Shown piece after piece: positions 1 through 64,000 of a stretch of 64,000 nucleotides of DNA. The stretch's first letter is position 1. Each line of letters opens with the position of its first letter. The notes under the pieces were generated by a model. The model did no database searches. It was not told where the DNA came from and saw only the letters and a program-made list of their open reading frames with translations. The DNA is taken from positions 1-64,000 of IMG/VR virus record IMGVR_UViG_3300022752_000056; one strand, 5' to 3'. The position numbers and the translations under genes were made by a program. Origin of the DNA: a virus.

Positions 1-364
1 CCATGGCTCACATATCAAAGGCAAATTAAACGGTTAAGGCTTGCGCAGGCTAATTTCATGCGCTCTAAACCTGGACCTCGGGTCGCAGGGATGATAGTCT
101 CTCGCCGTACTGAGCACTCAACCACTACCCTACCCGGATGACGATCGCAAATGCCGCGATTTGGTTGTTTGAAAAGATTAATAAGGCTGAAAAGACGCAG
201 TAGCGATACTGCACGTTCGTAAGTGATGATAGTGTATTACCTGCGAGCCGCCGTTGTATGAAGACTGGGATGGAGGTACCGGACAACCGCCTCTGTTAAA
301 CACCCTAACACTATGTGACTGAGCTACTCAGATGATGCTAACTTCGCCCTGTCTGGGCGAAGTG
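1..364. ncRNA. GC-rich, hairpin-rich noncoding region; candidate structured RNA, cut by the left edge
   Basis: No convincing ORF lies in this stretch. I counted 179 G+C in positions 1-360 (50%), far above the AT-rich coding DNA around it, a common sign of structured RNA in AT-rich genomes. Visible hairpins are 197-212 (6-bp stem closing a GCGA tetraloop of GNRA type), 319-331 (CTGAG-CTA-CTCAG), and 341-363 (9-bp perfect stem, loop TGTCT). The word GATGAT recurs at about 91, 226, 331 and 380. It does not fold as a tRNA by eye. It could be the 3' part of a large phage RNA (GOLLD-like, tmRNA or an unknown class) or a leader. Strand and class are not established. Confidence 0.35.
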
Positions 365-418
365 TGACCAATTAATCTAGATGATACTAACTGCTTCGAG
401 TCTCGCAGACGAAGAAGC

Positions 419-437
419 AAACGAACGCAGTTCGTTT
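419..437 (+). terminator. Hairpin directly before the first late promoter
   Basis: An 8-bp perfect stem (AAACGAAC / GTTCGTTT) with loop GCA runs straight into TATAAATA. The T tract is only three long, so termination may be weak. The arrangement matches clearer terminator-plus-late-promoter pairs elsewhere in the window. Confidence 0.35.
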
Positions 438-444
438 ATAAATA
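437..444 (+). promoter_or_regulatory. T4-type late promoter TATAAATA
   Basis: Exact match to the T4 late promoter core, 20 nt before the ATG at 465. It lies inside the longest possible ORF, which begins at 381, and so argues for the 465 start. Confidence 0.7.
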
Positions 445-464
445 TTAATTATTCCGGAATAAAC

Positions 465-1733
465 ATGAGATTATATCAAGCCCTAGGTCAACAAACTATC
501 TTTGAGAGTATAGGAGGATCTGATCTCTACTTCCGTAAATGGCAGAAAGAAATACATCCCGTTTTATGTGAAGTTGCTCTGCGACCTGATCAGATAAATC
601 AGCTGTTTAAATCTATAGAGAAGGGCGGAGGAAGATCTCTTCTAGGTAAAGCCAAGGACGCTGTCAGTGGCTCCACTGACAAAATCAGCAATGCATGGTT
701 TAACAAGTTCGGTGGCATGTTACAGAACAGTGGTCCTGTTCAAGCCTTTGATCAAAAGTTTGATCAAATCAAGTCTAGTATAGCAACTAAGAATCCACAA
801 CTAGCAGCTAAGTTAGCCAAGTATGGTGAATTTGCTAAAAACAATCCTAAAACTCATAAATTTTTATTGGCAATAGCAGGATCCGCTGCTGCTGCGCTAG
901 GAGTAGCCTTAGCAGGTGGAGTAGGTGCAGGAGCTCTAGCAGTAGGAACTGGTGCAGGAGTCGCTACAGGTATTATAAACATAGCCGATAGATTACTACA
1001 AGGACAACAGGCCAGCACTGCCATAGGCAGAGGTGCTACTACAGGAGCTATTGCAGGATTAACCGCTGCGGCTGCTACAAAAATTGCCGGATCTATAGCA
1101 GATAGTTTTAGAGCAGAATATCTTCAGGCCAAGGGTGCTAACAATCTAATGAAAGGCACATTTGATCTTAATGGTCAATGGACCTTTGTTACAGGTAAAG
1201 CAGAAGATGTTCGACTACTGAACAAATTAGTAGATGCTGGTGACATGCAGGGATTTTATAATCTCGTAGCTAAGATGCGCACACCAGAATATGTTCAAGG
1301 TCTAGAAGCTTCTGCAGAAGTTGTAAAAAAGGCCGCTCAACATTATCAAACTGCTAAAGACACACTAACAACTCTAGCTCAAGTGGCTAGTGCAGCAGCA
1401 GGTGGCTCTGCTAGTGCAGCTACAAGTGGTAGACCTACCACTGAATCATTATCACGTAGACAAATTACAGAACTATTTGGTATTACTGGGAATAAGATAG
1501 ATGCTGGCAAATTAGAAAAAGCATGGAAGCAGGCTGGCTCTCCCACAGACAGTGAAGAAATTCGTAAAGTTTTGCAATCTTTAAAAGTCGGTGACAAAGT
1601 AATAGATGCTGCTTTTAAAGACATAGGCGTTGACGCACAAGATGAACCTATAAATATACAAGATATAATAGCAAGAATACAAAAATTAAATCCTGACCAG
1701 CAAAAGGAAATCTTAACTCTACTAAATGCATAG
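465..1733 (+). CDS. Probable virion-associated protein with Gly/Ala-rich hydrophobic core
   Basis: 422 residues from ATG 465. The frame is open from 381, but a late promoter at 437-444 lies within that extension, so 465 is preferred. The N-terminus reads MRLYQALGQQTIFE followed by SIGG; the IFE/S junction resembles a prohead protease site (hydrophobic-x-E before a small residue). Roughly residues 130-190 are Gly/Ala-rich and hydrophobic, suggesting a membrane-active or core-packed segment, and the C-terminal third is helical and charged. No family is recognised. It sits 8 bp before another low-complexity gene and near the tape measure and hub genes, so a virion or assembly role is inferred from context only. 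Confidence 0.6.
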   Translation: MRLYQALGQQTIFESIGGSDLYFRKWQKEIHPVLCEVALRPDQINQLFKSIEKGGGRSLLGKAKDAVSGSTDKISNAWFNKFGGMLQNSGPVQAFDQKFDQIKSSIATKNPQLAAKLAKYGEFAKNNPKTHKFLLAIAGSAAAALGVALAGGVGAGALAVGTGAGVATGIINIADRLLQGQQASTAIGRGATTGAIAGLTAAAATKIAGSIADSFRAEYLQAKGANNLMKGTFDLNGQWTFVTGKAEDVRLLNKLVDAGDMQGFYNLVAKMRTPEYVQGLEASAEVVKKAAQHYQTAKDTLTTLAQVASAAAGGSASAATSGRPTTESLSRRQITELFGITGNKIDAGKLEKAWKQAGSPTDSEEIRKVLQSLKVGDKVIDAAFKDIGVDAQDEPINIQDIIARIQKLNPDQQKEILTLLNA

Positions 1734-1741
1734 GAACAAAC

Positions 1742-2875
1742 ATGAGAATAAATGAAGTTATTGTTGTTGACCCACAACTAGATGAAATAAGTGCCTTTGG
1801 TGCAGGATCAGGTATAGGCAAGGTAGCCGGAAATGTAGTAGGTGGTGTTAAAGATTTTTGGGCAGGAGCTAAACAGGGATATAAAGATGCTCGTGCAGGT
1901 TTTGTAACAGGTCAAGGTGCAGACGATTCGGGAACAACAAGTGCTAATACATCAACAAACACAGCAGATAATGGAGGACAAGCGTCATCAATAGGTGGTG
2001 GGCAGGCTTCTTTTAGTGGAGGCGGTTCCTCTGGTGGTAGTGGAGCGGCTACAGCAGTGGGACAGACAGCTCCTGCTGCAGGGGGCAGCGCACCAGCAGC
2101 TTCGGCAGGAGGACAAGCAGCCGCACCTGCCACACAGGCAGCACCTCAAGCAGCCGCACAGCCGGATGAAGTAGAACAATTAAAAGCAACAATAGCAAAA
2201 CTTACACCACAACAGAAACAAGAAGTATCAGCAGCATTAAAAGATCCAGCAGCACAACAAGCTAAAAATGATGTTGATGCTGTCAGTGATCAAGAAATTG
2301 CTCAGTCTACCGCAGGTAGAACAGATGCTCAGTTAGCAGCAGACGCAGCTAAACCTAATCTTGATCCTAGAGTCAAAGCCGCAGTAGATGCAGAAATTAA
2401 GAAACGTCAGAGTCAAAAACCTGCCGCTGCTCAACAACCAGCTGCTCAACAACCAGCTGCTCAACAGACAGCTGCTCCTGCTACTCAAGCACCAGCAACA
2501 GCTACAGGAACCAGTGTTGATACAAACAAGTTAAAACAACAAAGTGCTCAACAGGCACAAGCAGCACAGGCTGACAAACAAACAGCCCAACAACAAATTG
2601 CCGCGACACAAGCGGCCAACGCAGCAAAAGCCAAACAAGATGCGGCTGTAAAAGCAGCAAAGGACGCTGCTATGGCTAAACCAGGATTTCAGCAGACAGC
2701 ATCTGACAAATTAGCAATTCAAAAGGCACAGCAAATGGGCATAAGAGAGGCAGTAAGTGAAAGTAAACAACCTAAAAAACCTGCTCCTAAACAACCTGCT
2801 AAGAAACCTAGTCCAGGTAAGAAGAAAAAAGTTATAGTAGAGTTTAACAGTAAGTTTCTAGGGCGTAAGATTTAA
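1742..2875 (+). CDS. Ala/Gln-rich low-complexity protein, probable structural
   Basis: 377 residues. After a short N-terminal segment (MRINEVIVVDPQLDE) come a Gly/Ala stretch, then long Ala/Gln/Pro/Ser-rich tracts including tandem AAQQP repeats around residues 228-245, and a strongly basic Lys/Pro-rich C-terminus (about 335-377) that could bind DNA or RNA. The only intergenic DNA before it is 8 bp, so it is cotranscribed with the 465 gene. Its stop codon overlaps the convergent gp51-like frame by 4 bp. No known family. The disordered composition and basic tail would suit an internal head protein or a disordered linker, but this is inference. Confidence 0.6.
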   Translation: MRINEVIVVDPQLDEISAFGAGSGIGKVAGNVVGGVKDFWAGAKQGYKDARAGFVTGQGADDSGTTSANTSTNTADNGGQASSIGGGQASFSGGGSSGGSGAATAVGQTAPAAGGSAPAASAGGQAAAPATQAAPQAAAQPDEVEQLKATIAKLTPQQKQEVSAALKDPAAQQAKNDVDAVSDQEIAQSTAGRTDAQLAADAAKPNLDPRVKAAVDAEIKKRQSQKPAAAQQPAAQQPAAQQTAAPATQAPATATGTSVDTNKLKQQSAQQAQAAQADKQTAQQQIAATQAANAAKAKQDAAVKAAKDAAMAKPGFQQTASDKLAIQKAQQMGIREAVSESKQPKKPAPKQPAKKPSPGKKKKVIVEFNSKFLGRKI

Positions 2876-3102
2876 AAAAACGGTAACCCTGTTTTCTGAG
2901 CTGTTTCTAAATTTTCTTCAATTATCTTACTCATTATTTCTCTGTCTTCTTGTGATAACTGATAAGACTGCTCAACGCTTACACTACCTCTCATATACCA
3001 ACAAATTTTAAATAATTCCTTTTTTATGGCTTTTATATCTTGATCATACTGATTAGCAAGATTTTGTATACCTTCTAAATCAAGATATAAAAGCCTTAGA
3101 CG
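2872..3102 (-). CDS. 51: gp51-like baseplate hub assembly protein in the -1 frame of gp26
   Basis: 76 codons on the minus strand, from CGT at 3102 to TAA at 2874-2872. The peptide contains KICWYMRGSVSVEQ, then a charged helix, and ends TGLPFF, as I recall for the small gp51-type proteins that follow gp26 in cyanophage-like T4 relatives. The frame opens after a TGA at about 3116-3114 and has no ATG, GTG or TTG before the internal ATG of WYMRG (about residue 37). It therefore has no ordinary start for the full domain. It lies -1 relative to gp26 and overlaps its end, with a slippery run at 3108-3102. Most economical reading: it is made as a C-terminal extension of gp26 by -1 frameshifting. Confidence 0.65.
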   Translation of the reverse strand, partial: RLRLLYLDLEGIQNLANQYDQDIKAIKKELFKICWYMRGSVSVEQSYQLSQEDREIMSKIIEENLETAQKTGLPFF

Positions 3103-3953
3103 AAAAAAGTTGAAGGATCAAACATTAACGGAACTGTTATAGTTGGTTCATTATACCCTTGCATTTTTACATTTTCAGGAGTTTCAATTGTAATAGGTTT
3201 AATAGTATTATTTTCTTTTAACATTTCTAAGTGATTTTGGATAGTATTAAAAAGATCTTTGTCTATATTATCTATAAATTCTTTAATGTGTAAAGGATTA
3301 TCTGTACTACCTGCTGTGCTGTCGATTCTAAAAACACTATCTTTAATCACTCCAATAGTAACTTCTGTTAATTTTGCAAATGATTTTCTAAACATATCCA
3401 TCTTTTCAGTTTGATCTAATTTTTCATCATTAGCTAACATTAAAATTTTTTGAGTTTCAAAACTTTTTAAACTGCTTTCGCTGATTAATTTATAATTTAA
3501 TGGTTTAACAAAAATTGTTAAATCAGAACTAATTTGTATAATAGGATCCCACTTTATTGAATTATATAAATTGTCTAATATAATTCTTAAATCTACTTCA
3601 TATTCAAGCTCGATATCACCTGGTAAATTAATAGGAGTTAGCATTTTTTCTCCGTAAGTGGCTATTCTTATAGCAATTAAAATTGTATCTAAATCTACAC
3701 TAGGAACTAGCCATGCATTTTTAATATTAGGCATACAATGTTGAATAACATCGACCACTGCTTGCCCATTCATTAAAGCATCAGGTACTTTGAGCAATAA
3801 TTCATCCTTTGCAGTCATTGAATAAACAGGATATTCGTTATTTTCTGTAGGAATTATCGAACCTTGTGGCCAATATTCTCCATTACTAGGCAAGCGTATA
3901 AAAATTTTAGGTTGACGCATGTATCCTGTTAAAGGATTAGTAGATTTAGGCAT
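3096..3953 (-). CDS. 26: gp26-like baseplate hub / tail assembly protein
   Basis: 285 residues from ATG 3953. The longer ORF from 4001 runs into the late promoter at 4011-4004, so the second Met (MPKSTNPL) is chosen. The N-terminus, with NPLTGYMRQPKIF and RLPSNGEYWPQG, matches the T4 gp26-type baseplate family (T4_baseplate in Pfam) as I know it from cyanophages. In T4, gp26 and gp51 act in baseplate hub assembly. The gene is divergent from the tape-measure gene, with 83 bp between start codons. Its 3' end carries the slippery site that leads into the gp51-like frame. Confidence 0.7.
   Translation of the reverse strand: MPKSTNPLTGYMRQPKIFIRLPSNGEYWPQGSIIPTENNEYPVYSMTAKDELLLKVPDALMNGQAVVDVIQHCMPNIKNAWLVPSVDLDTILIAIRIATYGEKMLTPINLPGDIELEYEVDLRIILDNLYNSIKWDPIIQISSDLTIFVKPLNYKLISESSLKSFETQKILMLANDEKLDQTEKMDMFRKSFAKLTEVTIGVIKDSVFRIDSTAGSTDNPLHIKEFIDNIDKDLFNTIQNHLEMLKENNTIKPITIETPENVKMQGYNEPTITVPLMFDPSTFFV
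3102..3108 (-). other. Putative -1 frameshift heptamer T TTT TTC
   Basis: On the minus strand the last gp26 codons read ACT TTT TTC GTC TAA. T TTT TTC fits the X XXY YYZ slippery pattern in the zero frame. Slipping back one base makes the next codons CGT CTA AGG, which enter the gp51-like frame with no intervening stop. The site is two codons before the gp26 stop. Confidence 0.55.
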
Positions 3954-4003
3954 AGAAATCACGGTGTTAGACTCCGATAAATAAAAGATAAAAGTGAACA
4001 AAG

Positions 4004-4011
4004 TATTTATA
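4004..4011 (-). promoter_or_regulatory. Late promoter TATAAATA for gp26
   Basis: Exact TATAAATA read on the minus strand, about 50 nt before the gp26 start at 3953. It lies in the divergent region with the tape-measure gene. Confidence 0.65.
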
Positions 4012-4036
4012 TACCGCTATAATTCTAAAATAACTA

Positions 4037-6334
4037 ATGGCTGAAGTAACAGGATCAATAGGCAATCAACCAGTAGAACTTAATAATGCTGCTACTGAGG
4101 CTACTCTACGACTGTTGTTACAGGCAGTACAAGGTAAGGGCGGGGCTGGAGGTGTAGCTAATCTAGCAGGGCAAACAATAAATCCTCAGACTGTAGCGCA
4201 GGTTAACAGTAGTTTATCGACCATGCAACGTGCTGGTCAAATGGTTGGTCAAGGTTTTGGAGCCTTGGGTAATGCTATCAGTGCGAACAAGGAAGGTATA
4301 CAAAATTTTGTTAGCAAGTTAAACGAAGGTAAAGCCGAAGTAAGTGATATGATCGGCATGTTTAAAAACTTGCCAGGACCTATAGGTAAAGTAGCAAAAG
4401 GATTTGAGTTACTAGCAATTTACCAACAAGAGAATTTTGCTGCTTATCAAAAGGTCACAGCAGCAGGTGTAAGTTTTGGAGGAAGTTTAACTGATTTAAG
4501 AGTAGCTGCTGCTGCAACGAGTTTAACGTTACAAGATTTTACTTCTTTAATGAAAGAAAATAGCAAAGCATTTTTACTTTTAGGTGGGAATGTAAACGAA
4601 GGAGCTAAAAATTTTGTATTGTTCAGTAATTCACTGACTCAAGGAGAAACGGGCAGGCAACTTAGAGCGTTAGGGTTAACCACTCAAGAAATAAACAGTG
4701 GATTCGCTGCTATGATTGCGTCACAAGGTGGACTTAGCAAAAAAGAACAACAAAATTTAGATCTAGTTACAAAAAGTAGCAAAGATCTATTCTTACAAAT
4801 GGATGCCTTAGCACAACTTACAGGAATTTCTAAAGAAGAACAAGAAAAAGAAATGAAAGAACGTGCGGCCAACGCAGCAATTCAAAATTATCTAGCTAGC
4901 TTGGAACCAGCAGAAAGAGCCAAGGCCAACGCAGCCATGCAGGAAGCATTTGCTAGAGGGGGTGAAGGAGCTAAAGAAGCATTGGCTAGCAAATTAATGG
5001 GCATTCCACCATTAACAGATAGAGCTCAACAATTTGAAGCAGTTATAACAGGCGGCAGTGAAGCACTTGGCAAACTAGCCAGTGATGTAAAAAATTCAAG
5101 TAAGTCAGTTGAAGATGTACAAAAAACTGGAGTACAAATATCTAGATCGCTTCAAAAAGCAGGACAAGAGAATCAAGACCTTTTTAGAGTCATGGTTATG
5201 TCTGGTGATACTACTATGATGCAAACTGCCTCTAAGGCGTTAAGTGAAGCAACAAGAGCGAGAACTCAAGATATTAATACCTTGAGTGACGAAGAAGCAA
5301 GATTAGCAGCGGTAAGACAAGATCAACAAAAGAGAATGAATGATAGTCAAGCTAAAGACATGGCTTCTGCAAAAGCAGCATTAGATGAATTAACAAAAGG
5401 TTTTCATGAAATGTTAAATCCTATTGTCAGTGCCTTAACTCCTGTATTAAGTGCATTGGCTCAAGGACTCAAAGATGTATTGTTACCCGTGTTTAAAACT
5501 GTAGGCGATGCATTAACTTTTATGAAGAATAAGTTCGATGAACTAGGCATTAAGGTTGTAGATACAAGCAAACTTTTAGCTGCTTTGGTAGCAGCAGGCG
5601 CTGCTTACGGAATTTATAAAATGGCCATACCAGGAGCTGGCGGTGGCGGAGGTGGCGCAGGTGGCGGTAAAGGGCCTCTAGGATTACCTGGTTTAAATGT
5701 TCCAGGATCTAGTGCTTCTAGTCCATTGTATGTTGTAGTTGTAGGTCAAGCTCCTGGAGGTCCCGGCCTTCCTGAGTTACCAGATAAAGGAGGAAAAGGA
5801 TCTCCAGGTAAGCAAGGCGGTGGCGGTGGTGGTAAAGATATCGGAAGCAAAATGGGTAATATACTCAAGGGCGTTAAAGGTCTCGGAGTAGGTACGCTAC
5901 TAGGTATAGGTGGCGACCTAGCTGCTGACGCCTTTGGTAGAGATACAACAGCAGGTAAATCTGCTGACACCATAGGTACAGCGGCAAGTTGGGCAGGTAC
6001 AGGAGCAATGTTAGGTAGTGTAGTACCTGGACTTGGCACAGCACTTGGTGCAGGAGTAGGAGCCGTAGCTGGAGGTGCTTACGGATTATATAAAAACTTT
6101 TTTAATGACAAAAATCCGGAAGAAGGTATGCCTAAAATGGCTTCTGGAGGAGTTATAGTCGGTGAAAATGGAGCTGAGGCTATTATTCCTTTAACAAATG
6201 AAAATGCTCTTCCGGGTATTAAAGAGTTAAATACTACTATGAACGATATTCTCCGCTATATGAAAGACACAGCTGAAAATACTAAGAAGGCCGCTGAGGC
6301 CACACAAAATCTTAGCGGTGATTTGTTTGCATAA
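4037..6334 (+). CDS. Tail tape-measure protein (gp29-like role)
   Basis: 765 residues. The N-terminal half is largely alpha-helical and Ala/Gln/Lys-rich. A hydrophobic stretch at about 508-530 is followed by a Gly-rich linker (about 535-605) and a second Gly/Ala hydrophobic region (about 610-685). Near the C-terminus is MASGGVIVGENGAEAIIPL, a motif commonly seen at the ends of tape-measure proteins. It sets tail length and is threaded through the tube. Its position beside the gp26/gp51 hub genes and just before the portal gene fits. Sequence similarity to T4 gp29 itself is not evident by eye, so the symbol is withheld. Confidence 0.7.
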   Translation: MAEVTGSIGNQPVELNNAATEATLRLLLQAVQGKGGAGGVANLAGQTINPQTVAQVNSSLSTMQRAGQMVGQGFGALGNAISANKEGIQNFVSKLNEGKAEVSDMIGMFKNLPGPIGKVAKGFELLAIYQQENFAAYQKVTAAGVSFGGSLTDLRVAAAATSLTLQDFTSLMKENSKAFLLLGGNVNEGAKNFVLFSNSLTQGETGRQLRALGLTTQEINSGFAAMIASQGGLSKKEQQNLDLVTKSSKDLFLQMDALAQLTGISKEEQEKEMKERAANAAIQNYLASLEPAERAKANAAMQEAFARGGEGAKEALASKLMGIPPLTDRAQQFEAVITGGSEALGKLASDVKNSSKSVEDVQKTGVQISRSLQKAGQENQDLFRVMVMSGDTTMMQTASKALSEATRARTQDINTLSDEEARLAAVRQDQQKRMNDSQAKDMASAKAALDELTKGFHEMLNPIVSALTPVLSALAQGLKDVLLPVFKTVGDALTFMKNKFDELGIKVVDTSKLLAALVAAGAAYGIYKMAIPGAGGGGGGAGGGKGPLGLPGLNVPGSSASSPLYVVVVGQAPGGPGLPELPDKGGKGSPGKQGGGGGGKDIGSKMGNILKGVKGLGVGTLLGIGGDLAADAFGRDTTAGKSADTIGTAASWAGTGAMLGSVVPGLGTALGAGVGAVAGGAYGLYKNFFNDKNPEEGMPKMASGGVIVGENGAEAIIPLTNENALPGIKELNTTMNDILRYMKDTAENTKKAAEATQNLSGDLFA

Positions 6335-6348
6335 TTGGATAGTTATAA

Positions 6349-8076
6349 ATGTCTTGGCGTAAATATTTCACCCCTATTAATACAACCGGCGCCTTAAGTC
6401 CTATTAGCGGTGCTTTGGCTCAAAGCAATACAGCTAACTCTTTCCATAGAAATTATTCCAGTTATCTACCTGATGTATATTCAGGTCATCCTAATCGTCT
6501 AGAACGTTATGGTCAATACGATACAATGGATAGTGATAGTGAAGTAAATGCTGCTCTAGACATTCTTGCAGAATTTTGTACACAACAAAACGAAGAAAAC
6601 GGCACTCCTTTTCGTGTATTCTTCAAAGAGCAAGCAACCTCTACTGAAATAAAAATTATTAGACAACTTATGCAGCAATGGTGTAAGTTAAATAAGTTTA
6701 ATACAAGAATACACAAAATTGTAAGAAATACATTTAAGTATGGGGATGTGTTTTTTGTTAGAGATCCAGAAACTCAAACATGGATGTATGTAGATCCTGC
6801 CAAAGTAGATCGTATAATCGTCAATGAAAGTGAAGGTAAAAAACCTGAGCAATATCATATAAGAGATTTTAATCCTAATTTAGAATCATTGGCTGCTACA
6901 CAAATTAATCCAAGTAATGTTGCAGGAGGCGGTAGCCAATATGCCAGTGGATATGCAGGAAATAATGCAGGCGTTGGTATGAGTAGAGGTATGACAGGTT
7001 CTTATCCCACAAATTTAACTGCATCGAGATTTCAAAAAACAGAAAATCAATGGGCAATTAATGCAGAGCATGTGATTCATATATCTATGAGCGAAGGATT
7101 GGATAATAATTATCCTTTTGGCACTAGTCTTTTAGAAAGTATTTTTAAAGTTTATAAACAAAAAGAATTACTAGAAGATGCTATTATTATATACAGGATA
7201 CAACGTGCTCCGGAACGTAGAGTATTTTATATAGATGTTGGAAATATGCCAAGCCACTTGGCAATGACTTTTGTAGAACGTGTAAAAAATGAAGTAAATC
7301 AAAGACGCATCCCAAGTGTCACCGGTGGTAGTCAATCAGTTATAGATGCAGGATATAATCCATTAAGTATTAATGAAGATTATTTTTTCCCACAGACAGC
7401 AGAAGGACGTGGTAGTAAAGTAGAAGTATTACCAGGAGGTACAAATTTAGGAGAAATAGATGATCTCAAATATTTTACCAATAAGTTGTTCCGTGCTTTA
7501 CGCATACCTAGCAGCTACTTACCAACAGGCCCTGATGACGGAGGAAGCAATTTTAATGACGGACGAGTTGGCACAGCCTATATACAAGAACTTAGATTTA
7601 ACAAATATTGTGAACGATTACAATCCTTAATGAATGAACAGTTTGACAATGAATTTAAAGCATATCTTTATAATAAAGGTATTAATGTAGATTCAAATAT
7701 TTTTGAAATAAAATTTAATCCTCCACAGAACTTTGCCAGCTACAGACAGGCAGAAATGGATGGAGTTAGAATGAACGTGTTTTCTAATATATCACAAGTT
7801 CCATTCTTATCTAAGAGATTTGCCTTAAAAAGATTTCTTGGTCTAACAGCTGAGGAAATGGCAGAAAATGAAAAGCTATGGAAAGAAGAAAATATTGACG
7901 AAGATATTGACTTATCTGCCAACGCAGAACTTAGAGGTGCTGGTATAACCGCGGCAGGTATGTCAGCAGATATGAGTGCAATAGGGGGAGGTACAACTCC
8001 TACTACTCCACCAGAAGGTGCTGCTTCAGGAGCAGCACCGGGGTTATCTCCTGCAGAAACACAACCACCAGCATAA
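6349..8076 (+). CDS. 20: Portal vertex protein gp20
   Basis: 575 residues, the size of T4-family portals. Features typical of gp20 are the N-terminal SDSEVNAALDILAEFCTQ, a central region with INAEHVIHISMSEGL and the PSYLPTGPDDGG-type segment, then helices and a low-complexity Pro/Ala/Gly tail (about 525-575). The portal dodecamer occupies one capsid vertex, nucleates prohead assembly and is the channel for gp17-driven DNA packaging. It heads the order 20-x-67-21-22-23, matching the T4 prohead block. The terminase genes, next to it in T4, lie about 40 kb away here. Confidence 0.93.
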   Translation: MSWRKYFTPINTTGALSPISGALAQSNTANSFHRNYSSYLPDVYSGHPNRLERYGQYDTMDSDSEVNAALDILAEFCTQQNEENGTPFRVFFKEQATSTEIKIIRQLMQQWCKLNKFNTRIHKIVRNTFKYGDVFFVRDPETQTWMYVDPAKVDRIIVNESEGKKPEQYHIRDFNPNLESLAATQINPSNVAGGGSQYASGYAGNNAGVGMSRGMTGSYPTNLTASRFQKTENQWAINAEHVIHISMSEGLDNNYPFGTSLLESIFKVYKQKELLEDAIIIYRIQRAPERRVFYIDVGNMPSHLAMTFVERVKNEVNQRRIPSVTGGSQSVIDAGYNPLSINEDYFFPQTAEGRGSKVEVLPGGTNLGEIDDLKYFTNKLFRALRIPSSYLPTGPDDGGSNFNDGRVGTAYIQELRFNKYCERLQSLMNEQFDNEFKAYLYNKGINVDSNIFEIKFNPPQNFASYRQAEMDGVRMNVFSNISQVPFLSKRFALKRFLGLTAEEMAENEKLWKEENIDEDIDLSANAELRGAGITAAGMSADMSAIGGGTTPTTPPEGAASGAAPGLSPAETQPPA

Positions 8077-8079
8077 ATA
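8073..8079 (+). promoter_or_regulatory. Late promoter ATAAATA overlapping the gp20 stop
   Basis: ATAAATA ends 5 nt before the ATG at 8085, so the transcript would start at or next to the start codon. It overlaps the portal stop codon. Confidence 0.55.
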
Positions 8080-8084
8080 TTTCT

Positions 8085-8333
8085 ATGTTTTTAAGAGAGT
8101 TTATATATTTTGATAGAAAAAATGTAGAGATGCAGGATAATCTACGTTATGAATCTGATAGAGATAGCGGAGTCATGTATCCTGATGATCTAAGAAAACA
8201 TAGTAGATTAACACTTAAAACTATAAATGGAATAAGAAAAGCGGGTGAATCTAGAGTAAAAGAGCGTAGAGAAGATTTAGTTTTAGTTCGTAAGATGTAT
8301 GCTGCACCTCCCGCAGAAGCAGCTCCGCCATAA
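8085..8333 (+). CDS. Small basic protein between portal and prohead core genes
   Basis: 82 residues. The central part is rich in Arg/Lys/Asp (YESDRDSGVMYPDDLRKHSRL) and predicted helical. It ends in an Ala/Pro tail. It occupies the T4 gp67/gp68 region but resembles neither; similar short ORFs after the portal occur in cyanophage-like T4 relatives as far as I recall. A head-assembly role is inferred from position. A late-promoter core lies 5 nt before its ATG, suggesting a leaderless late transcript. Confidence 0.7.
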   Translation: MFLREFIYFDRKNVEMQDNLRYESDRDSGVMYPDDLRKHSRLTLKTINGIRKAGESRVKERREDLVLVRKMYAAPPAEAAPP

Positions 8334-8434
8334 AATCTTTATCTTTTTTGTAAAAAATAGGTAAGATTCACACACATTAGGTCATAAAACAGACCGTTTT
8401 TGGCCTATTTCGCTTGTCCTTTTAAAAACCCTAG

Positions 8435-8440
8435 TAAATA
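8435..8440 (+). promoter_or_regulatory. Late promoter core TAAATA before the prohead core operon
   Basis: TAAATA is followed 7 nt later by ATG 8448, which opens a 16-codon frame ending TGA at 8496-8498, inside the gp67-like gene. That gene starts at 8485 and has a strong AAGGAG before it. The only DNA between 8334 and 8484 otherwise shows a weak GGTC/GACC hairpin at about 8382-8397. Confidence 0.5.
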
Positions 8441-8484
8441 TATCACAATGCCTTGCCGCGAACCAATTAAGGAGATAACCCGCA

Positions 8485-9468
8485 ATGACCAAGTTTGAAC
8501 AATTATTGGACTATATTGTAAACGAAGAGCATGAAAAAGCTAATGAGTTATTTCATGAAATCGTTGTAGAAAAGTCAAGAGAAATTTACGAGAATCTAAT
8601 TGCCGAAGAAGAGCAAGAAGATGATGAAGATGATGAATCTGCTGATGATAATGTAGATGAATCTGCTGATGAGGACATGGAAGAATCTGCTGATGAGGGC
8701 ATGGAAGAATCTGATTATGAAGACATGGAAGAATCTGATGATATGGATTTAGAAGATTCTTATATGATGGACGGAGATGACGAAGACGATAGCATGTCAG
8801 AACCAAGTGGTTTAGAAAAAACAGACGATCTAGAAAGCGATATTGAAAGTAGTGATGAAGAAGTAGAATTTAGTGTAAGAGACGCTATTGAAAAACTTCA
8901 AGATGCCCTAGCTGCCCTAGGTGCTGAACCAGAAGGATCATCCGATATGGGCGATGACATGGGTGATATGGGCGATGATATGCCTAAAGAAGATGACATG
9001 ATGGGCGTGCCAGCTTTTGAAGGACGTCGTATGACACGCGAATATCGTGAGAAAGTAGGTAATGATTGGGAAAAGAACAGTCAAAAAACTCAAGGGCAAC
9101 ATGCCGGGGCAGGAACAGGTGATAAAGATACCAATGCTACAGATGGAAAAAGTGTAGTTGCTAGTGGTGCAAATAAACCAGGACCAGCAGGTGTAAATGG
9201 TAAGAACCTACACCAAAGTTATGTTGAACCTCAACATAATACAGGAACAAGTCCTAACAAAGTAAACAATGGCGTAACACCAAGCAGTGGAGAAAAGTAT
9301 AGTAAGGGCGAAGTTAATGTTGACGGGAAACAATCTGGTGTGAAATCACTGAGTAAAGTAAGTCAAAATAGCAAATCAGCAGGTCCAGTAGGTTCCGGAT
9401 CTGGCGATAAAGCTGGACAAACAAGTATAGGTAATCAAAAATCTTTATTAAAAGGTTTTACTAAGTAA
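8485..9468 (+). CDS. 67: gp67-like prohead core protein, extended
   Basis: 327 residues versus about 80 for T4 gp67. The N-terminal helix (about 1-45, with ANELFHEIVVEKSREIYENL) followed by a very acidic Asp/Glu tract with repeated MEESADE-type units (about 45-125) has the gp67 layout. The rest (about 185-327) is polar, Gly/Ser/Asn/Lys-rich and probably disordered. gp67 is a component of the scaffolding core cleaved by gp21. It has a strong Shine-Dalgarno AAGGAG and lies just before the gp21 gene, as gp67/gp68 do in T4. The family call rests on N-terminal layout, acidity and position. Confidence 0.65.
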   Translation: MTKFEQLLDYIVNEEHEKANELFHEIVVEKSREIYENLIAEEEQEDDEDDESADDNVDESADEDMEESADEGMEESDYEDMEESDDMDLEDSYMMDGDDEDDSMSEPSGLEKTDDLESDIESSDEEVEFSVRDAIEKLQDALAALGAEPEGSSDMGDDMGDMGDDMPKEDDMMGVPAFEGRRMTREYREKVGNDWEKNSQKTQGQHAGAGTGDKDTNATDGKSVVASGANKPGPAGVNGKNLHQSYVEPQHNTGTSPNKVNNGVTPSSGEKYSKGEVNVDGKQSGVKSLSKVSQNSKSAGPVGSGSGDKAGQTSIGNQKSLLKGFTK

Positions 9469-9481
9469 TTAGAGTGTTTGG

Positions 9482-10111
9482 ATGAAATTAACTTATCTAA
9501 AAGAAACACTATCCTTTGATCAGGCTCAAGCAGTGCTTGAGTCTGATGATAAGGACGGAAAAAATCTTTATCTAAAAGGTATAGCGATTCAGGGAGGCAT
9601 TCGTAATGCCAACCAGCGTGTCTATCCTGTAGATGAAATTGAACGTGCAGTAAAAACGCTAAATGATCAAATTCAAAATGGTTATAGTGTATTAGGTGAA
9701 GTTGATCATCCTGATGATTTAAAAGTAAACTTGGATCGAGTCTCACATATGATTACTAATATGTGGATGGAAGGTCCTAACGGATATGGTAAGTTTAAAA
9801 TCTTACCAACCCCAATGGGCAACTTAATTCGCACAATGCTTGAAAGCGGTGTAAAACTTGGCGTCAGTTCTAGAGGCAGCGGCAACGTTGACGATATGAG
9901 TGGCAAAGTATCCGATTTTGAGATTATTACTGTGGATATAGTTGCACAACCAAGCGCACCTGGTGCTTACCCAACTCCTGTTTATGAGCATTTGATGAAC
10001 AGCAGAGGAGGAAATAAAGCATATAAGGTAGCACAAGAAGTAAAAGAAGATCCAAAGGCCCAGAAATATTTGAAGGAATCACTTCTTCAGATCATCAAAG
10101 GTCTAAAATAA
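9482..10111 (+). CDS. 21: Prohead core protease gp21
   Basis: 209 residues, as for T4 gp21. The protein has the herpesvirus-assemblin-like serine protease motifs: His76 in GEVDHPDD and a Ser in GVSSRGSG (129-130), with QPSAPGAYP near the end. It is activated inside the prohead and cleaves scaffold, core and capsid proteins after Glu in hydrophobic-x-E sites. The gene is 13 bp after the gp67-like gene and 18 bp before the scaffold gene. Confidence 0.93.
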   Translation: MKLTYLKETLSFDQAQAVLESDDKDGKNLYLKGIAIQGGIRNANQRVYPVDEIERAVKTLNDQIQNGYSVLGEVDHPDDLKVNLDRVSHMITNMWMEGPNGYGKFKILPTPMGNLIRTMLESGVKLGVSSRGSGNVDDMSGKVSDFEIITVDIVAQPSAPGAYPTPVYEHLMNSRGGNKAYKVAQEVKEDPKAQKYLKESLLQIIKGLK

Positions 10112-10129
10112 GCCCGAGGAGAAAAACTA

Positions 10130-11215
10130 ATGTTGGACGCATTCAAAAAGTTAGTCGAGAGTGGAGTGATTTCAGAAGATGTAGGGTCTGAACTTGAATC
10201 CGCATTGGCTGCTAAAATTCAAGAGAATCGCGACCAAGTAACCGCTGAACTTCGTGAAGAATTTGCTCAGAAGTATAACCATGATAAAAGTCTAATGGTT
10301 GAAGCAATTGACAAGATGTTAAGCGATAGATTGGCCGCAGAAATGGCCGAATTGTATGAAGACAAAAAATCTCTAGCAGAAGCAAAATTACAATACACAC
10401 AACGTATCAGTGAAGATGCTAAAAAACTAGAAGGTTTTGTAATCAGTCAATTAGGTAAAGAGTTAGTTGAGTTTCAAAATGATCGTCGTAGAGTAAGTGA
10501 GAATTTTAGTAAACTAGAGCAATTTGTTGTACATGCTTTAGCCAAAGAAATTCAAGAATTCGCTACAGACAAGAAAGATTTGGCTGAAACAAAAGTAAAA
10601 ATTGTTCGTGAAGCTAAAGAAAAATTTGAAGAGATCAAAGGTGCATTTATAAAGCGTAGTGCCAAGGTTGTAGAACAGGCTGTTGCTAAGAAATTAACAA
10701 CAGAAATTAGCCAGTTAAAAGAAGATATTAACAATGCTAAAAACAATGATTTTGGTCGTCGTTTATATGAAGCTTTTGCTCAAGAATATGCTAGTTCATT
10801 CCTCAATGAAAAATCTGAAACAGCTAAACTGTTAAAGATCATTCAAAAGAAAGATTTAGAATTAGCAGAAGCCAAAAATGCTATTGCAGAAAAAGAAACA
10901 ATCGTTGAATCTACCCAACGCGAAATTCGTGTTACGAAAGATTTAATGGAACGTAAACAAGTAATGGCAGAACTTTTATCACCACTTAGTGGTGACAAGA
11001 GAGTAGTAATGCAAGAATTACTTGAGAGTATTCATACTCCTAAGTTAAGAACTGCATTTGACAAATACCTACCCGCAGTAATGGAAGGCGAAAAGAAAAA
11101 AGTAGAAAAACCTACTTTAATAGAAAGTACTGCTGTAACAGGCAATCGTGAAACCAAGCCCGAGGTAGGCTTAGACAATATCTTAGATATCCGCAAACTT
11201 GCGGGTCTAAAATAA
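10130..11215 (+). CDS. 22: Major scaffold (prohead core) protein gp22
   Basis: 361 residues, nearly all charged alpha helix with long coiled-coil runs (about 45-300), the expected gp22 architecture. It ends in LDNILDIRKLAGLK, a terminal helix that may contact the capsid. Position between protease and capsid genes matches T4. The start has a strong GAGGAG 7 nt upstream. It forms the inner core on which gp23 assembles and is later degraded by gp21. Confidence 0.88.
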   Translation: MLDAFKKLVESGVISEDVGSELESALAAKIQENRDQVTAELREEFAQKYNHDKSLMVEAIDKMLSDRLAAEMAELYEDKKSLAEAKLQYTQRISEDAKKLEGFVISQLGKELVEFQNDRRRVSENFSKLEQFVVHALAKEIQEFATDKKDLAETKVKIVREAKEKFEEIKGAFIKRSAKVVEQAVAKKLTTEISQLKEDINNAKNNDFGRRLYEAFAQEYASSFLNEKSETAKLLKIIQKKDLELAEAKNAIAEKETIVESTQREIRVTKDLMERKQVMAELLSPLSGDKRVVMQELLESIHTPKLRTAFDKYLPAVMEGEKKKVEKPTLIESTAVTGNRETKPEVGLDNILDIRKLAGLK

Positions 11216-11234
11216 TTCAAGGAGACAATAAGAA

Positions 11235-12416
11235 ATGTCAAAACTTTTAAATGAAAGATGGTCAGAGACCAAAGACGCTCTGCTTGAAGGCCTACAAGGT
11301 AACCGTCGTGCTTCTATGGGCGTATGCTTAGAGAATACACGTCGTTACTTGGCAGAAGCCGCAACAGCAGGTGCAACAAGCACTGGTAACATTGCAACAT
11401 TAAATCGTGTAATTCTTCCAGTAATCCGTCGTGTTATGCCTACAGTTATTGCCAATGAAATCATCGGTGTTCAACCAATGACAGGTCCAGTAGCTCAAAT
11501 TCATACACTACGTGTTCGTTATGCTGATGCAGTTGCTTCAGGTGACACAGTTGTAGCAGGTGAAGAGGCTCTAAGCCCATTCAAGATTGCTCAAGCATAT
11601 TCTGGTAATAATGCTTCTAACGGTACAGCAGCAATTACAAGTGCTTTAGAAGGTTTACCAGGTAAGCGTATGAGCATTCAAATCTTAAAGACACCAGTAG
11701 AAGCTAAGTCACGTAAACTAAGCGCTCGCTGGACATTTGAGGCTGCACAAGATGCACAAGCCCAACAAGGCATTGACATCGAAGCAGAAATCATGGCTGC
11801 TCTAGCACAGGAAATTACTGCTGAGATCGATCAAGAGATCCTAACAAGTCTACGTTCATTAGCAAGTGTTGAAGAAACATATGACCAATCATTAGTTTCT
11901 GGTACAGCAACATTCGTTGGTGACGAGCACGCTGCTCTAGCAATTCAAATCAATCGTGTAAGCAACTTAATTGCTCAGCGTACACGTCGTGGTTCTGCTA
12001 ACTGGGCAGTTGTTTCTAACCAGGCTCTAACAATTCTACAGAGCGCAACAACTTCTGCTTTTGCTCGCACAACAGAAGGCACGTTTGAAGCTCCAACAAA
12101 TACCAAGTTTGTTGGTACACTAAATGGTGCAATGCGTGTTTATGTAGATGCATACATGAGTGATACAAACGATAACAACCAGGTCCTAATTGGTTATAAG
12201 GGTACAAGCGAAGCTGATGCTGCTGCTTTCTATTGCCCATATATTCCTCTAATGAGTTCTGGTGTTGTACTAGATCCAGCTACTTTTGAACCAGTAGTTG
12301 GCTTTATGACACGTTATGGTTATGTTGAACTAAGCAATACAGCAAGCTCACTAGGTAATGCTGCTGACTACCTAGGTAAAGTTGCAATTACATCTGCTAA
12401 CGTAAGCTTCAAATAA
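11235..12416 (+). CDS. 23: Major capsid protein gp23
   Basis: 393 residues, shorter than T4 gp23 (521) but a T4-type HK97-fold capsid protein with RRVMPTVIANEIIGVQPM and ISAEIDQE-like helices typical of the family. The N-terminal 41 residues form the delta region; RRYLAE/AATAG at 41/42 fits the gp21 cleavage rule (L-x-E before Ala). AAGGAG lies just upstream of the start, and codon use appears more GC-rich than neighbouring genes, in keeping with very high expression. A strong terminator follows at 12444. Confidence 0.95.
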   Translation: MSKLLNERWSETKDALLEGLQGNRRASMGVCLENTRRYLAEAATAGATSTGNIATLNRVILPVIRRVMPTVIANEIIGVQPMTGPVAQIHTLRVRYADAVASGDTVVAGEEALSPFKIAQAYSGNNASNGTAAITSALEGLPGKRMSIQILKTPVEAKSRKLSARWTFEAAQDAQAQQGIDIEAEIMAALAQEITAEIDQEILTSLRSLASVEETYDQSLVSGTATFVGDEHAALAIQINRVSNLIAQRTRRGSANWAVVSNQALTILQSATTSAFARTTEGTFEAPTNTKFVGTLNGAMRVYVDAYMSDTNDNNQVLIGYKGTSEADAAAFYCPYIPLMSSGVVLDPATFEPVVGFMTRYGYVELSNTASSLGNAADYLGKVAITSANVSFK

Positions 12417-12443
12417 TTTTGTAGTTACGTACAGAAATAAATT

Positions 12444-12468
12444 AGCCCGAAGCAATTCGGGCTTTTTT
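12444..12468 (+). terminator. Rho-independent terminator after gp23
   Basis: Perfect 8-bp stem AGCCCGAA / TTCGGGCT with loop GCAA, followed by six T. It ends the prohead and capsid operon. Confidence 0.93.
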
Positions 12469-12478
12469 ACCACTTCAA

Positions 12479-12485
12479 ATAAATA
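12479..12485 (+). promoter_or_regulatory. Late promoter ATAAATA after the gp23 terminator
   Basis: The core lies 11 nt after the terminator and 72 nt before the next gene, which has an AAGGAG. The leader contains a GCGG/CCGC hairpin at 12504-12517. This unit therefore keeps a normal 5' leader. Confidence 0.5.
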
Positions 12486-12557
12486 ATGAGTCTAGACAAA
12501 TTATGCGGCTCCCACCGCGTATGACCCTAGAACGGTCAAAGGAAAAGGAGAAAACAA

Positions 12558-13226
12558 ATGGGACGTCCGATTAAATCAAAATATTTTGGGCTTAGAAAGG
12601 GACTTGACGTAGCAGGAGAAGGCGTTACAGCGGTAACTATTGGTGTAACACCTGTGTCTACATTATCAGTTTCTGTTGTTATTGGAGCACCAGATATTCC
12701 AGGTGGTACACAAGCTACAGCTACGGCAAATAAAACTGGTAATAACGTTACAAGTGTAACAATGACTAACAATGGTTCTGGTTATTTAAATATCCCAAGT
12801 GTTAGTTTTACTGGTACTAACATGACCACACAAGGTTCTGCAACAGCTACAATTAGTATTAACACAGTTAGTGCAATTATTGTTTGCCAAGCCTATGTAC
12901 CTACTGCTGCTGGCGGAACAAGTGCTGCAACAGGAGATATTTTGGAACAGGTAGCAAGTAAATCTTACAGAGTACAAACCAGCCAAGGAACAGGTACATG
13001 TAGATTAGTTTCAACGACAACAGCGTTAAGCGCAGGACAATTACGTATTAAAGCCACTGACGCTAATGGAAGCACTTACTTCGTTAAGAAAATGACCAGC
13101 CGTCGTGTTATACTTGAAAGATCTACCCAAACAGGTAGCTTTTTATATCTGACCAACGGTAGCGCAGGTTGGAATTTAACCGCTGCTAACACAGCAAGTC
13201 AAACAGTATTAATTGATAACAGATAA
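12558..13226 (+). CDS. Probable capsid-associated or surface structural protein
   Basis: 222 residues, rich in Thr/Ser/Val/Gly, predicted beta. It has two similar NNGSGY...P.VSFTG-like and ATATISI segments around residues 57-100, suggesting small beta repeats, then KSYRVQTSQGTGTCRL. The basic N-terminus starts MGRPIKSKYFG. No family is recognised with confidence. It has its own late promoter and terminator and lies directly after the capsid gene, which would suit an abundant head decoration protein; this is inferred. Confidence 0.65.
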   Translation: MGRPIKSKYFGLRKGLDVAGEGVTAVTIGVTPVSTLSVSVVIGAPDIPGGTQATATANKTGNNVTSVTMTNNGSGYLNIPSVSFTGTNMTTQGSATATISINTVSAIIVCQAYVPTAAGGTSAATGDILEQVASKSYRVQTSQGTGTCRLVSTTTALSAGQLRIKATDANGSTYFVKKMTSRRVILERSTQTGSFLYLTNGSAGWNLTAANTASQTVLIDNR

Positions 13227-13249
13227 TATCTGTGTTTATTAGTATTCGG

Positions 13250-13274
13250 ATAGGGGACTTGTTCCCCTATTTTT
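13250..13274 (+). terminator. Rho-independent terminator before the 13293 gene
   Basis: 8-bp stem ATAGGGGA / TCCCCTAT with loop CTTGT, followed by a T tract. The next late promoter starts 5 nt after it. Confidence 0.9.
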
Positions 13275-13278
13275 ATAG

Positions 13279-13285
13279 ATAAATA
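13279..13285 (+). promoter_or_regulatory. Late promoter ATAAATA, leaderless spacing
   Basis: ATAAATA then 7 nt (TTAAATT) then ATG 13293. The same 14-nt string precedes the genes at 48472 and 60046. Confidence 0.65.
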
Positions 13286-13292
13286 TTAAATT

Positions 13293-13817
13293 ATGAGTTC
13301 ATCTTGGGCATTTCCTACTCAAATTACGCAATTTTCTGAAAATGATTTTGAAAATATACATGTTCCATGGCAAGAAGCTGATAATTTCTTTAGTTTAAAA
13401 CACAACGACGGTAGGAATACTAGAACAGTAAAAGATCTTTTACATATTGCTAGAGATCCTAAACCTGGTCTACTAGATAAAACTTATTATCTTAAATGTA
13501 CCGGATTCAATTTTACTGATACTCCTGAACACCTTACAGGTATTCAATTAAGATTAAAGGTTAATAGAGGAGGTCGAATTACAGATGATACTATTCAATT
13601 TACAATAAATGACAATTTTATAGGCGATAATAAAGCAGATAACAATTGCGATAATATAAAACTCTATGGAGACGAAAACGATCTATGGGGAACTCAACTA
13701 GGAATTAATGATGTTATGAGTACTGCGTTTGGAGTAATACTTAGATTTAAAAGCCATCCTAAATATCCGCATAGAACAAGTCCGTTTATTGACACGGTTG
13801 AGTTAAGGATTTATTAA
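13293..13817 (+). CDS. Virion structural protein of unknown family
   Basis: 174 residues, beta-rich, with a middle segment (LKCTGFNFTDTPEHLTGIQL) followed by KVNRGGRITDDTIQF that resembles beta-sandwich fibre-attachment proteins, and a C-terminal TSPFIDTVELRIY strand. No Shine-Dalgarno is present; the late promoter core ends 7 nt before the ATG. It lies directly upstream of the 2320-residue surface protein and may serve as its base or adaptor. The role is inferred from context. Confidence 0.6.
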   Translation: MSSSWAFPTQITQFSENDFENIHVPWQEADNFFSLKHNDGRNTRTVKDLLHIARDPKPGLLDKTYYLKCTGFNFTDTPEHLTGIQLRLKVNRGGRITDDTIQFTINDNFIGDNKADNNCDNIKLYGDENDLWGTQLGINDVMSTAFGVILRFKSHPKYPHRTSPFIDTVELRIY

Positions 13818-13822
13818 AAAAA

Positions 13823-13829
13823 TAAATAC
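13823..13829 (+). promoter_or_regulatory. Late promoter ATAAATA before the giant structural gene
   Basis: The core ends 16 nt before ATG 13846, leaving room for a GAGGA Shine-Dalgarno at 13835-13839, unlike the leaderless units. Confidence 0.5.
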
Positions 13830-13845
13830 ATTCGAGGATCAATAA

Positions 13846-16800
13846 ATGGCCAAGACTTTTTATTCAAACACCCCAACTGGTTATACTGGAGCTACTCCAG
13901 TTTCATCAACTGCATCGTCATCTACATTTGTAACAGACATTTCAGAAAATTATTTTTTAAATGTTAAAAAAGTTGCCACTGTAAAAGCTAATGATTTAAT
14001 TATCACTGCTATTACAAATACAAATATTTTAACAGGACAGCGTAATGTAATCAATGTTCAAGAAAATAATTTTCAGAATGAAATTAATCAAATTACAGGA
14101 AAAGTTGAATCTTTTATTGGTAATAATGTAGATATTATAGTAGGAGGTGTAGGCACATATCAATATGCAAATGGATATGGAGTAAATGTATTAGGTGATG
14201 CTTCATTTACTGTAACTAACAGAATAAATTTATTGAGTACCTTAGGTGTAACCGTAGGTAGTAGTACAAACACAGAAGTAAAATTTATAGGCAGAGTGAT
14301 AGAAGACTTTTTACCTAAATATGATAATACATCATCTTTAGGCAATGCCAGTTTAGCCTGGAGCACGGTAACCACATACGACCTAGACTCATTAGGTTCA
14401 GCCAATGTAGATAACCCTTTCGGAATAACTTATAATCCTGCCAATAGATTTGGTATGGAACAAGGATACACATTAAATCAAACCATTGATCAAAGAAAAG
14501 CGGGTGCTGCTTACTTTGCTGGCGGTGTAGGTATAGAGAAGGACCTTAATGTAGGCGGCAATATCTATGGTAGGATTTCATTCGCTATAACCAGTACCAA
14601 CTTAATTATAACTGCCACGAACGCAGATATAGAATACTCGCCTGTATTTTCTTTAAGCACAGGTCAACAGTACCTATTCATAGATCAAGAAGCATATTTT
14701 AGTCCTGCTCAAAATTTGCAAGGTTTAAAATACAATCCACAGTATGGAAGATTAAGAGTAGAACGTGTTAATGTAATAAAAACTGATCCTGCTGACTTAG
14801 AACAAAACGATTTAGATTATGAAACAGAAGGCAACGGCCTTAATAGTAATCCCGGTAGAGCTGCACTTAAAGTTGCCGGTGGTGTTATTATACAAAATAA
14901 TTTAATTGTTCAAAATAAAACAACCGTTACAGATTTGACCATAGCTGACAATCTAACAGCAGCTCTTAGAGTAAACGGCGGCGTTAGTGTAGGATTAAAT
15001 GCTTATGTAAAAGATGAATTAGAATCCGACGAGCTAGTACCGCATTCAAATAACACTGGAAAAATTGGTTTCTACGATTCCTCTACCTCTACAAGAGCAT
15101 GGAGTGAAGGATATATAAATGAGATTTATACTAGAATTATAGGAAGTAGTTCTAGTACAATTGAAATTCGTCCAGGCAATCTACAAGAACCGATTCCTCA
15201 AAATCCTTTAACTGAAATATACGGAAATATCAGAGTTCGTGGTGCAAATCCTGTAGGTACAGCACCAGTTGTAACTAATGTTCTGTATGTTACAGTAGAC
15301 GGGAATGATACAAATGACGGTAGAGCACAGGATCCAAGTCGAGCATGTAGAACAATTGGTGGTGCTGTACGTAGTCCATATTATCAATCAGGCACCCAAA
15401 TCAAAGTCAGCGCAGGTTTTTATTTAGAAGATAATCCTATTAGATTGAAACCATATACTTCTATTATGGGAAGTGATATTCGTACAACTTTTATTGAACC
15501 TATCAATAAAACTCAAGATTTATTTCATGTAGAAAGTGGATGTTATATTGCGTTTTGCACATTCTTAAATGGACGAAGCGGGTTGTTAGAAGGTGATTAT
15601 GCTAGCGAATTTAACAGAGGTGCTTATTGTACAGCATTTCCTCCTTTAACGGGTGAAGATCGTATAGATCTTTTTCACAGTCCATATATTCAAAATTGTA
15701 CTAATCAATCAGGTCCGTGGTTGAAAGATGGTACAATGTTCGTACCTAATCAAACTGTTCAAATTCCTAGAGCGGTAGGCACAGGAACCTGGGTTAAAAA
15801 TACTACAACTATAGTGGTAAAAGTTTCAACCGGTACTATTTCGCCAGGTATGAGTATTAATGCAGGACAACAAAATCCAGGGTTCTTTAACGCAAGAACA
15901 TTAATGCTTGCGAATAAGCCCTTTATACAAGAACAAGTAGTAGCTTATGTAGATAAGACATTTAATACAGGAACTTTTACTTACAATGCAACAAAGTGTA
16001 AAAGAGACATAGGATTAATTGTAGATAGTATAGGCCTTGATCTACTTTATAACACAGAAAGTGACAGTAGATTTTCTGGATTACAATATTATGGTCAAGG
16101 TAATATTAGTTTTCCAGGTGAACTTACTACAACTACTCAGGCATTTTCTTATTTAGGTCAACTAATTAGAAACACAGCGGTATCTGTAAGTGGCTTTGTT
16201 GCATATGGTACCATAATAGATACCTTGTTTTCTACTTTAACAAATATTTTATCAAATCCTAGTGCGTTGAATAATATTACAGATAAAATAGTTAACAGTA
16301 ATAACGGTCTTCCATCAAATACTGCTTCATATGTTACAACTTATAACGGAATCTTAGCTAATAGAGAAACATATAAAACTCAAGTTATCAGTTGGATACA
16401 GACAAATCATCCAGCACATGTTTATAACTCTAGTACCTGTGCCAGAGATGTTGGGTATGTAGTAGATAGTGTGGCCTTTGACTTTTTACACGGCGGTACA
16501 AAGCAGACAATTAAATCTGGGATTTATTACTATAACTATGTCAGCACAGCTACAACAACAAATGATATTCCACAAACATTCGCCGCGTACAATTATATTA
16601 AGAGATTGGTTCCTTATATTGTAAAAGGACAACAGGTATTACCTAGCACGTTGTATCAAAACACAATTTCTCAAGTTACCGCTGTTTTGAAGGCAGGTGA
16701 GTACGAAGCAGAACAATTACAAAATAGAATAGATGTTATCACAGGAATTTTAAGAAACGGTCCTAATTATACCACTCGTATTCCTATGAATACAACTAAA

Positions 16801-19800
16801 AATCCTAGTTTAGAAGCATTAAATGCTTATAATTCTTTACAGGCCAACAAAAACTTTTTAAAAGCAGAAGTAACAGCATTTATAAATTCTACGGCAGGAA
16901 CTTTCAATTATAGTAGAGAAAAATGTTATAGAGACGTAGGTATATTAGTAGAAAATCTTGCCTATGATGTAGCATTTGGCGGAAATGAAAAGTCTAGAGA
17001 AAGTGGACTAGCATATTATGATGGAGTCATTAGTTTAATTCAAGGACAAGAAACACAAACCATTAGTGCCATAGATTATTTAAATGACTTAAGTCAATTA
17101 ATTATTACAAATTCTACAGCTACAAACCTATTAGGTATGACCGCTACCGCTGCACAAGTAATTAACACAGCGTTAATAGGTGGTTCTGTAGCCAGCGCAA
17201 GTTTGCAAAATGCAATTAATGTTACAACAAATATTATTGCTAACGGACCAGATGCAGCACCTGACATTTATAATAGTCCAGGACCAGATGCAGCATTTGT
17301 CAGTGCAGAAATTTTAATGCAGGCCAACAGAGCATATTTACAAGAAGACACAATTAATTATGTAAACAATTTAGTACAGTCATTTCCTTACAGTGAACGT
17401 AAATGCCGTAGAGATACTAAATTAATTGTCGATGCAATCGCTCAAGATTTAGTTTGGCCAACAGCTGGTATGAGTCAAACAACCTTTGCCGGATTACAAT
17501 ATTATAATCAAGATAACTATACCGGTGATATTGAAGCTCAAATTAGGCCAACAATAGATGCCATAGAATATTTAAAAACTTTGAGCACCAAGGTAATTCT
17601 TAATACAACCCCAGCAGATGATTTTAGAACTCCTTATCAAGGAACAGTAACTCAAATAACAACAATTACAGCAGCTACAGTTTATGAAGAAGGCATAGTT
17701 TCTAATAATTATGATATTATTCTTACTATATTAAACGGTACAAGAACTGGGTGGACAGATAGAATTGTTCCTAATAGCACGGCTAGTCAGATTGTTAGCA
17801 CAATAAATGCCTTCAATATTTTACAAAAAAATAAACATTATTTAGGTACAGAAGTAGTAGCCTATGTTAATTCAAGGCATCCTGATTTTACCTACAATCA
17901 GGCTAAGTGTTACAGAGATGTAGGATTGATTACCGATGCAGTATGCTATGATTTACTATATTCGGGTAATAGACAAAGTATTCAAGCAGGACTATATTAT
18001 TACGGATTTAATCCAGGTAGTAGTACCATCCATGGTCAAGAAACTCAAACAATTGCAGCTTATACGAGATTAAAAAATGTTCTAGATGAAATTTTGTTAA
18101 ATCAAGTTGTAACAGTCACAACAGGAAATGTAGCGAAACAAATTTTAACCTTGCCTGCCGCTACTATGAGTGAAGTTACAGAAGCACAAAGAATTGTTAC
18201 AACATTAACAAATATTATTCAAAATGGTCCAGGCGTTGCAACACCTCCTCCAAGTAATATTGCTTTGACAGCTACAACGGTAACTAGTATATTAAATGCT
18301 TACAACATTTTAAAAGCCAATAGAGATTTTATTGCAGATGAAGTTATTGCATTTGTAGATTGGACGTATAATTTAAATTCATTTAATTATAATGAAGAAA
18401 AATGTTACAGAGATGTAGGATTAATTATAGATGCAGTTAGCCAAGATATTTTATTAGGTGGAAATGCAAAGAGTTTAGAAGCTGGATTATCTTATTGGAG
18501 TGCTGGGTATAATTCAGTTGCAGGACAAGAAACAACAACAACCTATGCTATAAACTATGTAAGAGATAAGGTTGTAGATATAATTGCCAATAAACCTGTA
18601 ACAGCTCAAACTCAAACTAATTTAACTCAAACAATAAACACATTTTTTCAATACGGAGAAGAATACGGTCCACAAGAAGCTGTCAAACGAAACTTTAATA
18701 TTATTACAAATATTATTCAAAATGGTCCAGCAGTGGCTCCACCGGTATATGCAGGTGGAGGATTATTCAGTTTAACAGGCTTAAACGGGTCTGATGTAAA
18801 GATAGCTCCAACAGTTGTCAGTGTAACGACTTTAACAAGTAGTACATACAGAATAGGTATTAGCACTGCTACTATTGGTTTTGGTATTAATTCTACCTTG
18901 TACATAGGCGATACTACAATTTACCCATATAGAGATAAGGAATGTGATTTATTAAGTTATCAATATTCTGGAAATACGTCTACCTGGGCACAACGTAAAA
19001 TTGATCAAGTTGGTTCAATGGGAGGAAGTTTAGTAGATGGTGCTGTAATAAGTGATAGAAGTCCTATACAATCATTTGTTTATGACGCATTTACGCAGGT
19101 TACGCAGGGTGGTAGAGGTGTTCATATTGTAAATGATGGATATGCACAATTAGTATCAGTGTTTACTATTTTCTGTTCAACAGGAGTTGAGGTAGAAAGA
19201 GGCGGTATCGCTTCTATTGTTAACAGTAACGCAAACTTTGGTAATATTTGTTTACAGGCACGAGGATATGGTAAACGTAAGTTTAGCGGGCATGTTTATA
19301 ATCCTATAAACAAAGCCTATCCAGAAAGTCCTAACCCAGCATTAGCAGTAACGTTCCCTGATAGTCAGTTCCTAGATCAATATTATCCTACTGGTTACTG
19401 GCCCAATAATTCGCAAATTAGAGTATTTGTACCAGATCCAGAAGATAGGCCTCATATTTCTTTAGTAATGGAAGTTGTTCCACCAGAACAAATTAGAGAT
19501 TATACAGGTGCATTGGTACCACAGGTTAACGAACAAGGATTCCCAGGTTTCTTAAATGCCACAGTGAATACCTCTACCCTAACCACTGGTAGTATCTATA
19601 TTACAGGAGTTAATACCGATGGGGTCGCTGTAGGTAATAATATCTATATTAGAGATCAATATGGAAGCACCACAGGAAGTAATGGGCTAAGTTATGCACC
19701 TACAGGATGTATTGTAACTAAAGTTGATTATCAAAAAATTACATTGAACAAAGCATTAACCAGTGGAGGTGGTGATGTGACAGTAGATGAATTCTTTGAC

Positions 19801-20808
19801 GTATTTGTTTGCGGTAATTCATATTATACTGTTTTAAGTAGCGAAGCTGGGGATAATCCTAAATATAATAGACTAGGTATTCCTATACCACTAGGTGTAA
19901 ACATTTTAAGCACTCAGTCAACTGGAATCGTAGCAGGGGGTGCCACACAACTTGCGGCACACATTGGTGCAATCAATAGATTAGCAACTGCAACACTACA
20001 AGTGATTGTTAATACTCCAATTAGTATTTCAGCAGGAAACACTTCTACACAAACTATTAATAATCTTGTACAAGGGGGAGGCGAAGCATCGGCCTTTATT
20101 GCAGAAAGATTTGGTAATATTGTAAGCATTGTTAGTGCTGCGAATCTAACTGCTGCTGAAAATGTAATTAAGCCTGCTCAACGTACAAAAACTGGACCTA
20201 CTATTCCTGGTGCAGGCAGTGCCATAGAATTAATACAAAACAACATAGAATTCTTAGCAGATGAAATTAGTGCTTGGGTCAAAAATACATATGGATTTGT
20301 ACCTGATGTAAATTATGATGACTACAAGTGTCAGAGAGATGTAAAACTTATACTACAAAGACTTATCTATGATATAGAAACAGGTGGTAGATATAACTGT
20401 GTAATGACTGGATTAAGTTATTGGAACCGAGCAAACACTTACTACATTGTTACTTTAGGAGAAAATGTAACAAGAACAGATTTGTTCCCAGATGGCTCAA
20501 CTGTTAATTTCTATCAGCGCAGTTATATGAGTGCATCAGGATATGTATTTGAATATGTAGGCGCTGGTATTGATTACGGAGCACTACCGCAACGAGGTGT
20601 AGCAGATCCTAATCAGGGTAAAGAAGTTGTCATGTTAGATAGCGGTAAAGTATTCTTTACAAGTACAGATCAAAACGGTGATTTTAGAATTGGTCCGCAG
20701 CTTGTAATTAGTCAAGCTACTGGTGTATTAAGCGGAAGAACATTTACAAGATCATTATTTGCTAACATGACACCATTTATATTAGCTATTGAAGGCGGAG
20801 GCCTATAA
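13846..20808 (+). CDS. Giant virion protein: beta-helix with inserted helical repeats
   Basis: 2320 residues. Residues about 215-400 contain three degenerate copies of the GGVGIxxxL fibre repeat. At about 475-580, VLYVTVDGNDTNDGRAQDP starts a pectate-lyase-like beta-helix (IKVSAGFYLEDNPIRL, TSIMGSD). From about 685 to 1640 six copies of a roughly 140-residue helical repeat follow, each with KCxRDVGLIxDxxxxDLL and GLxYY. A second beta-helix part (SPIQSFVYDAFTQVTQGG, GVEVERGGIASI) spans about 1690-1830, and a seventh repeat lies near 2125-2195. It is probably a tail or head fibre or a side-arm. Similar proteins occur in cyanophage-like T4 relatives; their function is unknown to me. Confidence 0.7.
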   Translation: MAKTFYSNTPTGYTGATPVSSTASSSTFVTDISENYFLNVKKVATVKANDLIITAITNTNILTGQRNVINVQENNFQNEINQITGKVESFIGNNVDIIVGGVGTYQYANGYGVNVLGDASFTVTNRINLLSTLGVTVGSSTNTEVKFIGRVIEDFLPKYDNTSSLGNASLAWSTVTTYDLDSLGSANVDNPFGITYNPANRFGMEQGYTLNQTIDQRKAGAAYFAGGVGIEKDLNVGGNIYGRISFAITSTNLIITATNADIEYSPVFSLSTGQQYLFIDQEAYFSPAQNLQGLKYNPQYGRLRVERVNVIKTDPADLEQNDLDYETEGNGLNSNPGRAALKVAGGVIIQNNLIVQNKTTVTDLTIADNLTAALRVNGGVSVGLNAYVKDELESDELVPHSNNTGKIGFYDSSTSTRAWSEGYINEIYTRIIGSSSSTIEIRPGNLQEPIPQNPLTEIYGNIRVRGANPVGTAPVVTNVLYVTVDGNDTNDGRAQDPSRACRTIGGAVRSPYYQSGTQIKVSAGFYLEDNPIRLKPYTSIMGSDIRTTFIEPINKTQDLFHVESGCYIAFCTFLNGRSGLLEGDYASEFNRGAYCTAFPPLTGEDRIDLFHSPYIQNCTNQSGPWLKDGTMFVPNQTVQIPRAVGTGTWVKNTTTIVVKVSTGTISPGMSINAGQQNPGFFNARTLMLANKPFIQEQVVAYVDKTFNTGTFTYNATKCKRDIGLIVDSIGLDLLYNTESDSRFSGLQYYGQGNISFPGELTTTTQAFSYLGQLIRNTAVSVSGFVAYGTIIDTLFSTLTNILSNPSALNNITDKIVNSNNGLPSNTASYVTTYNGILANRETYKTQVISWIQTNHPAHVYNSSTCARDVGYVVDSVAFDFLHGGTKQTIKSGIYYYNYVSTATTTNDIPQTFAAYNYIKRLVPYIVKGQQVLPSTLYQNTISQVTAVLKAGEYEAEQLQNRIDVITGILRNGPNYTTRIPMNTTKNPSLEALNAYNSLQANKNFLKAEVTAFINSTAGTFNYSREKCYRDVGILVENLAYDVAFGGNEKSRESGLAYYDGVISLIQGQETQTISAIDYLNDLSQLIITNSTATNLLGMTATAAQVINTALIGGSVASASLQNAINVTTNIIANGPDAAPDIYNSPGPDAAFVSAEILMQANRAYLQEDTINYVNNLVQSFPYSERKCRRDTKLIVDAIAQDLVWPTAGMSQTTFAGLQYYNQDNYTGDIEAQIRPTIDAIEYLKTLSTKVILNTTPADDFRTPYQGTVTQITTITAATVYEEGIVSNNYDIILTILNGTRTGWTDRIVPNSTASQIVSTINAFNILQKNKHYLGTEVVAYVNSRHPDFTYNQAKCYRDVGLITDAVCYDLLYSGNRQSIQAGLYYYGFNPGSSTIHGQETQTIAAYTRLKNVLDEILLNQVVTVTTGNVAKQILTLPAATMSEVTEAQRIVTTLTNIIQNGPGVATPPPSNIALTATTVTSILNAYNILKANRDFIADEVIAFVDWTYNLNSFNYNEEKCYRDVGLIIDAVSQDILLGGNAKSLEAGLSYWSAGYNSVAGQETTTTYAINYVRDKVVDIIANKPVTAQTQTNLTQTINTFFQYGEEYGPQEAVKRNFNIITNIIQNGPAVAPPVYAGGGLFSLTGLNGSDVKIAPTVVSVTTLTSSTYRIGISTATIGFGINSTLYIGDTTIYPYRDKECDLLSYQYSGNTSTWAQRKIDQVGSMGGSLVDGAVISDRSPIQSFVYDAFTQVTQGGRGVHIVNDGYAQLVSVFTIFCSTGVEVERGGIASIVNSNANFGNICLQARGYGKRKFSGHVYNPINKAYPESPNPALAVTFPDSQFLDQYYPTGYWPNNSQIRVFVPDPEDRPHISLVMEVVPPEQIRDYTGALVPQVNEQGFPGFLNATVNTSTLTTGSIYITGVNTDGVAVGNNIYIRDQYGSTTGSNGLSYAPTGCIVTKVDYQKITLNKALTSGGGDVTVDEFFDVFVCGNSYYTVLSSEAGDNPKYNRLGIPIPLGVNILSTQSTGIVAGGATQLAAHIGAINRLATATLQVIVNTPISISAGNTSTQTINNLVQGGGEASAFIAERFGNIVSIVSAANLTAAENVIKPAQRTKTGPTIPGAGSAIELIQNNIEFLADEISAWVKNTYGFVPDVNYDDYKCQRDVKLILQRLIYDIETGGRYNCVMTGLSYWNRANTYYIVTLGENVTRTDLFPDGSTVNFYQRSYMSASGYVFEYVGAGIDYGALPQRGVADPNQGKEVVMLDSGKVFFTSTDQNGDFRIGPQLVISQATGVLSGRTFTRSLFANMTPFILAIEGGGL
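15900..18760 (+). repeat. Six tandem helical repeats within the giant protein
   Basis: Protein-level repeats of about 140-160 residues: a helix like ANRxFIxxEVIAYV, an aromatic-YN-x-x-KCYRDVGLI segment, GLxYY, GQETQT, then a helix ending in NIIxNGP. A seventh copy, lacking parts, is at about 20218-20430. Each copy keeps one Cys before the RD pair. DNA identity between copies is low, so the expansion is old. Confidence 0.75.
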
Positions 20809-20817
20809 GGAAAGATT

Positions 20818-21213
20818 ATGGCATTAATACCATTAAATTCGTTTAAAACAAAAACAAAAATATTAACTGCATTTACAGCAACCACTGCAACTGTAAATGC
20901 CTACGTAGCTCCTATTGGTGTAACCAGTATTGTACTAATGGCACAGATAGCGAATGTTACGACCGGTACACAGACTGTCACTGTAGTTCATTCAAGGAAT
21001 AGACCTATTCTTGCAGATGCTCAAGGACAAGGCGCACAACCTGTAGGTGTTCAAACTTTTTTAGTAAAAGATTTTTCAATTCCACAAAACGATGCAGGAT
21101 CAGTGATAACAGGAAAATTAATTTTAGAACAACTAGACAGTATTAAGGCCTGGGCCAGCACAACTGGTACATTACAACTTACACTAAGTATACTAGAAAC
21201 AGCCAATAATTAA
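20818..21213 (+). CDS. Small beta-rich virion protein
   Basis: 131 residues, Thr/Val/Ala-rich, with regular strands (TSIVLMAQIANVTTGTQTVTVV, split here as strand-turn-strand) and LQLTLSILETANN at the end. AAGGA precedes the ATG. It lies 9 bp after the giant protein gene and 11 bp before the 574-residue fibre gene, so all are cotranscribed. Similar small ORFs between fibre genes of T4-like marine phages are annotated as structural. A connector role is inferred. Confidence 0.6.
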   Translation: MALIPLNSFKTKTKILTAFTATTATVNAYVAPIGVTSIVLMAQIANVTTGTQTVTVVHSRNRPILADAQGQGAQPVGVQTFLVKDFSIPQNDAGSVITGKLILEQLDSIKAWASTTGTLQLTLSILETANN

Positions 21214-21224
21214 TAGAGAATGAT

Positions 21225-22949
21225 ATGCCAAATTTATTAAGTGGAAGAACGCTAAGATCGGGAGGAAGTGGTGAATTTCTTAAGTTATCAGAAGCTCAAC
21301 CACAATTACCACCTACTGCTTCTACTTTGACAGGATTTACTGTTGTAACAAATGATTTGTTACAAACAAGTTATAAAAGCTCTTTAGGGTTTATAGAATT
21401 TACCAATAGTGCTATGTATAGCGCTTTACCTGCCGGAAATATTAGGATTTTAAATACCGGCGGATCGGGTATCATATCAGTAAGTACCACCACTGGTTTA
21501 TTAGTAGTAGATGGAGATGTTGGTGTTGGTGGTACAATGACCATAGGTAAAGATATCACTGTTAATGGTATTACTGTAGGTCAAGGATATCAAGGACTCA
21601 ACAATATTGTTTTACGAGGTACTGCTAGCCCTCAAATTAATGCGTTTGAAAACGGCCAAGAAAGTATTGCTATTGGATATGACGTCTTAAAAGGTTTACA
21701 AACTTCTTATAAAAACATAGCAATTGGTAGATATGCCTTGAGTTCAGGGACTAATCTTAGTAATAATATTGCTATAGGTGATAGTGCGTTACAACAAATA
21801 GGTGTATTACAGGTTGAATTTAGGGCGAATATAACAGGAATTTCTTTAGGTACTATTACAAATATTACTAGTCCTGGATATAATATACCTTCTGGTACAA
21901 GAATACAAATTAATAATGTTGTAGGAACTACGCAACTTAATGGAAATTATTATTATTTAGGAACATTAACCAATAATAGTTTTGTATTATACCAAGATGC
22001 AGGATTAAGTGTTTATACTAACAGTACAGGCTTTGGTTCTTATGTATCAGGCGGTACTGTTTCTAAAGTATTAGAAAATGATAATAATACGGCATTAGGA
22101 AATAGTGCCGGAATTATATTAAAAGACGGAAGTCAAAATGTTTTCATAGGACATGAGGCAGGCATATCATTCACAACAGGTAGTAATAATATTATCATAG
22201 GATCTGGTTCTACAAGTTACTTGATTACAGGATCTGGTATAATTAGCATAGGCGGGGATAATATTGTTAATGGGTTAAATGATCAAGTTAACATTGGTAG
22301 TGTATTTTATTATGATGGTGATGGATACGCAACAATTAATGCTGAGACTACATTAGGATTAGGTAGCCATGCTCAAATCTTATCTACCGGTACTTTTACT
22401 AGTACAAGCACGGTAACAGGAGGTGCGGTGGTAGTTGGTGGTATTTTTGTATATGATAATGCCATTGTAGGTACTGAACTTAATGTTTTAGGTGTTGGTA
22501 CAAGCACATTTGCAACATCTGTTCAAATTCAGAACACGACACAATCAGTTTCAAGTCAAACTGGTGCATTAGTAGTCCAAGGCGGATTATCTGTAAAGAA
22601 AAGAATACGGCTTCCTCAGGCTGTTATGGAATCTAGTCAAACACTTGTTTCTACCACAGCAAGTACAATAATAGATACCTTTCAAAATACAGAATTTAGA
22701 AGTGCTGAATATCTAATTCAAATAGACGAAGGTATAGGTGCTTCGTCAGATTTTGAATTAAGAAAAATTCTTCTTATAGCAGATAATGCTGGAGCGGTCT
22801 GGGCAACTGAATTTGGTGTAGTAACATCCGGAAGTTACCTAGGAAATTTCACTGCTGCTTACACAGGCACAACAGTTAGTTTATATTTTACTGCATTTAC
22901 AACCTCTTCTAAAACTGTTAAAGTTTTCAGGACTGGAATTACGGCTTAA
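21225..22949 (+). CDS. Fibre protein with YadA-head-like motifs
   Basis: 574 residues. From about 138 to 190 and 280 to 340 there is a series of NxAIGxxAL-type motifs (SIAIGYDVL, NIAIGRYAL, NIAIGDSAL, NTALGNSAG, NVFIGHEAG, NIIIGSGS), the pattern of YadA-like trimeric beta-roll heads. Copies of the TGALxVxGG repeat flank this at about 87-110, 390-420 and 445-465. The C-terminus is a beta-rich domain (about 475-574). Such trimeric adhesin modules bind surfaces. The start has a poor Shine-Dalgarno, suggesting translational coupling to the upstream gene. Confidence 0.7.
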   Translation: MPNLLSGRTLRSGGSGEFLKLSEAQPQLPPTASTLTGFTVVTNDLLQTSYKSSLGFIEFTNSAMYSALPAGNIRILNTGGSGIISVSTTTGLLVVDGDVGVGGTMTIGKDITVNGITVGQGYQGLNNIVLRGTASPQINAFENGQESIAIGYDVLKGLQTSYKNIAIGRYALSSGTNLSNNIAIGDSALQQIGVLQVEFRANITGISLGTITNITSPGYNIPSGTRIQINNVVGTTQLNGNYYYLGTLTNNSFVLYQDAGLSVYTNSTGFGSYVSGGTVSKVLENDNNTALGNSAGIILKDGSQNVFIGHEAGISFTTGSNNIIIGSGSTSYLITGSGIISIGGDNIVNGLNDQVNIGSVFYYDGDGYATINAETTLGLGSHAQILSTGTFTSTSTVTGGAVVVGGIFVYDNAIVGTELNVLGVGTSTFATSVQIQNTTQSVSSQTGALVVQGGLSVKKRIRLPQAVMESSQTLVSTTASTIIDTFQNTEFRSAEYLIQIDEGIGASSDFELRKILLIADNAGAVWATEFGVVTSGSYLGNFTAAYTGTTVSLYFTAFTTSSKTVKVFRTGITA

Positions 22950-22961
22950 AGGTGAACTGAG

Positions 22962-25900
22962 ATGTCATTGACTGAGATCTCAAGAGACTTTTTTGTTAAT
23001 CGTGGATTAACAACTCTTGGTACTAACATTGTAACATCTAGTACAGGTAATTCTGGAACACTACAAGTAGAAGGTGGTGCGGCTGTAAAATTAAATCTAA
23101 TTGTGGGGTCAACTGCTACAGTTTATGGTCCCACAACAATACTAGATTTTACCAGCGCAACGTCTACACTTTCCGGAGCTTTAACAGTAGCAGGTGGAGT
23201 TGCTATAGGGCAAGATTTATATGTAGGTGGTATAATTTATGGAACTATAGCAGCTGGTCAAGGTGCAATAACAACTAATCAAGCATCTTCCCCCCAATCT
23301 TATTACCTTACTTTTGTAGATAGTAATAATCCAAGTCCGGCCGGAGAACTTTTATATACAAGTTCTACAATCAACTTTAATCCAGGAGTTGGTTTAACAA
23401 TTAATAATTTGACCGAGGCTGTTTCTACTCAAAGCGGTGCTTTTATTGTATCAGGCGGAGCAGGTGTAGGAAAAGATTTATATGTAGGCGGTAATCTTAA
23501 TGTAACTGGAATAATATCCGGTGTAGCCGCTACATTTGCTAGTACAGCTAGTCAAGTTAATACAATTAGAAATTCTAACAATAGCATATATTATCTTACG
23601 TTTGTTGACACAAACAATGCTATTTCTGCCTCTGAATTGGTTTATACCAGTGCGACAATTTCATTTAATCCTAACACAGGACTATCTATATCAAATAACA
23701 CCGCCGCTGTATCATCTACAACTGGAGCATTAGTTGTCACTGGAGGTGCAGCAATAGGCCAAACTTTAAGAATAGCAGGTCCAACACAATCTTCATCTTC
23801 GTTAACAGGGGCATTAATAGTCGCGGGCGGTGCAGGTATTGGTGGTAATTTATATGTAGGTGGAGAGATATTTGCTAATAAACTTACTATACAATTAACC
23901 ACAGTTACTACAACATTAATCGAAACTGATGATATTCTAAAAACAACTAATGTAACAAGCGCAACTTCTACACAAACTGGCGCACTACAGGTGTCGGGCG
24001 GTGCCGGTATAGGACAAAATCTTTATGTAGGAGGTGACTTATTTGTAAGCAGAATAAGAACAACATTAACAACAAATTCTTTTTCAACCACAACCGGAGA
24101 AATAGTTACACAAGGAGGTATAGGTGTTGGTCAAAATCTAAATGTTGGTCAAAATCTTACTGTTACTCAAAATTTATTTGTAGGCCAAAACCAATCTATA
24201 ATAGGTAGTCTACAAGTAGGTGGTAGATTTACAGCATCAGGTATAACAAATATTACAAATACAACTGCTGCTACAAGTACATTATCCGGAGCACTTGTTA
24301 TTTCCGGTGGAGTAGGTATAGGACAAGATTTATGGGTAGCAGGAGATATATATTCTAATAGATTAATAGTTCAATATACAACTATTACCACAGTTTCTAT
24401 TCAAACAGATGATATTATAAGAACTTCAAACACTACATCCTCTATCTCATCTACAACTGGAGCAATTGTATCATTAGGTGGAATAGGTATAGGAGAAAAT
24501 TTATTTGTAGGTGGTAAGTTAAGTGTTTCAGGACTTACCACAATAACAAATATTACCAGTGCTACAAGTACAACTACAGGCGCATTACAGGTATTAGGTG
24601 GTGTAGGAGTACAGGGCGATGTCTATGCAAGAAACTTATATAGTAATGGCGTTCTGGTAGGTGCAGGAACTGTTGGCAATCCATATTCTTTAGTTTTTAC
24701 TTTAACTAATTTAACACTGTCTACTAGTCCTTCAACAGGAGCATTACAGATAAGAGGTGGAGTAGGTATTGAACAAAACCTTTATGTAGGCGGACAGGTA
24801 AACATAACAGATAGTACCGAATCAGTGTCAACTATTACAGGGGCACTGGTAGTTGCAGGCGGCGTAGGAATAGGAAAAAATATAAATGTTGGTGGTGGAG
24901 CAAGAATACAAGGAAGATTTACTACATCTGGTATTGCAAATATATTAAACACAACTGCTTCAACTTCTACCCAAACTGGTGCGTTAGTGGTTTCAGGAGG
25001 CGTCGGTATTGGTCAAGATCTATATGTAGGTGGAGACATCTATGCTAACAAACTTACTATACAATTAACAACAATTACAACAACATTTGTAATAACAGAT
25101 GACGTAATTCAAACAATTAATACAAGTTCTTCATTATCAACTACCACAGGTGCATTGGTCATAGCAGGCGGAGCAGGTATAGGTCAAAATTTAAATGTAG
25201 GTAACGATCTCACAGCAAAGACCTTAAGACTTTCTAGCAGATTTACCAGTACAGATGGTATAACGATTACTACAACCACAGCAGCAACTTCTACTCTAAC
25301 AGGTGCATTAATTGTGGCTGGAGGTGTCGGTATTGGACAAGATCTTTACGTAGGTGGAGATATATATTCAAATAAATTAGTTGTACAATATACCACGGTC
25401 ACAACTACATTAATTCAAACAGACGATGTAATTCAAACTTCAAATACAACATCTGCTATTTCTACACAGACAGGTGCATTAGTTGTCTCGGGAGGCGTTG
25501 GTATAGGCGGAAATCTTCATGTGGGAGGACAAATAGTCGGCGCCATAAGTGCTACCGCAGCAACAGCTACTACATTGCTAACCTATGGAAACCCATTAAA
25601 CACGTTATTTTATCCTACATTCGTTGATAGTAATAATTCATCTCCTACTGCTGAAAATTATTATACCAGTGCAACTTTATCATTTAACCCTAATGTAGGA
25701 TTGGCCATAGGTTCACCAACTGCACCAACAGCCATGTTAGACGTAAATGGTGGTGTAAGAATTAGTAATTTAACCACAATAGGTAACACCTTAAATGTTT
25801 TAGGCAACGCACAGGCATTTTCTACATTATCTGGTGCTATAACAGTTCCGTTTGGTGGTATAGGGGTAGGTGGTAATTTAATTGTAGGAGGAAGTTCGCA

Positions 25901-28900
25901 GATACTAGGCAAACTTACAGTTACAAATACAATGATTGTTTTAGATACGACTAATTCAATCAATACTGTAACAGGTGCGTTTGTTTTAGCCGGCGGTGCA
26001 GGTATAGGTCAAAATCTTTATGTCGGTGGCGGATTAAGAGTCACAGATGGATTTACTGCCAGCGGAATTATTAATTTTTTAAATTCTACAAATTCTACCA
26101 GCACAAATACAGGAGCAATGACATTATCAGGTGGCGCTGGTATAGGACAAAATTTATACGTAGGAGGATTATTAAATGTTGTAGGTAATATTACTTCTAA
26201 TGGTTCGATCAGTGCAAATTCTTTTGTCGGTAGTATTAATACTGCTTCAAATTTAGCAGGAGGTTCTTCCGGTCAAATACCATATCAAACAGGACCGGGC
26301 GTTACTGCATTTTTTAATGTAGGAAGTGCAGGAAGTATATTAGTTAGTAATGGGGCGGTAGCTCCTACTTTTAACAACACTCTTACACTTACTAGTCTTA
26401 ATCCTGCCTCATCTACTAATTCGGGAGCTTTACAGGTAGTCGGTGGTGCTGGTATAGGCGGTAGTTTATTTGTTGGTAATAGTGCTACTGTATTCAGCAC
26501 AGCAGCAAGTACTACAACATTAGCAGGTAATGCAGTTTATATTGCAGGTGGACTAGGTGTAGAAAAATCTATATATGTAAAAGGTCCTGCTGTATTTCAA
26601 GATGATGTAATATTTGCAGGTACAACGACCTATGTTTATTCTACACAAACTGTTTTTACAGACAATATTGTAAATTTACATATTCCAAACGCAGGAGACC
26701 CTTATAATCATGTTTGGACAGTAGATGATGGAAAAGATATAGGACACATTTTTCATTATTATGATACCGCAGACAAAGATGCGTTTCTCGGACTTGCGAA
26801 AGATTCTAGATATTTAGAATGGTATAGTGATGGTACGGAATCAGGTGCTATATTTACAGGAACAACCTACGGAATTTTTAAAACAGGCGGTGTAATCTTA
26901 GTAAATTCTACTGCAAGCTCAAACACCGCAACAGGGGCATTGACTGTAGTAGGTGGGGTAGGCATCGGAGGAGCTCTATGGGTAGGCACAACTAGTTTTA
27001 TTAACGGTGCTCAAATATTAACTTCGGCCACTGTGAACAGCTTTGTAACAGCTGGTGTTACATCTTTAACAGCAGGAACAGATACTGCGGTAAGTGCAGC
27101 GTTAGGATCAGTAGTGGTATGGAACACTTCAACATTACAAAGTGTAACAAATCGAGGATCGTCTACAAACAATGCAATTAATATAACGAATACTACTCTA
27201 AGTGTTTCTACATTAACCGGAGCATTGGTTGTTGCAGGCGGTGTAGGTATAGGACAAAATACATATATAGGCGGTGGCCTGCAGGTAACAGATAGATTTA
27301 CTGCTACTAGTATTTCTAATTTTACAGATACTACCAATGCGACTAGTACGACCACCGGAGCATTAGTTGTCTCAGGTGGCGCAGGCATTGGACAGAATTT
27401 ATGGGTTGGCGGTACATTCGCCGCATCTGGAATTACAACATTACCAAATACAACAAATGCTTCCTCAACGACATCCGGTTCACTAAGAGTAGCAGGCGGT
27501 GTAGGAATTGCACAAAATTTATTTGTAGGTAACAATTTACAGGTTTTTGGAATCACAACAATTACCAATACTTCTAACGCAACTAATACACAAAGTGGTG
27601 CATTACAAGTATATGGAGGAGTTGGAATTGGACAAAATCTATATGTAGGTGGTACAATAGTTTCAAATGGTTCAACTGTTTTAACGTCCGCAACTGGCGG
27701 AGTTACTAGTCCATTCGCTGGAATATTTACAATAACAAATACAACTAATGCTGTTTCTACTCAGACAGGTGCTCTACAAGTATATGGAGGGGTTGGAATT
27801 GGACAAAATCTATATGTAGGCAGCGGCACAAATATTACCGGAATTACCACAATTACAAATACAACAAATGCCACTAGCACTACTACAGGAGCATTACAGG
27901 TTGTAGGTGGTGCCGGTATTCAAGGCAATTTACATGTAGGCGGAGACATTGTAGCCAACAGATTAATTATTGAATTAACCACAATAACCACGCAGACTAT
28001 ACAAACTGATGATATTATTCAAACTACAAATTCATCAAATGCTACCAGCACAACTACTGGCGCTTTGAGAATAACAGGAGGTGCGGGACTAGGTGGTAAT
28101 CTATATATCGGCGGAAATCTAAATGTAGTAGGAACTATTAGCGGAACATTATCTGGAAGTATTAATACTGCCACAAATCTAGCAGGTGGGACAGCAGGAC
28201 AACTATTATATCAGACCGGACCAGGAGCGACAGCATTTACAGGTCCGGGAACTGCGGGAAATGTTTTAGTAAGTAATGGTACTTCTGCCCCAACTTATAA
28301 TAATACGTTAACACTTGGCTCAACCACAAATGCAACGTCAACTCAAACAGGTGCATTACAGGTTGTAGGTGGAGCAGGTATAGGACAAAATTTATATGTA
28401 GGTGGCACGTTAAATGTTGGTGGAGCTTCCGGCGGTATTATAACTGGACTTACTGGGCTTACCTCAACGAATATTGTAGTAAGTGGATTAAACAACTCTA
28501 CATCAACTGTAACAGGTGCTTTACAAGTTGTAGGTGGAGCAGGTATAGGTCTTAACCTTTATGTAGGCGGCATTACCATGCTTGCTGGTCTTACAACAGT
28601 GACAAATACCACAGCAGCAACGTCAACTAATTCTGGGGCATTACAGATATTAGGTGGAGTTGGTATAGGTGGTAGTGTATATGCTGGTAGTTTCTTTAGT
28701 TCAGGTTCACAAGTATTGACCACTGCATCAGGGGTAGCTTCAATTACAGCAGGTACAGATACTGCTATAAGCACAACTACTGGAGCTGTTGTAATTTGGA
28801 ATACATCAACATTACAAAGTATAACAAATAGAGGATCAACAACTACCAATGCTGTAAATATAACTAATACCGCAGCCAGTACTTCTACAACCACAGGAGC

Positions 28901-29042
28901 CTTACTTGTTAATGGGGGAGCTGGAATAAGAGACAGTGTTTATGTAGGCAACAGAGTCGGATGGGTGAGCACAACAAATAACAGTGTAGTATATCAGGTC
29001 TATAATGCTGTAGCAAATAGTTTAGATACGGTATTTGGATAA
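22962..29042 (+). CDS. Giant fibre protein of about 33 repeats
   Basis: 2026 residues, almost entirely copies of a unit with core TGALxVxGGxGIGxxL followed by YVGG, spaced about 40-75 residues. I count about 33 copies. Between some copies are second-level modules: NLAGGxxGQxxYQTGPG followed by LVSNGxxxP (two copies), SITAGTDTA with STLQS (two copies), and a TIQLTT/TDDII-type linker (several). Residues about 1205-1305 hold a unique domain (VFTDNIVNLHIPNAGDPYN). It is likely a trimeric beta-structured fibre shaft. The stop overlaps the next start (TAATG). Confidence 0.75.
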   Translation: MSLTEISRDFFVNRGLTTLGTNIVTSSTGNSGTLQVEGGAAVKLNLIVGSTATVYGPTTILDFTSATSTLSGALTVAGGVAIGQDLYVGGIIYGTIAAGQGAITTNQASSPQSYYLTFVDSNNPSPAGELLYTSSTINFNPGVGLTINNLTEAVSTQSGAFIVSGGAGVGKDLYVGGNLNVTGIISGVAATFASTASQVNTIRNSNNSIYYLTFVDTNNAISASELVYTSATISFNPNTGLSISNNTAAVSSTTGALVVTGGAAIGQTLRIAGPTQSSSSLTGALIVAGGAGIGGNLYVGGEIFANKLTIQLTTVTTTLIETDDILKTTNVTSATSTQTGALQVSGGAGIGQNLYVGGDLFVSRIRTTLTTNSFSTTTGEIVTQGGIGVGQNLNVGQNLTVTQNLFVGQNQSIIGSLQVGGRFTASGITNITNTTAATSTLSGALVISGGVGIGQDLWVAGDIYSNRLIVQYTTITTVSIQTDDIIRTSNTTSSISSTTGAIVSLGGIGIGENLFVGGKLSVSGLTTITNITSATSTTTGALQVLGGVGVQGDVYARNLYSNGVLVGAGTVGNPYSLVFTLTNLTLSTSPSTGALQIRGGVGIEQNLYVGGQVNITDSTESVSTITGALVVAGGVGIGKNINVGGGARIQGRFTTSGIANILNTTASTSTQTGALVVSGGVGIGQDLYVGGDIYANKLTIQLTTITTTFVITDDVIQTINTSSSLSTTTGALVIAGGAGIGQNLNVGNDLTAKTLRLSSRFTSTDGITITTTTAATSTLTGALIVAGGVGIGQDLYVGGDIYSNKLVVQYTTVTTTLIQTDDVIQTSNTTSAISTQTGALVVSGGVGIGGNLHVGGQIVGAISATAATATTLLTYGNPLNTLFYPTFVDSNNSSPTAENYYTSATLSFNPNVGLAIGSPTAPTAMLDVNGGVRISNLTTIGNTLNVLGNAQAFSTLSGAITVPFGGIGVGGNLIVGGSSQILGKLTVTNTMIVLDTTNSINTVTGAFVLAGGAGIGQNLYVGGGLRVTDGFTASGIINFLNSTNSTSTNTGAMTLSGGAGIGQNLYVGGLLNVVGNITSNGSISANSFVGSINTASNLAGGSSGQIPYQTGPGVTAFFNVGSAGSILVSNGAVAPTFNNTLTLTSLNPASSTNSGALQVVGGAGIGGSLFVGNSATVFSTAASTTTLAGNAVYIAGGLGVEKSIYVKGPAVFQDDVIFAGTTTYVYSTQTVFTDNIVNLHIPNAGDPYNHVWTVDDGKDIGHIFHYYDTADKDAFLGLAKDSRYLEWYSDGTESGAIFTGTTYGIFKTGGVILVNSTASSNTATGALTVVGGVGIGGALWVGTTSFINGAQILTSATVNSFVTAGVTSLTAGTDTAVSAALGSVVVWNTSTLQSVTNRGSSTNNAINITNTTLSVSTLTGALVVAGGVGIGQNTYIGGGLQVTDRFTATSISNFTDTTNATSTTTGALVVSGGAGIGQNLWVGGTFAASGITTLPNTTNASSTTSGSLRVAGGVGIAQNLFVGNNLQVFGITTITNTSNATNTQSGALQVYGGVGIGQNLYVGGTIVSNGSTVLTSATGGVTSPFAGIFTITNTTNAVSTQTGALQVYGGVGIGQNLYVGSGTNITGITTITNTTNATSTTTGALQVVGGAGIQGNLHVGGDIVANRLIIELTTITTQTIQTDDIIQTTNSSNATSTTTGALRITGGAGLGGNLYIGGNLNVVGTISGTLSGSINTATNLAGGTAGQLLYQTGPGATAFTGPGTAGNVLVSNGTSAPTYNNTLTLGSTTNATSTQTGALQVVGGAGIGQNLYVGGTLNVGGASGGIITGLTGLTSTNIVVSGLNNSTSTVTGALQVVGGAGIGLNLYVGGITMLAGLTTVTNTTAATSTNSGALQILGGVGIGGSVYAGSFFSSGSQVLTTASGVASITAGTDTAISTTTGAVVIWNTSTLQSITNRGSTTTNAVNITNTAASTSTTTGALLVNGGAGIRDSVYVGNRVGWVSTTNNSVVYQVYNAVANSLDTVFG
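23030..28960 (+). repeat. Array of about 33 coding fibre repeats
   Basis: Each copy encodes TGALxVxGGxGIGxxLYVGG or a variant. Some neighbouring copies (for example near 27600 and 27770) are almost identical at DNA level, consistent with recent unequal recombination; others have diverged strongly. The unit recurs in the genes at 13846, 21225 and 31292. Confidence 0.85.
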
Positions 29043-31267
29043 TGCCATTTATAGCAAATAGGTTAACTAATGCCGGAACATTGTTAATAAACGGCATTTT
29101 AGATGAAGTAAGCGCCAATGCAGGCAGTTTATACTTTGACGGCATTGGAGATTTTTTTAGGATACCTGGTACACAAACTGCTACACAATTCGGAACGGCA
29201 GCATATACAGTTGAATGCTGGATATACCAAACTTCAAGAAATGCCAATGGTGCTTTTTTTGTCGGAGGTGCTCAATTCACAGGACAAGTATTCCAATGTT
29301 ATATTAATAATACAGGAAATTTGATTACTAGTAAGGCAGGAGTTGGCAATACCACTGCATCTACCGGAACAGTGCCATTAAATGCATGGACTCATATAGC
29401 ACTAGTTAGAACATCTACAGGCGCTAATGGATTTACTTATTATATAAACGGGCAAAACGCAGGTACAGTAACTGATTCATTTGATTACAACTCTACATCA
29501 GGTATAGAAATAGGAACTACAAACTCTAACAACGGCGGAGAATTTGGATTAACCGGTTATATGACCGGTTTACGTATAGTAAAAGGTACAGCAGTTTATT
29601 CCGGAAATTTTTCACCACCTTCTGGATTTTTAGATGCCATAGCAAATACTTCAATTTTGTTAAATGTTTCTAATAGCTCTTTATTCTTAAAAGACGAAAG
29701 CTTAAACAATTTTACATTTACAGCCAATGGCAATGCTAGATATGATCAGTTAAGTCCATTCAATAGAGGAGCCGTTAGTATAACCACTAATACTATACTA
29801 ACAAAATTATCTGACGAAATAAGTTTAACAGCAGGTAGTATATATTTTGACGGAAGCGGAGACTACTTATATGCAACTAATTCGTCATCAAATTTTAATT
29901 ACGGAACAAATAATTTTACAATTGAATTTTGGGTATATCCTTTGTCAGGACCTGTAAGCACGTACAACCCTACCTTTTTTACTAATCATGCTGATGGCGA
30001 TTGGGCATCTGCCGGAGCAGGAATACGTATACATCATAATAATGCAATATTCGGTTCATCATCTTTTACTCAAATAAATTACACAAATAATATTCAAAAT
30101 AATGTTTGGACACACATAGCAGTTGTAAGGCTAAGCGGAGTGATCACAGTATATAGGAATGGTATTGCTAATGGAACGGCTAATTTTGCAGGGACATTGG
30201 GAAACAATGCAGATAGAATAGCATTAGCCACATCAGATAGGGTCGGAACTGGTGGTAGAGAATTTCCTAACTGTTATATTTCCAACTTTAGAATTGTGAA
30301 CGGCACAGCAGTTTATACAGCTAATTTTTCACCACCTCAAACGATTCTAGACAATATTCAGAATACAGTGTTTTTATTGAATAGTACAGACGTTGTAAAT
30401 TTTAGCAAGGATAATAGTTCTTATAATACCAGTATAAGTATTGCCGGACAAACTTCTTGGAATACATTTAGTCCTTTCAGTAGGAATGATACAACAATTA
30501 AACAACGTAGATTAAGTACAGGAGAATTAATTGTAAGAAACGAGTTTGATGAATTCACCGGTGCTCCAGTATTAGATAATTCTCTACAGGTGTTTTATGA
30601 TGCTGCTCAGCCTGCCAGTTATTCAGGATCAGGCACTACAATAACAGATTTAAGCGGAAAATCAAATTCTGGATCGTTAATTACAATAGGTGGCGGAACT
30701 ATAACTTTTACAACCGCCTATGGGGGAGGATGGGCCATGACTAGTTCGGGAACAACTGTAGGAGGAGCTATTGGTGCACCATATAGTTTGCCTACTACCC
30801 AATGGACAGTAGAAATGGTGTGCGCTATAACATTAAACTCTTTTTGGAGCTCAATATGGGGCAGCGATGTCTATAACGGAAATGGGTGGTGGGCTATCTA
30901 TCAATCAGCAGGATCTATGACTGTAGGTGCCGCTACAGCATCTGCAATATCTAGTGCCTACACATTTACAACAAATAATATTAATACACCTAATCATTGG
31001 ATATGGGTACATACAGGTAGTGTTATTCAACTTTATAGAAATGGAATACTAATAAGTCCAAGTTCTGGTTCTTATACTTCTCCTTCCGCACCAGCAAACA
31101 TAGGGACGGTTTTTGGAGCCAGACATCAAAATGGAGCCACTTTAAATAGTCAAATAGGAGATTGCTGGCCTGGAACAATATACCTTGTACGTATGTACAA
31201 CAAAGCATTATCCGCAGATGAAGCTAATCAAAACTTTATTTCAATAAAATCTAGGTACGGTTTATAA
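29042..31267 (+). CDS. Triple LamG/ConA-like domain virion protein
   Basis: 741 residues with three laminin-G/concanavalin-like domains. The first two (about 25-240 and 260-480) share AGSxYFDGxGDY, a WTHIAxVR strand, a YxNGxxxGT turn, GxxxxxRIVxGTAVY and NFSPP. The third (about 505-741) has DLSGKSNSG, WTVEMV, a VIQLYRNGILI strand and VRMYNKALSADE. Such domains typically bind glycans. The ATG overlaps the stop of the giant fibre gene. It is probably a receptor-binding or capsid-surface adhesin. Confidence 0.8.
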   Translation: MPFIANRLTNAGTLLINGILDEVSANAGSLYFDGIGDFFRIPGTQTATQFGTAAYTVECWIYQTSRNANGAFFVGGAQFTGQVFQCYINNTGNLITSKAGVGNTTASTGTVPLNAWTHIALVRTSTGANGFTYYINGQNAGTVTDSFDYNSTSGIEIGTTNSNNGGEFGLTGYMTGLRIVKGTAVYSGNFSPPSGFLDAIANTSILLNVSNSSLFLKDESLNNFTFTANGNARYDQLSPFNRGAVSITTNTILTKLSDEISLTAGSIYFDGSGDYLYATNSSSNFNYGTNNFTIEFWVYPLSGPVSTYNPTFFTNHADGDWASAGAGIRIHHNNAIFGSSSFTQINYTNNIQNNVWTHIAVVRLSGVITVYRNGIANGTANFAGTLGNNADRIALATSDRVGTGGREFPNCYISNFRIVNGTAVYTANFSPPQTILDNIQNTVFLLNSTDVVNFSKDNSSYNTSISIAGQTSWNTFSPFSRNDTTIKQRRLSTGELIVRNEFDEFTGAPVLDNSLQVFYDAAQPASYSGSGTTITDLSGKSNSGSLITIGGGTITFTTAYGGGWAMTSSGTTVGGAIGAPYSLPTTQWTVEMVCAITLNSFWSSIWGSDVYNGNGWWAIYQSAGSMTVGAATASAISSAYTFTTNNINTPNHWIWVHTGSVIQLYRNGILISPSSGSYTSPSAPANIGTVFGARHQNGATLNSQIGDCWPGTIYLVRMYNKALSADEANQNFISIKSRYGL

Positions 31268-31278
31268 AATTTGGTAAA

Positions 31279-31285
31279 ATAAATA
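31279..31285 (+). promoter_or_regulatory. Late promoter ATAAATA, leaderless spacing
   Basis: The core ends 6 nt before ATG 31292. No Shine-Dalgarno is visible. Confidence 0.6.
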
Positions 31286-31291
31286 TATATT

Positions 31292-33136
31292 ATGGCTAAA
31301 CTACTCAGCGGAACAAGGGTTTATGGTACTGCAACAATCGATAATCAGTTATTTGTTAGCGGCACGACCGCAGCATCTTCAACAATAACAGGTGCTCTGC
31401 AGGTAATTGGTGGAGCAGGCATTGGGCAAAATTTATATGTTGGCGGTAACCTAAATGTAACTGGTACTATTTCAGGTAGCATAGCAGCAAGTATAAACAC
31501 AGCAACTAATTTAGCAGGCGGGACTACGGGACAAATTCCCTATCAAACTGGAGCTGGTGCTACCGGATTCGTAGGACCGGGAACAGCAGGACAATTACTA
31601 GTCAGCGCCGGTACAGCTGCCCCAGTTTATACAAATACTTCAAGCATAGTAGTAGGTTATAGTAACCAGTGGTCCGCAGCTAGAACAATTACATTAGGAG
31701 GTGATCTTACAGGATCGGTTAATATAGATGGTAGTAGTAATGTTACATTAAACGCAACTATAGCATCAGATTCTGTTGCATTAGGTACAGACACAACTGG
31801 CAATTATGTTGCATCTGGCACAACAACCGGGTTTGGGGTATCAGGCAGTGCTTCTTCTGAAGGTGCTACATTTAATGTCAGTGTAAACAGCACCAGCGCA
31901 AATACTGTAAACACTATTGTTTTTAGAGATCATAATGGTAACTTTTCAGCAGGAAATATAACAGCTAGTGCATTAATTGGAACCGTAGCGAATACCGTTA
32001 GCACTGCAACAAATTTATCAGGAGGCACAGCAGGTCAGTTACCTTACCAAACTGGTCCGAATGCTACTGGATTCTTTGGTCCAGGTACTGCTGGTAATAT
32101 TTTAGTTAGTAACGGTGCAGCAGTACCTAGTTATAATAATACTCTTACACTGGCGTCCACTACAAATGCATCATCTACACAAACTGGAGCTTTTCAAGTT
32201 GTAGGTGGAGCAGGTATTGGCCAAAATTTATATGTAGGCGGAACATTACAAATAGGTCCAGCAACTGGCGGAACGATTTCTGGAATAGCTGTATTAACAT
32301 CTACAAACATTTTTGTAACTGGATCAACCAACGCAACATCTACTATTACAGGAGCGTTACAAGTCACAGGTGGCGTGGGAATAGGTCAAGCTATCTGGGC
32401 AGGCGGCGCAATAAGAGGCGGTAAAGTTACAGCCGTGGGAGATGGAACTCCGATTAGTTTTGAAAGCAGTGCAGGAATCGGCATCGGTGACGGTGTTACC
32501 CCTGGCATACTTTGTGTTAGAGGTGGTAATGCAACTACAGAGGGAGGACAGTTAGTTCTAGGATTTGGTAATAATTCAGCTACAAATTTTACAGGTCAAG
32601 CTAATAATTCTTGGAATATAGACGTAGCAGGCGGTACATATGATCTATTTAGAATTTTCAGAGTTAATAACGCAGGAACTGCAAAAGTTGCCGTTCAAAT
32701 AGACAATACTAATGCCGGTACACAAATAGATAGTCTAGGGGTAGGAACAGCAGCATCAGGAACAGCAGGAGAAATTCGTGCAACAAATGAAATTACTGCA
32801 TATTACACAAGTGATAGAACCCTAAAAGAAAATCTACAAATAATATCTAATCCAATAAGTATGATAACAAGATTAAACGGTTACTTTTTTAATTGGAAAG
32901 ATGATTACATTAAGAACAGAGGCGGCGAGGACGGATATTTTGTTAGAAAGAAAGATATAGGAGTCATTGCACAGGAAGTAGAAGATGTTCTTCCTGAAAT
33001 TGTTGCTAGCAGAGATGACGGAACTAAAGCAGTGAAATATGAAAAAATTATTCCGCTGTTAATTGAATCCATCAAGGAGCAACAAAATACAATTAATCAA
33101 ATAATCCATCTACTAAATACTCATAACATTAAATAA
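31292..33136 (+). CDS. Tail fibre with C-terminal S74 intramolecular chaperone
   Basis: 614 residues. Three TGALxVxGG repeats (about 30-52, 293-315, 350-372) and two NLxGGTxGQxPYQTG modules form the shaft, then a globular region about 375-500. The C-terminal part (about 500-614) is a peptidase S74 chaperone: Ser507 in the SDRTLKENL motif, then IGVIAQEVEDVLPEIV and a terminal helix. This domain trimerises the fibre and cleaves itself off before the Ser. The gene has a late promoter 6 nt before its ATG. Confidence 0.88.
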   Translation: MAKLLSGTRVYGTATIDNQLFVSGTTAASSTITGALQVIGGAGIGQNLYVGGNLNVTGTISGSIAASINTATNLAGGTTGQIPYQTGAGATGFVGPGTAGQLLVSAGTAAPVYTNTSSIVVGYSNQWSAARTITLGGDLTGSVNIDGSSNVTLNATIASDSVALGTDTTGNYVASGTTTGFGVSGSASSEGATFNVSVNSTSANTVNTIVFRDHNGNFSAGNITASALIGTVANTVSTATNLSGGTAGQLPYQTGPNATGFFGPGTAGNILVSNGAAVPSYNNTLTLASTTNASSTQTGAFQVVGGAGIGQNLYVGGTLQIGPATGGTISGIAVLTSTNIFVTGSTNATSTITGALQVTGGVGIGQAIWAGGAIRGGKVTAVGDGTPISFESSAGIGIGDGVTPGILCVRGGNATTEGGQLVLGFGNNSATNFTGQANNSWNIDVAGGTYDLFRIFRVNNAGTAKVAVQIDNTNAGTQIDSLGVGTAASGTAGEIRATNEITAYYTSDRTLKENLQIISNPISMITRLNGYFFNWKDDYIKNRGGEDGYFVRKKDIGVIAQEVEDVLPEIVASRDDGTKAVKYEKIIPLLIESIKEQQNTINQIIHLLNTHNIK

Positions 33137-33152
33137 GAAAGGTAAACTTTAG

Positions 33153-33428
33153 ATGGCGTTCCCTACCTCAGGAAGTGAAATTAGTTTCGGAAAAGTATAC
33201 CGATCAGTTTCAAGTAGACCTATTAACGAAGCAGGCGACGCTGATGCATCTAATGTTACTCCTAAAAGTGGATCACAGAATATAAAATTGTCTGCAATAT
33301 TAGGAGGATATAACTATGCTGCCGGTTCACCTAGTCCAATTTCGACAGGAACGCAAATATCGTTTTCTGCGACATTTGGAGGAGATCCAGATGATTCGGG
33401 TGTAGGTAGATTACCATACGGAACATAA
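33153..33428 (+). CDS. Small virion-associated protein after the S74 fibre
   Basis: 91 residues, Ser/Gly-rich, with ISFGKVYRS near the start and LPYGT at the end. Short ORFs of this form (starting with a SEISFGKV-like stretch) accompany fibre genes in T4-like phages of marine and freshwater bacteria, probably as structural subunits or fibre tips. AGAAAGG precedes the start by about 9 nt. The function is not known. Confidence 0.55.
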   Translation: MAFPTSGSEISFGKVYRSVSSRPINEAGDADASNVTPKSGSQNIKLSAILGGYNYAAGSPSPISTGTQISFSATFGGDPDDSGVGRLPYGT

Positions 33429-33441
33429 TTTATGAGGCTAT

Positions 33442-33906
33442 ATGAAAGAGGTTTATGAAATATTAGATAGGTTATATACAGGACCAACTAAATGGGAATT
33501 AGATCAAATAATCTACGCTGACAGATTAACAAACAAACATACCTTAGCATGTTTTTTACTACAAATTAAAACGTTAGATTCTAAAGAGAATTTAACATTA
33601 AACGAAAAAGTTGAACTTAAATATCTTACTGAACTATTTAAAGAAATAGATGAAGAAAATATAAACGAATTAGTTAATCAAGACGAAGAAACTTCAAGAG
33701 ATGCTTTTATTGAAACATTGGCAAGAAAAAGTGCTTTAGAATCTTTAACAATGGGCAGACTAAATTATCAAACATTGGATACTGCTTGTAAACTTAGTCC
33801 AAATGAGTTTATTTTATGTGCTAAACGCACACAGGATTTAATGAATTCTATACAAGGTCTTGTAGTAAAGGGAGAAAATCTTAGTAAAGATGTTGCCGGC
33901 GCATGA
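33442..33906 (+). CDS. Helical protein of unknown function
   Basis: 154 residues, strongly alpha-helical and acidic (LTLNEKVELKYLTELFKEID). No recognised motif. A GAGG lies 9 nt before its ATG. Its stop overlaps the start of the glycosyltransferase gene (ATGA), so the two are translationally coupled. It could be a chaperone or partner for fibre modification, inferred from coupling only. Confidence 0.6.
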   Translation: MKEVYEILDRLYTGPTKWELDQIIYADRLTNKHTLACFLLQIKTLDSKENLTLNEKVELKYLTELFKEIDEENINELVNQDEETSRDAFIETLARKSALESLTMGRLNYQTLDTACKLSPNEFILCAKRTQDLMNSIQGLVVKGENLSKDVAGA

Positions 33907-34571
33907 AGAAGCATTCAGTTTTTTCATCAAGCCAATGGTCTAAAAAAGCAAAAAAATTAGCAATATTAATTCCTTGTAGAGATACTCTCTTTGCTGCACA
34001 TTCATTGGCTGTAATTGAAATGGTCAAGTATAACACATTAAATGATTTAGATACTCATGTCTTTTTAGATGCAAGCACGGTATTATTGACACAACGACAA
34101 AATCTAGCTGAAGCAGCCCTAAGTATTAAATCAGATTATATCTTATGGTTAGATAGTGATATAGTATGCCCTTCAACCACCGCGATGAGATTATTAAATC
34201 ACGACGAACCTATTGTGTGTGCAAATTATGTAAGACGACAAGTACCTCATAAAGGTGTAGCCTACGAAACTATAGGAGATTGGCAGAATCCGTTACCATT
34301 CGAGGTAGAAGATACTCTTGTTCCTATCGAAGGAATCGGCATGGGATGTATGCTTATGCGGACTAGTATTTTAGAGGAATTAGAAAGGCCCTTTTTTGAG
34401 TTTACATATAGTCCAGAATCAAATGATTTTTTAGGTGAAGATATGTATTTTTGTACTAAAATTAGAGAAGCTGGATATGAAATTTATGTAGACACTGTTA
34501 TTAGTCAAGAATTATATCACCTTGGTACCTACGGGTTTAGTGTAAAGGATCTACAAAAGATCAAGAATTAA
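33903..34571 (+). CDS. GT-A fold glycosyltransferase
   Basis: 222 residues. KLAILIPCRDTLFAAHS at about 18-34 is the beta-1/nucleotide-binding start of a GT-A enzyme. LWLDSDIVCPS carries the DxD motif (Asp84, Asp86) that binds the metal and the NDP-sugar. GIGMGCMLMRTSILE and FLGEDMYFCTKIREAGYEIYVDT match the acceptor-side regions of family 2-like enzymes. It lies at the end of the fibre block and may glycosylate virion proteins or host surface sugars. The acceptor is unknown. Its 3' end overlaps the convergent Nudix gene by 21 bp. Confidence 0.8.
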   Translation: MKKHSVFSSSQWSKKAKKLAILIPCRDTLFAAHSLAVIEMVKYNTLNDLDTHVFLDASTVLLTQRQNLAEAALSIKSDYILWLDSDIVCPSTTAMRLLNHDEPIVCANYVRRQVPHKGVAYETIGDWQNPLPFEVEDTLVPIEGIGMGCMLMRTSILEELERPFFEFTYSPESNDFLGEDMYFCTKIREAGYEIYVDTVISQELYHLGTYGFSVKDLQKIKN

Positions 34572-34979
34572 ATTTAATTTAATTTTATTAATTTTGTTCC
34601 CCAAACTATTTCTTACGCCTTTATGTAAGGGTTTAGGCCAACATTCATAATCACACCAGCTAAATCCGCTATGTTCTGAATTAAGTTTAGGTAAAAACTC
34701 CGTTGGAGTAATTAATACATATGTATTGTATTGAAAACTAAAATCACTATTTGTATAGAGTTCTAAAGGCACAATTTTTTCTATAATTGTTTGACCAATT
34801 TCTTCTAATATTTCACGTTTAAGTGCATCAATTAAAGTACTGTCTGAATTTTCTTTTTTACCACCTACTAGGCCCCACGTTCCATGAGTTTTTTTACTTG
34901 TCCTTTGTAAAAAAAGAAAACGTTTAGTTTCTTTAGATAAAAATAATCCACCACTACAAATTATAGAATTAGCCGCCAT
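34551..34979 (-). CDS. Nudix hydrolase
   Basis: 142 residues. GTWGLVGGKKENSDSTL then DALKREILEEIG is a Nudix box with the REIxEEIG core intact; the leading loop is one residue longer than the usual G-x5-E-x7-REUXEE spacing, and Asp replaces the first Glu. Nudix enzymes hydrolyse nucleoside diphosphates linked to other groups; the substrate here is not predictable. The gene is on the minus strand after gp15 with a 19-bp overlap, so it belongs to the gp14-gp15 late unit. Confidence 0.8.
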   Translation of the reverse strand: MAANSIICSGGLFLSKETKRFLFLQRTSKKTHGTWGLVGGKKENSDSTLIDALKREILEEIGQTIIEKIVPLELYTNSDFSFQYNTYVLITPTEFLPKLNSEHSGFSWCDYECWPKPLHKGVRNSLGNKINKIKLNLILDLL

Positions 34980-36358
34980 AGTTGTTTATCATATATGCCT
35001 TCATATGTCTTAGACCAAGACCCTTCGGACCACTTATATTGTGTTCCTGTATATGAATTAGTTATGTAAACAACTTCAGTTTGCTGAGTAGAATTGAAAA
35101 CATTAAACCAACTAGTGCCATTCCATTCTATAATATCGTTACCATGAGCCTGGAAATCGCTTCCGTTACTATTTTTCCATGCAACAGGCCCTTCATATTC
35201 CGGACTGCCGTATGCAGAATTAATATTTAAATCTTCTAAAATTAAAAATCGTGTACCTGCTGCCAAGGTTCCCGGATTATAAGTTTCTGGATTTACCACA
35301 GCATCAACAGTACCTCTACCTGATATTATGGTATTACTTGGAATTGTATCTGTATCAAATGATAAATTCATTATGCTATCGTCTATAGCATCTAGAGTTA
35401 AAAATGCTATAACTTCATTATCATCGGCTTGTCTTAATCTTAATTGACTTAACCCGGCTCGGAATTTGCCTGGATATAAATCTAAGATTTTATACCACGA
35501 ATAATTATTTCCTGAGGTATCAATACTAATGTTATCTCCTTGGCCATTTGAATGAGTAAGTCTTGCTGTGTTATTGAGTACTAATAAATCATAGTTACCA
35601 GGAGTAACAGTTATTACTGTATCCGGTATGGTATTTCCAAAAATTTCAGCAGCAGTTTCTTTATCATAGCTAGATGTTATAACACCTTGGTTGACAGCAT
35701 AGGCGTTACTTATAATTTTAGTTACTATTCCTAATTTTTTAACCTTAGCAGGAGGGGTAATCCATATTGGAGCGGTAAACTCAATATTCAATATATCTAT
35801 GTCTTCGTTGATTCCTTGAGGTACAGTTCTTGAAGTAAATGTCTGTCTTTCTAAGGTAATTGTAGATAAACTTGTCCAGTCAATATAATTATCAGTAGTT
35901 TGAATTTCAAAACTAGGATTAAAAAAAACAACCAACTGTTCCCATATTTGAAGCTTCATATCTGTATTAGTAGTCCAAATATCTGCTGCAAATGTTATAG
36001 TATAAGGGCTAGGCATTATACGCTCTACAGTATAATTACTTCCTTGTGTACTTAAATATTCTTGATTTTCCTCATCAAACGCTCTTTCTCTTATATGTAT
36101 TTTACTTACAAAAGTAGGATCTTGTAAACGTGCTCTATCAAATTGTAAGTCTTTTATGTAACAGGCTATAAAAGGAGCACTTGGTATGGTGTTTTCCGAA
36201 TTTTTCTTTATTATCTGAGCCACCTGTCTAGACATATCTCCATATCTCACAGGAACTTGAACAAGATTCCCCTTGCCATCTTTATAGGCGAAATTACTTA
36301 AGATGTTCATAAATTGTGTAAGATATCTTCTTACTTGACCGTCATAAAACCAATCCAT
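34961..36358 (-). CDS. 15: Tail completion / sheath terminator gp15, C-terminally extended
   Basis: 465 residues versus 272 in T4. The first about 215 residues match gp15: FYDGQVRRYLTQFMNIL, VPVRYGDMSR, MPSPYTITFAADIWT and FTAPIWITPPAKV. The C-terminal extension (about 220-465) is beta-rich and ends in W-G-x-W type repeats (IEWNGTSWFNV, YKWSEGSWSKTY) like those inserted in the sheath protein. gp15 caps the assembled tail and joins it to the neck. It directly follows gp14 on the minus strand with no gap. Confidence 0.82.
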   Translation of the reverse strand: MDWFYDGQVRRYLTQFMNILSNFAYKDGKGNLVQVPVRYGDMSRQVAQIIKKNSENTIPSAPFIACYIKDLQFDRARLQDPTFVSKIHIRERAFDEENQEYLSTQGSNYTVERIMPSPYTITFAADIWTTNTDMKLQIWEQLVVFFNPSFEIQTTDNYIDWTSLSTITLERQTFTSRTVPQGINEDIDILNIEFTAPIWITPPAKVKKLGIVTKIISNAYAVNQGVITSSYDKETAAEIFGNTIPDTVITVTPGNYDLLVLNNTARLTHSNGQGDNISIDTSGNNYSWYKILDLYPGKFRAGLSQLRLRQADDNEVIAFLTLDAIDDSIMNLSFDTDTIPSNTIISGRGTVDAVVNPETYNPGTLAAGTRFLILEDLNINSAYGSPEYEGPVAWKNSNGSDFQAHGNDIIEWNGTSWFNVFNSTQQTEVVYITNSYTGTQYKWSEGSWSKTYEGIYDKQLWRLIL

Positions 36359-37549
36359 TTAAATATCCGCCCTTGGTTTCAGTGCTTTGCTAAGAGATTG
36401 ACGTTCTATTACTTCTTCTCCTGCAATTATATTTGTAGCTGTATTATTAACGAATCCTGCTTTCAGTTTACGTCTTATTAGGTTAGGATCATTCGTCTGC
36501 GTATTACCTAGTGTGCTTTGTGTCATTCTTACATCATCCTCGTACTTTATCCAATGAGTACCATCGTATCGAAACAATCTGTTTGGTACGTAATCTGTTC
36601 TTAAAAAGAAGTCTCCTTCATTAGGTGCTACTGGCCAGGATATTCCAAATCCATACGGAGCACCATTAGGCGGTAGCCCGTCACCGGTTAGGTATCCCAC
36701 ATAATAATTGTTTTTAGGAGATTGTAACACATAACTAGCATCTGGAGGAATATTATCACTGATTAATAGATCATCTATACTAGCATCTAATAAATCCACT
36801 TGTTCTTTATTTTCTAAAGGAACAACATAAAAATGATTGGTTTTATATCCACTTTTATCTGCATCTATCTCAGCCTGATTGAATATTTGGTTATTAATTT
36901 CAATATTTTTCTGGTAGGTAGATAATAAATCTCTCAATGTACTTCCATCTTCTGCACCGCTATCTTGGTCTAATATTTCTTTAAACTCTTGAGTATCTAC
37001 CAAGGGTTGGCATTTTGCACGAATTAAATGAGGGTACCATGTTTGGCTATACCCATTGGCTGGTCTAGTAACTTCGCTTATAACATAAAAACGTTTCAAA
37101 GCAATCATGGCATCGTCTAAAGCATATTCATCTTTAAGATGAGGTAATTCTATAACATCACCGGCCATAATTTTTCTACCTATAGAGTCAAAACTTGAAC
37201 GTAAATGAAATGTTATTATTATATTATCGTTATTTAAAAATAAACCAAATTGACTTAGGTTAAAATCTACGTCCTGCATGGTGTAGATCCCACGAACAAC
37301 GTACACATCGGGATCATAATGCCTATCTCGATTCTCCATGAATAATAAATCTTGTATACCTAGCTCACTTATACTGTTTGAATTTATTGGTTGAGTCGGA
37401 CTGGCGTCTTGCTCAGAAGGATTAACAGGGCCTAGGTATTTGTGTAAAAATACATCAGTGCCCCCTACTTGAAATTGTTCATTTATAACTCGATCAAGAA
37501 ATTTGAAATCGTTGCCCTTTTCCGGGCGATAAAGAGATAAGCGTGGCAT
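36359..37549 (-). CDS. 14: Neck protein gp14-like, extended
   Basis: 396 residues versus 256 in T4. RVINEQFQVGGTDVFLHKYLG corresponds to the conserved N-terminal region of gp14 (T4 has a RGVEVFYLPREY stretch); GRKIMAGDVIELPHLKDEY follows. Residues about 300-345 form a PNEGDFFLRTDYVPNRLFRYDG module with HWIKYEDD that also resembles inserts in the sheath. An ATG exists at 37555, but the late-promoter core ends at 37557, so ATG 37549 is preferred, giving the 7-nt spacing seen at other genes. gp13 is encoded divergently next door. Confidence 0.75.
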   Translation of the reverse strand: MPRLSLYRPEKGNDFKFLDRVINEQFQVGGTDVFLHKYLGPVNPSEQDASPTQPINSNSISELGIQDLLFMENRDRHYDPDVYVVRGIYTMQDVDFNLSQFGLFLNNDNIIITFHLRSSFDSIGRKIMAGDVIELPHLKDEYALDDAMIALKRFYVISEVTRPANGYSQTWYPHLIRAKCQPLVDTQEFKEILDQDSGAEDGSTLRDLLSTYQKNIEINNQIFNQAEIDADKSGYKTNHFYVVPLENKEQVDLLDASIDDLLISDNIPPDASYVLQSPKNNYYVGYLTGDGLPPNGAPYGFGISWPVAPNEGDFFLRTDYVPNRLFRYDGTHWIKYEDDVRMTQSTLGNTQTNDPNLIRRKLKAGFVNNTATNIIAGEEVIERQSLSKALKPRADI

Positions 37550-37556
37550 AGTCATA

Positions 37557-37563
37557 TATTTAT
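37557..37563 (-). promoter_or_regulatory. Late promoter ATAAATA for gp14-gp15-Nudix
   Basis: Minus-strand ATAAATA with 7 nt to the ATG at 37549. It is back to back with the promoter for gp13. Confidence 0.6.
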
Positions 37564-37567
37564 TTGC

Positions 37568-37573
37568 TAAATA
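37568..37573 (+). promoter_or_regulatory. Late promoter core TAAATA for gp13
   Basis: Plus-strand TAAATA ends 5 nt before ATG 37579. Two late promoters for divergent neck genes fit within 17 bp. Confidence 0.55.
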
Positions 37574-37578
37574 CCCTT

Positions 37579-38337
37579 ATGAATGAGAACGAAAACGAAA
37601 GACAGAAAGTAATTGATTACTGCAAGGCCATGCTAGGAGATGGTATTGTAGATATTGAATTAGATCCTGTGCATTATAATACTGCTATAGATCGAGCTAT
37701 TAATTATTTTAGAACTCGAAGCTCTAATGCTGTGGAAGAAAGCTATGCTTTTTTAACCATAGAAGTAGACAAAAACGATTATACATTGCCAGCAGAAGTT
37801 ATGAACATTAGGCAAATTTTTCGTCGTAGTATCGGAAGTAGATCAGGAGGAGGACAAGGAGGAACATTATTTGAACCTTTTAATCTAGCCTACAGTAATA
37901 CATATCTATTAACAGCTACAAACATGGGCGGTTTAGCAACATATTATGCTTTTGCTAGCTATCAAAAACAAGTTGGTAAAATGTTTGGAAGTGAAATTAA
38001 CTTCACTTACAATAAAACTACAAAAAAGTTAGTTCTTATGCAACGTCCTCGCAGCGAAGAAGAAGTGCTATTATGGGTATACAATTATCGTCCAGACTTC
38101 AATTTACTTCAAGATCCGTATGCTAACCAATGGCTAAAAGATTATGCTCTTGCAGTGTGTAAAATTATACTAGGCGAAGGTAGAGAAAAGTTTGCACAAA
38201 TCGCCAGCCCACAGGGCGGAACTCAATTAAATGGGGCCGCTCTTAAAGGAGAAGGAAAAGCTGAACTTGAGCGACTAGAGCAAGATTTAATTTTATATAA
38301 AGATGGGTCGACGCCGCTTACATTTATAATTGGTTAA
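37579..38337 (+). CDS. 13: Neck protein gp13
   Basis: 252 residues from ATG 37579; the in-frame TTG at 37564 lies before the promoter core and is rejected. The N-terminal RQKVIDYCKAMLGDGIVDIE then DPVHYNTAIDRAINYFRTRS matches T4 gp13 (LGAPIINVELTPDQIYDCI region), followed by an LPAEVMNIRQIFRRS segment. gp13 forms the neck ring with gp14 below the portal. It lies divergent from gp14, whereas T4 has them in tandem. Confidence 0.8.
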   Translation: MNENENERQKVIDYCKAMLGDGIVDIELDPVHYNTAIDRAINYFRTRSSNAVEESYAFLTIEVDKNDYTLPAEVMNIRQIFRRSIGSRSGGGQGGTLFEPFNLAYSNTYLLTATNMGGLATYYAFASYQKQVGKMFGSEINFTYNKTTKKLVLMQRPRSEEEVLLWVYNYRPDFNLLQDPYANQWLKDYALAVCKIILGEGREKFAQIASPQGGTQLNGAALKGEGKAELERLEQDLILYKDGSTPLTFIIG

Positions 38338-38344
38338 AAATTTC

Positions 38345-38373
38345 TTGACAACGCAATAAAAATAGCATAAATT
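38345..38373 (+). promoter_or_regulatory. Host-type sigma70 promoter for the dNMP kinase
   Basis: TTGACA at 38345-38350, 17-bp spacer, TAAATT at 38368-38373 (4 of 6 with TATAAT). AAGGAGG at 38385-38391 is a perfect Shine-Dalgarno. This is unlike the late promoters and suggests early expression by host polymerase. Confidence 0.7.
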
Positions 38374-38395
38374 ATAGACTCATCAAGGAGGATCT

Positions 38396-39058
38396 ATGAT
38401 TATAGGCTTTGTAGGCTTCATCTCAAGCGGCAAAGATACGGCCGCTGATTATCTTGTGAACTTTCATGGATTTCGTAGAGATTCGTTCGCTAATACACTA
38501 AAAGATGCAGTAGCAGCAGTGTTCGGATGGGATAGAACTTTACTAGAAGGTAGAACTTCAGAAGCAAGAGCATGGCGTGAACAAAAAGATGAATGGTGGA
38601 GCAATAGATTAGGTAAAGATATAACACCTAGATATATACTACAATATTGGGGCACTGAGGTATGTAGACATGGATTCCATGATGATATATGGATCGCCAG
38701 TTTGGAAAATAAAATAAGAAAGACAAAAGATAATATTGTCATTTCCGATGTGCGATTTCCAAATGAAATTAATGCCATTCACAACGCAGGGGGAGTGGTG
38801 GTAAGGATTAAACGAGGACAAGACCCAGAATGGTATGAAGATGCTGCCAATGTTAATGCAGGTCCTACAAATATGAGCTGGGCCATAAGTAAAAATAAAA
38901 TGTCGAACCTTAAAATACATGCTAGCGAAACTAGTTGGATTGGCTGTAAGATTGACTATGTTATCGAGAACAATTCGTCTATAGACGACTTATTCAATAA
39001 TATAGAAACTATCGTTAAAAATCCGGAACCAAATCACCTTGCTTCCATGGCGGCTTAA
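38396..39058 (+). CDS. 1: Deoxynucleoside monophosphate kinase (T4 gp1-like)
   Basis: 220 residues. The P-loop GFISSGKDTAADYL matches T4 gp1 (SGVKRSGKDTTAD), with Asp after the Lys as in that family. LQYWGTEVCRHGFHDDIW and VISDVRFPNEI correspond to the substrate-binding and Walker B-like DVR regions. It phosphorylates dNMPs to feed phage DNA synthesis. It has its own early-type promoter amid late genes. Its 3' end overlaps the convergent zinc-protein gene by 44 bp. Confidence 0.85.
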   Translation: MIIGFVGFISSGKDTAADYLVNFHGFRRDSFANTLKDAVAAVFGWDRTLLEGRTSEARAWREQKDEWWSNRLGKDITPRYILQYWGTEVCRHGFHDDIWIASLENKIRKTKDNIVISDVRFPNEINAIHNAGGVVVRIKRGQDPEWYEDAANVNAGPTNMSWAISKNKMSNLKIHASETSWIGCKIDYVIENNSSIDDLFNNIETIVKNPEPNHLASMAA

Positions 39059-39353
39059 GTTTATAAAGTAGCTTAAAACAGTTTGCACACACTGTTTTTA
39101 AATTAGTATATTTTACATTGGATGGATTTCCATCAATATAGAACACAGAAAATTGTTCTGAATACTTAGATTGAAACCCGCATTTATCACATATGGTTTT
39201 CTTTTTGTAACCATGTCTTTCCCACAACGGAATTCCATTGTTTCTTTTCTTTCCGCAATGGTCGCAGGTACTTCTGTAAAAAACTTTACCTAATTTATGG
39301 TAGTTTATTGCCACAGGTCTTTCTAAACAAACCTTACATAAATTTCTTTTCAT
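39015..39353 (-). CDS. Zinc-binding protein resembling a degenerate HNH nuclease
   Basis: 112 residues with four Cys pairs: CKVC (7-10), CDHC (30-33), CDKC (about 55-58) and CANC (about 89-92). The segment YIDGNPSNVKYTNLKTVCANC has the shape of an HNH motif (HxDGNxxN...NLxxLCxxCH), but the catalytic His before DGN is Tyr and the final His is missing. It is therefore either an inactive HNH relative or a zinc-ribbon protein. AAAAGGG precedes the start. It lies between dNMP kinase and the sheath gene on the opposite strand. Confidence 0.65.
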   Translation of the reverse strand: MKRNLCKVCLERPVAINYHKLGKVFYRSTCDHCGKKRNNGIPLWERHGYKKKTICDKCGFQSKYSEQFSVFYIDGNPSNVKYTNLKTVCANCFKLLYKLKPPWKQGDLVPDF

Positions 39354-39408
39354 AGCCCTTTTCGCCGCCCTTTTCCTTGTATTTAACCTAAATTTTTTTG
39401 GGTATTCT

Positions 39409-39416
39409 TATAAATA
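39409..39416 (+). promoter_or_regulatory. Late promoter TATAAATA for the sheath gene
   Basis: Exact TATAAATA, 30 nt before ATG 39447, with AGGAGA just upstream of the start. This highly expressed gene has a conventional leader. Confidence 0.8.
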
Positions 39417-39446
39417 CTTCTAACAATCCATTTAGGAGAGAGAATA

Positions 39447-42413
39447 ATGGCGCAATTAGAATCACCAGGCGTGTCAGTAACAGTTATTGATGAAAGTTTT
39501 TACACACCAGGAGCCCCAGGCACAGTACCTATGGTATTTGTAGCTACAGGACAAGATAAAACTAACCCCAGCGGTAGCACTGCTCAAGGTACCACGCAGG
39601 CAAATGCTGGTAAAGTCTGGTTAATGACCAGCCAAAGGGATTTAACTGATACTTTTGGAACACCTTTATTTTACACAGATGCCAGCGGTAATTCTTTACA
39701 TGGCAACGAATTAAACGAATATGGTCTACAGGCAGCTTATAGCGTGCTAGGTGTTAGTTCTAGAGCATACATTGTTAGAGCGGATGTTAATTTAGCAGAA
39801 CTTGTAGCTACAAGCAGCGAACCAACAGGAGACCCGATAGCAGGAACACATTGGGTAGATACTGCAAGTTCTTCATTTGGTGTTAAAACATGGAATTCTT
39901 CAACACAGAAATTTAGCAATGTTACACCAATTGTTCTTGATGACTCAAGTGATAGCACATCGTTTTCAGGTAATAACCCATCTTCCAGCATAGGTATGAT
40001 GGGGGATTTTTGTATGGTTGTAAGTAACACAAAAGATACGAAATTATTTTACAAAGATGAAAATAATTCTTGGATCGTAGTTCAAAATGTTTTTAATGGA
40101 ACAAAACACGTTCAGATTAGTCCACATTACACATACCCTCCATTCAACGCAAGTACAGCAACAGGCAGCGTGTGGATCACAACCACAACACCAAATAACG
40201 GTGCAGATTGGAAAATAAAAAGATACGATTCAACTAGCGGTTGGGTGAGTGTTTCAGCACCAATTTACAGAAGTGTTATAGAAGCAACATATAGCTTAGA
40301 TGAAACAGGCGGTAAGGCTATTTCTGTAGGAACACTATTTGTTGAATCTAATTATAACCATTTAACTAATGCTGTGGCTAATTTCGACATCTGGAGAAGA
40401 AATTCTTCTGGCTCAACTGTTGTTACAGGCCCCGCAGCTAATGTAGCAGGCGTTAACGGACAAACCTATAATTTTAGTATAAGGGAAAGTTCTACAAGTA
40501 CAAGTTGGGGCGCTACAAAAACAGTTGTCTTTACAGCAACTAATGGTACTAATCTTGTAGGATCATATATTCCTTCTGCTGTTTCAGCGGCAGGGTTATC
40601 TCATACATCTGCTTCATGGGATGCTACAAATAAAAAATTATCATTCACACATGAATTAGGTGGTAATATTCAATTTGCAGATGGTACAAACTCACCGTTA
40701 ACAGCTGGAGTGTTATTTGCTACAACTACAACAAATAATTTATATGCAGCAGCTTCAGGAGATTCTCCTTGGGGCTTTATTGGTACAGCTTGGAAACCAT
40801 TAAGTTTTGAAGCAAGCAGTGAGGCACCTAGTATAGCTCCTACAGATGGTACACTATGGTATAACTCCGTGGTAGATGAGGTTGATATCATGATTCATAA
40901 TGGAACAACCTGGGTAGGATACAAAACAGCTACATCACCATATTACAGTAACGGTACAGATCCAGAAGGTCCAATTGTAAGTGCCACAGAACCAGTAGAC
41001 GGTGATAGATCAGACGGCGGAAATTTAGTTACCGGTGATATATGGGTTAGTACTGCTGATTTAGAAAGATATGGTAAAGATGTTTACATTTATAATAGCT
41101 CTATAACAGTTGGCAGCAAATGGGTATTACAAGATGTAACTGATCAGTCTACACCAGATGGTTGGTTATTTGCAGATGCTAGATGGGCTACCGCTGGTAC
41201 AACTTTAATGGCATCTACAATTAAAGATCTATTAACAAACAGCTACCTGGATCCAGATGCACCTGATCCTGCACTTTATCCAAAAGGTATGAAGCTTTGG
41301 AATACACGTAGATCTGGCTTTAATGTCAAAAAATATATTGTAGGTCATTTAGATATTACAGCTAACATGGGTCTAAATAAGAGATTTAACGATCAGCAGA
41401 TGTATAGTTATGAAAGCGATCGTTGGGTAAGTCAAAATAATGTTGCAGATGACGGTTCTGGTATTTTTGGAAGACATTCGCAGAGAAAATATATTGTTGA
41501 AAAACTAAAATCCACAGTAGATACAAATACTATAATTAGAGACACTGATACTTTAAACTTTACGCTAATGGCATCTCCAGGATATCCTGAATTAATGTCC
41601 AACATGGTGAGTTTAAATGTTGATAGAGGTTTAACTGCGTTTGTAATAGGTGATACACCATTTAGGCTACAACCAACAGGAACAGCATTATCTGAATATG
41701 GAAACAATACCATGGGTGCTTTAGATAACAACGACGAAGGTATTGTGACATTTGACGAATATCTGGGAGTTTATTATCCAAGCGGATATACTAATGATAA
41801 CGCAGGCAACAGTGTTGTAGTTCCACCTAGTCATATGTTGTTAAGAACTATAATCAAGAGCGATAATGTTAGCTTTCCTTGGTTTGCACCAGCTGGAACA
41901 CGCAGAGGCGGAGTAGACAATGCAACATCAGTTGGTTATATCACAAGCGAAGGAGAATTTACTTCAGCTGTTTTACATACTGGATTAAGAGATGTGTTAG
42001 ATGATTTAAAGATTAATCCGATAGCTACATTATCTGGTGTTGGACTAGTTGTTTACGGCCAACGAACAAGAGCTAAAAATGCCAGTGCATTAGACAGAAT
42101 TAATGTTGTTCGACTTGTTTGCTATCTGCGTAAACAACTTGATGTAATGGCAAGACCTTATTTGTTCGAGCCTAACGATGCACAAACACGCAGAGAAATT
42201 AAAGCAGCAGCAGAAAGTATATTATTAGAGTTAGTTGGACAACGTGCTCTATACGACTTTATTGTTGTCTGTGATGAAACAAATAATACAGCAGCTAGAA
42301 TTGACAGAAATGAACTTTATGTTGATATTGCTATAGAACCAGTTAAAGCAGTTGAATACATTTATATTCCGTTAAGACTTAAAAATACCGGTGAAATTGC
42401 TGCTGGACAATAA
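39447..42413 (+). CDS. 18: Tail sheath protein gp18 with large insertion
   Basis: 988 residues versus 659 in T4. The N-terminus (LESPGVSVTVIDESFYTPGAPGT and FGTPLFYTDASG) and the C-terminal third (HMLLRTIIKSDNVSFPWFAPAG, GLVVYGQRTRAKNASALDRIN, AVEYIYIPLRL, each cited in part) are typical of contractile sheath proteins. Residues about 130-560 hold repeated small beta modules with pattern P-x-G-x-x-W...Y-x-x-W, such as DPIAGTHWVDTASSSFG and IAPTDGTLWYNSVVDEVD. These would project from the sheath surface. Contraction of gp18 drives DNA injection. Confidence 0.93.
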   Translation: MAQLESPGVSVTVIDESFYTPGAPGTVPMVFVATGQDKTNPSGSTAQGTTQANAGKVWLMTSQRDLTDTFGTPLFYTDASGNSLHGNELNEYGLQAAYSVLGVSSRAYIVRADVNLAELVATSSEPTGDPIAGTHWVDTASSSFGVKTWNSSTQKFSNVTPIVLDDSSDSTSFSGNNPSSSIGMMGDFCMVVSNTKDTKLFYKDENNSWIVVQNVFNGTKHVQISPHYTYPPFNASTATGSVWITTTTPNNGADWKIKRYDSTSGWVSVSAPIYRSVIEATYSLDETGGKAISVGTLFVESNYNHLTNAVANFDIWRRNSSGSTVVTGPAANVAGVNGQTYNFSIRESSTSTSWGATKTVVFTATNGTNLVGSYIPSAVSAAGLSHTSASWDATNKKLSFTHELGGNIQFADGTNSPLTAGVLFATTTTNNLYAAASGDSPWGFIGTAWKPLSFEASSEAPSIAPTDGTLWYNSVVDEVDIMIHNGTTWVGYKTATSPYYSNGTDPEGPIVSATEPVDGDRSDGGNLVTGDIWVSTADLERYGKDVYIYNSSITVGSKWVLQDVTDQSTPDGWLFADARWATAGTTLMASTIKDLLTNSYLDPDAPDPALYPKGMKLWNTRRSGFNVKKYIVGHLDITANMGLNKRFNDQQMYSYESDRWVSQNNVADDGSGIFGRHSQRKYIVEKLKSTVDTNTIIRDTDTLNFTLMASPGYPELMSNMVSLNVDRGLTAFVIGDTPFRLQPTGTALSEYGNNTMGALDNNDEGIVTFDEYLGVYYPSGYTNDNAGNSVVVPPSHMLLRTIIKSDNVSFPWFAPAGTRRGGVDNATSVGYITSEGEFTSAVLHTGLRDVLDDLKINPIATLSGVGLVVYGQRTRAKNASALDRINVVRLVCYLRKQLDVMARPYLFEPNDAQTRREIKAAAESILLELVGQRALYDFIVVCDETNNTAARIDRNELYVDIAIEPVKAVEYIYIPLRLKNTGEIAAGQ

Positions 42414-42416
42414 TGG

Positions 42417-42422
42417 TAAATA
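42417..42422 (+). promoter_or_regulatory. Late promoter core TAAATA before the tube gene
   Basis: GTAAATA lies 22 nt before ATG 42445, with AAGGAG at 42432-42437. The same GTAAATAAA string occurs before the terminase gene and near the right edge. Confidence 0.4.
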
Positions 42423-42444
42423 AAAGAGTATAAGGAGCAATTAA

Positions 42445-43092
42445 ATGCCAGTTGCAAGTTTAAATAGATTTACAGTTCCGTTGAGTGCTACCCAAGCGGC
42501 TACATCTCAAGGCTTACTGATGCCTAAACTGAAATATAGGTTTAGAGTTACATTTGATAACTTTGGCGTTGCCGGTAATCCTGCTACAGAATTAACAAAA
42601 CAAATTGTTAGTGCATCTAGACCTGATATAACATTTGAAGATATTAATCTTCCTGTTTATAACAGCACAGTGAAATTAGCAGGCAAACACAGTTTTGCAG
42701 ATACAAAAGTTGTATTACGAGATGATGCTAGCGGCGTAGTTACAAGAAAAGTAGGTGAACAATTACAAAAGCAATTTGATTTCTTTGAACAATCAGGCGC
42801 AGCAAGCGGCATAGATTATAAATTTAGAATGCGTGTAGAAATATTAGACGGGGGCAACGGAGCATTTGAACCTGTAACATTAGAGAGTTTTGAATTTCTA
42901 GGATGTTTTATTAAACAGGTTACATATGCAGAAGGTAGTTATAGTGAAAATAGTGCATTAGACATCAGTTTAACAATTAGATATGATAATGCAATTCAGT
43001 TACAAGAACCAGGTGGTGCAGCTATAGGTGTAGGACTACAAGTAGGTCGCGTTGTAAGACCTGCAGGTGCTATGGGATTAGCTTCGGGCTAA
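42445..43092 (+). CDS. 19: Tail tube protein gp19
   Basis: 215 residues (T4 gp19 is 163). Tube-fold features are KYRFRVTFDNFG, an IVSASRPDITFEDINLPVYNS strand pair, KVVLRDDASGVV, and FEFLGCFIKQVTY near the end. Hexameric rings stack inside the sheath to form the DNA channel. It follows the sheath gene as in T4 and ends in a strong terminator. Confidence 0.92.
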   Translation: MPVASLNRFTVPLSATQAATSQGLLMPKLKYRFRVTFDNFGVAGNPATELTKQIVSASRPDITFEDINLPVYNSTVKLAGKHSFADTKVVLRDDASGVVTRKVGEQLQKQFDFFEQSGAASGIDYKFRMRVEILDGGNGAFEPVTLESFEFLGCFIKQVTYAEGSYSENSALDISLTIRYDNAIQLQEPGGAAIGVGLQVGRVVRPAGAMGLASG

Positions 43093-43111
43093 ATGTAAAA
43101 TATGTAATTAC

Positions 43112-43136
43112 AACCCGGGTTATACCCGGGTTTTTT
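43112..43136 (+). terminator. Rho-independent terminator after gp19
   Basis: 9-bp perfect stem AACCCGGGT / ACCCGGGTT with loop TAT, then a T tract to 43136. A late promoter begins 5 nt later. Confidence 0.93.
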
Positions 43137-43140
43137 ATTA

Positions 43141-43148
43141 TATAAATA
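43141..43148 (+). promoter_or_regulatory. Late promoter TATAAATA, leaderless spacing
   Basis: Exact core ending 5 nt before ATG 43154, immediately after the gp19 terminator. Confidence 0.75.
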
Positions 43149-43153
43149 TACTT

Positions 43154-44338
43154 ATGAGTGACCCATTTGTCAAATATTTAAACAGTGGTGACGTTAATTT
43201 AAGAGATTATAGACACGCCTCTAGACTTTATGTAGATGGTAATTTTTCATTAGCGCCAAAATTAGGATTTTTATATTATGTTGTTTTTAATATTAATGAA
43301 AATGCTATACTAGATAAATCATACCTTAGTGAAAAATTTAAGGTAGGTCTGCTTGTAAAACGTATAGACTTACCAAAATATCAAATAAAAACAGAAAAAC
43401 TTAACCAGTACAATCGTAAAACAGTAGTTCAGACAAACATAACTTATAATTCAATTAACATAGAATTCCATGACGATAATAGCGATATAATTAATCAGCT
43501 TTGGATTAATTATTTTAAAAATTATTATGTAGATAGCAATTATGGAGATGTGAATGTAGGATCAGCCGCAGGAGAATTTCGACCAGCTGCCTATTCAGAC
43601 ACAAAATATAGTGATAAATCTCATGCTTATGGTTTATATAATAACGGAAATGACACTCCTTTTTTTCATAATATAGAAATTTATTGTTTATTCAGGGGAG
43701 ATTTTACAAAATTTACAATTATTAATCCTATTATTTCAGACTGGAAACACGATAGTTTAGATCAAAGTCAAGGAAATAAAATATTGAGCAATAGTATGAC
43801 TATTGACTATGAAAATGTTTTATACAAACTTGGTAGAATCAGTGAAAATGAACCTGGAGGTTTTGGACTTGATTATTACGATACCCTAGGTAGCCCTTAC
43901 AAATTTCCAGATTCAAATGTAGATTCAGGATTCGATAATCAGGCTAAAAGCAGAGTATTCGGTATTCCAAGTAATAGAGCAAATAAAGATCCTTTATTCG
44001 ACCAAAAAAGCAGACAAAGAGTTTATGGTCTTGTAGGAGCACCTACTCAATTAGGCCCATTTGGACAAATAGCAAATATCCTGCTAAGAAATATAGTAAA
44101 CAAAAACGGTTTAGGTAAACTAGGTCCAGTTGGTTACAACATAGCACAAGGTGTAATGGGTCAAACTCTAGGCAGTGGCCCAGGAAAATATGCTGAACCT
44201 GCACCTACGCAACAACAACCTGGAGTATTTGGATTACCGGGAGGTGCAGGAATTAATATTTTTAAAGGATTCAATACTTCTGTAGACGGAAAAATAAGAA
44301 TAAATCCTGCCGCTGTAATTTTACCTCCCAAGGGCTAA
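43154..44338 (+). CDS. Tube-fold baseplate/tail protein (gp48/gp54 class candidate)
   Basis: 394 residues. The first about 215 residues look like a tail-tube fold: LGFLYYVVFNINENA, KVGLLVKRIDLPKYQI, a KLNQYNRKTVVQTNITY stretch, SINIEFHDDNSD and IWINYFKNYYVD-like helices. The C-terminal part (about 255-394) is Gly/Pro/Asn-rich with FGIPSNRANKDP and LGPFGQIANILL. Tube-fold proteins with extra domains initiate the tube at the baseplate (gp48, gp54 in T4). It lies directly after the tube gene and a late promoter. Assignment to one T4 gene is not possible by eye. Confidence 0.6.
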   Translation: MSDPFVKYLNSGDVNLRDYRHASRLYVDGNFSLAPKLGFLYYVVFNINENAILDKSYLSEKFKVGLLVKRIDLPKYQIKTEKLNQYNRKTVVQTNITYNSINIEFHDDNSDIINQLWINYFKNYYVDSNYGDVNVGSAAGEFRPAAYSDTKYSDKSHAYGLYNNGNDTPFFHNIEIYCLFRGDFTKFTIINPIISDWKHDSLDQSQGNKILSNSMTIDYENVLYKLGRISENEPGGFGLDYYDTLGSPYKFPDSNVDSGFDNQAKSRVFGIPSNRANKDPLFDQKSRQRVYGLVGAPTQLGPFGQIANILLRNIVNKNGLGKLGPVGYNIAQGVMGQTLGSGPGKYAEPAPTQQQPGVFGLPGGAGINIFKGFNTSVDGKIRINPAAVILPPKG

Positions 44339-44339
44339 A

Positions 44340-44699
44340 ATGTCTAATTTACCAATAAATTCTCAAGAAACAAACACAACGCTAAAAGCGTTTAACAGTT
44401 ACTATTCTGCGCCTGTAGAAGTAGATGCTACAATTTTAAGTGCGATGAAAGGTTTTTTCACAAAACGTGGATTTGATGACGATTCTGCAGAATCTCTTTC
44501 AATTGCAATTATAACTCAGGCTAAGGAAGATAGTTACAACCCTATGGAAATTTTAGATACACTTAAAGGTCTCAACAACGTAGAATTATCTGGTCTGGTG
44601 GGTGAAATTTTAAATTATAACAGAGCAAAAACTAGTAGTCTAGGATATGCTCAGGCATTTTCTACTAATCCTGAAATAGCTCGAAATATTTTAGCATGA
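44340..44699 (+). CDS. Small helical protein before gp4
   Basis: 119 residues, helical, with SAMKGFFTKRGFDDDSAESLS and YNPMEILDTLKGL. Proteins of this size and form precede the gp4 gene in cyanophage-like T4 relatives; function unknown, possibly structural. The start is one base after the previous stop and its own stop overlaps the gp4 ATG (ATGA), so the three genes are translationally coupled. Confidence 0.65.
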   Translation: MSNLPINSQETNTTLKAFNSYYSAPVEVDATILSAMKGFFTKRGFDDDSAESLSIAIITQAKEDSYNPMEILDTLKGLNNVELSGLVGEILNYNRAKTSSLGYAQAFSTNPEIARNILA

Positions 44700-45139
44700 G
44701 TTTAAAATTCAGTTCCGGAATTTATAGAGTAAAAAATTTAGAAAAATATGTGGGAGGTAGAGCTCCTACATATAGAAGCTCATGGGAACACACTTTTATG
44801 ATGTTCTGTGATAATAATCCTGCTGTTGAACAGTGGAGCAGTGAACCAGTAAGAATTCCCTATCAAGATCCTTTAACAGGAAAACATACTGTGTATGTTC
44901 CAGATTTTTTAATTGTTTACTTAGATCGCAATAGTAAAAAACATGCAGAACTTATAGAAATTAAACCTACTAAACAGACAATCAAAGAAAAAGTAGGAAA
45001 GAATCCCTATAACCAAGCTCAGTATGTTAAAAACATGGCTAAATGGAGCGCAGCTAACGATTGGTGCAAAACTCGAGGTATTAAATTTAGGGTAATAAAC
45101 GAGGGCGATATTTTTCATAATCCTAAAAAAACGAAATAA
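44696..45139 (+). CDS. 4: Head completion protein gp4 (TnsA-like nuclease fold)
   Basis: 147 residues (T4 gp4 is 150). APTYRSSWEHTFMMFCDNNPAV, VEQWSSEPVRIPY, then VYVPDFLIVYLD, AELIEIKPTKQT and RGIKFRVINEGDIF match gp4, with the PDF...EIKP residues of a TnsA-like endonuclease site. gp4 completes the head after packaging. ATGA overlap with the previous gene. Confidence 0.87.
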   Translation: MSLKFSSGIYRVKNLEKYVGGRAPTYRSSWEHTFMMFCDNNPAVEQWSSEPVRIPYQDPLTGKHTVYVPDFLIVYLDRNSKKHAELIEIKPTKQTIKEKVGKNPYNQAQYVKNMAKWSAANDWCKTRGIKFRVINEGDIFHNPKKTK

Positions 45140-45147
45140 GTAAAATT

Positions 45148-45627
45148 ATGACTAAACGATTAGAAGAAATACTTAATATTGCACCTCCTGAGGAAATTAT
45201 AGTACCTAAAGCAGAAGACCTAACTCCCGTTCCTGTTATTAATTTACAGGAAAAATTAGAAGAATTTGATAAAATATCCGCAGCCTTGCCTAAAGTTGTA
45301 GGATTAGGTGACATGGCAGATGCAGAACTAGATGCATTAGCAGCCAAAGCTGAACAAGCATACGAAGATCTAATGGACTTAGGAATGAATGTTGAAGCTA
45401 GATATGGGGCTAGAATGTTTGAAGTAGCAGCTCAAATGATGAATGCTGCCATAACTGCCAAAAGTAATAAAATAGATAAAAAATTAAAAATGGTAGATCT
45501 TCAACTTAAAAAATATGCTGTAGATAAAAAGAATGATAAAACTACAGAAACTCAAATAGAGGGAGAAGGATACATTATAACAGACAGGAATAGTATCTTA
45601 GAAAAATTAAAGAAGTTGGAAAAATAA
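45148..45627 (+). CDS. 16: Terminase small subunit gp16
   Basis: 159 residues (T4 gp16 is 164). AEQAYEDLMDLGMNVEARYG followed by ARMFEVAAQMMNAAITAKS and LKMVDLQLKKYAV match the central coiled-coil region of gp16 in cyanophage-like T4 phages. The small subunit regulates the gp17 packaging motor. It is 8 bp after gp4 and three genes before gp17, so the usual 16-17 adjacency is interrupted by two ORFs. Confidence 0.72.
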   Translation: MTKRLEEILNIAPPEEIIVPKAEDLTPVPVINLQEKLEEFDKISAALPKVVGLGDMADAELDALAAKAEQAYEDLMDLGMNVEARYGARMFEVAAQMMNAAITAKSNKIDKKLKMVDLQLKKYAVDKKNDKTTETQIEGEGYIITDRNSILEKLKKLEK

Positions 45628-45638
45628 TATTCGTTTTT

Positions 45639-45646
45639 TATAAATA
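45639..45646 (+). promoter_or_regulatory. Late promoter TATAAATA, leaderless spacing
   Basis: Exact core, 7 nt before ATG 45654, following a run of six T. Confidence 0.75.
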
Positions 45647-45653
45647 ATACATT

Positions 45654-46259
45654 ATGAAATCATTCAAAGAATACCTAACCGAATCCAAAAAAACCTACGA
45701 TTTCAAGATTAAGATTGCAGGCGAAATTACGCCTGAAAAAGAATCTGTAATGAAACGATTGCTTGGACGTTTTACAAATGAAAACGAGTTACGTTCTTTT
45801 AAGAAGTCAAAAACACCTATTCAAGCATTACCCTTGGATTTTCCCGGAGTTTACAATTCTGAAGTTCATATTTACGAAGTAACTTTAGATTTTCCAACTA
45901 CGCAGTTTGAACTAACTGAATACCTTGCAACAGGTTTGAATATGGGCAAACAAAATCTTGTTGTACGTAGACCAGGTGAACCTAGTGAAGAATATCAACA
46001 CGAAGAACCAAAAAGAGAAGGTGCGTTGTTAATGGATCCTGATTATAAAGAAGCAGGCAATCCAAAGTTTGAAGATTATTATGGCGATGCTTATAATGCT
46101 AGCTTTGTAAAAGAATTAAATGATATTTTAAAATTGCAACGCAAAGAAAGAGGCGAGCAAATACCTAACGAAGGTGGTGGAGAATTCAAATTAGCAAAGG
46201 CTATTGAAGATACCAATACTATGAGTATCCTTAAACAAGCTCCAGATCTAAGGAAATAA
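45654..46259 (+). CDS. Probable internal head protein with capsid-targeting peptide
   Basis: 201 residues. The N-terminus MKSFKEYLTE followed by SKK closely matches the capsid-targeting sequence of T4 internal proteins (IpI begins MKTYQEFIAE, cleaved by gp21 after the Glu). This predicts packaging into the prohead and removal of 10 residues. The rest is mixed alpha/beta (IKIAGEITPEKESVMKRLLG, VHIYEVTLDFPTTQFEL) without a known family; the fold might be a small domain with a regulatory or DNA-binding role. It lies between gp16 and gp17. Confidence 0.7.
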   Translation: MKSFKEYLTESKKTYDFKIKIAGEITPEKESVMKRLLGRFTNENELRSFKKSKTPIQALPLDFPGVYNSEVHIYEVTLDFPTTQFELTEYLATGLNMGKQNLVVRRPGEPSEEYQHEEPKREGALLMDPDYKEAGNPKFEDYYGDAYNASFVKELNDILKLQRKERGEQIPNEGGGEFKLAKAIEDTNTMSILKQAPDLRK

Positions 46260-46261
46260 TT

Positions 46262-46819
46262 ATGCATATGATAGATTTAATGAAACGGTTGGCAGAATTA
46301 GATGCGACCAACCCAAATGTTATAAAGAATCAACAGGTAGATGAAAATTTAGATGAATGTGGGATGATGCCTATGCAATCAGTGGCAGATCATCATTCAC
46401 CTGCAACAATTAATATTTCTGCAGATAGTGGTCAGGAATTGAGTGACATGCTAAGAGATATTATGACACTAGCAGGACATGACCACGAAGACGAACCAGT
46501 ATCTACACCAGGAGCTGCATTAGAGCCTGTAGGTCCGCCCGAAATGGATGCGACATCTACTATGCGTAGTGTAATAGATAAACTGCATTCTCCAGATACA
46601 GACGATGAAGAAAATCCTATAGACGAATACGATAATACTCCTGAAGATCCAAATGATAAAAGCGAATTTGATCCAGATCAATTCGCACACCAAGAAAATC
46701 AGCCAGGGCAAGGCGATAGAATGGATGGGAATTTACCTAAAGGAATTCCTACTATGGAAGAAGTAGAAAAAAATCTTTTAGATGAATATAGAAAATTTGT
46801 TGAGAGTGAACTTCAATAA
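46262..46819 (+). CDS. Acidic protein upstream of gp17
   Basis: 185 residues, very acidic in the C-terminal two thirds (DDEENPIDEYDNTPEDP), probably disordered, with a short N-terminal helix (MIDLMKRLAELDA) and C-terminal helix (EEVEKNLLDEYRKFVESEL). ATG 46268 is an alternative start. AAGGAA overlaps the preceding stop. Acidic proteins of this kind occur beside terminase genes in cyanophage-like phages; a head-assembly role is inferred. Confidence 0.65.
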   Translation: MHMIDLMKRLAELDATNPNVIKNQQVDENLDECGMMPMQSVADHHSPATINISADSGQELSDMLRDIMTLAGHDHEDEPVSTPGAALEPVGPPEMDATSTMRSVIDKLHSPDTDDEENPIDEYDNTPEDPNDKSEFDPDQFAHQENQPGQGDRMDGNLPKGIPTMEEVEKNLLDEYRKFVESELQ

Positions 46820-46838
46820 TTCTATTTTTATTTCATCA

Positions 46839-46864
46839 ATAGCCTCTTAGGAGGCTATTTTTTT
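46839..46864 (+). terminator. Rho-independent terminator before gp17
   Basis: 8-bp perfect stem ATAGCCTC / GAGGCTAT with loop TTAG, followed by seven T. The next late promoter core starts 4 nt after it. Confidence 0.92.
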
Positions 46865-46867
46865 CAG

Positions 46868-46873
46868 TAAATA
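46868..46873 (+). promoter_or_regulatory. Late promoter core TAAATA for gp17
   Basis: GTAAATA ends 4 nt before ATG 46878, just after the terminator. Confidence 0.5.
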
Positions 46874-46877
46874 AAAC

Positions 46878-48458
46878 ATGCCGATAGCAGAAACAAAACT
46901 TGTCAAAACAGCTCATGTTACTCAAAAGTATACAGAGCAACAAATTAATGACCTGATTCAATGTGCAGATCAAGACCACGGACCTCATTACTTTTTAAAT
47001 AACTTTTTTTACATACAACATCCTGTGAAAGGGAAACTTTTATATAATGCCTATGAATACCAAATAAGATTAGTTGATAGTTATCATAAACATAGATTCA
47101 ACATTAATCTTTTACCAAGGCAAACAGGAAAAACTACTACCGCAGCAGGTTACCTATTATGGTACGCCATGTTTAATCCGGACAGTACAATTCTTGTAGC
47201 AGCACACAAATATACTGGTGCTCAAGAAATCATGCATAAGATACGAACCGCTTATGAATTATGTCCCGATCATATTAGGGGTGGTGTTGTAAGTTATAAT
47301 AAACAGAGCATAGAGTTTGATAACGGATCACGAATCGTAGCACAGACTACAACAGAAACAACAGGTCGTGGTATGAGTATTTCTTTACTCTATGCTGACG
47401 AGTTTGCCTTCGTAGAACCAAACATAGCTACAGAATTCTGGACTTCAATCCGACCTACATTAGCAACTGGCGGTAAGGCCATACTTACATCTACGCCTAA
47501 CTCCGATGAAGACCAGTTCGCAATGATTTGGAAAGAAGCTAACTATAGATTTGACGATCATGGTAATTCTACAGAACTAGGACGCAACGGGTTCTTCCCG
47601 TTTAAGGCTCACTGGAGTGAACACCCTGAAAGAGATGAAAAATGGGCTAGCGTTGAACGTGCAAGTATCGGTGAAGAACGATTTCGTCGTGAACACGAGT
47701 GTGAATTTTTAGTATTCGATGAAACACTTATCAACAGTATTTGTCTGGCAGAATTAGAAGGTACGGAACCTTTTATGCGCATGGGTCAATGTCGTTGGTA
47801 TAAACGTATTAATCCTAAAATGACCTATATAGTTGCTTTAGACCCAAGTTTAGGAACAGGCGGTGATCCGGCTGCTATACAGGTCTTAGAAATACCTACA
47901 TTTAGGCAAATGGCAGAATGGAGTCATAACTTAACCAATATCCAATCACAGGTTAGAATACTCAGAGATATTTGTAATTTTATAAATGAAAAATGTACCG
48001 CCAAAGGTCAAACGGCTAGTTTGTACTACAGTGTAGAAAATAATGCGGTAGGAGAAGCCGCACTGGTTGCGATTGAGGAAATGGGGGAAGAAAGTATTCC
48101 TGGAATGTTTTTAAGTGAACCTATTAAAAAAGGACATGTTAGAAGATTTAGAAGAGGATTCAATACTACTCATAGTAGTAAAATATCTGTATGTGCTAAA
48201 TTAAAACATCTTATAGAAACAAAAAGATTAGAAATTAGTAGTAAACCTTTAATATCGGAATTAAAATCTTTTGTAGCTAAGGGCATTAGTTTTCAAGGTA
48301 AACAAGGATCAAATGATGATCTTGTCAGCAGTATGTTATTGGCTATTCGAATGACGGTGATGTTACAAGATTGGGATCCGGCAATTTATGAAAAATTACG
48401 TGAAGAACGTGATGATGAATTTGTCATGCCCATGCCTATATATGTTAATAGTTATTGA
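46878..48458 (+). CDS. 17: Terminase large subunit gp17
   Basis: 526 residues (T4 gp17 is 610). ATPase: Walker A LPRQTGKTT (79-87), Walker B LLYADEF (Asp174, Glu175), coupling motif LTSTPN (203-208). RNase H-like nuclease: LDPSLGTGGD (Asp322), VENNAVGEA (Glu387) and a C-terminal NDDLVSS Asp. It cuts concatemeric DNA and pumps it into the head through the portal. Its TGA overlaps the first base of the next late promoter. Confidence 0.96.
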   Translation: MPIAETKLVKTAHVTQKYTEQQINDLIQCADQDHGPHYFLNNFFYIQHPVKGKLLYNAYEYQIRLVDSYHKHRFNINLLPRQTGKTTTAAGYLLWYAMFNPDSTILVAAHKYTGAQEIMHKIRTAYELCPDHIRGGVVSYNKQSIEFDNGSRIVAQTTTETTGRGMSISLLYADEFAFVEPNIATEFWTSIRPTLATGGKAILTSTPNSDEDQFAMIWKEANYRFDDHGNSTELGRNGFFPFKAHWSEHPERDEKWASVERASIGEERFRREHECEFLVFDETLINSICLAELEGTEPFMRMGQCRWYKRINPKMTYIVALDPSLGTGGDPAAIQVLEIPTFRQMAEWSHNLTNIQSQVRILRDICNFINEKCTAKGQTASLYYSVENNAVGEAALVAIEEMGEESIPGMFLSEPIKKGHVRRFRRGFNTTHSSKISVCAKLKHLIETKRLEISSKPLISELKSFVAKGISFQGKQGSNDDLVSSMLLAIRMTVMLQDWDPAIYEKLREERDDEFVMPMPIYVNSY

Positions 48459-48464
48459 TAAATA
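48458..48464 (+). promoter_or_regulatory. Late promoter ATAAATA, leaderless spacing
   Basis: Starts on the last base of the gp17 stop and ends 7 nt before ATG 48472, using the same string as at 13279 and 60032. Confidence 0.65.
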
Positions 48465-48471
48465 TTAAATT

Positions 48472-50814
48472 ATGAAAGCTATACAGATAATCAGCCAAGA
48501 TCTTTTCGACAAAGTTCGTTCACGTTTTACAAATTTAGAAATGGGCGACGAAGCAGGTGCTATTACTATCGACCCAGCAGAAGCTCGGTTTTTCGACTTC
48601 GACTTTGTTAAGGAAGGTGTTAATTTAGGGCGTGTTAGCATAAGTTTAGGTGACCTAGGCAGCTTAAAGATATATTACAGTCAAGGCATAACAGAAGGGC
48701 AAGATGATATAGCTAAACAAGTATGGTACGATTTTTTAAAAGAAATGAGATTTTTCGCCATGCGTAGGTTATTAAGATTTGATACAAGAGATATAGCAAA
48801 AACAAAGTTAGACAAAAATGATTTTCAACATCTTGCTGCTACACAAGGGCCAAAGGAAGATAATATGAATATGACAGAATCACGATGGAACCATAAAAGT
48901 TCTAAAAAAACAAGTCGAGCTGTAAGAGGAGCTACAGAAGTTATTGTTAGACATCACAACGCAGTTGACGAAACATATCCAGGTTCCCGCAGCCAACGAA
49001 AAAATATTAAGGCAATTTTCATTCAAAATAAAGAAGGTGAGAGATTTAAGTATCCATTCATTCACATAGCAGGTGCAATGGCCATGGGCCAACATATTGA
49101 TCACGGTGGTGTTCCACATGACCCTGCAGGCAAGGCTATTATGCGCATGAGTGAACAAATTGCACAGTTACAGGAATTTCAAAGACAGGTACAGCATAGT
49201 CAATTGCATGATGACGCTTTAGGAATCACAGAAAGAGCCGTAGGCCGTTTACACGAATTAAAATCACAAGTTGAGGCATTGGGAAAGCGTCATCATTATG
49301 AGGCATGGGTGGCAGAATTTAATGAACAAGAACAACCTATAATGGCAGATCTAGATCCAGTTACTATGGAACAGTATAAATCAAAATTTACACAAAGTTC
49401 ATTTAACGAGAATCTTGCAAGTTTATTTCCATTAATACATAGTATTATGCAAGAAACTAATACAGTAGATCTAGAAGAATATACAGAAAACTATGAGCAA
49501 AATGAAGAAATTTTAGGCGCACTAGGCGGGGCAGCAATAGGAGGATTAGCAGGAGGACCTCTAGGCGCTCTTACAGGTGCAGCAGCGGGCGATTCTCTAA
49601 CAGATCCAGATGCAGACGAAGTAGAAAAAGATAAAAAAGAAGATGCATTTTCTAAATTTGAAAATTGGGCAGATGCAGTAGCAGAAAACGACATACCAGA
49701 TGATCAAAAAGAAAACCTAAAGACAGAACTAGATAACCTCAAGGCAACAGGACAAAAATTAGAACTAGGCAACGCATATCAATTTTTTAATGAATTTGGC
49801 ATAGAAAACGATGATTTAGAAGATAAGTTTGACGCGGCGGCTAAAGAGTTTCCAGACATGGATCCACTAGAAGTATTTGCTGCCTGGGCCATGGAAGAAG
49901 GTAAAACTGACCTATTAGATTATCTCGGTTTAACACCCGAAGAACAACCGGCAGAACAACCTCCTGCAGAACAACCTCCTGCAGAACAACCTCCTGCAGA
50001 ACCAGCCGCTGCACCTGCACCAGAACCACCTGTAGCAGAAGGAAAGGGCATGGATGCTATGATACAAGAGGTTGCAAAAATTGTAAAAAGTTTTTATAAT
50101 AGAGATAATCCTAACGTTGGTCCTTTCCGCGGCGAAGAAGGCATTGCCATTGATGTGGAAAAAAAGATTAGCGAAAAGTTCGGAGAAAAAGCAGGCGTTC
50201 AGGCTCGTATGGTGGCAGAAAAATTCATGCAAAAATTAACACAGGAGTGGTCAATGCGACATAAAGGCAATAAACTAATGGGTGAGAAAGGCATGGCAGA
50301 AGGATCTGGAGAGGCAATTTTCTCAAAGATTGCCTCAAGTGGCGATGATTCCTATGACATGATCTATGATGGATTAGTTGGTAAATTCGGTGAAGAATCC
50401 AGAGCCGCACTACAAGACATGTATGACGAAATCGCAGTCAATTCTAGATTACATCCAGACGATGATTTTGAGGAAATACAAAGTCGTATGCTTGACCGGA
50501 TAGAACAGCAATACGGTATGTCAGAGCAGCCAGATGAAGGCAATGCTTTCGGTATGCAGGCTAGGTATGCAGACAAAGGCGACAAGTTCAAAGTAGGCGA
50601 TCAAGAATACATTAAGTCCGAAGACGATGCTGCCCTAGAAGCAATGAGCCGTCATGCCAAAGGTTGGGAGAAATATGGACCAGGCATGAAAGAATTAGCC
50701 AAGGCAGGCAAGGAAGGCGCTAGCGAAAAAGAAATGGATCGCATACGCAAAAAACATGATAGATATGACGAAGAAGTTGAACTGATTCGCAGGCTGTCAG
50801 GATTGGCAAAATAA
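48472..50814 (+). CDS. Large gp17-linked phage protein, probable virion/head protein
   Basis: 780 residues. The first about 280 residues (LFDKVRSRFTNLEMGDEAG, FFDFDFVKEGVNLGRVSIS, RRLLRFDTRDIAKTKLDKND, FKYPFIHIAGAMAMGQHI) match a protein that I recall following the terminase gene in many cyanophage-like T4 relatives. A Gly/Ala stretch (about 343-370) suggests a hydrophobic segment. Residues about 485-515 contain four QPPAE-type repeats. The remainder is Asp/Glu/Lys-rich helix. Function unknown; conservation next to gp17 and its size suggest a packaged or structural role. Confidence 0.7.
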   Translation: MKAIQIISQDLFDKVRSRFTNLEMGDEAGAITIDPAEARFFDFDFVKEGVNLGRVSISLGDLGSLKIYYSQGITEGQDDIAKQVWYDFLKEMRFFAMRRLLRFDTRDIAKTKLDKNDFQHLAATQGPKEDNMNMTESRWNHKSSKKTSRAVRGATEVIVRHHNAVDETYPGSRSQRKNIKAIFIQNKEGERFKYPFIHIAGAMAMGQHIDHGGVPHDPAGKAIMRMSEQIAQLQEFQRQVQHSQLHDDALGITERAVGRLHELKSQVEALGKRHHYEAWVAEFNEQEQPIMADLDPVTMEQYKSKFTQSSFNENLASLFPLIHSIMQETNTVDLEEYTENYEQNEEILGALGGAAIGGLAGGPLGALTGAAAGDSLTDPDADEVEKDKKEDAFSKFENWADAVAENDIPDDQKENLKTELDNLKATGQKLELGNAYQFFNEFGIENDDLEDKFDAAAKEFPDMDPLEVFAAWAMEEGKTDLLDYLGLTPEEQPAEQPPAEQPPAEQPPAEPAAAPAPEPPVAEGKGMDAMIQEVAKIVKSFYNRDNPNVGPFRGEEGIAIDVEKKISEKFGEKAGVQARMVAEKFMQKLTQEWSMRHKGNKLMGEKGMAEGSGEAIFSKIASSGDDSYDMIYDGLVGKFGEESRAALQDMYDEIAVNSRLHPDDDFEEIQSRMLDRIEQQYGMSEQPDEGNAFGMQARYADKGDKFKVGDQEYIKSEDDAALEAMSRHAKGWEKYGPGMKELAKAGKEGASEKEMDRIRKKHDRYDEEVELIRRLSGLAK

Positions 50815-50838
50815 CCACATTATTCAACCGGTTTAGAG

Positions 50839-50867
50839 TTGACATAATAAATAAAAGTGCGTATAGT
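50839..50867 (+). promoter_or_regulatory. Host-type sigma70 promoter for the gp32-uvsX operon
   Basis: TTGACA at 50839-50844, exactly 17 bp, TATAGT at 50862-50867 (5 of 6). Expected start is near 50874, within the terminator hairpin of the preceding gene. AAGGAG lies just before the gp32 ATG. Confidence 0.78.
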
Positions 50868-50885
50868 TATCTATATGCACTTTTT
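50853..50885 (+). terminator. Rho-independent terminator overlapping the gp32 promoter
   Basis: 14-bp stem (AAAAGTGCGTATAG with CTATATGCACTTTT, one G-T pair), loop TTAT, then T and C. It contains the -10 element of the downstream promoter. Confidence 0.85.
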
Positions 50886-50950
50886 CTTTTTAGTCAGTGG
50901 GCTATTAAGAAGTGGCAAAAACAAAGGCATAAACATTAAGGAGATATATT

Positions 50951-51913
50951 ATGGCAACTTTGGCAGAAATCCGCGCTAAACTTCAACAAAGCGCACAACA
51001 AACCGGCGGTATGGGCGGTGACAACGCAATCTTTCCACACTGGAACATCCAAGAAGGCACAACTGTAACAGTTCGCTTCCTTCCAGATGGTGATTCTTCA
51101 AATACCTTTTTCTGGCTTGAAAGAGCAATGATTAAATTGCCCTTTGCCGGTGTAAAAGGTGAAACTAATTCTAAACCTACTCAAGTTCAAGTTCCTTGTA
51201 TGGAAATGTGGGGTGAAACTTGCCCTATTCTAACAGAAGTTCGCCCTTGGTTTAAGGACAAGAGTCTTGAGGATATGGGTCGTAAGTATTGGAAGAAAAA
51301 GTCTTATCTTTTCCAAGGCTTTGTAGTTGACAGCAAGTTCAAAGAAGATCGCACTCCAGACAATCCTATCCGTAGATTCATCATTGGTAGTCAAATTTTT
51401 AATATTGTTAAAAACGCTCTTATGGACAGTGAAATTGAGGAACTGCCCACAGACTTTGTTCGTGGACTAGATTTTAAAATCACTAAAACTTCAAAAGGTG
51501 GTTACGCAGATTATTCTACTTCAACTTGGGCTCGTAGAGAACGTGCTCTGAGTGAACTAGAACAGGCCGCAATCAAGCAATATGGTTTGTTCAGCCTCAA
51601 AGATTTCCTGCCAAAGAAACCAGGTGAAGTTGAACTCAAGGTTATTAAAGAAATGTTTGAAGCATCAGTAGATGGTGAAGCATTTGACATGGATCGTTGG
51701 GGTCAATACTACAAACCCGCAGGTATGGGCGGAAATACAGAAGATTCTGTCGCTAGGTCTAACAACACAAAATTAGAATCTAAAGCAGAGCATCATGAAG
51801 AAGATGTAGCACATGAGCAGGAAATTAAACAAGAAAAACCTGCTGCAGGATCAGATGCTTCAAGTCGAGCTGCTGATATTATAGCTATGATTCGTAGTCG
51901 TACTAAAGAATAA
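50951..51913 (+). CDS. 32: Single-stranded DNA binding protein gp32
   Basis: 320 residues (T4 gp32 is 301). N-terminal basic helix for cooperative binding, OB-fold core (TTVTVRFLPDGDSSNTFFWLER, then KKKSYLFQGFVVDSKF), and an acidic C-terminal tail ending in a helix (ADIIAMIRSRTKE). The T4 zinc site is altered: VPCMEMWGETCPIL keeps two Cys, but Leu stands where T4 has the Cys of CPVC. gp32 coordinates replication and recombination and loads UvsX/gp41. It has its own early promoter. Confidence 0.88.
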   Translation: MATLAEIRAKLQQSAQQTGGMGGDNAIFPHWNIQEGTTVTVRFLPDGDSSNTFFWLERAMIKLPFAGVKGETNSKPTQVQVPCMEMWGETCPILTEVRPWFKDKSLEDMGRKYWKKKSYLFQGFVVDSKFKEDRTPDNPIRRFIIGSQIFNIVKNALMDSEIEELPTDFVRGLDFKITKTSKGGYADYSTSTWARRERALSELEQAAIKQYGLFSLKDFLPKKPGEVELKVIKEMFEASVDGEAFDMDRWGQYYKPAGMGGNTEDSVARSNNTKLESKAEHHEEDVAHEQEIKQEKPAAGSDASSRAADIIAMIRSRTKE

Positions 51914-51925
51914 TAGGAGACTACC

Positions 51926-52153
51926 GTGGCAAAAACTTTAAAAGTTAATGAGAACTTTTCTCTCGTTTTTAATAGCAGAGAAGACCAAACTGGTGATACT
52001 GTAATGGATTGTAATATTAATTTTGACAATCCTAAAGATGATTCCACAGTTATTCATAGGCTAAACACTTGGCTTAGAGCGATTGGTAGAAACAATATTG
52101 TTGTTTCACCAAAAGAATCAACAAAAGGAGTCCTCGATGGGAAAAGCATTTGA
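51926..52153 (+). CDS. Small conserved-position protein between gp32 and UvsX
   Basis: 75 residues, start GTG 51926 with AGGAG 7 nt upstream. Sequence begins MAKTLKVNENFSLVFNS and includes STVIHRLNTWLRAIG. No family recognised. It overlaps the uvsX start by 17 bp, so translation is coupled. A recombination or ssDNA role is suggested only by the operon. Confidence 0.6.
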   Translation: MAKTLKVNENFSLVFNSREDQTGDTVMDCNINFDNPKDDSTVIHRLNTWLRAIGRNNIVVSPKESTKGVLDGKSI

Positions 52154-53195
52154 CATTACAAAATTTCGCAAATCTTTGACAAAAAGTATAGACGGTTTAG
52201 GAATTGGATTCAATGATCCTACAGATTGGATTTCAACTGGTAACTATGCGCTAAATTACCTTATCTCAGGAGACTTCTTCAAGGGGGTTCCCCTTGGTAA
52301 GGTCACAGTGTTTGCCGGTGAATCAGGAGCAGGTAAGAGTTATATTTGTTCAGGCAATATTATTCGTCATGCTCAAGAACAAGATATCTTTTGTATTTTA
52401 ATAGACTCTGAAAACGCCTTAGACGAAGCATGGCTACATGCACTTGGTGTAGATACAAGAGAAAATAAACTTCTTAAATTGAATATGGCAATGATCGACG
52501 ATGTTGCTAAAACGATTAATGAGTTTATGAAAGAATATAAATCTATGCCCGAGGATGAACGTCCTAAGGTATTGTTTGTAATCGATTCATTAGGAATGTT
52601 AATGACTCCGACTGATGTAAATCAGTTTGAATCTGGAGATCTAAAAGGTGACATGGGGCGTAAACCTAAGGCATTAACTGCTTTGGTACGTAATTGTGTA
52701 AATATGTTTGGTTCTTACAATGTAGGACTTGTAGCAACTAATCATACCTATGCTAGCCAAGATATGTTTGACCCAGACGATAAAATCTCAGGCGGACAAG
52801 GATTTATCTATGCTTCAAGTATTGTTGTTGCCATGAAAAAACTCAAATTAAAAGAGGATGATGAGGGCAATAAAGTAAGTGATGTATTAGGTATTCGTTC
52901 AGCATGTAAAATTATGAAAACTAGATATGCAAAACCATTTGAAAGCGTTCAAGTCAAAATTCCTTACTCAACAGGTATGAGTCCTACAAGCGGTTTGGTA
53001 GATATGTTTGAAAAAATGAACGTAATTTCAAAAACAGGTAATAAACTTTCATATACTAGCAAAAAAACTGGGGAAATTATTTCCGAATTTCGTAAGAACT
53101 GGACAGAAGATAAACTTATGAAAATTATGTTAGAATGGGATGAATCTTCTATACAATCTGTTAGTTCAGATACCGTAGAAACAGAGGAAATGTAA
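52137..53195 (+). CDS. uvsX: RecA-like recombinase UvsX
   Basis: 352 residues from ATG 52137; the longer ORF from 52083 begins inside the previous gene and lacks a Shine-Dalgarno, whereas AGGAG precedes 52137. Walker A GESGAGKS (61-68), Walker B VLFVIDS (Asp150), and the L2-like region DPDDKISGGQGFIYASS match UvsX. It forms filaments on gp32-coated ssDNA for strand exchange, recombination-dependent replication and repair. Confidence 0.94.
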   Translation: MGKAFDITKFRKSLTKSIDGLGIGFNDPTDWISTGNYALNYLISGDFFKGVPLGKVTVFAGESGAGKSYICSGNIIRHAQEQDIFCILIDSENALDEAWLHALGVDTRENKLLKLNMAMIDDVAKTINEFMKEYKSMPEDERPKVLFVIDSLGMLMTPTDVNQFESGDLKGDMGRKPKALTALVRNCVNMFGSYNVGLVATNHTYASQDMFDPDDKISGGQGFIYASSIVVAMKKLKLKEDDEGNKVSDVLGIRSACKIMKTRYAKPFESVQVKIPYSTGMSPTSGLVDMFEKMNVISKTGNKLSYTSKKTGEIISEFRKNWTEDKLMKIMLEWDESSIQSVSSDTVETEEM

Positions 53196-53452
53196 TGGAT
53201 GAAGATTTAATTATTGAAATTTGGGAAACTTTCAGGGATCATATTCCTGAAAAAACTCGAGGGGTCGCGGCAGACCAATTTGTTGACTGGTTAGTTGACA
53301 AAGACACAGACACAGGAACGCTAGAAGGGTTAAAAGGCTATGATCCTCATTTAGACGACGCTTTAGAATCGGTTCTTAATAGCGAAGATGAAGAGGATGA
53401 TGTAGATGATGACTCTGATTATGACTGGGGTGAAGAAGAAGAGGATTACTAA
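53195..53452 (+). CDS. Small acidic protein after UvsX
   Basis: 85 residues. Helical N-terminus (IIEIWETFRDHIPEKTRG), then YDPHLDDALESVL and a C-terminal tail almost wholly Asp/Glu (about 63-85). I recall this ORF after uvsX in cyanophage-like T4 phages, with no known function. The acidic tail could compete for DNA-binding surfaces. Start and stop codons overlap both neighbours by one base. Confidence 0.75.
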   Translation: MDEDLIIEIWETFRDHIPEKTRGVAADQFVDWLVDKDTDTGTLEGLKGYDPHLDDALESVLNSEDEEDDVDDDSDYDWGEEEEDY

Positions 53453-53907
53453 TGAGATGGTATTCAAAAGTCAGTAGTGATATTAGTAATCTTCCTGGCT
53501 GTATTGAATACTTCTACAAAGAATTAGAAATAGCAAAGGCCGAAGCAAGAATACATGGAAATGTAGAGAAAGCTTCGGCCTCTTTGCCTGGTATTGTAGA
53601 ACAGAGATTCAATCAGTTACAAGAAATCGAAGGTATATTAGAATATCTTAACATAGAATTAAGAAGAACACGTAGTAAGGTGTTTAAAAAATATTTAGAA
53701 AATTATCAACGTGCGCTCTCAAGCAGAGATGTTGAAAAATATGTGGATGGCGAAGCAGATGTGGTTGACATGGAAAAAATTATTAACGAATTTGCCTTAT
53801 TGCGTAATCAATGGTTAGGAATTATCAAAGGGCTAGATATTAAACAGTGGCAATTAAGTAATATTATAAAATTACGAACTGCTGGATTAGAAGATATTAC
53901 TCTGTAA
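53452..53907 (+). CDS. Helical protein between UvsX and UvsW; UvsY-like role possible
   Basis: 151 residues, almost all helix: RWYSKVSSDISNLPGCIEYF, EGILEYLNIELRRTRSKVF, KKYLENYQRALSSRDVEKY, NIIKLRTAGLEDITL. Size, helicity and place between uvsX and uvsW suit the UvsY mediator, which loads UvsX onto gp32-covered DNA, and the C-terminal layout (Y-x-x-x-R.. aD-x-x-V) is loosely similar. Direct similarity to T4 UvsY is not convincing by eye. I recall close relatives in cyanophages annotated as hypothetical. Confidence 0.65.
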   Translation: MRWYSKVSSDISNLPGCIEYFYKELEIAKAEARIHGNVEKASASLPGIVEQRFNQLQEIEGILEYLNIELRRTRSKVFKKYLENYQRALSSRDVEKYVDGEADVVDMEKIINEFALLRNQWLGIIKGLDIKQWQLSNIIKLRTAGLEDITL

Positions 53908-53916
53908 TTGAATATT

Positions 53917-55107
53917 ATGTATATAGAAGACATCATAACACAAGTTTCACAAAATTTTAACCACTTGAACAGATTTGATAAAACTATTGTATTGAGTTTT
54001 TCTGAGCAGATATATAATGGTAAAGGTTTTACAGAAAAACAATCACAATTGGCTGTAAAAATCCTTAATAGATATGCCAAACCCATAAATCTTTCTTTAG
54101 GGTATGATATTAAACCATTTATTACCAATCCTGTGTTTAAATTTCAATTGAGAAAAATTAATTTGGATAAAAAAATCTCAATTGATATAGATGAAAACAA
54201 TGAAAAATATATTTCTGTAATTTTTCCATATGATGAAAAGTTAGTTCAAAAATTTAGGCAGGCCAAAGAAACTTTTAATCTTTGTATTTGGGATCCAGAC
54301 AAAAAATGTTGGGTTTTTAGCATGGATGAGAGGTCAATTGCATTTCTTTTTAAGTTAAAAAATGAAATTGCTTTTGAAGTAGACGAGGAAATTCAAAATC
54401 TTTTCAAACAAGCTGAAGATATTTTTTCTAATATAGAAAAATATATACCTGTAATTGACATTGATAATAATCAGGCAAAAATCATTAATAATTTACCTTA
54501 TTTTCCTGAAATTTCGTCTAAAGATTTGTTAAAATCTGTCTTTTTAGCTCGTGATTTATCAGTAACTACTTGGAGTGAACAAGTAGATATGTTGTTAAAA
54601 GAAAAAGTCGAAAATTTACCTATTTTAGAATTTTTAAATCACCCGCCTGGTGAAATTTATCATTGGAATTACGAAAAATTCCCAGATGTTGTGCTTTATA
54701 ACTTTTTAAAATACATCACTCCTGCCCTAATTATTGTTCCTGTAGGTGACGAATTTAATATTGTAAGTTATATTGTAGAAAATTTGAAAAAAGTAGGAAT
54801 AAACACCAGCGAAATTTCAGTATTATTTAGATTACCCAGTGATACAGGTATAGAATTTAACAATTTTGTAAAAGATAACACCTTAAACAATATTATAAGC
54901 CAAAATATTAACTTTTTTATAATTTGCGGAAAATTTCCCAAGACATTATTACGCACTGATGTTAAAATTAACAGTGTAATAAATTATTGTAGTACCAATG
55001 CACACTATACCATTCGAGAATTCGTACAAAATCACAAAAATGTTATTAACATGGTTAAAAAACATAATCAAAAGGAATTATTTTGGCCTCATGCAGAGTC
55101 ATTATAA
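53917..55107 (+). CDS. HARP-like domain protein coupled to UvsW
   Basis: 396 residues from ATG 53917; a TTG at 53908 is less likely. Residues about 97-147 (YISVIFPYDEKLVQKFRQ, then CIWDPDKKCWVFSMDE) have the pattern of HARP domains of SMARCAL1-type annealing helicases: an F-x-Y-strand, helix, D-x-x-x-K-x-W-x-F strand, helix. The rest is helical and Asn/Ile-rich without motifs; no helicase motifs are present. Its last 25 bp overlap the uvsW start. A role with UvsW in fork regression or annealing is inferred. Confidence 0.65.
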   Translation: MYIEDIITQVSQNFNHLNRFDKTIVLSFSEQIYNGKGFTEKQSQLAVKILNRYAKPINLSLGYDIKPFITNPVFKFQLRKINLDKKISIDIDENNEKYISVIFPYDEKLVQKFRQAKETFNLCIWDPDKKCWVFSMDERSIAFLFKLKNEIAFEVDEEIQNLFKQAEDIFSNIEKYIPVIDIDNNQAKIINNLPYFPEISSKDLLKSVFLARDLSVTTWSEQVDMLLKEKVENLPILEFLNHPPGEIYHWNYEKFPDVVLYNFLKYITPALIIVPVGDEFNIVSYIVENLKKVGINTSEISVLFRLPSDTGIEFNNFVKDNTLNNIISQNINFFIICGKFPKTLLRTDVKINSVINYCSTNAHYTIREFVQNHKNVINMVKKHNQKELFWPHAESL

Positions 55108-56537
55108 AAGACGAAGTAAATGTCAAGATTGAAAATTTAGATCTTGAAACTAGAAAGGCTCTAGTAAAAAAATTTAAGTTTGAAGATCCTACAGCTAGGT
55201 ATCGTCCTTCCTATAAATTAGGTCGTTGGGATGGTACTGTGAGCTTTTTTGGTCTAGGCGGCACCACCTATCTTTCAATGCTTCCTCAGGTTTTAGAATA
55301 TCTAGAACAAAAGAATTATCAAATTTCGTTAAATGATCAGCGAGCAAATTTCGAGCTTGCATTTTCTAAAATTTCTGAGGATTTTTGGGGTGAAAAAACA
55401 TGGCCCAAAGGACACGTTCATGAATTTCAAAGAATTATGTTGAGAGATGATCAGGTAGATGTTATTAATAAATTTTTAGAAAATCCACAATGCATACAAG
55501 AAATAGCCACAGGCTTTGGAAAGACCATAACCACTGCTACCTTGGCAAAATTATGTGAAAAATACGGTAGAACTATCACCATTGTACCAAACAAAAGCCT
55601 AGTAGAACAAACTGAAGAAGATTTTATAAACTGTGGGCTTGACGTCGGGGTGTATTACGGAGATAGAAAAGATATAGGATACACACATACCATTGCAACT
55701 TGGCAAAGTTTAAACATTTTAGATAAAAAATCTAAAGATGACGACGATATATTAAGCCTTGCAGAATTTCTTGAGGGTGTAAACTGTGTAATGGTAGATG
55801 AAGTTCACATGGCCAAAGCGGAAGTTCTTAAAAAATTACTAACACAAAATTTAAGTAATGCTTGTATACGTTGGGGACTTACCGGAACAGTACCTAAACA
55901 AGATTTTGAATTTCAAAGCCTACGTGCTAGTCTAGGAGAAGTAGTTAATAGAGTAGCCGCACATGAATTACAAGATAAAGGTATATTAGCAAACTGTAAC
56001 GTAAATATTATTCAAACTGCAGAATGGAAAGAATTTGGAAGTTATAAAGAAGAGTTAAAATATCTCGTGACAGATGACCAACGAATGTGTTATATTAGTA
56101 AATTATGTTCAGAAATATCGGAGTCGGGAAATACATTAATTTTAGTGGATAGAATAGAAAGCGGTGAGTTTCTTAATTCTAAATTAAAAGACTCAGTTTT
56201 TATTTCTGGAAAAGTTAAAACAAAGAATAGAAAAGAAGAATATGACGAAATTCAAACTGCTGATAACAAGATTATTGTGGCGACTTACGGTGTGGCCGCT
56301 GTGGGTATTAATATTCCTAGGATTTTTAATCTGGTTCTTTTGGAACCCGGAAAGAGCTTTGTCAGGGTTATACAATCTATTGGGCGAGGCATTAGAAGAG
56401 CTAAAGATAAAAACCACGTAGAGATCTGGGATCTCACCGCTTCTACCAAATATGCTAAACGTCATCTCACAGAACGTAAAAAGTTTTACAAGGATGCTCA
56501 GTATCCTTTTCAGATACAAAAGGTAAAGTATATATAA
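55083..56537 (+). CDS. uvsW: SF2 helicase UvsW
   Basis: 484 residues (T4 UvsW is 502). An N-terminal DNA-binding domain (about 1-110, with YKLGRWDGTVSFF) is followed by helicase motifs I ATGFGKT (142-148), II DEVH (239-242), III GLTGTVP, and VI QSIGRGIRRAKDK. UvsW regresses forks and unwinds R-loops, shifting T4 replication to the recombination mode. Start is TTG 55083 with AAGGA 7 nt upstream; no in-frame ATG gives the full N-terminus. Confidence 0.92.
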   Translation: MASCRVIIKDEVNVKIENLDLETRKALVKKFKFEDPTARYRPSYKLGRWDGTVSFFGLGGTTYLSMLPQVLEYLEQKNYQISLNDQRANFELAFSKISEDFWGEKTWPKGHVHEFQRIMLRDDQVDVINKFLENPQCIQEIATGFGKTITTATLAKLCEKYGRTITIVPNKSLVEQTEEDFINCGLDVGVYYGDRKDIGYTHTIATWQSLNILDKKSKDDDDILSLAEFLEGVNCVMVDEVHMAKAEVLKKLLTQNLSNACIRWGLTGTVPKQDFEFQSLRASLGEVVNRVAAHELQDKGILANCNVNIIQTAEWKEFGSYKEELKYLVTDDQRMCYISKLCSEISESGNTLILVDRIESGEFLNSKLKDSVFISGKVKTKNRKEEYDEIQTADNKIIVATYGVAAVGINIPRIFNLVLLEPGKSFVRVIQSIGRGIRRAKDKNHVEIWDLTASTKYAKRHLTERKKFYKDAQYPFQIQKVKYI

Positions 56538-57040
56538 TGCAAATTTTAACACTCGACAATAAAGCATTTTTTTTAAATGATCTACCTAAAGAAATAGAGG
56601 ACGATATGAGGTTTTGTGTATTAGACAATACTGATCCACAAAACCCTGATTACTTTTTTATTCCATTAATTTTTTTAGAAAGTTTTACAGGACCAGCAGC
56701 AGTATTACAAATAGGTGATCAAGAAATTACCATGCCATTAGATTGGTGTACCATAGTGGGGGATCCAGAAGTACCAGAAATGGAAGTGTTGCCATTAACC
56801 AGTCTAAATGATAGAGGATTTAAAACTTTCTGTTTTAACCCACTAAGTAGTTTTAAACCAGAATTTTTAGAAATTGATATTATAGATATATATCAGGACA
56901 TAAAATGGTATTTTCCTAAAATGCGTTCAGGTCAATTATTATGCACCCCGATTCATTCTGGAGATAAACCAACTTGTGCATATTTTGTCAAAGAAGTAAA
57001 TCGGCAAAGTGAAATATTAGATTATACAAGATGCTGGTAA
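56537..57040 (+). CDS. Conserved phage protein after UvsW, unknown function
   Basis: 167 residues. MQILTLDNKAFFLNDLP, PLDWCTIVGDPEVPEMEVLP and FNPLSSFKPEFLEI are recognisable as a protein that follows uvsW-type genes in cyanophage-like T4 phages, without known activity. It contains several Cys and Trp residues but no obvious metal site. ATG overlaps the uvsW stop (TAATG). Confidence 0.7.
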   Translation: MQILTLDNKAFFLNDLPKEIEDDMRFCVLDNTDPQNPDYFFIPLIFLESFTGPAAVLQIGDQEITMPLDWCTIVGDPEVPEMEVLPLTSLNDRGFKTFCFNPLSSFKPEFLEIDIIDIYQDIKWYFPKMRSGQLLCTPIHSGDKPTCAYFVKEVNRQSEILDYTRCW

Positions 57041-57043
57041 ATT

Positions 57044-57295
57044 ATGAATAAATGGCCTTATATATTTGAAAGTCCAGATGGAGGCGAAACTGTTTACATA
57101 AGACAGTATGGAGAAACTACAAGAAAATTATATCATGTTTCTGATAAGGCCTTGGAAAAATCCAACGAATTGAAAGAGATAACCTTATGGCATGAAATTA
57201 GAAAAGCCGCTAAAACTGATGAGACCTTGCAAAAAGCCATAGAGCAAGTTAAACTATTATATTACATAAAGACAAATAATGGCAGCAAAACTTGA
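57044..57295 (+). CDS. Small protein, unknown function
   Basis: 83 residues. An N-terminal strand segment (WPYIFESPDGGETVYIRQYG) is followed by a helix (DETLQKAIEQVKLLYYIK). No family recognised. It lies 3 bp after the previous gene and overlaps the next start by 17 bp, so it is part of the replication operon. Confidence 0.65.
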   Translation: MNKWPYIFESPDGGETVYIRQYGETTRKLYHVSDKALEKSNELKEITLWHEIRKAAKTDETLQKAIEQVKLLYYIKTNNGSKT

Positions 57296-57740
57296 CATAA
57301 AAAGAGAATTAGGAGCAGTTGATACTAGAAATTATGACTTCTATTCCGCCCTCACAGAAGAAGAAAAAAAGGCATTTAGTCCATATGTCTTAATGAGGTA
57401 TACATCCAATGTAAACTCGGATCGTGATGTACAAGAATGGTTTTTAGATACAACCAATGAATATGTAAACAAACATCATTGGCTGTTAAGCAAAAACCAT
57501 AAAGAACTTTTATGGAAATTATTTGCAGGCACCGGAACCGGTACAAAATTGTATCATCCTTATCTAGCAGCGGGTAAAAAAACAAAAACTGATAAAATTG
57601 AAAAACTACTAGCAGAACTTCATCCAACTAAAAAATTAGAAGACCTAAAACTATTAGCTAAACTTATGGATGATAATGATCGTAAAGAATTGTTTGATAA
57701 TCTTGGATTCGATGACAAGCAAAGAAAAGAATATTTGTAA
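57279..57740 (+). CDS. Clamp-loader small subunit candidate (gp62-like)
   Basis: 153 residues. LTEEEKKAFSPYVLMRYTSN followed by DVQEWFLDTTNEYVNKHHW resembles the short gp62-type proteins of cyanophage-like T4 phages, in which FSPYVLxRW is conserved as I recall. T4 gp62 (187 residues) is too divergent to compare by eye. gp62 works with gp44 to load the gp45 clamp. The neighbouring primase and helicase genes support a replication role. The gp44 and gp45 genes are not in this window. Confidence 0.5.
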   Translation: MAAKLDIKRELGAVDTRNYDFYSALTEEEKKAFSPYVLMRYTSNVNSDRDVQEWFLDTTNEYVNKHHWLLSKNHKELLWKLFAGTGTGTKLYHPYLAAGKKTKTDKIEKLLAELHPTKKLEDLKLLAKLMDDNDRKELFDNLGFDDKQRKEYL

Positions 57741-58436
57741 ATGATTGAAACTATCGAACAACCGTACAGTTGTAAACATTGTAATAAAAGTTTTATGAAG
57801 GAGAAAACTCTTATTGCTCATATGTGCGAACAAAAAAGGCGAATACTTCAAAAAGATGAAAAGCGTGTCCAAGCAGGGTACATGGCTTATAACAGATTTT
57901 ATACATTAACACAAAATTCAAAAAAAATAAAGACCTATGAAGAGTTCTGTGAAAGCAGTTATTATAACGCTTTTGTAAAATTTGGTAGTTTTATTAACAA
58001 TGTTAACCCATTGTATCCGGATAAATTTATAGATTATGTGATAAAAAGTGGCACCAAATTAGATCACTGGTGCAGAGATGAATTATACGAAACCTATCTA
58101 TTAGAAATGCTAAAGGTAGAACCAGTAGAAAGTGCTGTACAGAGGTCATTAGCAACTATGATGGACTGGGCAGACAATAATAATTCACAATTTAATCACT
58201 ATTTCAATTATGTCAGTTTGAACAGAGCGGTACACGATATTATAGATGGAAAAATAAGTCCTTGGATTATTCTAAATTGTAATTTTGGTAAAACCATGCT
58301 AAGTAAAATGAATAATGAACAATTAGACATGATTACCAATGTGATAGACATACCATTTTGGATGAAAAAATTTAAAGAACTACCTGCGGAAGTGGCATTG
58401 GTGCGTGAGATATGTAAAGAAACAGATATTAAATGA
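57741..58436 (+). CDS. C2H2 zinc-finger protein of unknown function
   Basis: 231 residues. Residues 9-28 (YSCKHCNKSF then LIAHMC) form a single C2H2-like finger, with Cys11, Cys14, a His near 27 and a following Cys. The rest is an all-helical domain (YEEFCESSYYNAFVKFGSF, DHWCRDELYETYLLEML). Similar finger-plus-helical proteins occur in cyanophage-like T4 genomes; function unknown. Start lies directly after the previous stop and the end overlaps the next ATG. Confidence 0.65.
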   Translation: MIETIEQPYSCKHCNKSFMKEKTLIAHMCEQKRRILQKDEKRVQAGYMAYNRFYTLTQNSKKIKTYEEFCESSYYNAFVKFGSFINNVNPLYPDKFIDYVIKSGTKLDHWCRDELYETYLLEMLKVEPVESAVQRSLATMMDWADNNNSQFNHYFNYVSLNRAVHDIIDGKISPWIILNCNFGKTMLSKMNNEQLDMITNVIDIPFWMKKFKELPAEVALVREICKETDIK

Positions 58437-58636
58437 CAAACATTAGGGTAGAAAATATTCCTCCAGGTTATATTTTAGAAATGGTAAGAGATATGAAAGC
58501 AGAAAACCTAGATTTTACCTTTTCATATCATCCTAGTACCTGGACAGAAAATTTTATAAAAATACCAAATTTTACGATTTTTTCGTTTCCTAATGCAAGA
58601 GATGCAACATACTTTATTCTAAAATGGAAAGTATAA
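58433..58636 (+). CDS. Small conserved-type protein
   Basis: 67 residues: a helix (PPGYILEMVRDMKAENL) and a strand/loop part (HPSTWTENFIKIPNF, FPNARDATYFILKW). No family recognised. ATGA overlap upstream and TAATG overlap downstream show tight coupling within the operon. Confidence 0.6.
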   Translation: MTNIRVENIPPGYILEMVRDMKAENLDFTFSYHPSTWTENFIKIPNFTIFSFPNARDATYFILKWKV

Positions 58637-59040
58637 TGAATAAAATTCTAATTAATGGTACATTTGACATTTTACATCTGGGACATATAAATCTATTAAG
58701 GCATGCTAGATCTTTTATAAATTCTTTTGTATATGTATTAATAGATAGCGATCGTAGAGTAAAAGAGTTAAAAGGATATAATCGCCCAGTTAATAATGAA
58801 TATCACAGAGCCAGTATGTTATTTGGTTTAAAATATGTAGACAGAGTTGACATATTTGATACTGACCAAGAACTTATAAATTACATAAAAAACTTTACGC
58901 CAGATATCATGCTAAAAGGTACCGACTACAAAGGTAAAGATATCATAGGGGCAGAATATTGTAAGAAAATAGAATTTTATGATAGACTTGAAAAATATTC
59001 AACTACTAATATAATTCAAAGTATTCTTAATCAACAATAA
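58636..59040 (+). CDS. Cytidylyltransferase-like nucleotidyltransferase (TagD/RfaE-C type)
   Basis: 134 residues from ATG 58636, which overlaps the preceding stop; an in-frame ATG at 58624 is possible. NGTFDILHLGHINLLRHAR is the HxGH signature of the nucleotidyltransferase superfamily, LIDSDRRVKELKG and RPVNNEYHRASML follow, and KYSTTNII near the end corresponds to the STTxII motif. Relatives activate glycerol-3-phosphate or heptose phosphates with CTP or ATP. Its substrate and its link to replication are unknown; it may act in sugar or surface modification. Confidence 0.85.
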   Translation: MNKILINGTFDILHLGHINLLRHARSFINSFVYVLIDSDRRVKELKGYNRPVNNEYHRASMLFGLKYVDRVDIFDTDQELINYIKNFTPDIMLKGTDYKGKDIIGAEYCKKIEFYDRLEKYSTTNIIQSILNQQ

Positions 59041-59096
59041 TCATATATACATATGCTTCAAAAAAAATTATTTAAAACATATTCAGAGACTTTAGC

Positions 59097-59666
59097 ATGC
59101 CTGATATTGACATAGATTTTGCAGACAGATCAAAAATACTGTCGCTAATACAACATGTACCTGCAACATTAACAAATAATAAAAAACATAATACCGGTAT
59201 ATATGTACATGATATACCTATAAACCCTTTGACCAATCAGGCCGCTATTGATTATGAAACAGCGGAAAAAAGAGGCTATTTTAAATTAGATTTTTTAAAT
59301 GTAGGTATATACAAAGATATACGCGACGAAAAACATCTACTATCTCTAGCCAATAAGGAGCCATTATGGGAACTACTAGAACAGGACGATTTTACCAACT
59401 TACTCTTTCACGTCAACGGACATGGTACTATATTAAGAACAATGAAACCAAAGACGATCGTCCAACTAGCGGCAGTTTTGGCTATGATACGTCCAGCGAA
59501 ACGCTATCTGATTGGGAAAGATTGGACTACAGTGATGAAGGAAGTTTGGAACAAACCTGAGGGTGATGAATATTATTTTAAAAAATCACACGCAGTAGCC
59601 TATGCCATGGCAGTGGTTGTACAGATGAATCTTATTTGTGAATCTATTTCGTACGAATATTCTTAA
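59097..59666 (+). CDS. Miniature DnaE-like (DNA polymerase III alpha) protein
   Basis: 189 residues carrying, in order, short versions of motifs of the 1160-residue DnaE: PDIDIDF (2-8; the catalytic Asp pair), HNTGIYV (31-37; DnaE HAGGVVI), KLDFLNV (63-69; DnaE KFDFLGL with the third catalytic Asp, here Asp65), LFHVNGHGTILRTMKP (103-118; DnaE FQLESRGMKDLIKRLQP), MIRPAK (130-135; DnaE RPGP), and FKKSHAVAYA (161-170; DnaE FNKSHSAAYA). PHP, most of the fingers and the beta-binding domains are absent. In-frame codons before the ATG spell IFRDFS, like the residues before SMPD in DnaE. Activity is unknown. Confidence 0.75.
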   Translation: MPDIDIDFADRSKILSLIQHVPATLTNNKKHNTGIYVHDIPINPLTNQAAIDYETAEKRGYFKLDFLNVGIYKDIRDEKHLLSLANKEPLWELLEQDDFTNLLFHVNGHGTILRTMKPKTIVQLAAVLAMIRPAKRYLIGKDWTTVMKEVWNKPEGDEYYFKKSHAVAYAMAVVVQMNLICESISYEYS

Positions 59667-60024
59667 CGGTTCTTACCAACTGAATACTTTTACGTTTAAC
59701 TCGTTTTTCTGTAATGTCATTTAGATTAACAATAGGTCCAAATAAGACTGATACATCCTTAATATTAAAAGTTTTTATTAAAGGACGAAAAACATACATT
59801 TCTTTTCTAAGGAAAATATTAATTGGTATTTTACGATTGCTTTCCCACCACCATACTTCGCCTAGTTCTAAAAACTTTTTACGATCTTCCTCTCCTCGTA
59901 CCATGGAAAGATCATAGATACTGACAACACTGTTGTCGAAATTGATTATTATTCCTACGTACTCTTTATCATTAGATTTTATACAACTGATAAACGGAAA
60001 ATTGTCTTGAAATTTATTGGACAT
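59644..60024 (-). CDS. Conserved phage protein with WWWESNRKIPINIF motif
   Basis: 126 residues from ATG 60024; an ATG at 60051 is inside the divergent gene start and less likely. ELGEVWWWESNRKIPINIFL is distinctive, and I recall it from proteins of cyanophage-like T4 phages with no known function. The C-terminus is basic (KRVKRKSIQLVR). Upstream on the minus strand are an extended -10 TGGTATAAT and a TATAAATA (60071-60064), both inside the divergent gene. Confidence 0.7.
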   Translation of the reverse strand: MSNKFQDNFPFISCIKSNDKEYVGIIINFDNSVVSIYDLSMVRGEEDRKKFLELGEVWWWESNRKIPINIFLRKEMYVFRPLIKTFNIKDVSVLFGPIVNLNDITEKRVKRKSIQLVRTVKNIRTK

Positions 60025-60031
60025 CCTAGCG

Positions 60032-60038
60032 ATAAATA
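60032..60038 (+). promoter_or_regulatory. Late promoter ATAAATA, leaderless spacing
   Basis: Followed by TTAAATT and ATG 60046, identical to the sites before 13293 and 48472. Confidence 0.65.
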
Positions 60039-60045
60039 TTAAATT

Positions 60046-60882
60046 ATGCAAATTATACCAGTCTATTTATATTCTAACACAATTGACGCTCAATTAGATT
60101 TGGATAACACCCTGCGAGGAGTTAACACTGTCATGTATCAAAGAGATCTAAAAATTCAAAAATCATTGAAAAATCAAATTCGTATACAGTTTAAAAACAG
60201 TGACCAAAAAAAGATTAGAATTTATAATACACAGACATTTGTCTTTTCAATGTTTGACAGTGTAAATCAGCAACAGGTTCTTAGTAAAAATTTAGAAGTA
60301 ATAGATGTTAATACCACTGCTACTAAAGGTTTAGCCCTGCTGACTTTATCAGAAAGCGACACAGCAGATTTAGAAAAAGGTAGTTATAATTATGCTATAA
60401 AGATGCAAGACGCTACAGGCAGCTATGTTCCAACCTATTCAAATGCATGGTTTAGTGTAGCAGGTGTTTTACATATCGAAAATGCTGGAGAGCCTATATT
60501 CAAAGATAGTATAAGCATAACTACCTTTACTAAATCTTATGTAGATGTAAACTCAAGATATGAACATTCTAGCGGTAATATCTATGCTCAACCAGAATTC
60601 AATGGCAATAATGCCATACAAACAGTGGCATTTTATATGACAGGCTATAAAGGTATGGTCAGAGTAGAAGGAACTTTAGATAATAGCCCAGGCGCCAGTG
60701 GTAATTACACATTAATAGCAAATAGAGGTTATGATAACTATACAGGTGTGGATACCCTAAATTTTACAGGTGTGTATTCTTATATTAGATTCATCCACAT
60801 ACCAAATCAGGGTCCAGGAGATCCTGATAATGATAATCCTAGTTACTACGGATCATTTGACAAAATTCTCTACAGAAGTTAA
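60046..60882 (+). CDS. Probable virion structural protein
   Basis: 278 residues, beta-rich. The N-terminal part (PVYLYSNTIDAQLDLD, RIQFKNSDQKKIRIYN, FVFSMFDS) looks like an adaptor domain of tail or baseplate-edge proteins; the C-terminal part (about 150-278; FYMTGYKGMVRVEG, YIRFIHIPNQGPGDP) resembles a jelly-roll-like domain. It is the only late-type gene embedded in the replication block and has its own leaderless-type late promoter, which supports a structural role. Confidence 0.65.
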   Translation: MQIIPVYLYSNTIDAQLDLDNTLRGVNTVMYQRDLKIQKSLKNQIRIQFKNSDQKKIRIYNTQTFVFSMFDSVNQQQVLSKNLEVIDVNTTATKGLALLTLSESDTADLEKGSYNYAIKMQDATGSYVPTYSNAWFSVAGVLHIENAGEPIFKDSISITTFTKSYVDVNSRYEHSSGNIYAQPEFNGNNAIQTVAFYMTGYKGMVRVEGTLDNSPGASGNYTLIANRGYDNYTGVDTLNFTGVYSYIRFIHIPNQGPGDPDNDNPSYYGSFDKILYRS

Positions 60883-60891
60883 ACTGTTTGT

Positions 60892-61893
60892 ATGAATCTC
60901 ATACAATCAAGTCTTATTGCAGCCTTACCACCTAAACGTAAATCAACACCCAGCGGTTGGATAAGTTTCAATGCTCCTTGTTGCCATAATCGAGGAGAAT
61001 CACATGACCGTAGACAACGAGGTGGACTGCTGATCAATTCGTCTGATAATAGTTTTCAATATCACTGTTTTAATTGTAATTTCAAAGCAGGATGGAGACC
61101 TGGGCAATTATTAACAAAAAACACACGACAACTTCTCTCATGGCTAGGTCTCGCAGAAAACGATATAGCCAAATTAAACTTATATGCGTTGAAAATCAAA
61201 GACCAAGAACACACACAGCAAGATCATATAATAAAACAAATAAAAGAAAAACCATTACCTGATAATAGTAAACCAATTGAAACCTGGCTAGAAGATGATA
61301 CGCATAGAGATCAACTTATACCAATAATTGACTATATTACAGACATAAGAGGTATGAATTGGGCATGGTACACTTGGTATTGGAGTCCTCAGGCAGGATA
61401 TCATGATAGAGTAATTATTCCCTTTTATCTCAACGATACCATAGTAGGTTATACAGCGAGAAAAATTAATCCAGGTAAACCTAAATATATCACAGATAGT
61501 CAACCTGGTTATGTATTCAACATAGACAAGCAATGCGATGAAAGACAATTCATCATATTAGTCGAAGGACAATTCGATGCAATCAGTGTAGACGGTTGTG
61601 CTATTATGACCAATGATCCTGGTAAAGAACAAATATTAAGATTAAAAACACTTAACAAAGAAATCATCGTAGTACCAGACAGAGATTCAGCAGGTGCCAA
61701 ACTCATACAAGCTGCGATAAACAATGATTGGTCAGTCAGCCTGCCGCCTTGGGAAGAACACTGTAAGGATGTAGCCGATGCTGTGAAACTCTACGGTAGA
61801 CTTTATACAATGATAACTATTTTGCATTATAAACAGTCAAACAAATTGAGATTAGAATTAATGAAACGAACATTGGAAAAACATGGCCAGTAA
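60892..61893 (+). CDS. 61: DNA primase gp61
   Basis: 333 residues (T4 gp61 is 342). Zinc-binding region with Cys30/Cys31/His32 and HCFNC (58-62), then a Toprim domain: ILVEGQFDA (222-230, Glu225) and VPDRDSAG (261-268, Asp263 and Asp265). It makes RNA primers on the lagging strand in complex with gp41. It lies 9 bp after a late structural gene and overlaps gp41 by 11 bp. No Shine-Dalgarno is obvious at its ATG. Confidence 0.92.
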   Translation: MNLIQSSLIAALPPKRKSTPSGWISFNAPCCHNRGESHDRRQRGGLLINSSDNSFQYHCFNCNFKAGWRPGQLLTKNTRQLLSWLGLAENDIAKLNLYALKIKDQEHTQQDHIIKQIKEKPLPDNSKPIETWLEDDTHRDQLIPIIDYITDIRGMNWAWYTWYWSPQAGYHDRVIIPFYLNDTIVGYTARKINPGKPKYITDSQPGYVFNIDKQCDERQFIILVEGQFDAISVDGCAIMTNDPGKEQILRLKTLNKEIIVVPDRDSAGAKLIQAAINNDWSVSLPPWEEHCKDVADAVKLYGRLYTMITILHYKQSNKLRLELMKRTLEKHGQ

Positions 61894-63289
61894 CTATTCC
61901 TACGACTTACAAAAACTTTATTTAGAAATGTTTCTAAGTGATGCAGAAACATTTGCTAGGTGCCAAAATATATTTGACCCGGAAAACTTTGATCAAAGAC
62001 TAAGACCAACTGCGGACTTTATACTAAAATACAGTGATCAATACAAGATCATGCCCGAAGTAATACAGGTCAACGCAGCCTGTCAAGAAAATCTAGATAG
62101 AGTAAACCTACCAAAAGAAAATTATGAATGGTTATTAAACGAATTTGAAGAATTTAGTAGACACAAGGCCTTGGAACGTGCAATAATCCGTAGTGCCGAT
62201 CTGTTAGAAAAAGGTGACTATGGACCTGTAGAGAAACTGATTAAAGAGGCTATACAGGTCAGTTTGAACAAAGACATGGGCACTGATTATTTTGAAGATC
62301 CTAGGGCCAGACTCAGTCAACTTAAAGACAGTAATGGACAGATATCCACAGGATGGCCCACTGTAGATAAAAAACTCTATGGTGGTTTTAATCGAGGTGA
62401 ATTGAATATTTTTGCTGCGGCATCAGGAGGAGGTAAGAGTTTATTCTTGGCCAACCTTGGCGTAAATTGGGCCTTGGCCGGTCTAAACGTGATTTATCTA
62501 ACTTTTGAACTTTCAGAAAATCTAGTGGCCATGAGATTAGATTCGATGATCACAGGAATTTCAACTAGAGAAATATTTCGTAATATAGATGATGTTGAAT
62601 TAAAGGTAAAAATTCTAGGTAAACAAGCAGGTAGTATACAGATAAAATACATGCCTTCAGGTAAAACCTGTAACGATATACGTGCATATTTAAAAGAATA
62701 TCAAATTAAAAAACAAATAAAACCAGATGTACTACTGATAGATTATTTAGATCTTATGATGCCTCTAAGCGTGAAAGTTTCACCCAGTGATTTATTTGTC
62801 AAGGACAAATATGTATCAGAAGAAATACGTAACCTAGCCATGGAAACTCAGTGTATCACAGTCACAGCCAGTCAGTTAAATCGTTCGGCAGTGGAAGAAA
62901 TTGAATTTGATCATAGTCATATCAGTGGTGGTTTAAGTAAAATACAAACCGCAGACAATGTCATAGGTATCTTTACCAGCCGTGCTATGAAAGAACGGGG
63001 ACGCTATCAAATACAATTTATGAAAACACGCTCTAGTTCAGGTGTGGGTCAAAAAGTAGATCTTGAATTTAATCAAGATAGTCTGAGAATCACTGACCTA
63101 GGTGAAGAATCATCTCTCTCAGACACACAGTCAAAAAGTTCTACCATAGCAGATAGTCTACGTAGAACCAGTACGACCATGGATACTACTACCGCTGAAC
63201 ATACACTGCCACGAAAACCACAGAAAAAAGCAGCCATGGAGGATATTAGATCAATGATAATGAACTCAATTAACCCAGAACAGGACTAA
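61883..63289 (+). CDS. 41: Replicative DnaB-type helicase gp41
   Basis: 468 residues (T4 gp41 is 475). An N-terminal helical domain, then Walker A AAASGGGKS (178-186), YLTFELSENLVAMRL, Walker B VLLIDYLDLM and TASQLNRSA. As a hexamer it unwinds the fork and stimulates gp61. A Ser/Thr-rich, probably disordered tail (about 405-445) precedes a short C-terminal helix. Overlaps the gp61 gene by 11 bp. Confidence 0.94.
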   Translation: MASNYSYDLQKLYLEMFLSDAETFARCQNIFDPENFDQRLRPTADFILKYSDQYKIMPEVIQVNAACQENLDRVNLPKENYEWLLNEFEEFSRHKALERAIIRSADLLEKGDYGPVEKLIKEAIQVSLNKDMGTDYFEDPRARLSQLKDSNGQISTGWPTVDKKLYGGFNRGELNIFAAASGGGKSLFLANLGVNWALAGLNVIYLTFELSENLVAMRLDSMITGISTREIFRNIDDVELKVKILGKQAGSIQIKYMPSGKTCNDIRAYLKEYQIKKQIKPDVLLIDYLDLMMPLSVKVSPSDLFVKDKYVSEEIRNLAMETQCITVTASQLNRSAVEEIEFDHSHISGGLSKIQTADNVIGIFTSRAMKERGRYQIQFMKTRSSSGVGQKVDLEFNQDSLRITDLGEESSLSDTQSKSSTIADSLRRTSTTMDTTTAEHTLPRKPQKKAAMEDIRSMIMNSINPEQD

Positions 63290-63851
63290 ACCAATTGCAG
63301 ATTTCTTCTTGAGCATGGCAGTCAATGATCTTACGCCACTGAGAATCTTCATCGTAATCAAAAATTAAACTGGTCGTGGGTCTTATCACGCTCCAAGTAT
63401 GTTCAACACTCCAGGGACTACGGCCACTGAGCTCACCTTCTAAGAACCCACCTAGCCAACGTTGACAACCAGCTATCACACGATATTGTCTAGGACCTTG
63501 GCCCTGAGCTATGTCCTTTAATATACTAGGATCATAGCTTATACCAAGGTCATTACCAATACTGTGAGTGCTCTTGCAGGTGTAATCCAATGTGTGTATC
63601 AAGACTAATCTATTGGTATGTTCTGTTCCACCTCGGTATACAGGTTCATTTCCTATGTATCCGTGTATACCAAGATTGGTCATGATCATGCTCAAATCCA
63701 AACTCATACTCTTGGCGTCAATTCTATAGGCCATGGCCTGCGAAGGATCATGCTCGGCTACAAGGAAAACAGATCTTGTAAAATCTTTATCCTGTCTACG
63801 AGGATGAGCTGCAATTAAATGATTTACTAGGTTTACGGGTTTAATTATCAT
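63270..63851 (-). CDS. YqgE/AlgH-like (UPF0301) protein
   Basis: 193 residues. NHLIAAHPRRQDKDFTRSVF then LVAEHDPSQAMAY (10-42), VYRGGTEHTNRLVLIHTLDY (71-90), GISYDPSILKDIAQGQGP (103-120) and RWLGGFLEGEL (131-141) follow the YqgE/AlgH family along its length (HPxxxDxxFxRSVV...EH..GAMG; GGP...RGFxLH; GxAxWGxGQLExEL). The family is found in most Gram-negative bacteria and its biochemical function is poorly defined. It is convergent with gp41 (20-bp overlap). A late-promoter core lies 5 nt before its ATG. Confidence 0.78.
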   Translation of the reverse strand: MIIKPVNLVNHLIAAHPRRQDKDFTRSVFLVAEHDPSQAMAYRIDAKSMSLDLSMIMTNLGIHGYIGNEPVYRGGTEHTNRLVLIHTLDYTCKSTHSIGNDLGISYDPSILKDIAQGQGPRQYRVIAGCQRWLGGFLEGELSGRSPWSVEHTWSVIRPTTSLIFDYDEDSQWRKIIDCHAQEEICNWFSPVLG

Positions 63852-63856
63852 ACAAA

Positions 63857-63862
63857 TATTTA
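63857..63862 (-). promoter_or_regulatory. Late promoter core TAAATA for the YqgE-like gene
   Basis: Minus-strand TTAAATA with 5 nt (TTTGT) to ATG 63851, the leaderless spacing seen elsewhere. Confidence 0.5.
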
Positions 63863-63960
63863 ACAGGCTTTGCCAAATTAGTCAACGCTTTTGTTATCAA
63901 GGCGTTAATATATATACGTAGAGAAAATCTATGTAAATAAACTTTTTAAGGAAATTTAAA

Positions 63961-64000
63961 ATGAAAACAACTCTCGCTATGTTAATTGCTGCATTTGGTA
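63961..64000 (+). CDS. Start of a secreted or membrane protein gene, cut by the window edge
   Basis: Thirteen codons are visible (MKTTLAMLIAAFG), the basic start and hydrophobic core of a signal peptide. AAGGA lies just upstream at 63948-63952, and GTAAATAAA at 63933-63941 matches late-promoter variants elsewhere. Nothing more can be said of the product. Confidence 0.5.
   Translation, partial: MKTTLAMLIAAFG

Follow-up and report, generated by a model that had tools for sequence, protein, structure and literature searches.

Organization of the gp26 locus

The window, by which we mean the whole 64,000-nucleotide stretch of viral DNA analyzed, carries a gp26-like gene on the minus strand at 3953-3096. 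Its open reading frame of 285 amino acids starts with ATG at 3953 and ends with TAA at 3098-3096, and the product is the proposed short tail assembly chaperone. The -1 frame of the same strand is open from stop to stop at 3117-2872 and has no usable start codon. The slippery heptamer T TTT TTC is located at 3108-3102 on the minus strand, where the gp26 codons TTT TTC can be re-paired as TTT TTT. In the gp26 frame the junction reads ACT TTT TTC GTC TAA, with the heptamer one codon before the stop. The reading shifted at 3108-3102 continues from DPSTFF into RLRLLYLDLEG and meets no stop before 2872. The product of a -1 slip is a 360-residue fusion of gp26 and the extension, including 76 new residues (RLRLLYL...GLPFF). 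A stem-loop proposed as the stimulator follows on the minus strand at 3095-3028, with its arms at 3095-3078 and 3045-3028. The divergent neighbor on the plus strand, at 4037-6334, is a probable tape-measure protein gene, and its product is the likely client of the chaperones.

In a codon census of the -1 frame in the window, the 81 codons include ATG, GTG or TTG only at indices 41 and 61, the first codon being 0. Both lie within the conserved WYMRG core of the extension or beyond it, and therefore no standard start includes its domain; an independent ATG, GTG or TTG start is ruled out for the window extension. The sequence-only reading of this DNA, made earlier, gave the gp26 end, the -1 frame to 2872 and the position and phase of the heptamer correctly. 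It also held that the extension has no standard start including its domain and that a slip at the heptamer enters the -1 frame without a stop, as the census and the shifted reading confirm.

Two further features of the window are recorded here. The stop of the extension on the minus strand overlaps, at 2872-2875, the stop of a convergent plus-strand gene (1742-2875) in the palindrome TTTAAA. Two very large open frames are present at 13846-20808 (2320 residues) and 22962-29042 (2026 residues).

Conservation of the heptamer and the -1 extension

Two sets of relatives were compared. The first set combines relatives found by searching with the extension (80 IMG/VR loci) and isolates from phage records, of which 95 loci were kept for counting. 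The heptamer is TTTTTTC in 92 of these, TTTTTTT in two and TTTTTTG in one, so that six T in the gp26 frame are present in 95/95. The second set consists of 80 loci found with the gp26 profile alone, which avoids selection bias toward the extension. One of the 80 runs off its contig, and each of the other 79 has an in-frame TTTTTTC followed by a -1 extension of 76-77 residues with the W.MRG core. The junction alignment of relatives that the sequence-only reading had proposed as a check thus shows the T6 heptamer and the -1 extension in 95/95 and 79/79 loci (TTTTTTC in 92/95 and 79/79). When only distinct loci are counted (72 from the first set and 69 new ones from the gp26-selected set), TTTTTTC is found in 138 of 141. 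The motif is also specific to the junction: in the 72 distinct first-set loci, an in-frame T TTT TTC occurs nowhere else in gp26, and none of the 21 other FF pairs in these proteins is encoded in this way.

The matching layout is found in many isolates, which include Atu_ph07, Phosso, PA5oct, XaC1, RaK2, 121Q, BF, GAP32, Vibrio 2.275.O, SCTP-2, XacN1, RAS14, cyanophage Sf-FS3, two Rhizobium phages and phiAS5. Two phages inspected by hand, and left out of the heptamer counts, are arranged differently. Pseudomonas phage Cygsa01 (L097, 3300-3482) has a gp51-family extension right after gp26, with an overlapping TAATG and without an in-frame heptamer; it may have switched to reinitiation. In Microcystis phage Mel-JY01 (L099, 3680-3970) the downstream frame is +1, at a T7 tract, an arrangement seen in none of the others examined. 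Both could be other solutions for making the two forms.

The extension is under purifying selection in the -1 frame only. Over 26 pairs with 80-97% DNA identity, this frame has a median dN/dS of 0.077, as against 1.73 and 1.75 for the others. By this signature of codon substitution, we take the extension to be translated.

RNA stem-loop downstream of the heptamer

The 92 nt after the heptamer fold with an energy of -26.8 kcal/mol and a z score of -6.05. The outer helix in the window, overlooked in the sequence-only reading, is perfect over 18 contiguous pairs, with 6 nt between it and the heptamer. For the relatives, a count by position was made of helices that reach 8 Watson-Crick pairs or more. 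A folding window of 70 nt excludes the 3' arm of the window-type stem and gives weak scores, and the position-specific count was used instead. A helix starting at +3 to +10 is present in 37 of the 72 distinct first-set loci (2.9 expected) and in 60 of the 69 distinct new gp26-selected loci (2.5 expected), and the commonest start is +6.

Pairing in the main stem class is accompanied by covariation. Eight pairs have two-sided changes, with 60 such cells in the alignment against 20.3 in shuffles (0/500), in 43 relatives preselected because at least 7 of their first 10 pairs can form. A smaller set, chosen by hand, is in agreement by both cells (25 two-sided against 12.3) and score. In other groups the 5' arm occupies the same position and the 3' arms lie closer, at a distance that differs between groups. 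The stem is absent or weak in some relatives, for example in loci L078, L081, L082 and L095. The helix can be regarded as the putative stimulatory RNA structure of a -1 frameshift site, one that not every relative has.

These observations suggest a broader scheme, to which we give an even chance of being right. The tail-chaperone shift of large T4-like phages would be hairpin-driven, with the 5' arm fixed about 6 nt past T TTT TTC and the 3' arm re-formed at least three times (helix ends at about +36-42, +54-56 and +73-76). Spacing rather than sequence would be selected, and T4 would then have replaced the shift by duplication into genes 26 and 51.

Expression of the extension

On the sequence comparisons above, the junction has the features of a -1 frameshift site, namely a conserved zero-frame X XXY YYZ heptamer and a startless downstream -1 frame under coding selection. 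Three other explanations of the broken frame can be weighed against frameshifting.

The extension could be a separate protein, made by termination-reinitiation or from a non-standard start near the gp26 stop. The gp26 stop is close to the extension start, and in 45 of the 141 distinct loci an ATG is found in the stretch that runs from the upstream -1 stop to 13 codons beyond the shift; in 121Q an ATG overlaps the gp26 stop. The TAATG of Cygsa01, in a locus with no in-frame heptamer, also fits this reading, and the extension is a gene of its own in the annotation of several records. Against it, 49 of the 141 distinct loci, the window and 48 others, have no ATG, GTG or TTG from which the extension could start. 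In 14 of the 72 distinct first-set loci a -1-frame stop lies at most three codons upstream of the shift point. All 52 aligned extensions have FFR at the shift point, and F283 and F284 are invariant in the alignment of gp26. The heptamer stays in frame despite being followed by anything from 1 to 12 gp26 codons in the 95 first-set loci. Finally, a stem at +6 fits slippage and makes no sense for reinitiation. We consider a separate extension protein very unlikely.

Still less likely is that slippage on the T tract is transcriptional, with the polymerase and not the ribosome yielding a fused message. A run of T is required by both models. The seven T at the shift site of XacN1 and RAS14, and the T7 tract of Mel-JY01 with its +1 frame, speak for the polymerase. 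The near uniformity of TTTTTTC (138/141) speaks against it, as polymerases usually slip on runs longer than six T. The codon register and the +6 stem with its covariation suit ribosomal slippage. The third explanation, that the frame break is an artefact (a sequencing error or a decayed gene), might be raised for a sequence from an IMG/VR virus record and has a negligible probability, given the same break in 141 distinct loci, many sequenced isolates included, and the purifying selection on the extension.

Ribosomal -1 frameshifting is the reading that we prefer. It had been proposed in the sequence-only reading as a parallel to lambda G and GT, and the heptamer, the -1 phase, the startless loci (about a third), the dN/dS of 0.077 and the covarying stem, all of them features of sequence, argue strongly for programmed frameshifting here.

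Protein families of gp26, the extension and the neighboring gene

The window gp26 matches the Pfam family PF12322 (T4_baseplate) with an E-value of 5.7e-07 and 29.9 bits, above the cut-off of 24.5, and the baseplate hub family phrog_150 with 2.1e-09. These profile matches place it in the T4 gp26 family. An AF2 model of gp26 has a pLDDT of 91.5, and its best match in BFVD is a T4-like baseplate hub assembly protein (E 1.2e-21). The named viral structures that match the model best are baseplate and baseplate hub assembly proteins of T4-like phages. A Foldseek search of the PDB found no solved structure sharing the gp26 fold, and the gp26 profile shows no similarity to lambda G or Mu gp41 by hhalign. 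The extension gives a weak match to Gp41_Mu (E 0.13), and its predicted structure consists mainly of two long helices.

The product of the divergent neighbor (4037-6334) matches phrog_28, tail length tape measure, at 3.4e-4, and its open reading frame contains a C-terminal GGVIVGENGAEAIIPL motif. A gene at the equivalent place is also present in Phosso, PA5oct and RaK2. The product is probably a tape-measure protein, in line with the assignment in the sequence-only reading. Together, the short form and the putative frameshifted long form beside the candidate tape-measure gene have the layout of lambda G/GT.

Relation to T4 genes 26 and 51

For T4, library profiles rather than single T4 sequences were compared. 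The T4 genes 26 and 51 lie on opposite strands, and their products both match PF12322, over about 200 residues. In phrog_150, which has 282 positions, the match of T4 gp51 reaches position 280 and that of T4 gp26 only 235. By these profile matches, T4 gp26 and gp51 are paralogs that form a short-form/long-form pair.

The gp51 family phrog_634 ('baseplate hub assembly catalyst') matches residues 147-246 of T4 gp51. It is also matched by the extensions of Sf-FS3, phiAS5, Rhizobium phage RL38J1 and Cygsa01, and an in-frame T6 heptamer precedes this type of extension in the first three and not in Cygsa01. The window extension has no PHROG match, and a profile built from extensions places T4 gp51 no higher than shuffled sequences; a common origin of this extension and T4 gp51 is unsupported. 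Among the extensions of 52 relatives, one matches phrog_634, at 0.0058. The name 'gp51-like' used for this frame in the sequence-only reading can be kept for its position, its length and its relatives, on which it rests, and not for sequence similarity to T4 gp51, none being detectable in the window extension.

T4 gp51 is needed for assembly and is absent from the particle (PMC3004832). Cyanophage gp51 does not have the first ~200 residues of T4 gp51 (PMC3037559), which would be explained if gp26 supplies them by frameshift. In Aeromonas phage phiAS5 (L098, 3702-3884), a phrog_634 extension follows a TTTTTTC heptamer. We take phiAS5 to be close to phage Aeh1. Gp51 has been reported missing from Aeh1 (PMC3037559).

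Proposed mechanism and comparison with known systems

It is almost certain that this large T4-like bacterial virus produces a tail-building helper protein in two versions from one gene. The basis for this in our analysis is sequence, conservation, coding selection and RNA covariation. The explanation that we regard as very probable in its entirety is a -1 slip at T TTT TTC, with the stem, giving tail assembly chaperones of 285 (short) and 360 (long) residues. We infer that slippage takes place in the cell, at an efficiency such that most ribosomes would read gp26 to its stop and produce the short chaperone. A minority would slip by -1 on the heptamer, aided by the stem-loop 6 nt downstream, and read 76 further codons to produce the long one. 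The chaperone function is likewise a proposal. By analogy with lambda G/GT and with P2 E and E+E', both products would bind the tape-measure protein of the divergent neighbor, and the extension would recruit tail-tube subunits.

For lambda, the existence of a short chaperone, G, and a frameshifted long one, GT, is established, and both are absent from the virion (PMC5009743). The likeness to the window pair lies in a short protein and its -1 fusion encoded beside the tape measure. The slippery sequence of lambda is GGGAAAG, whereas that of the window is T TTT TTC, and gp26 has no detectable similarity to G. The P2 E and E+E' pair is alike in arrangement, being a short and a long tail protein related by a -1 frameshift. 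The P2 slippery site is T TTT TTG, one letter different from T TTT TTC in the window, and the P2 tape-measure gene lies downstream on the same strand, whereas that of the window is divergent.

The sequence-only reading had left it as a question whether gp26 and gp51 of T4-like phages use frameshifting. According to a 2016 review, long-tailed phages use G-T frameshifting and T4 is the exception (PMC5009743). The question was later addressed in print by Vladimirov, Gautam and Davidson (2022, Virology 566:9-15), who identified the tail chaperone genes of T4-like phages; the genes proposed there appear to be the same, with the same short/long logic, as the window pair. In T4 genes 26 and 51 are separate and on opposite strands, whereas in the window gp26 and the -1 extension overlap on one strand. 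Frameshifting is reportedly kept in several T4-like groups, as the earlier work on these chaperones is said to have found, with T4 itself using the separate genes 26 and 51. In the literature searched on gp26, gp51, tail assembly chaperones and frameshifting, no title or abstract opening describes such a frameshift in gp26. Frameshifted phage tail chaperones are thus known and had already been proposed for T4-like phages, and the window is a very clear new example of a familiar kind of system. The additions made here are, as far as could be checked, the phage group, the near-invariant conservation set and the positioned, covarying hairpin.

The data fit an ancestral frameshift, which many T4-like groups retained and for which T4 substituted a gene duplication. 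A further suggestion concerns annotation: in large phages, many proteins annotated as baseplate hub, together with neighbors labeled 'hypothetical proteins' or short 'hub assembly catalysts', would be the two portions of a single frameshifted gene. The cultured relatives 121Q, RaK2 and PA5oct make the frameshift directly testable.

An RNA element near the locus

The Rfam family RF01718, Polynucleobacter-1 RNA, is found in the window at 38-170 on the plus strand, with 112.9 bits. The 2010 listing of the family gives Burkholderiales and samples from fresh water or estuaries. It is also present in 6 of 20 related loci (L005 at 5831-5965 on the minus strand, L016, L018, L027, L041 and L047). In every case it lies past the 3' end of gp26, on the other strand. 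RF01718 may be an RNA of the phage group to which the window belongs.
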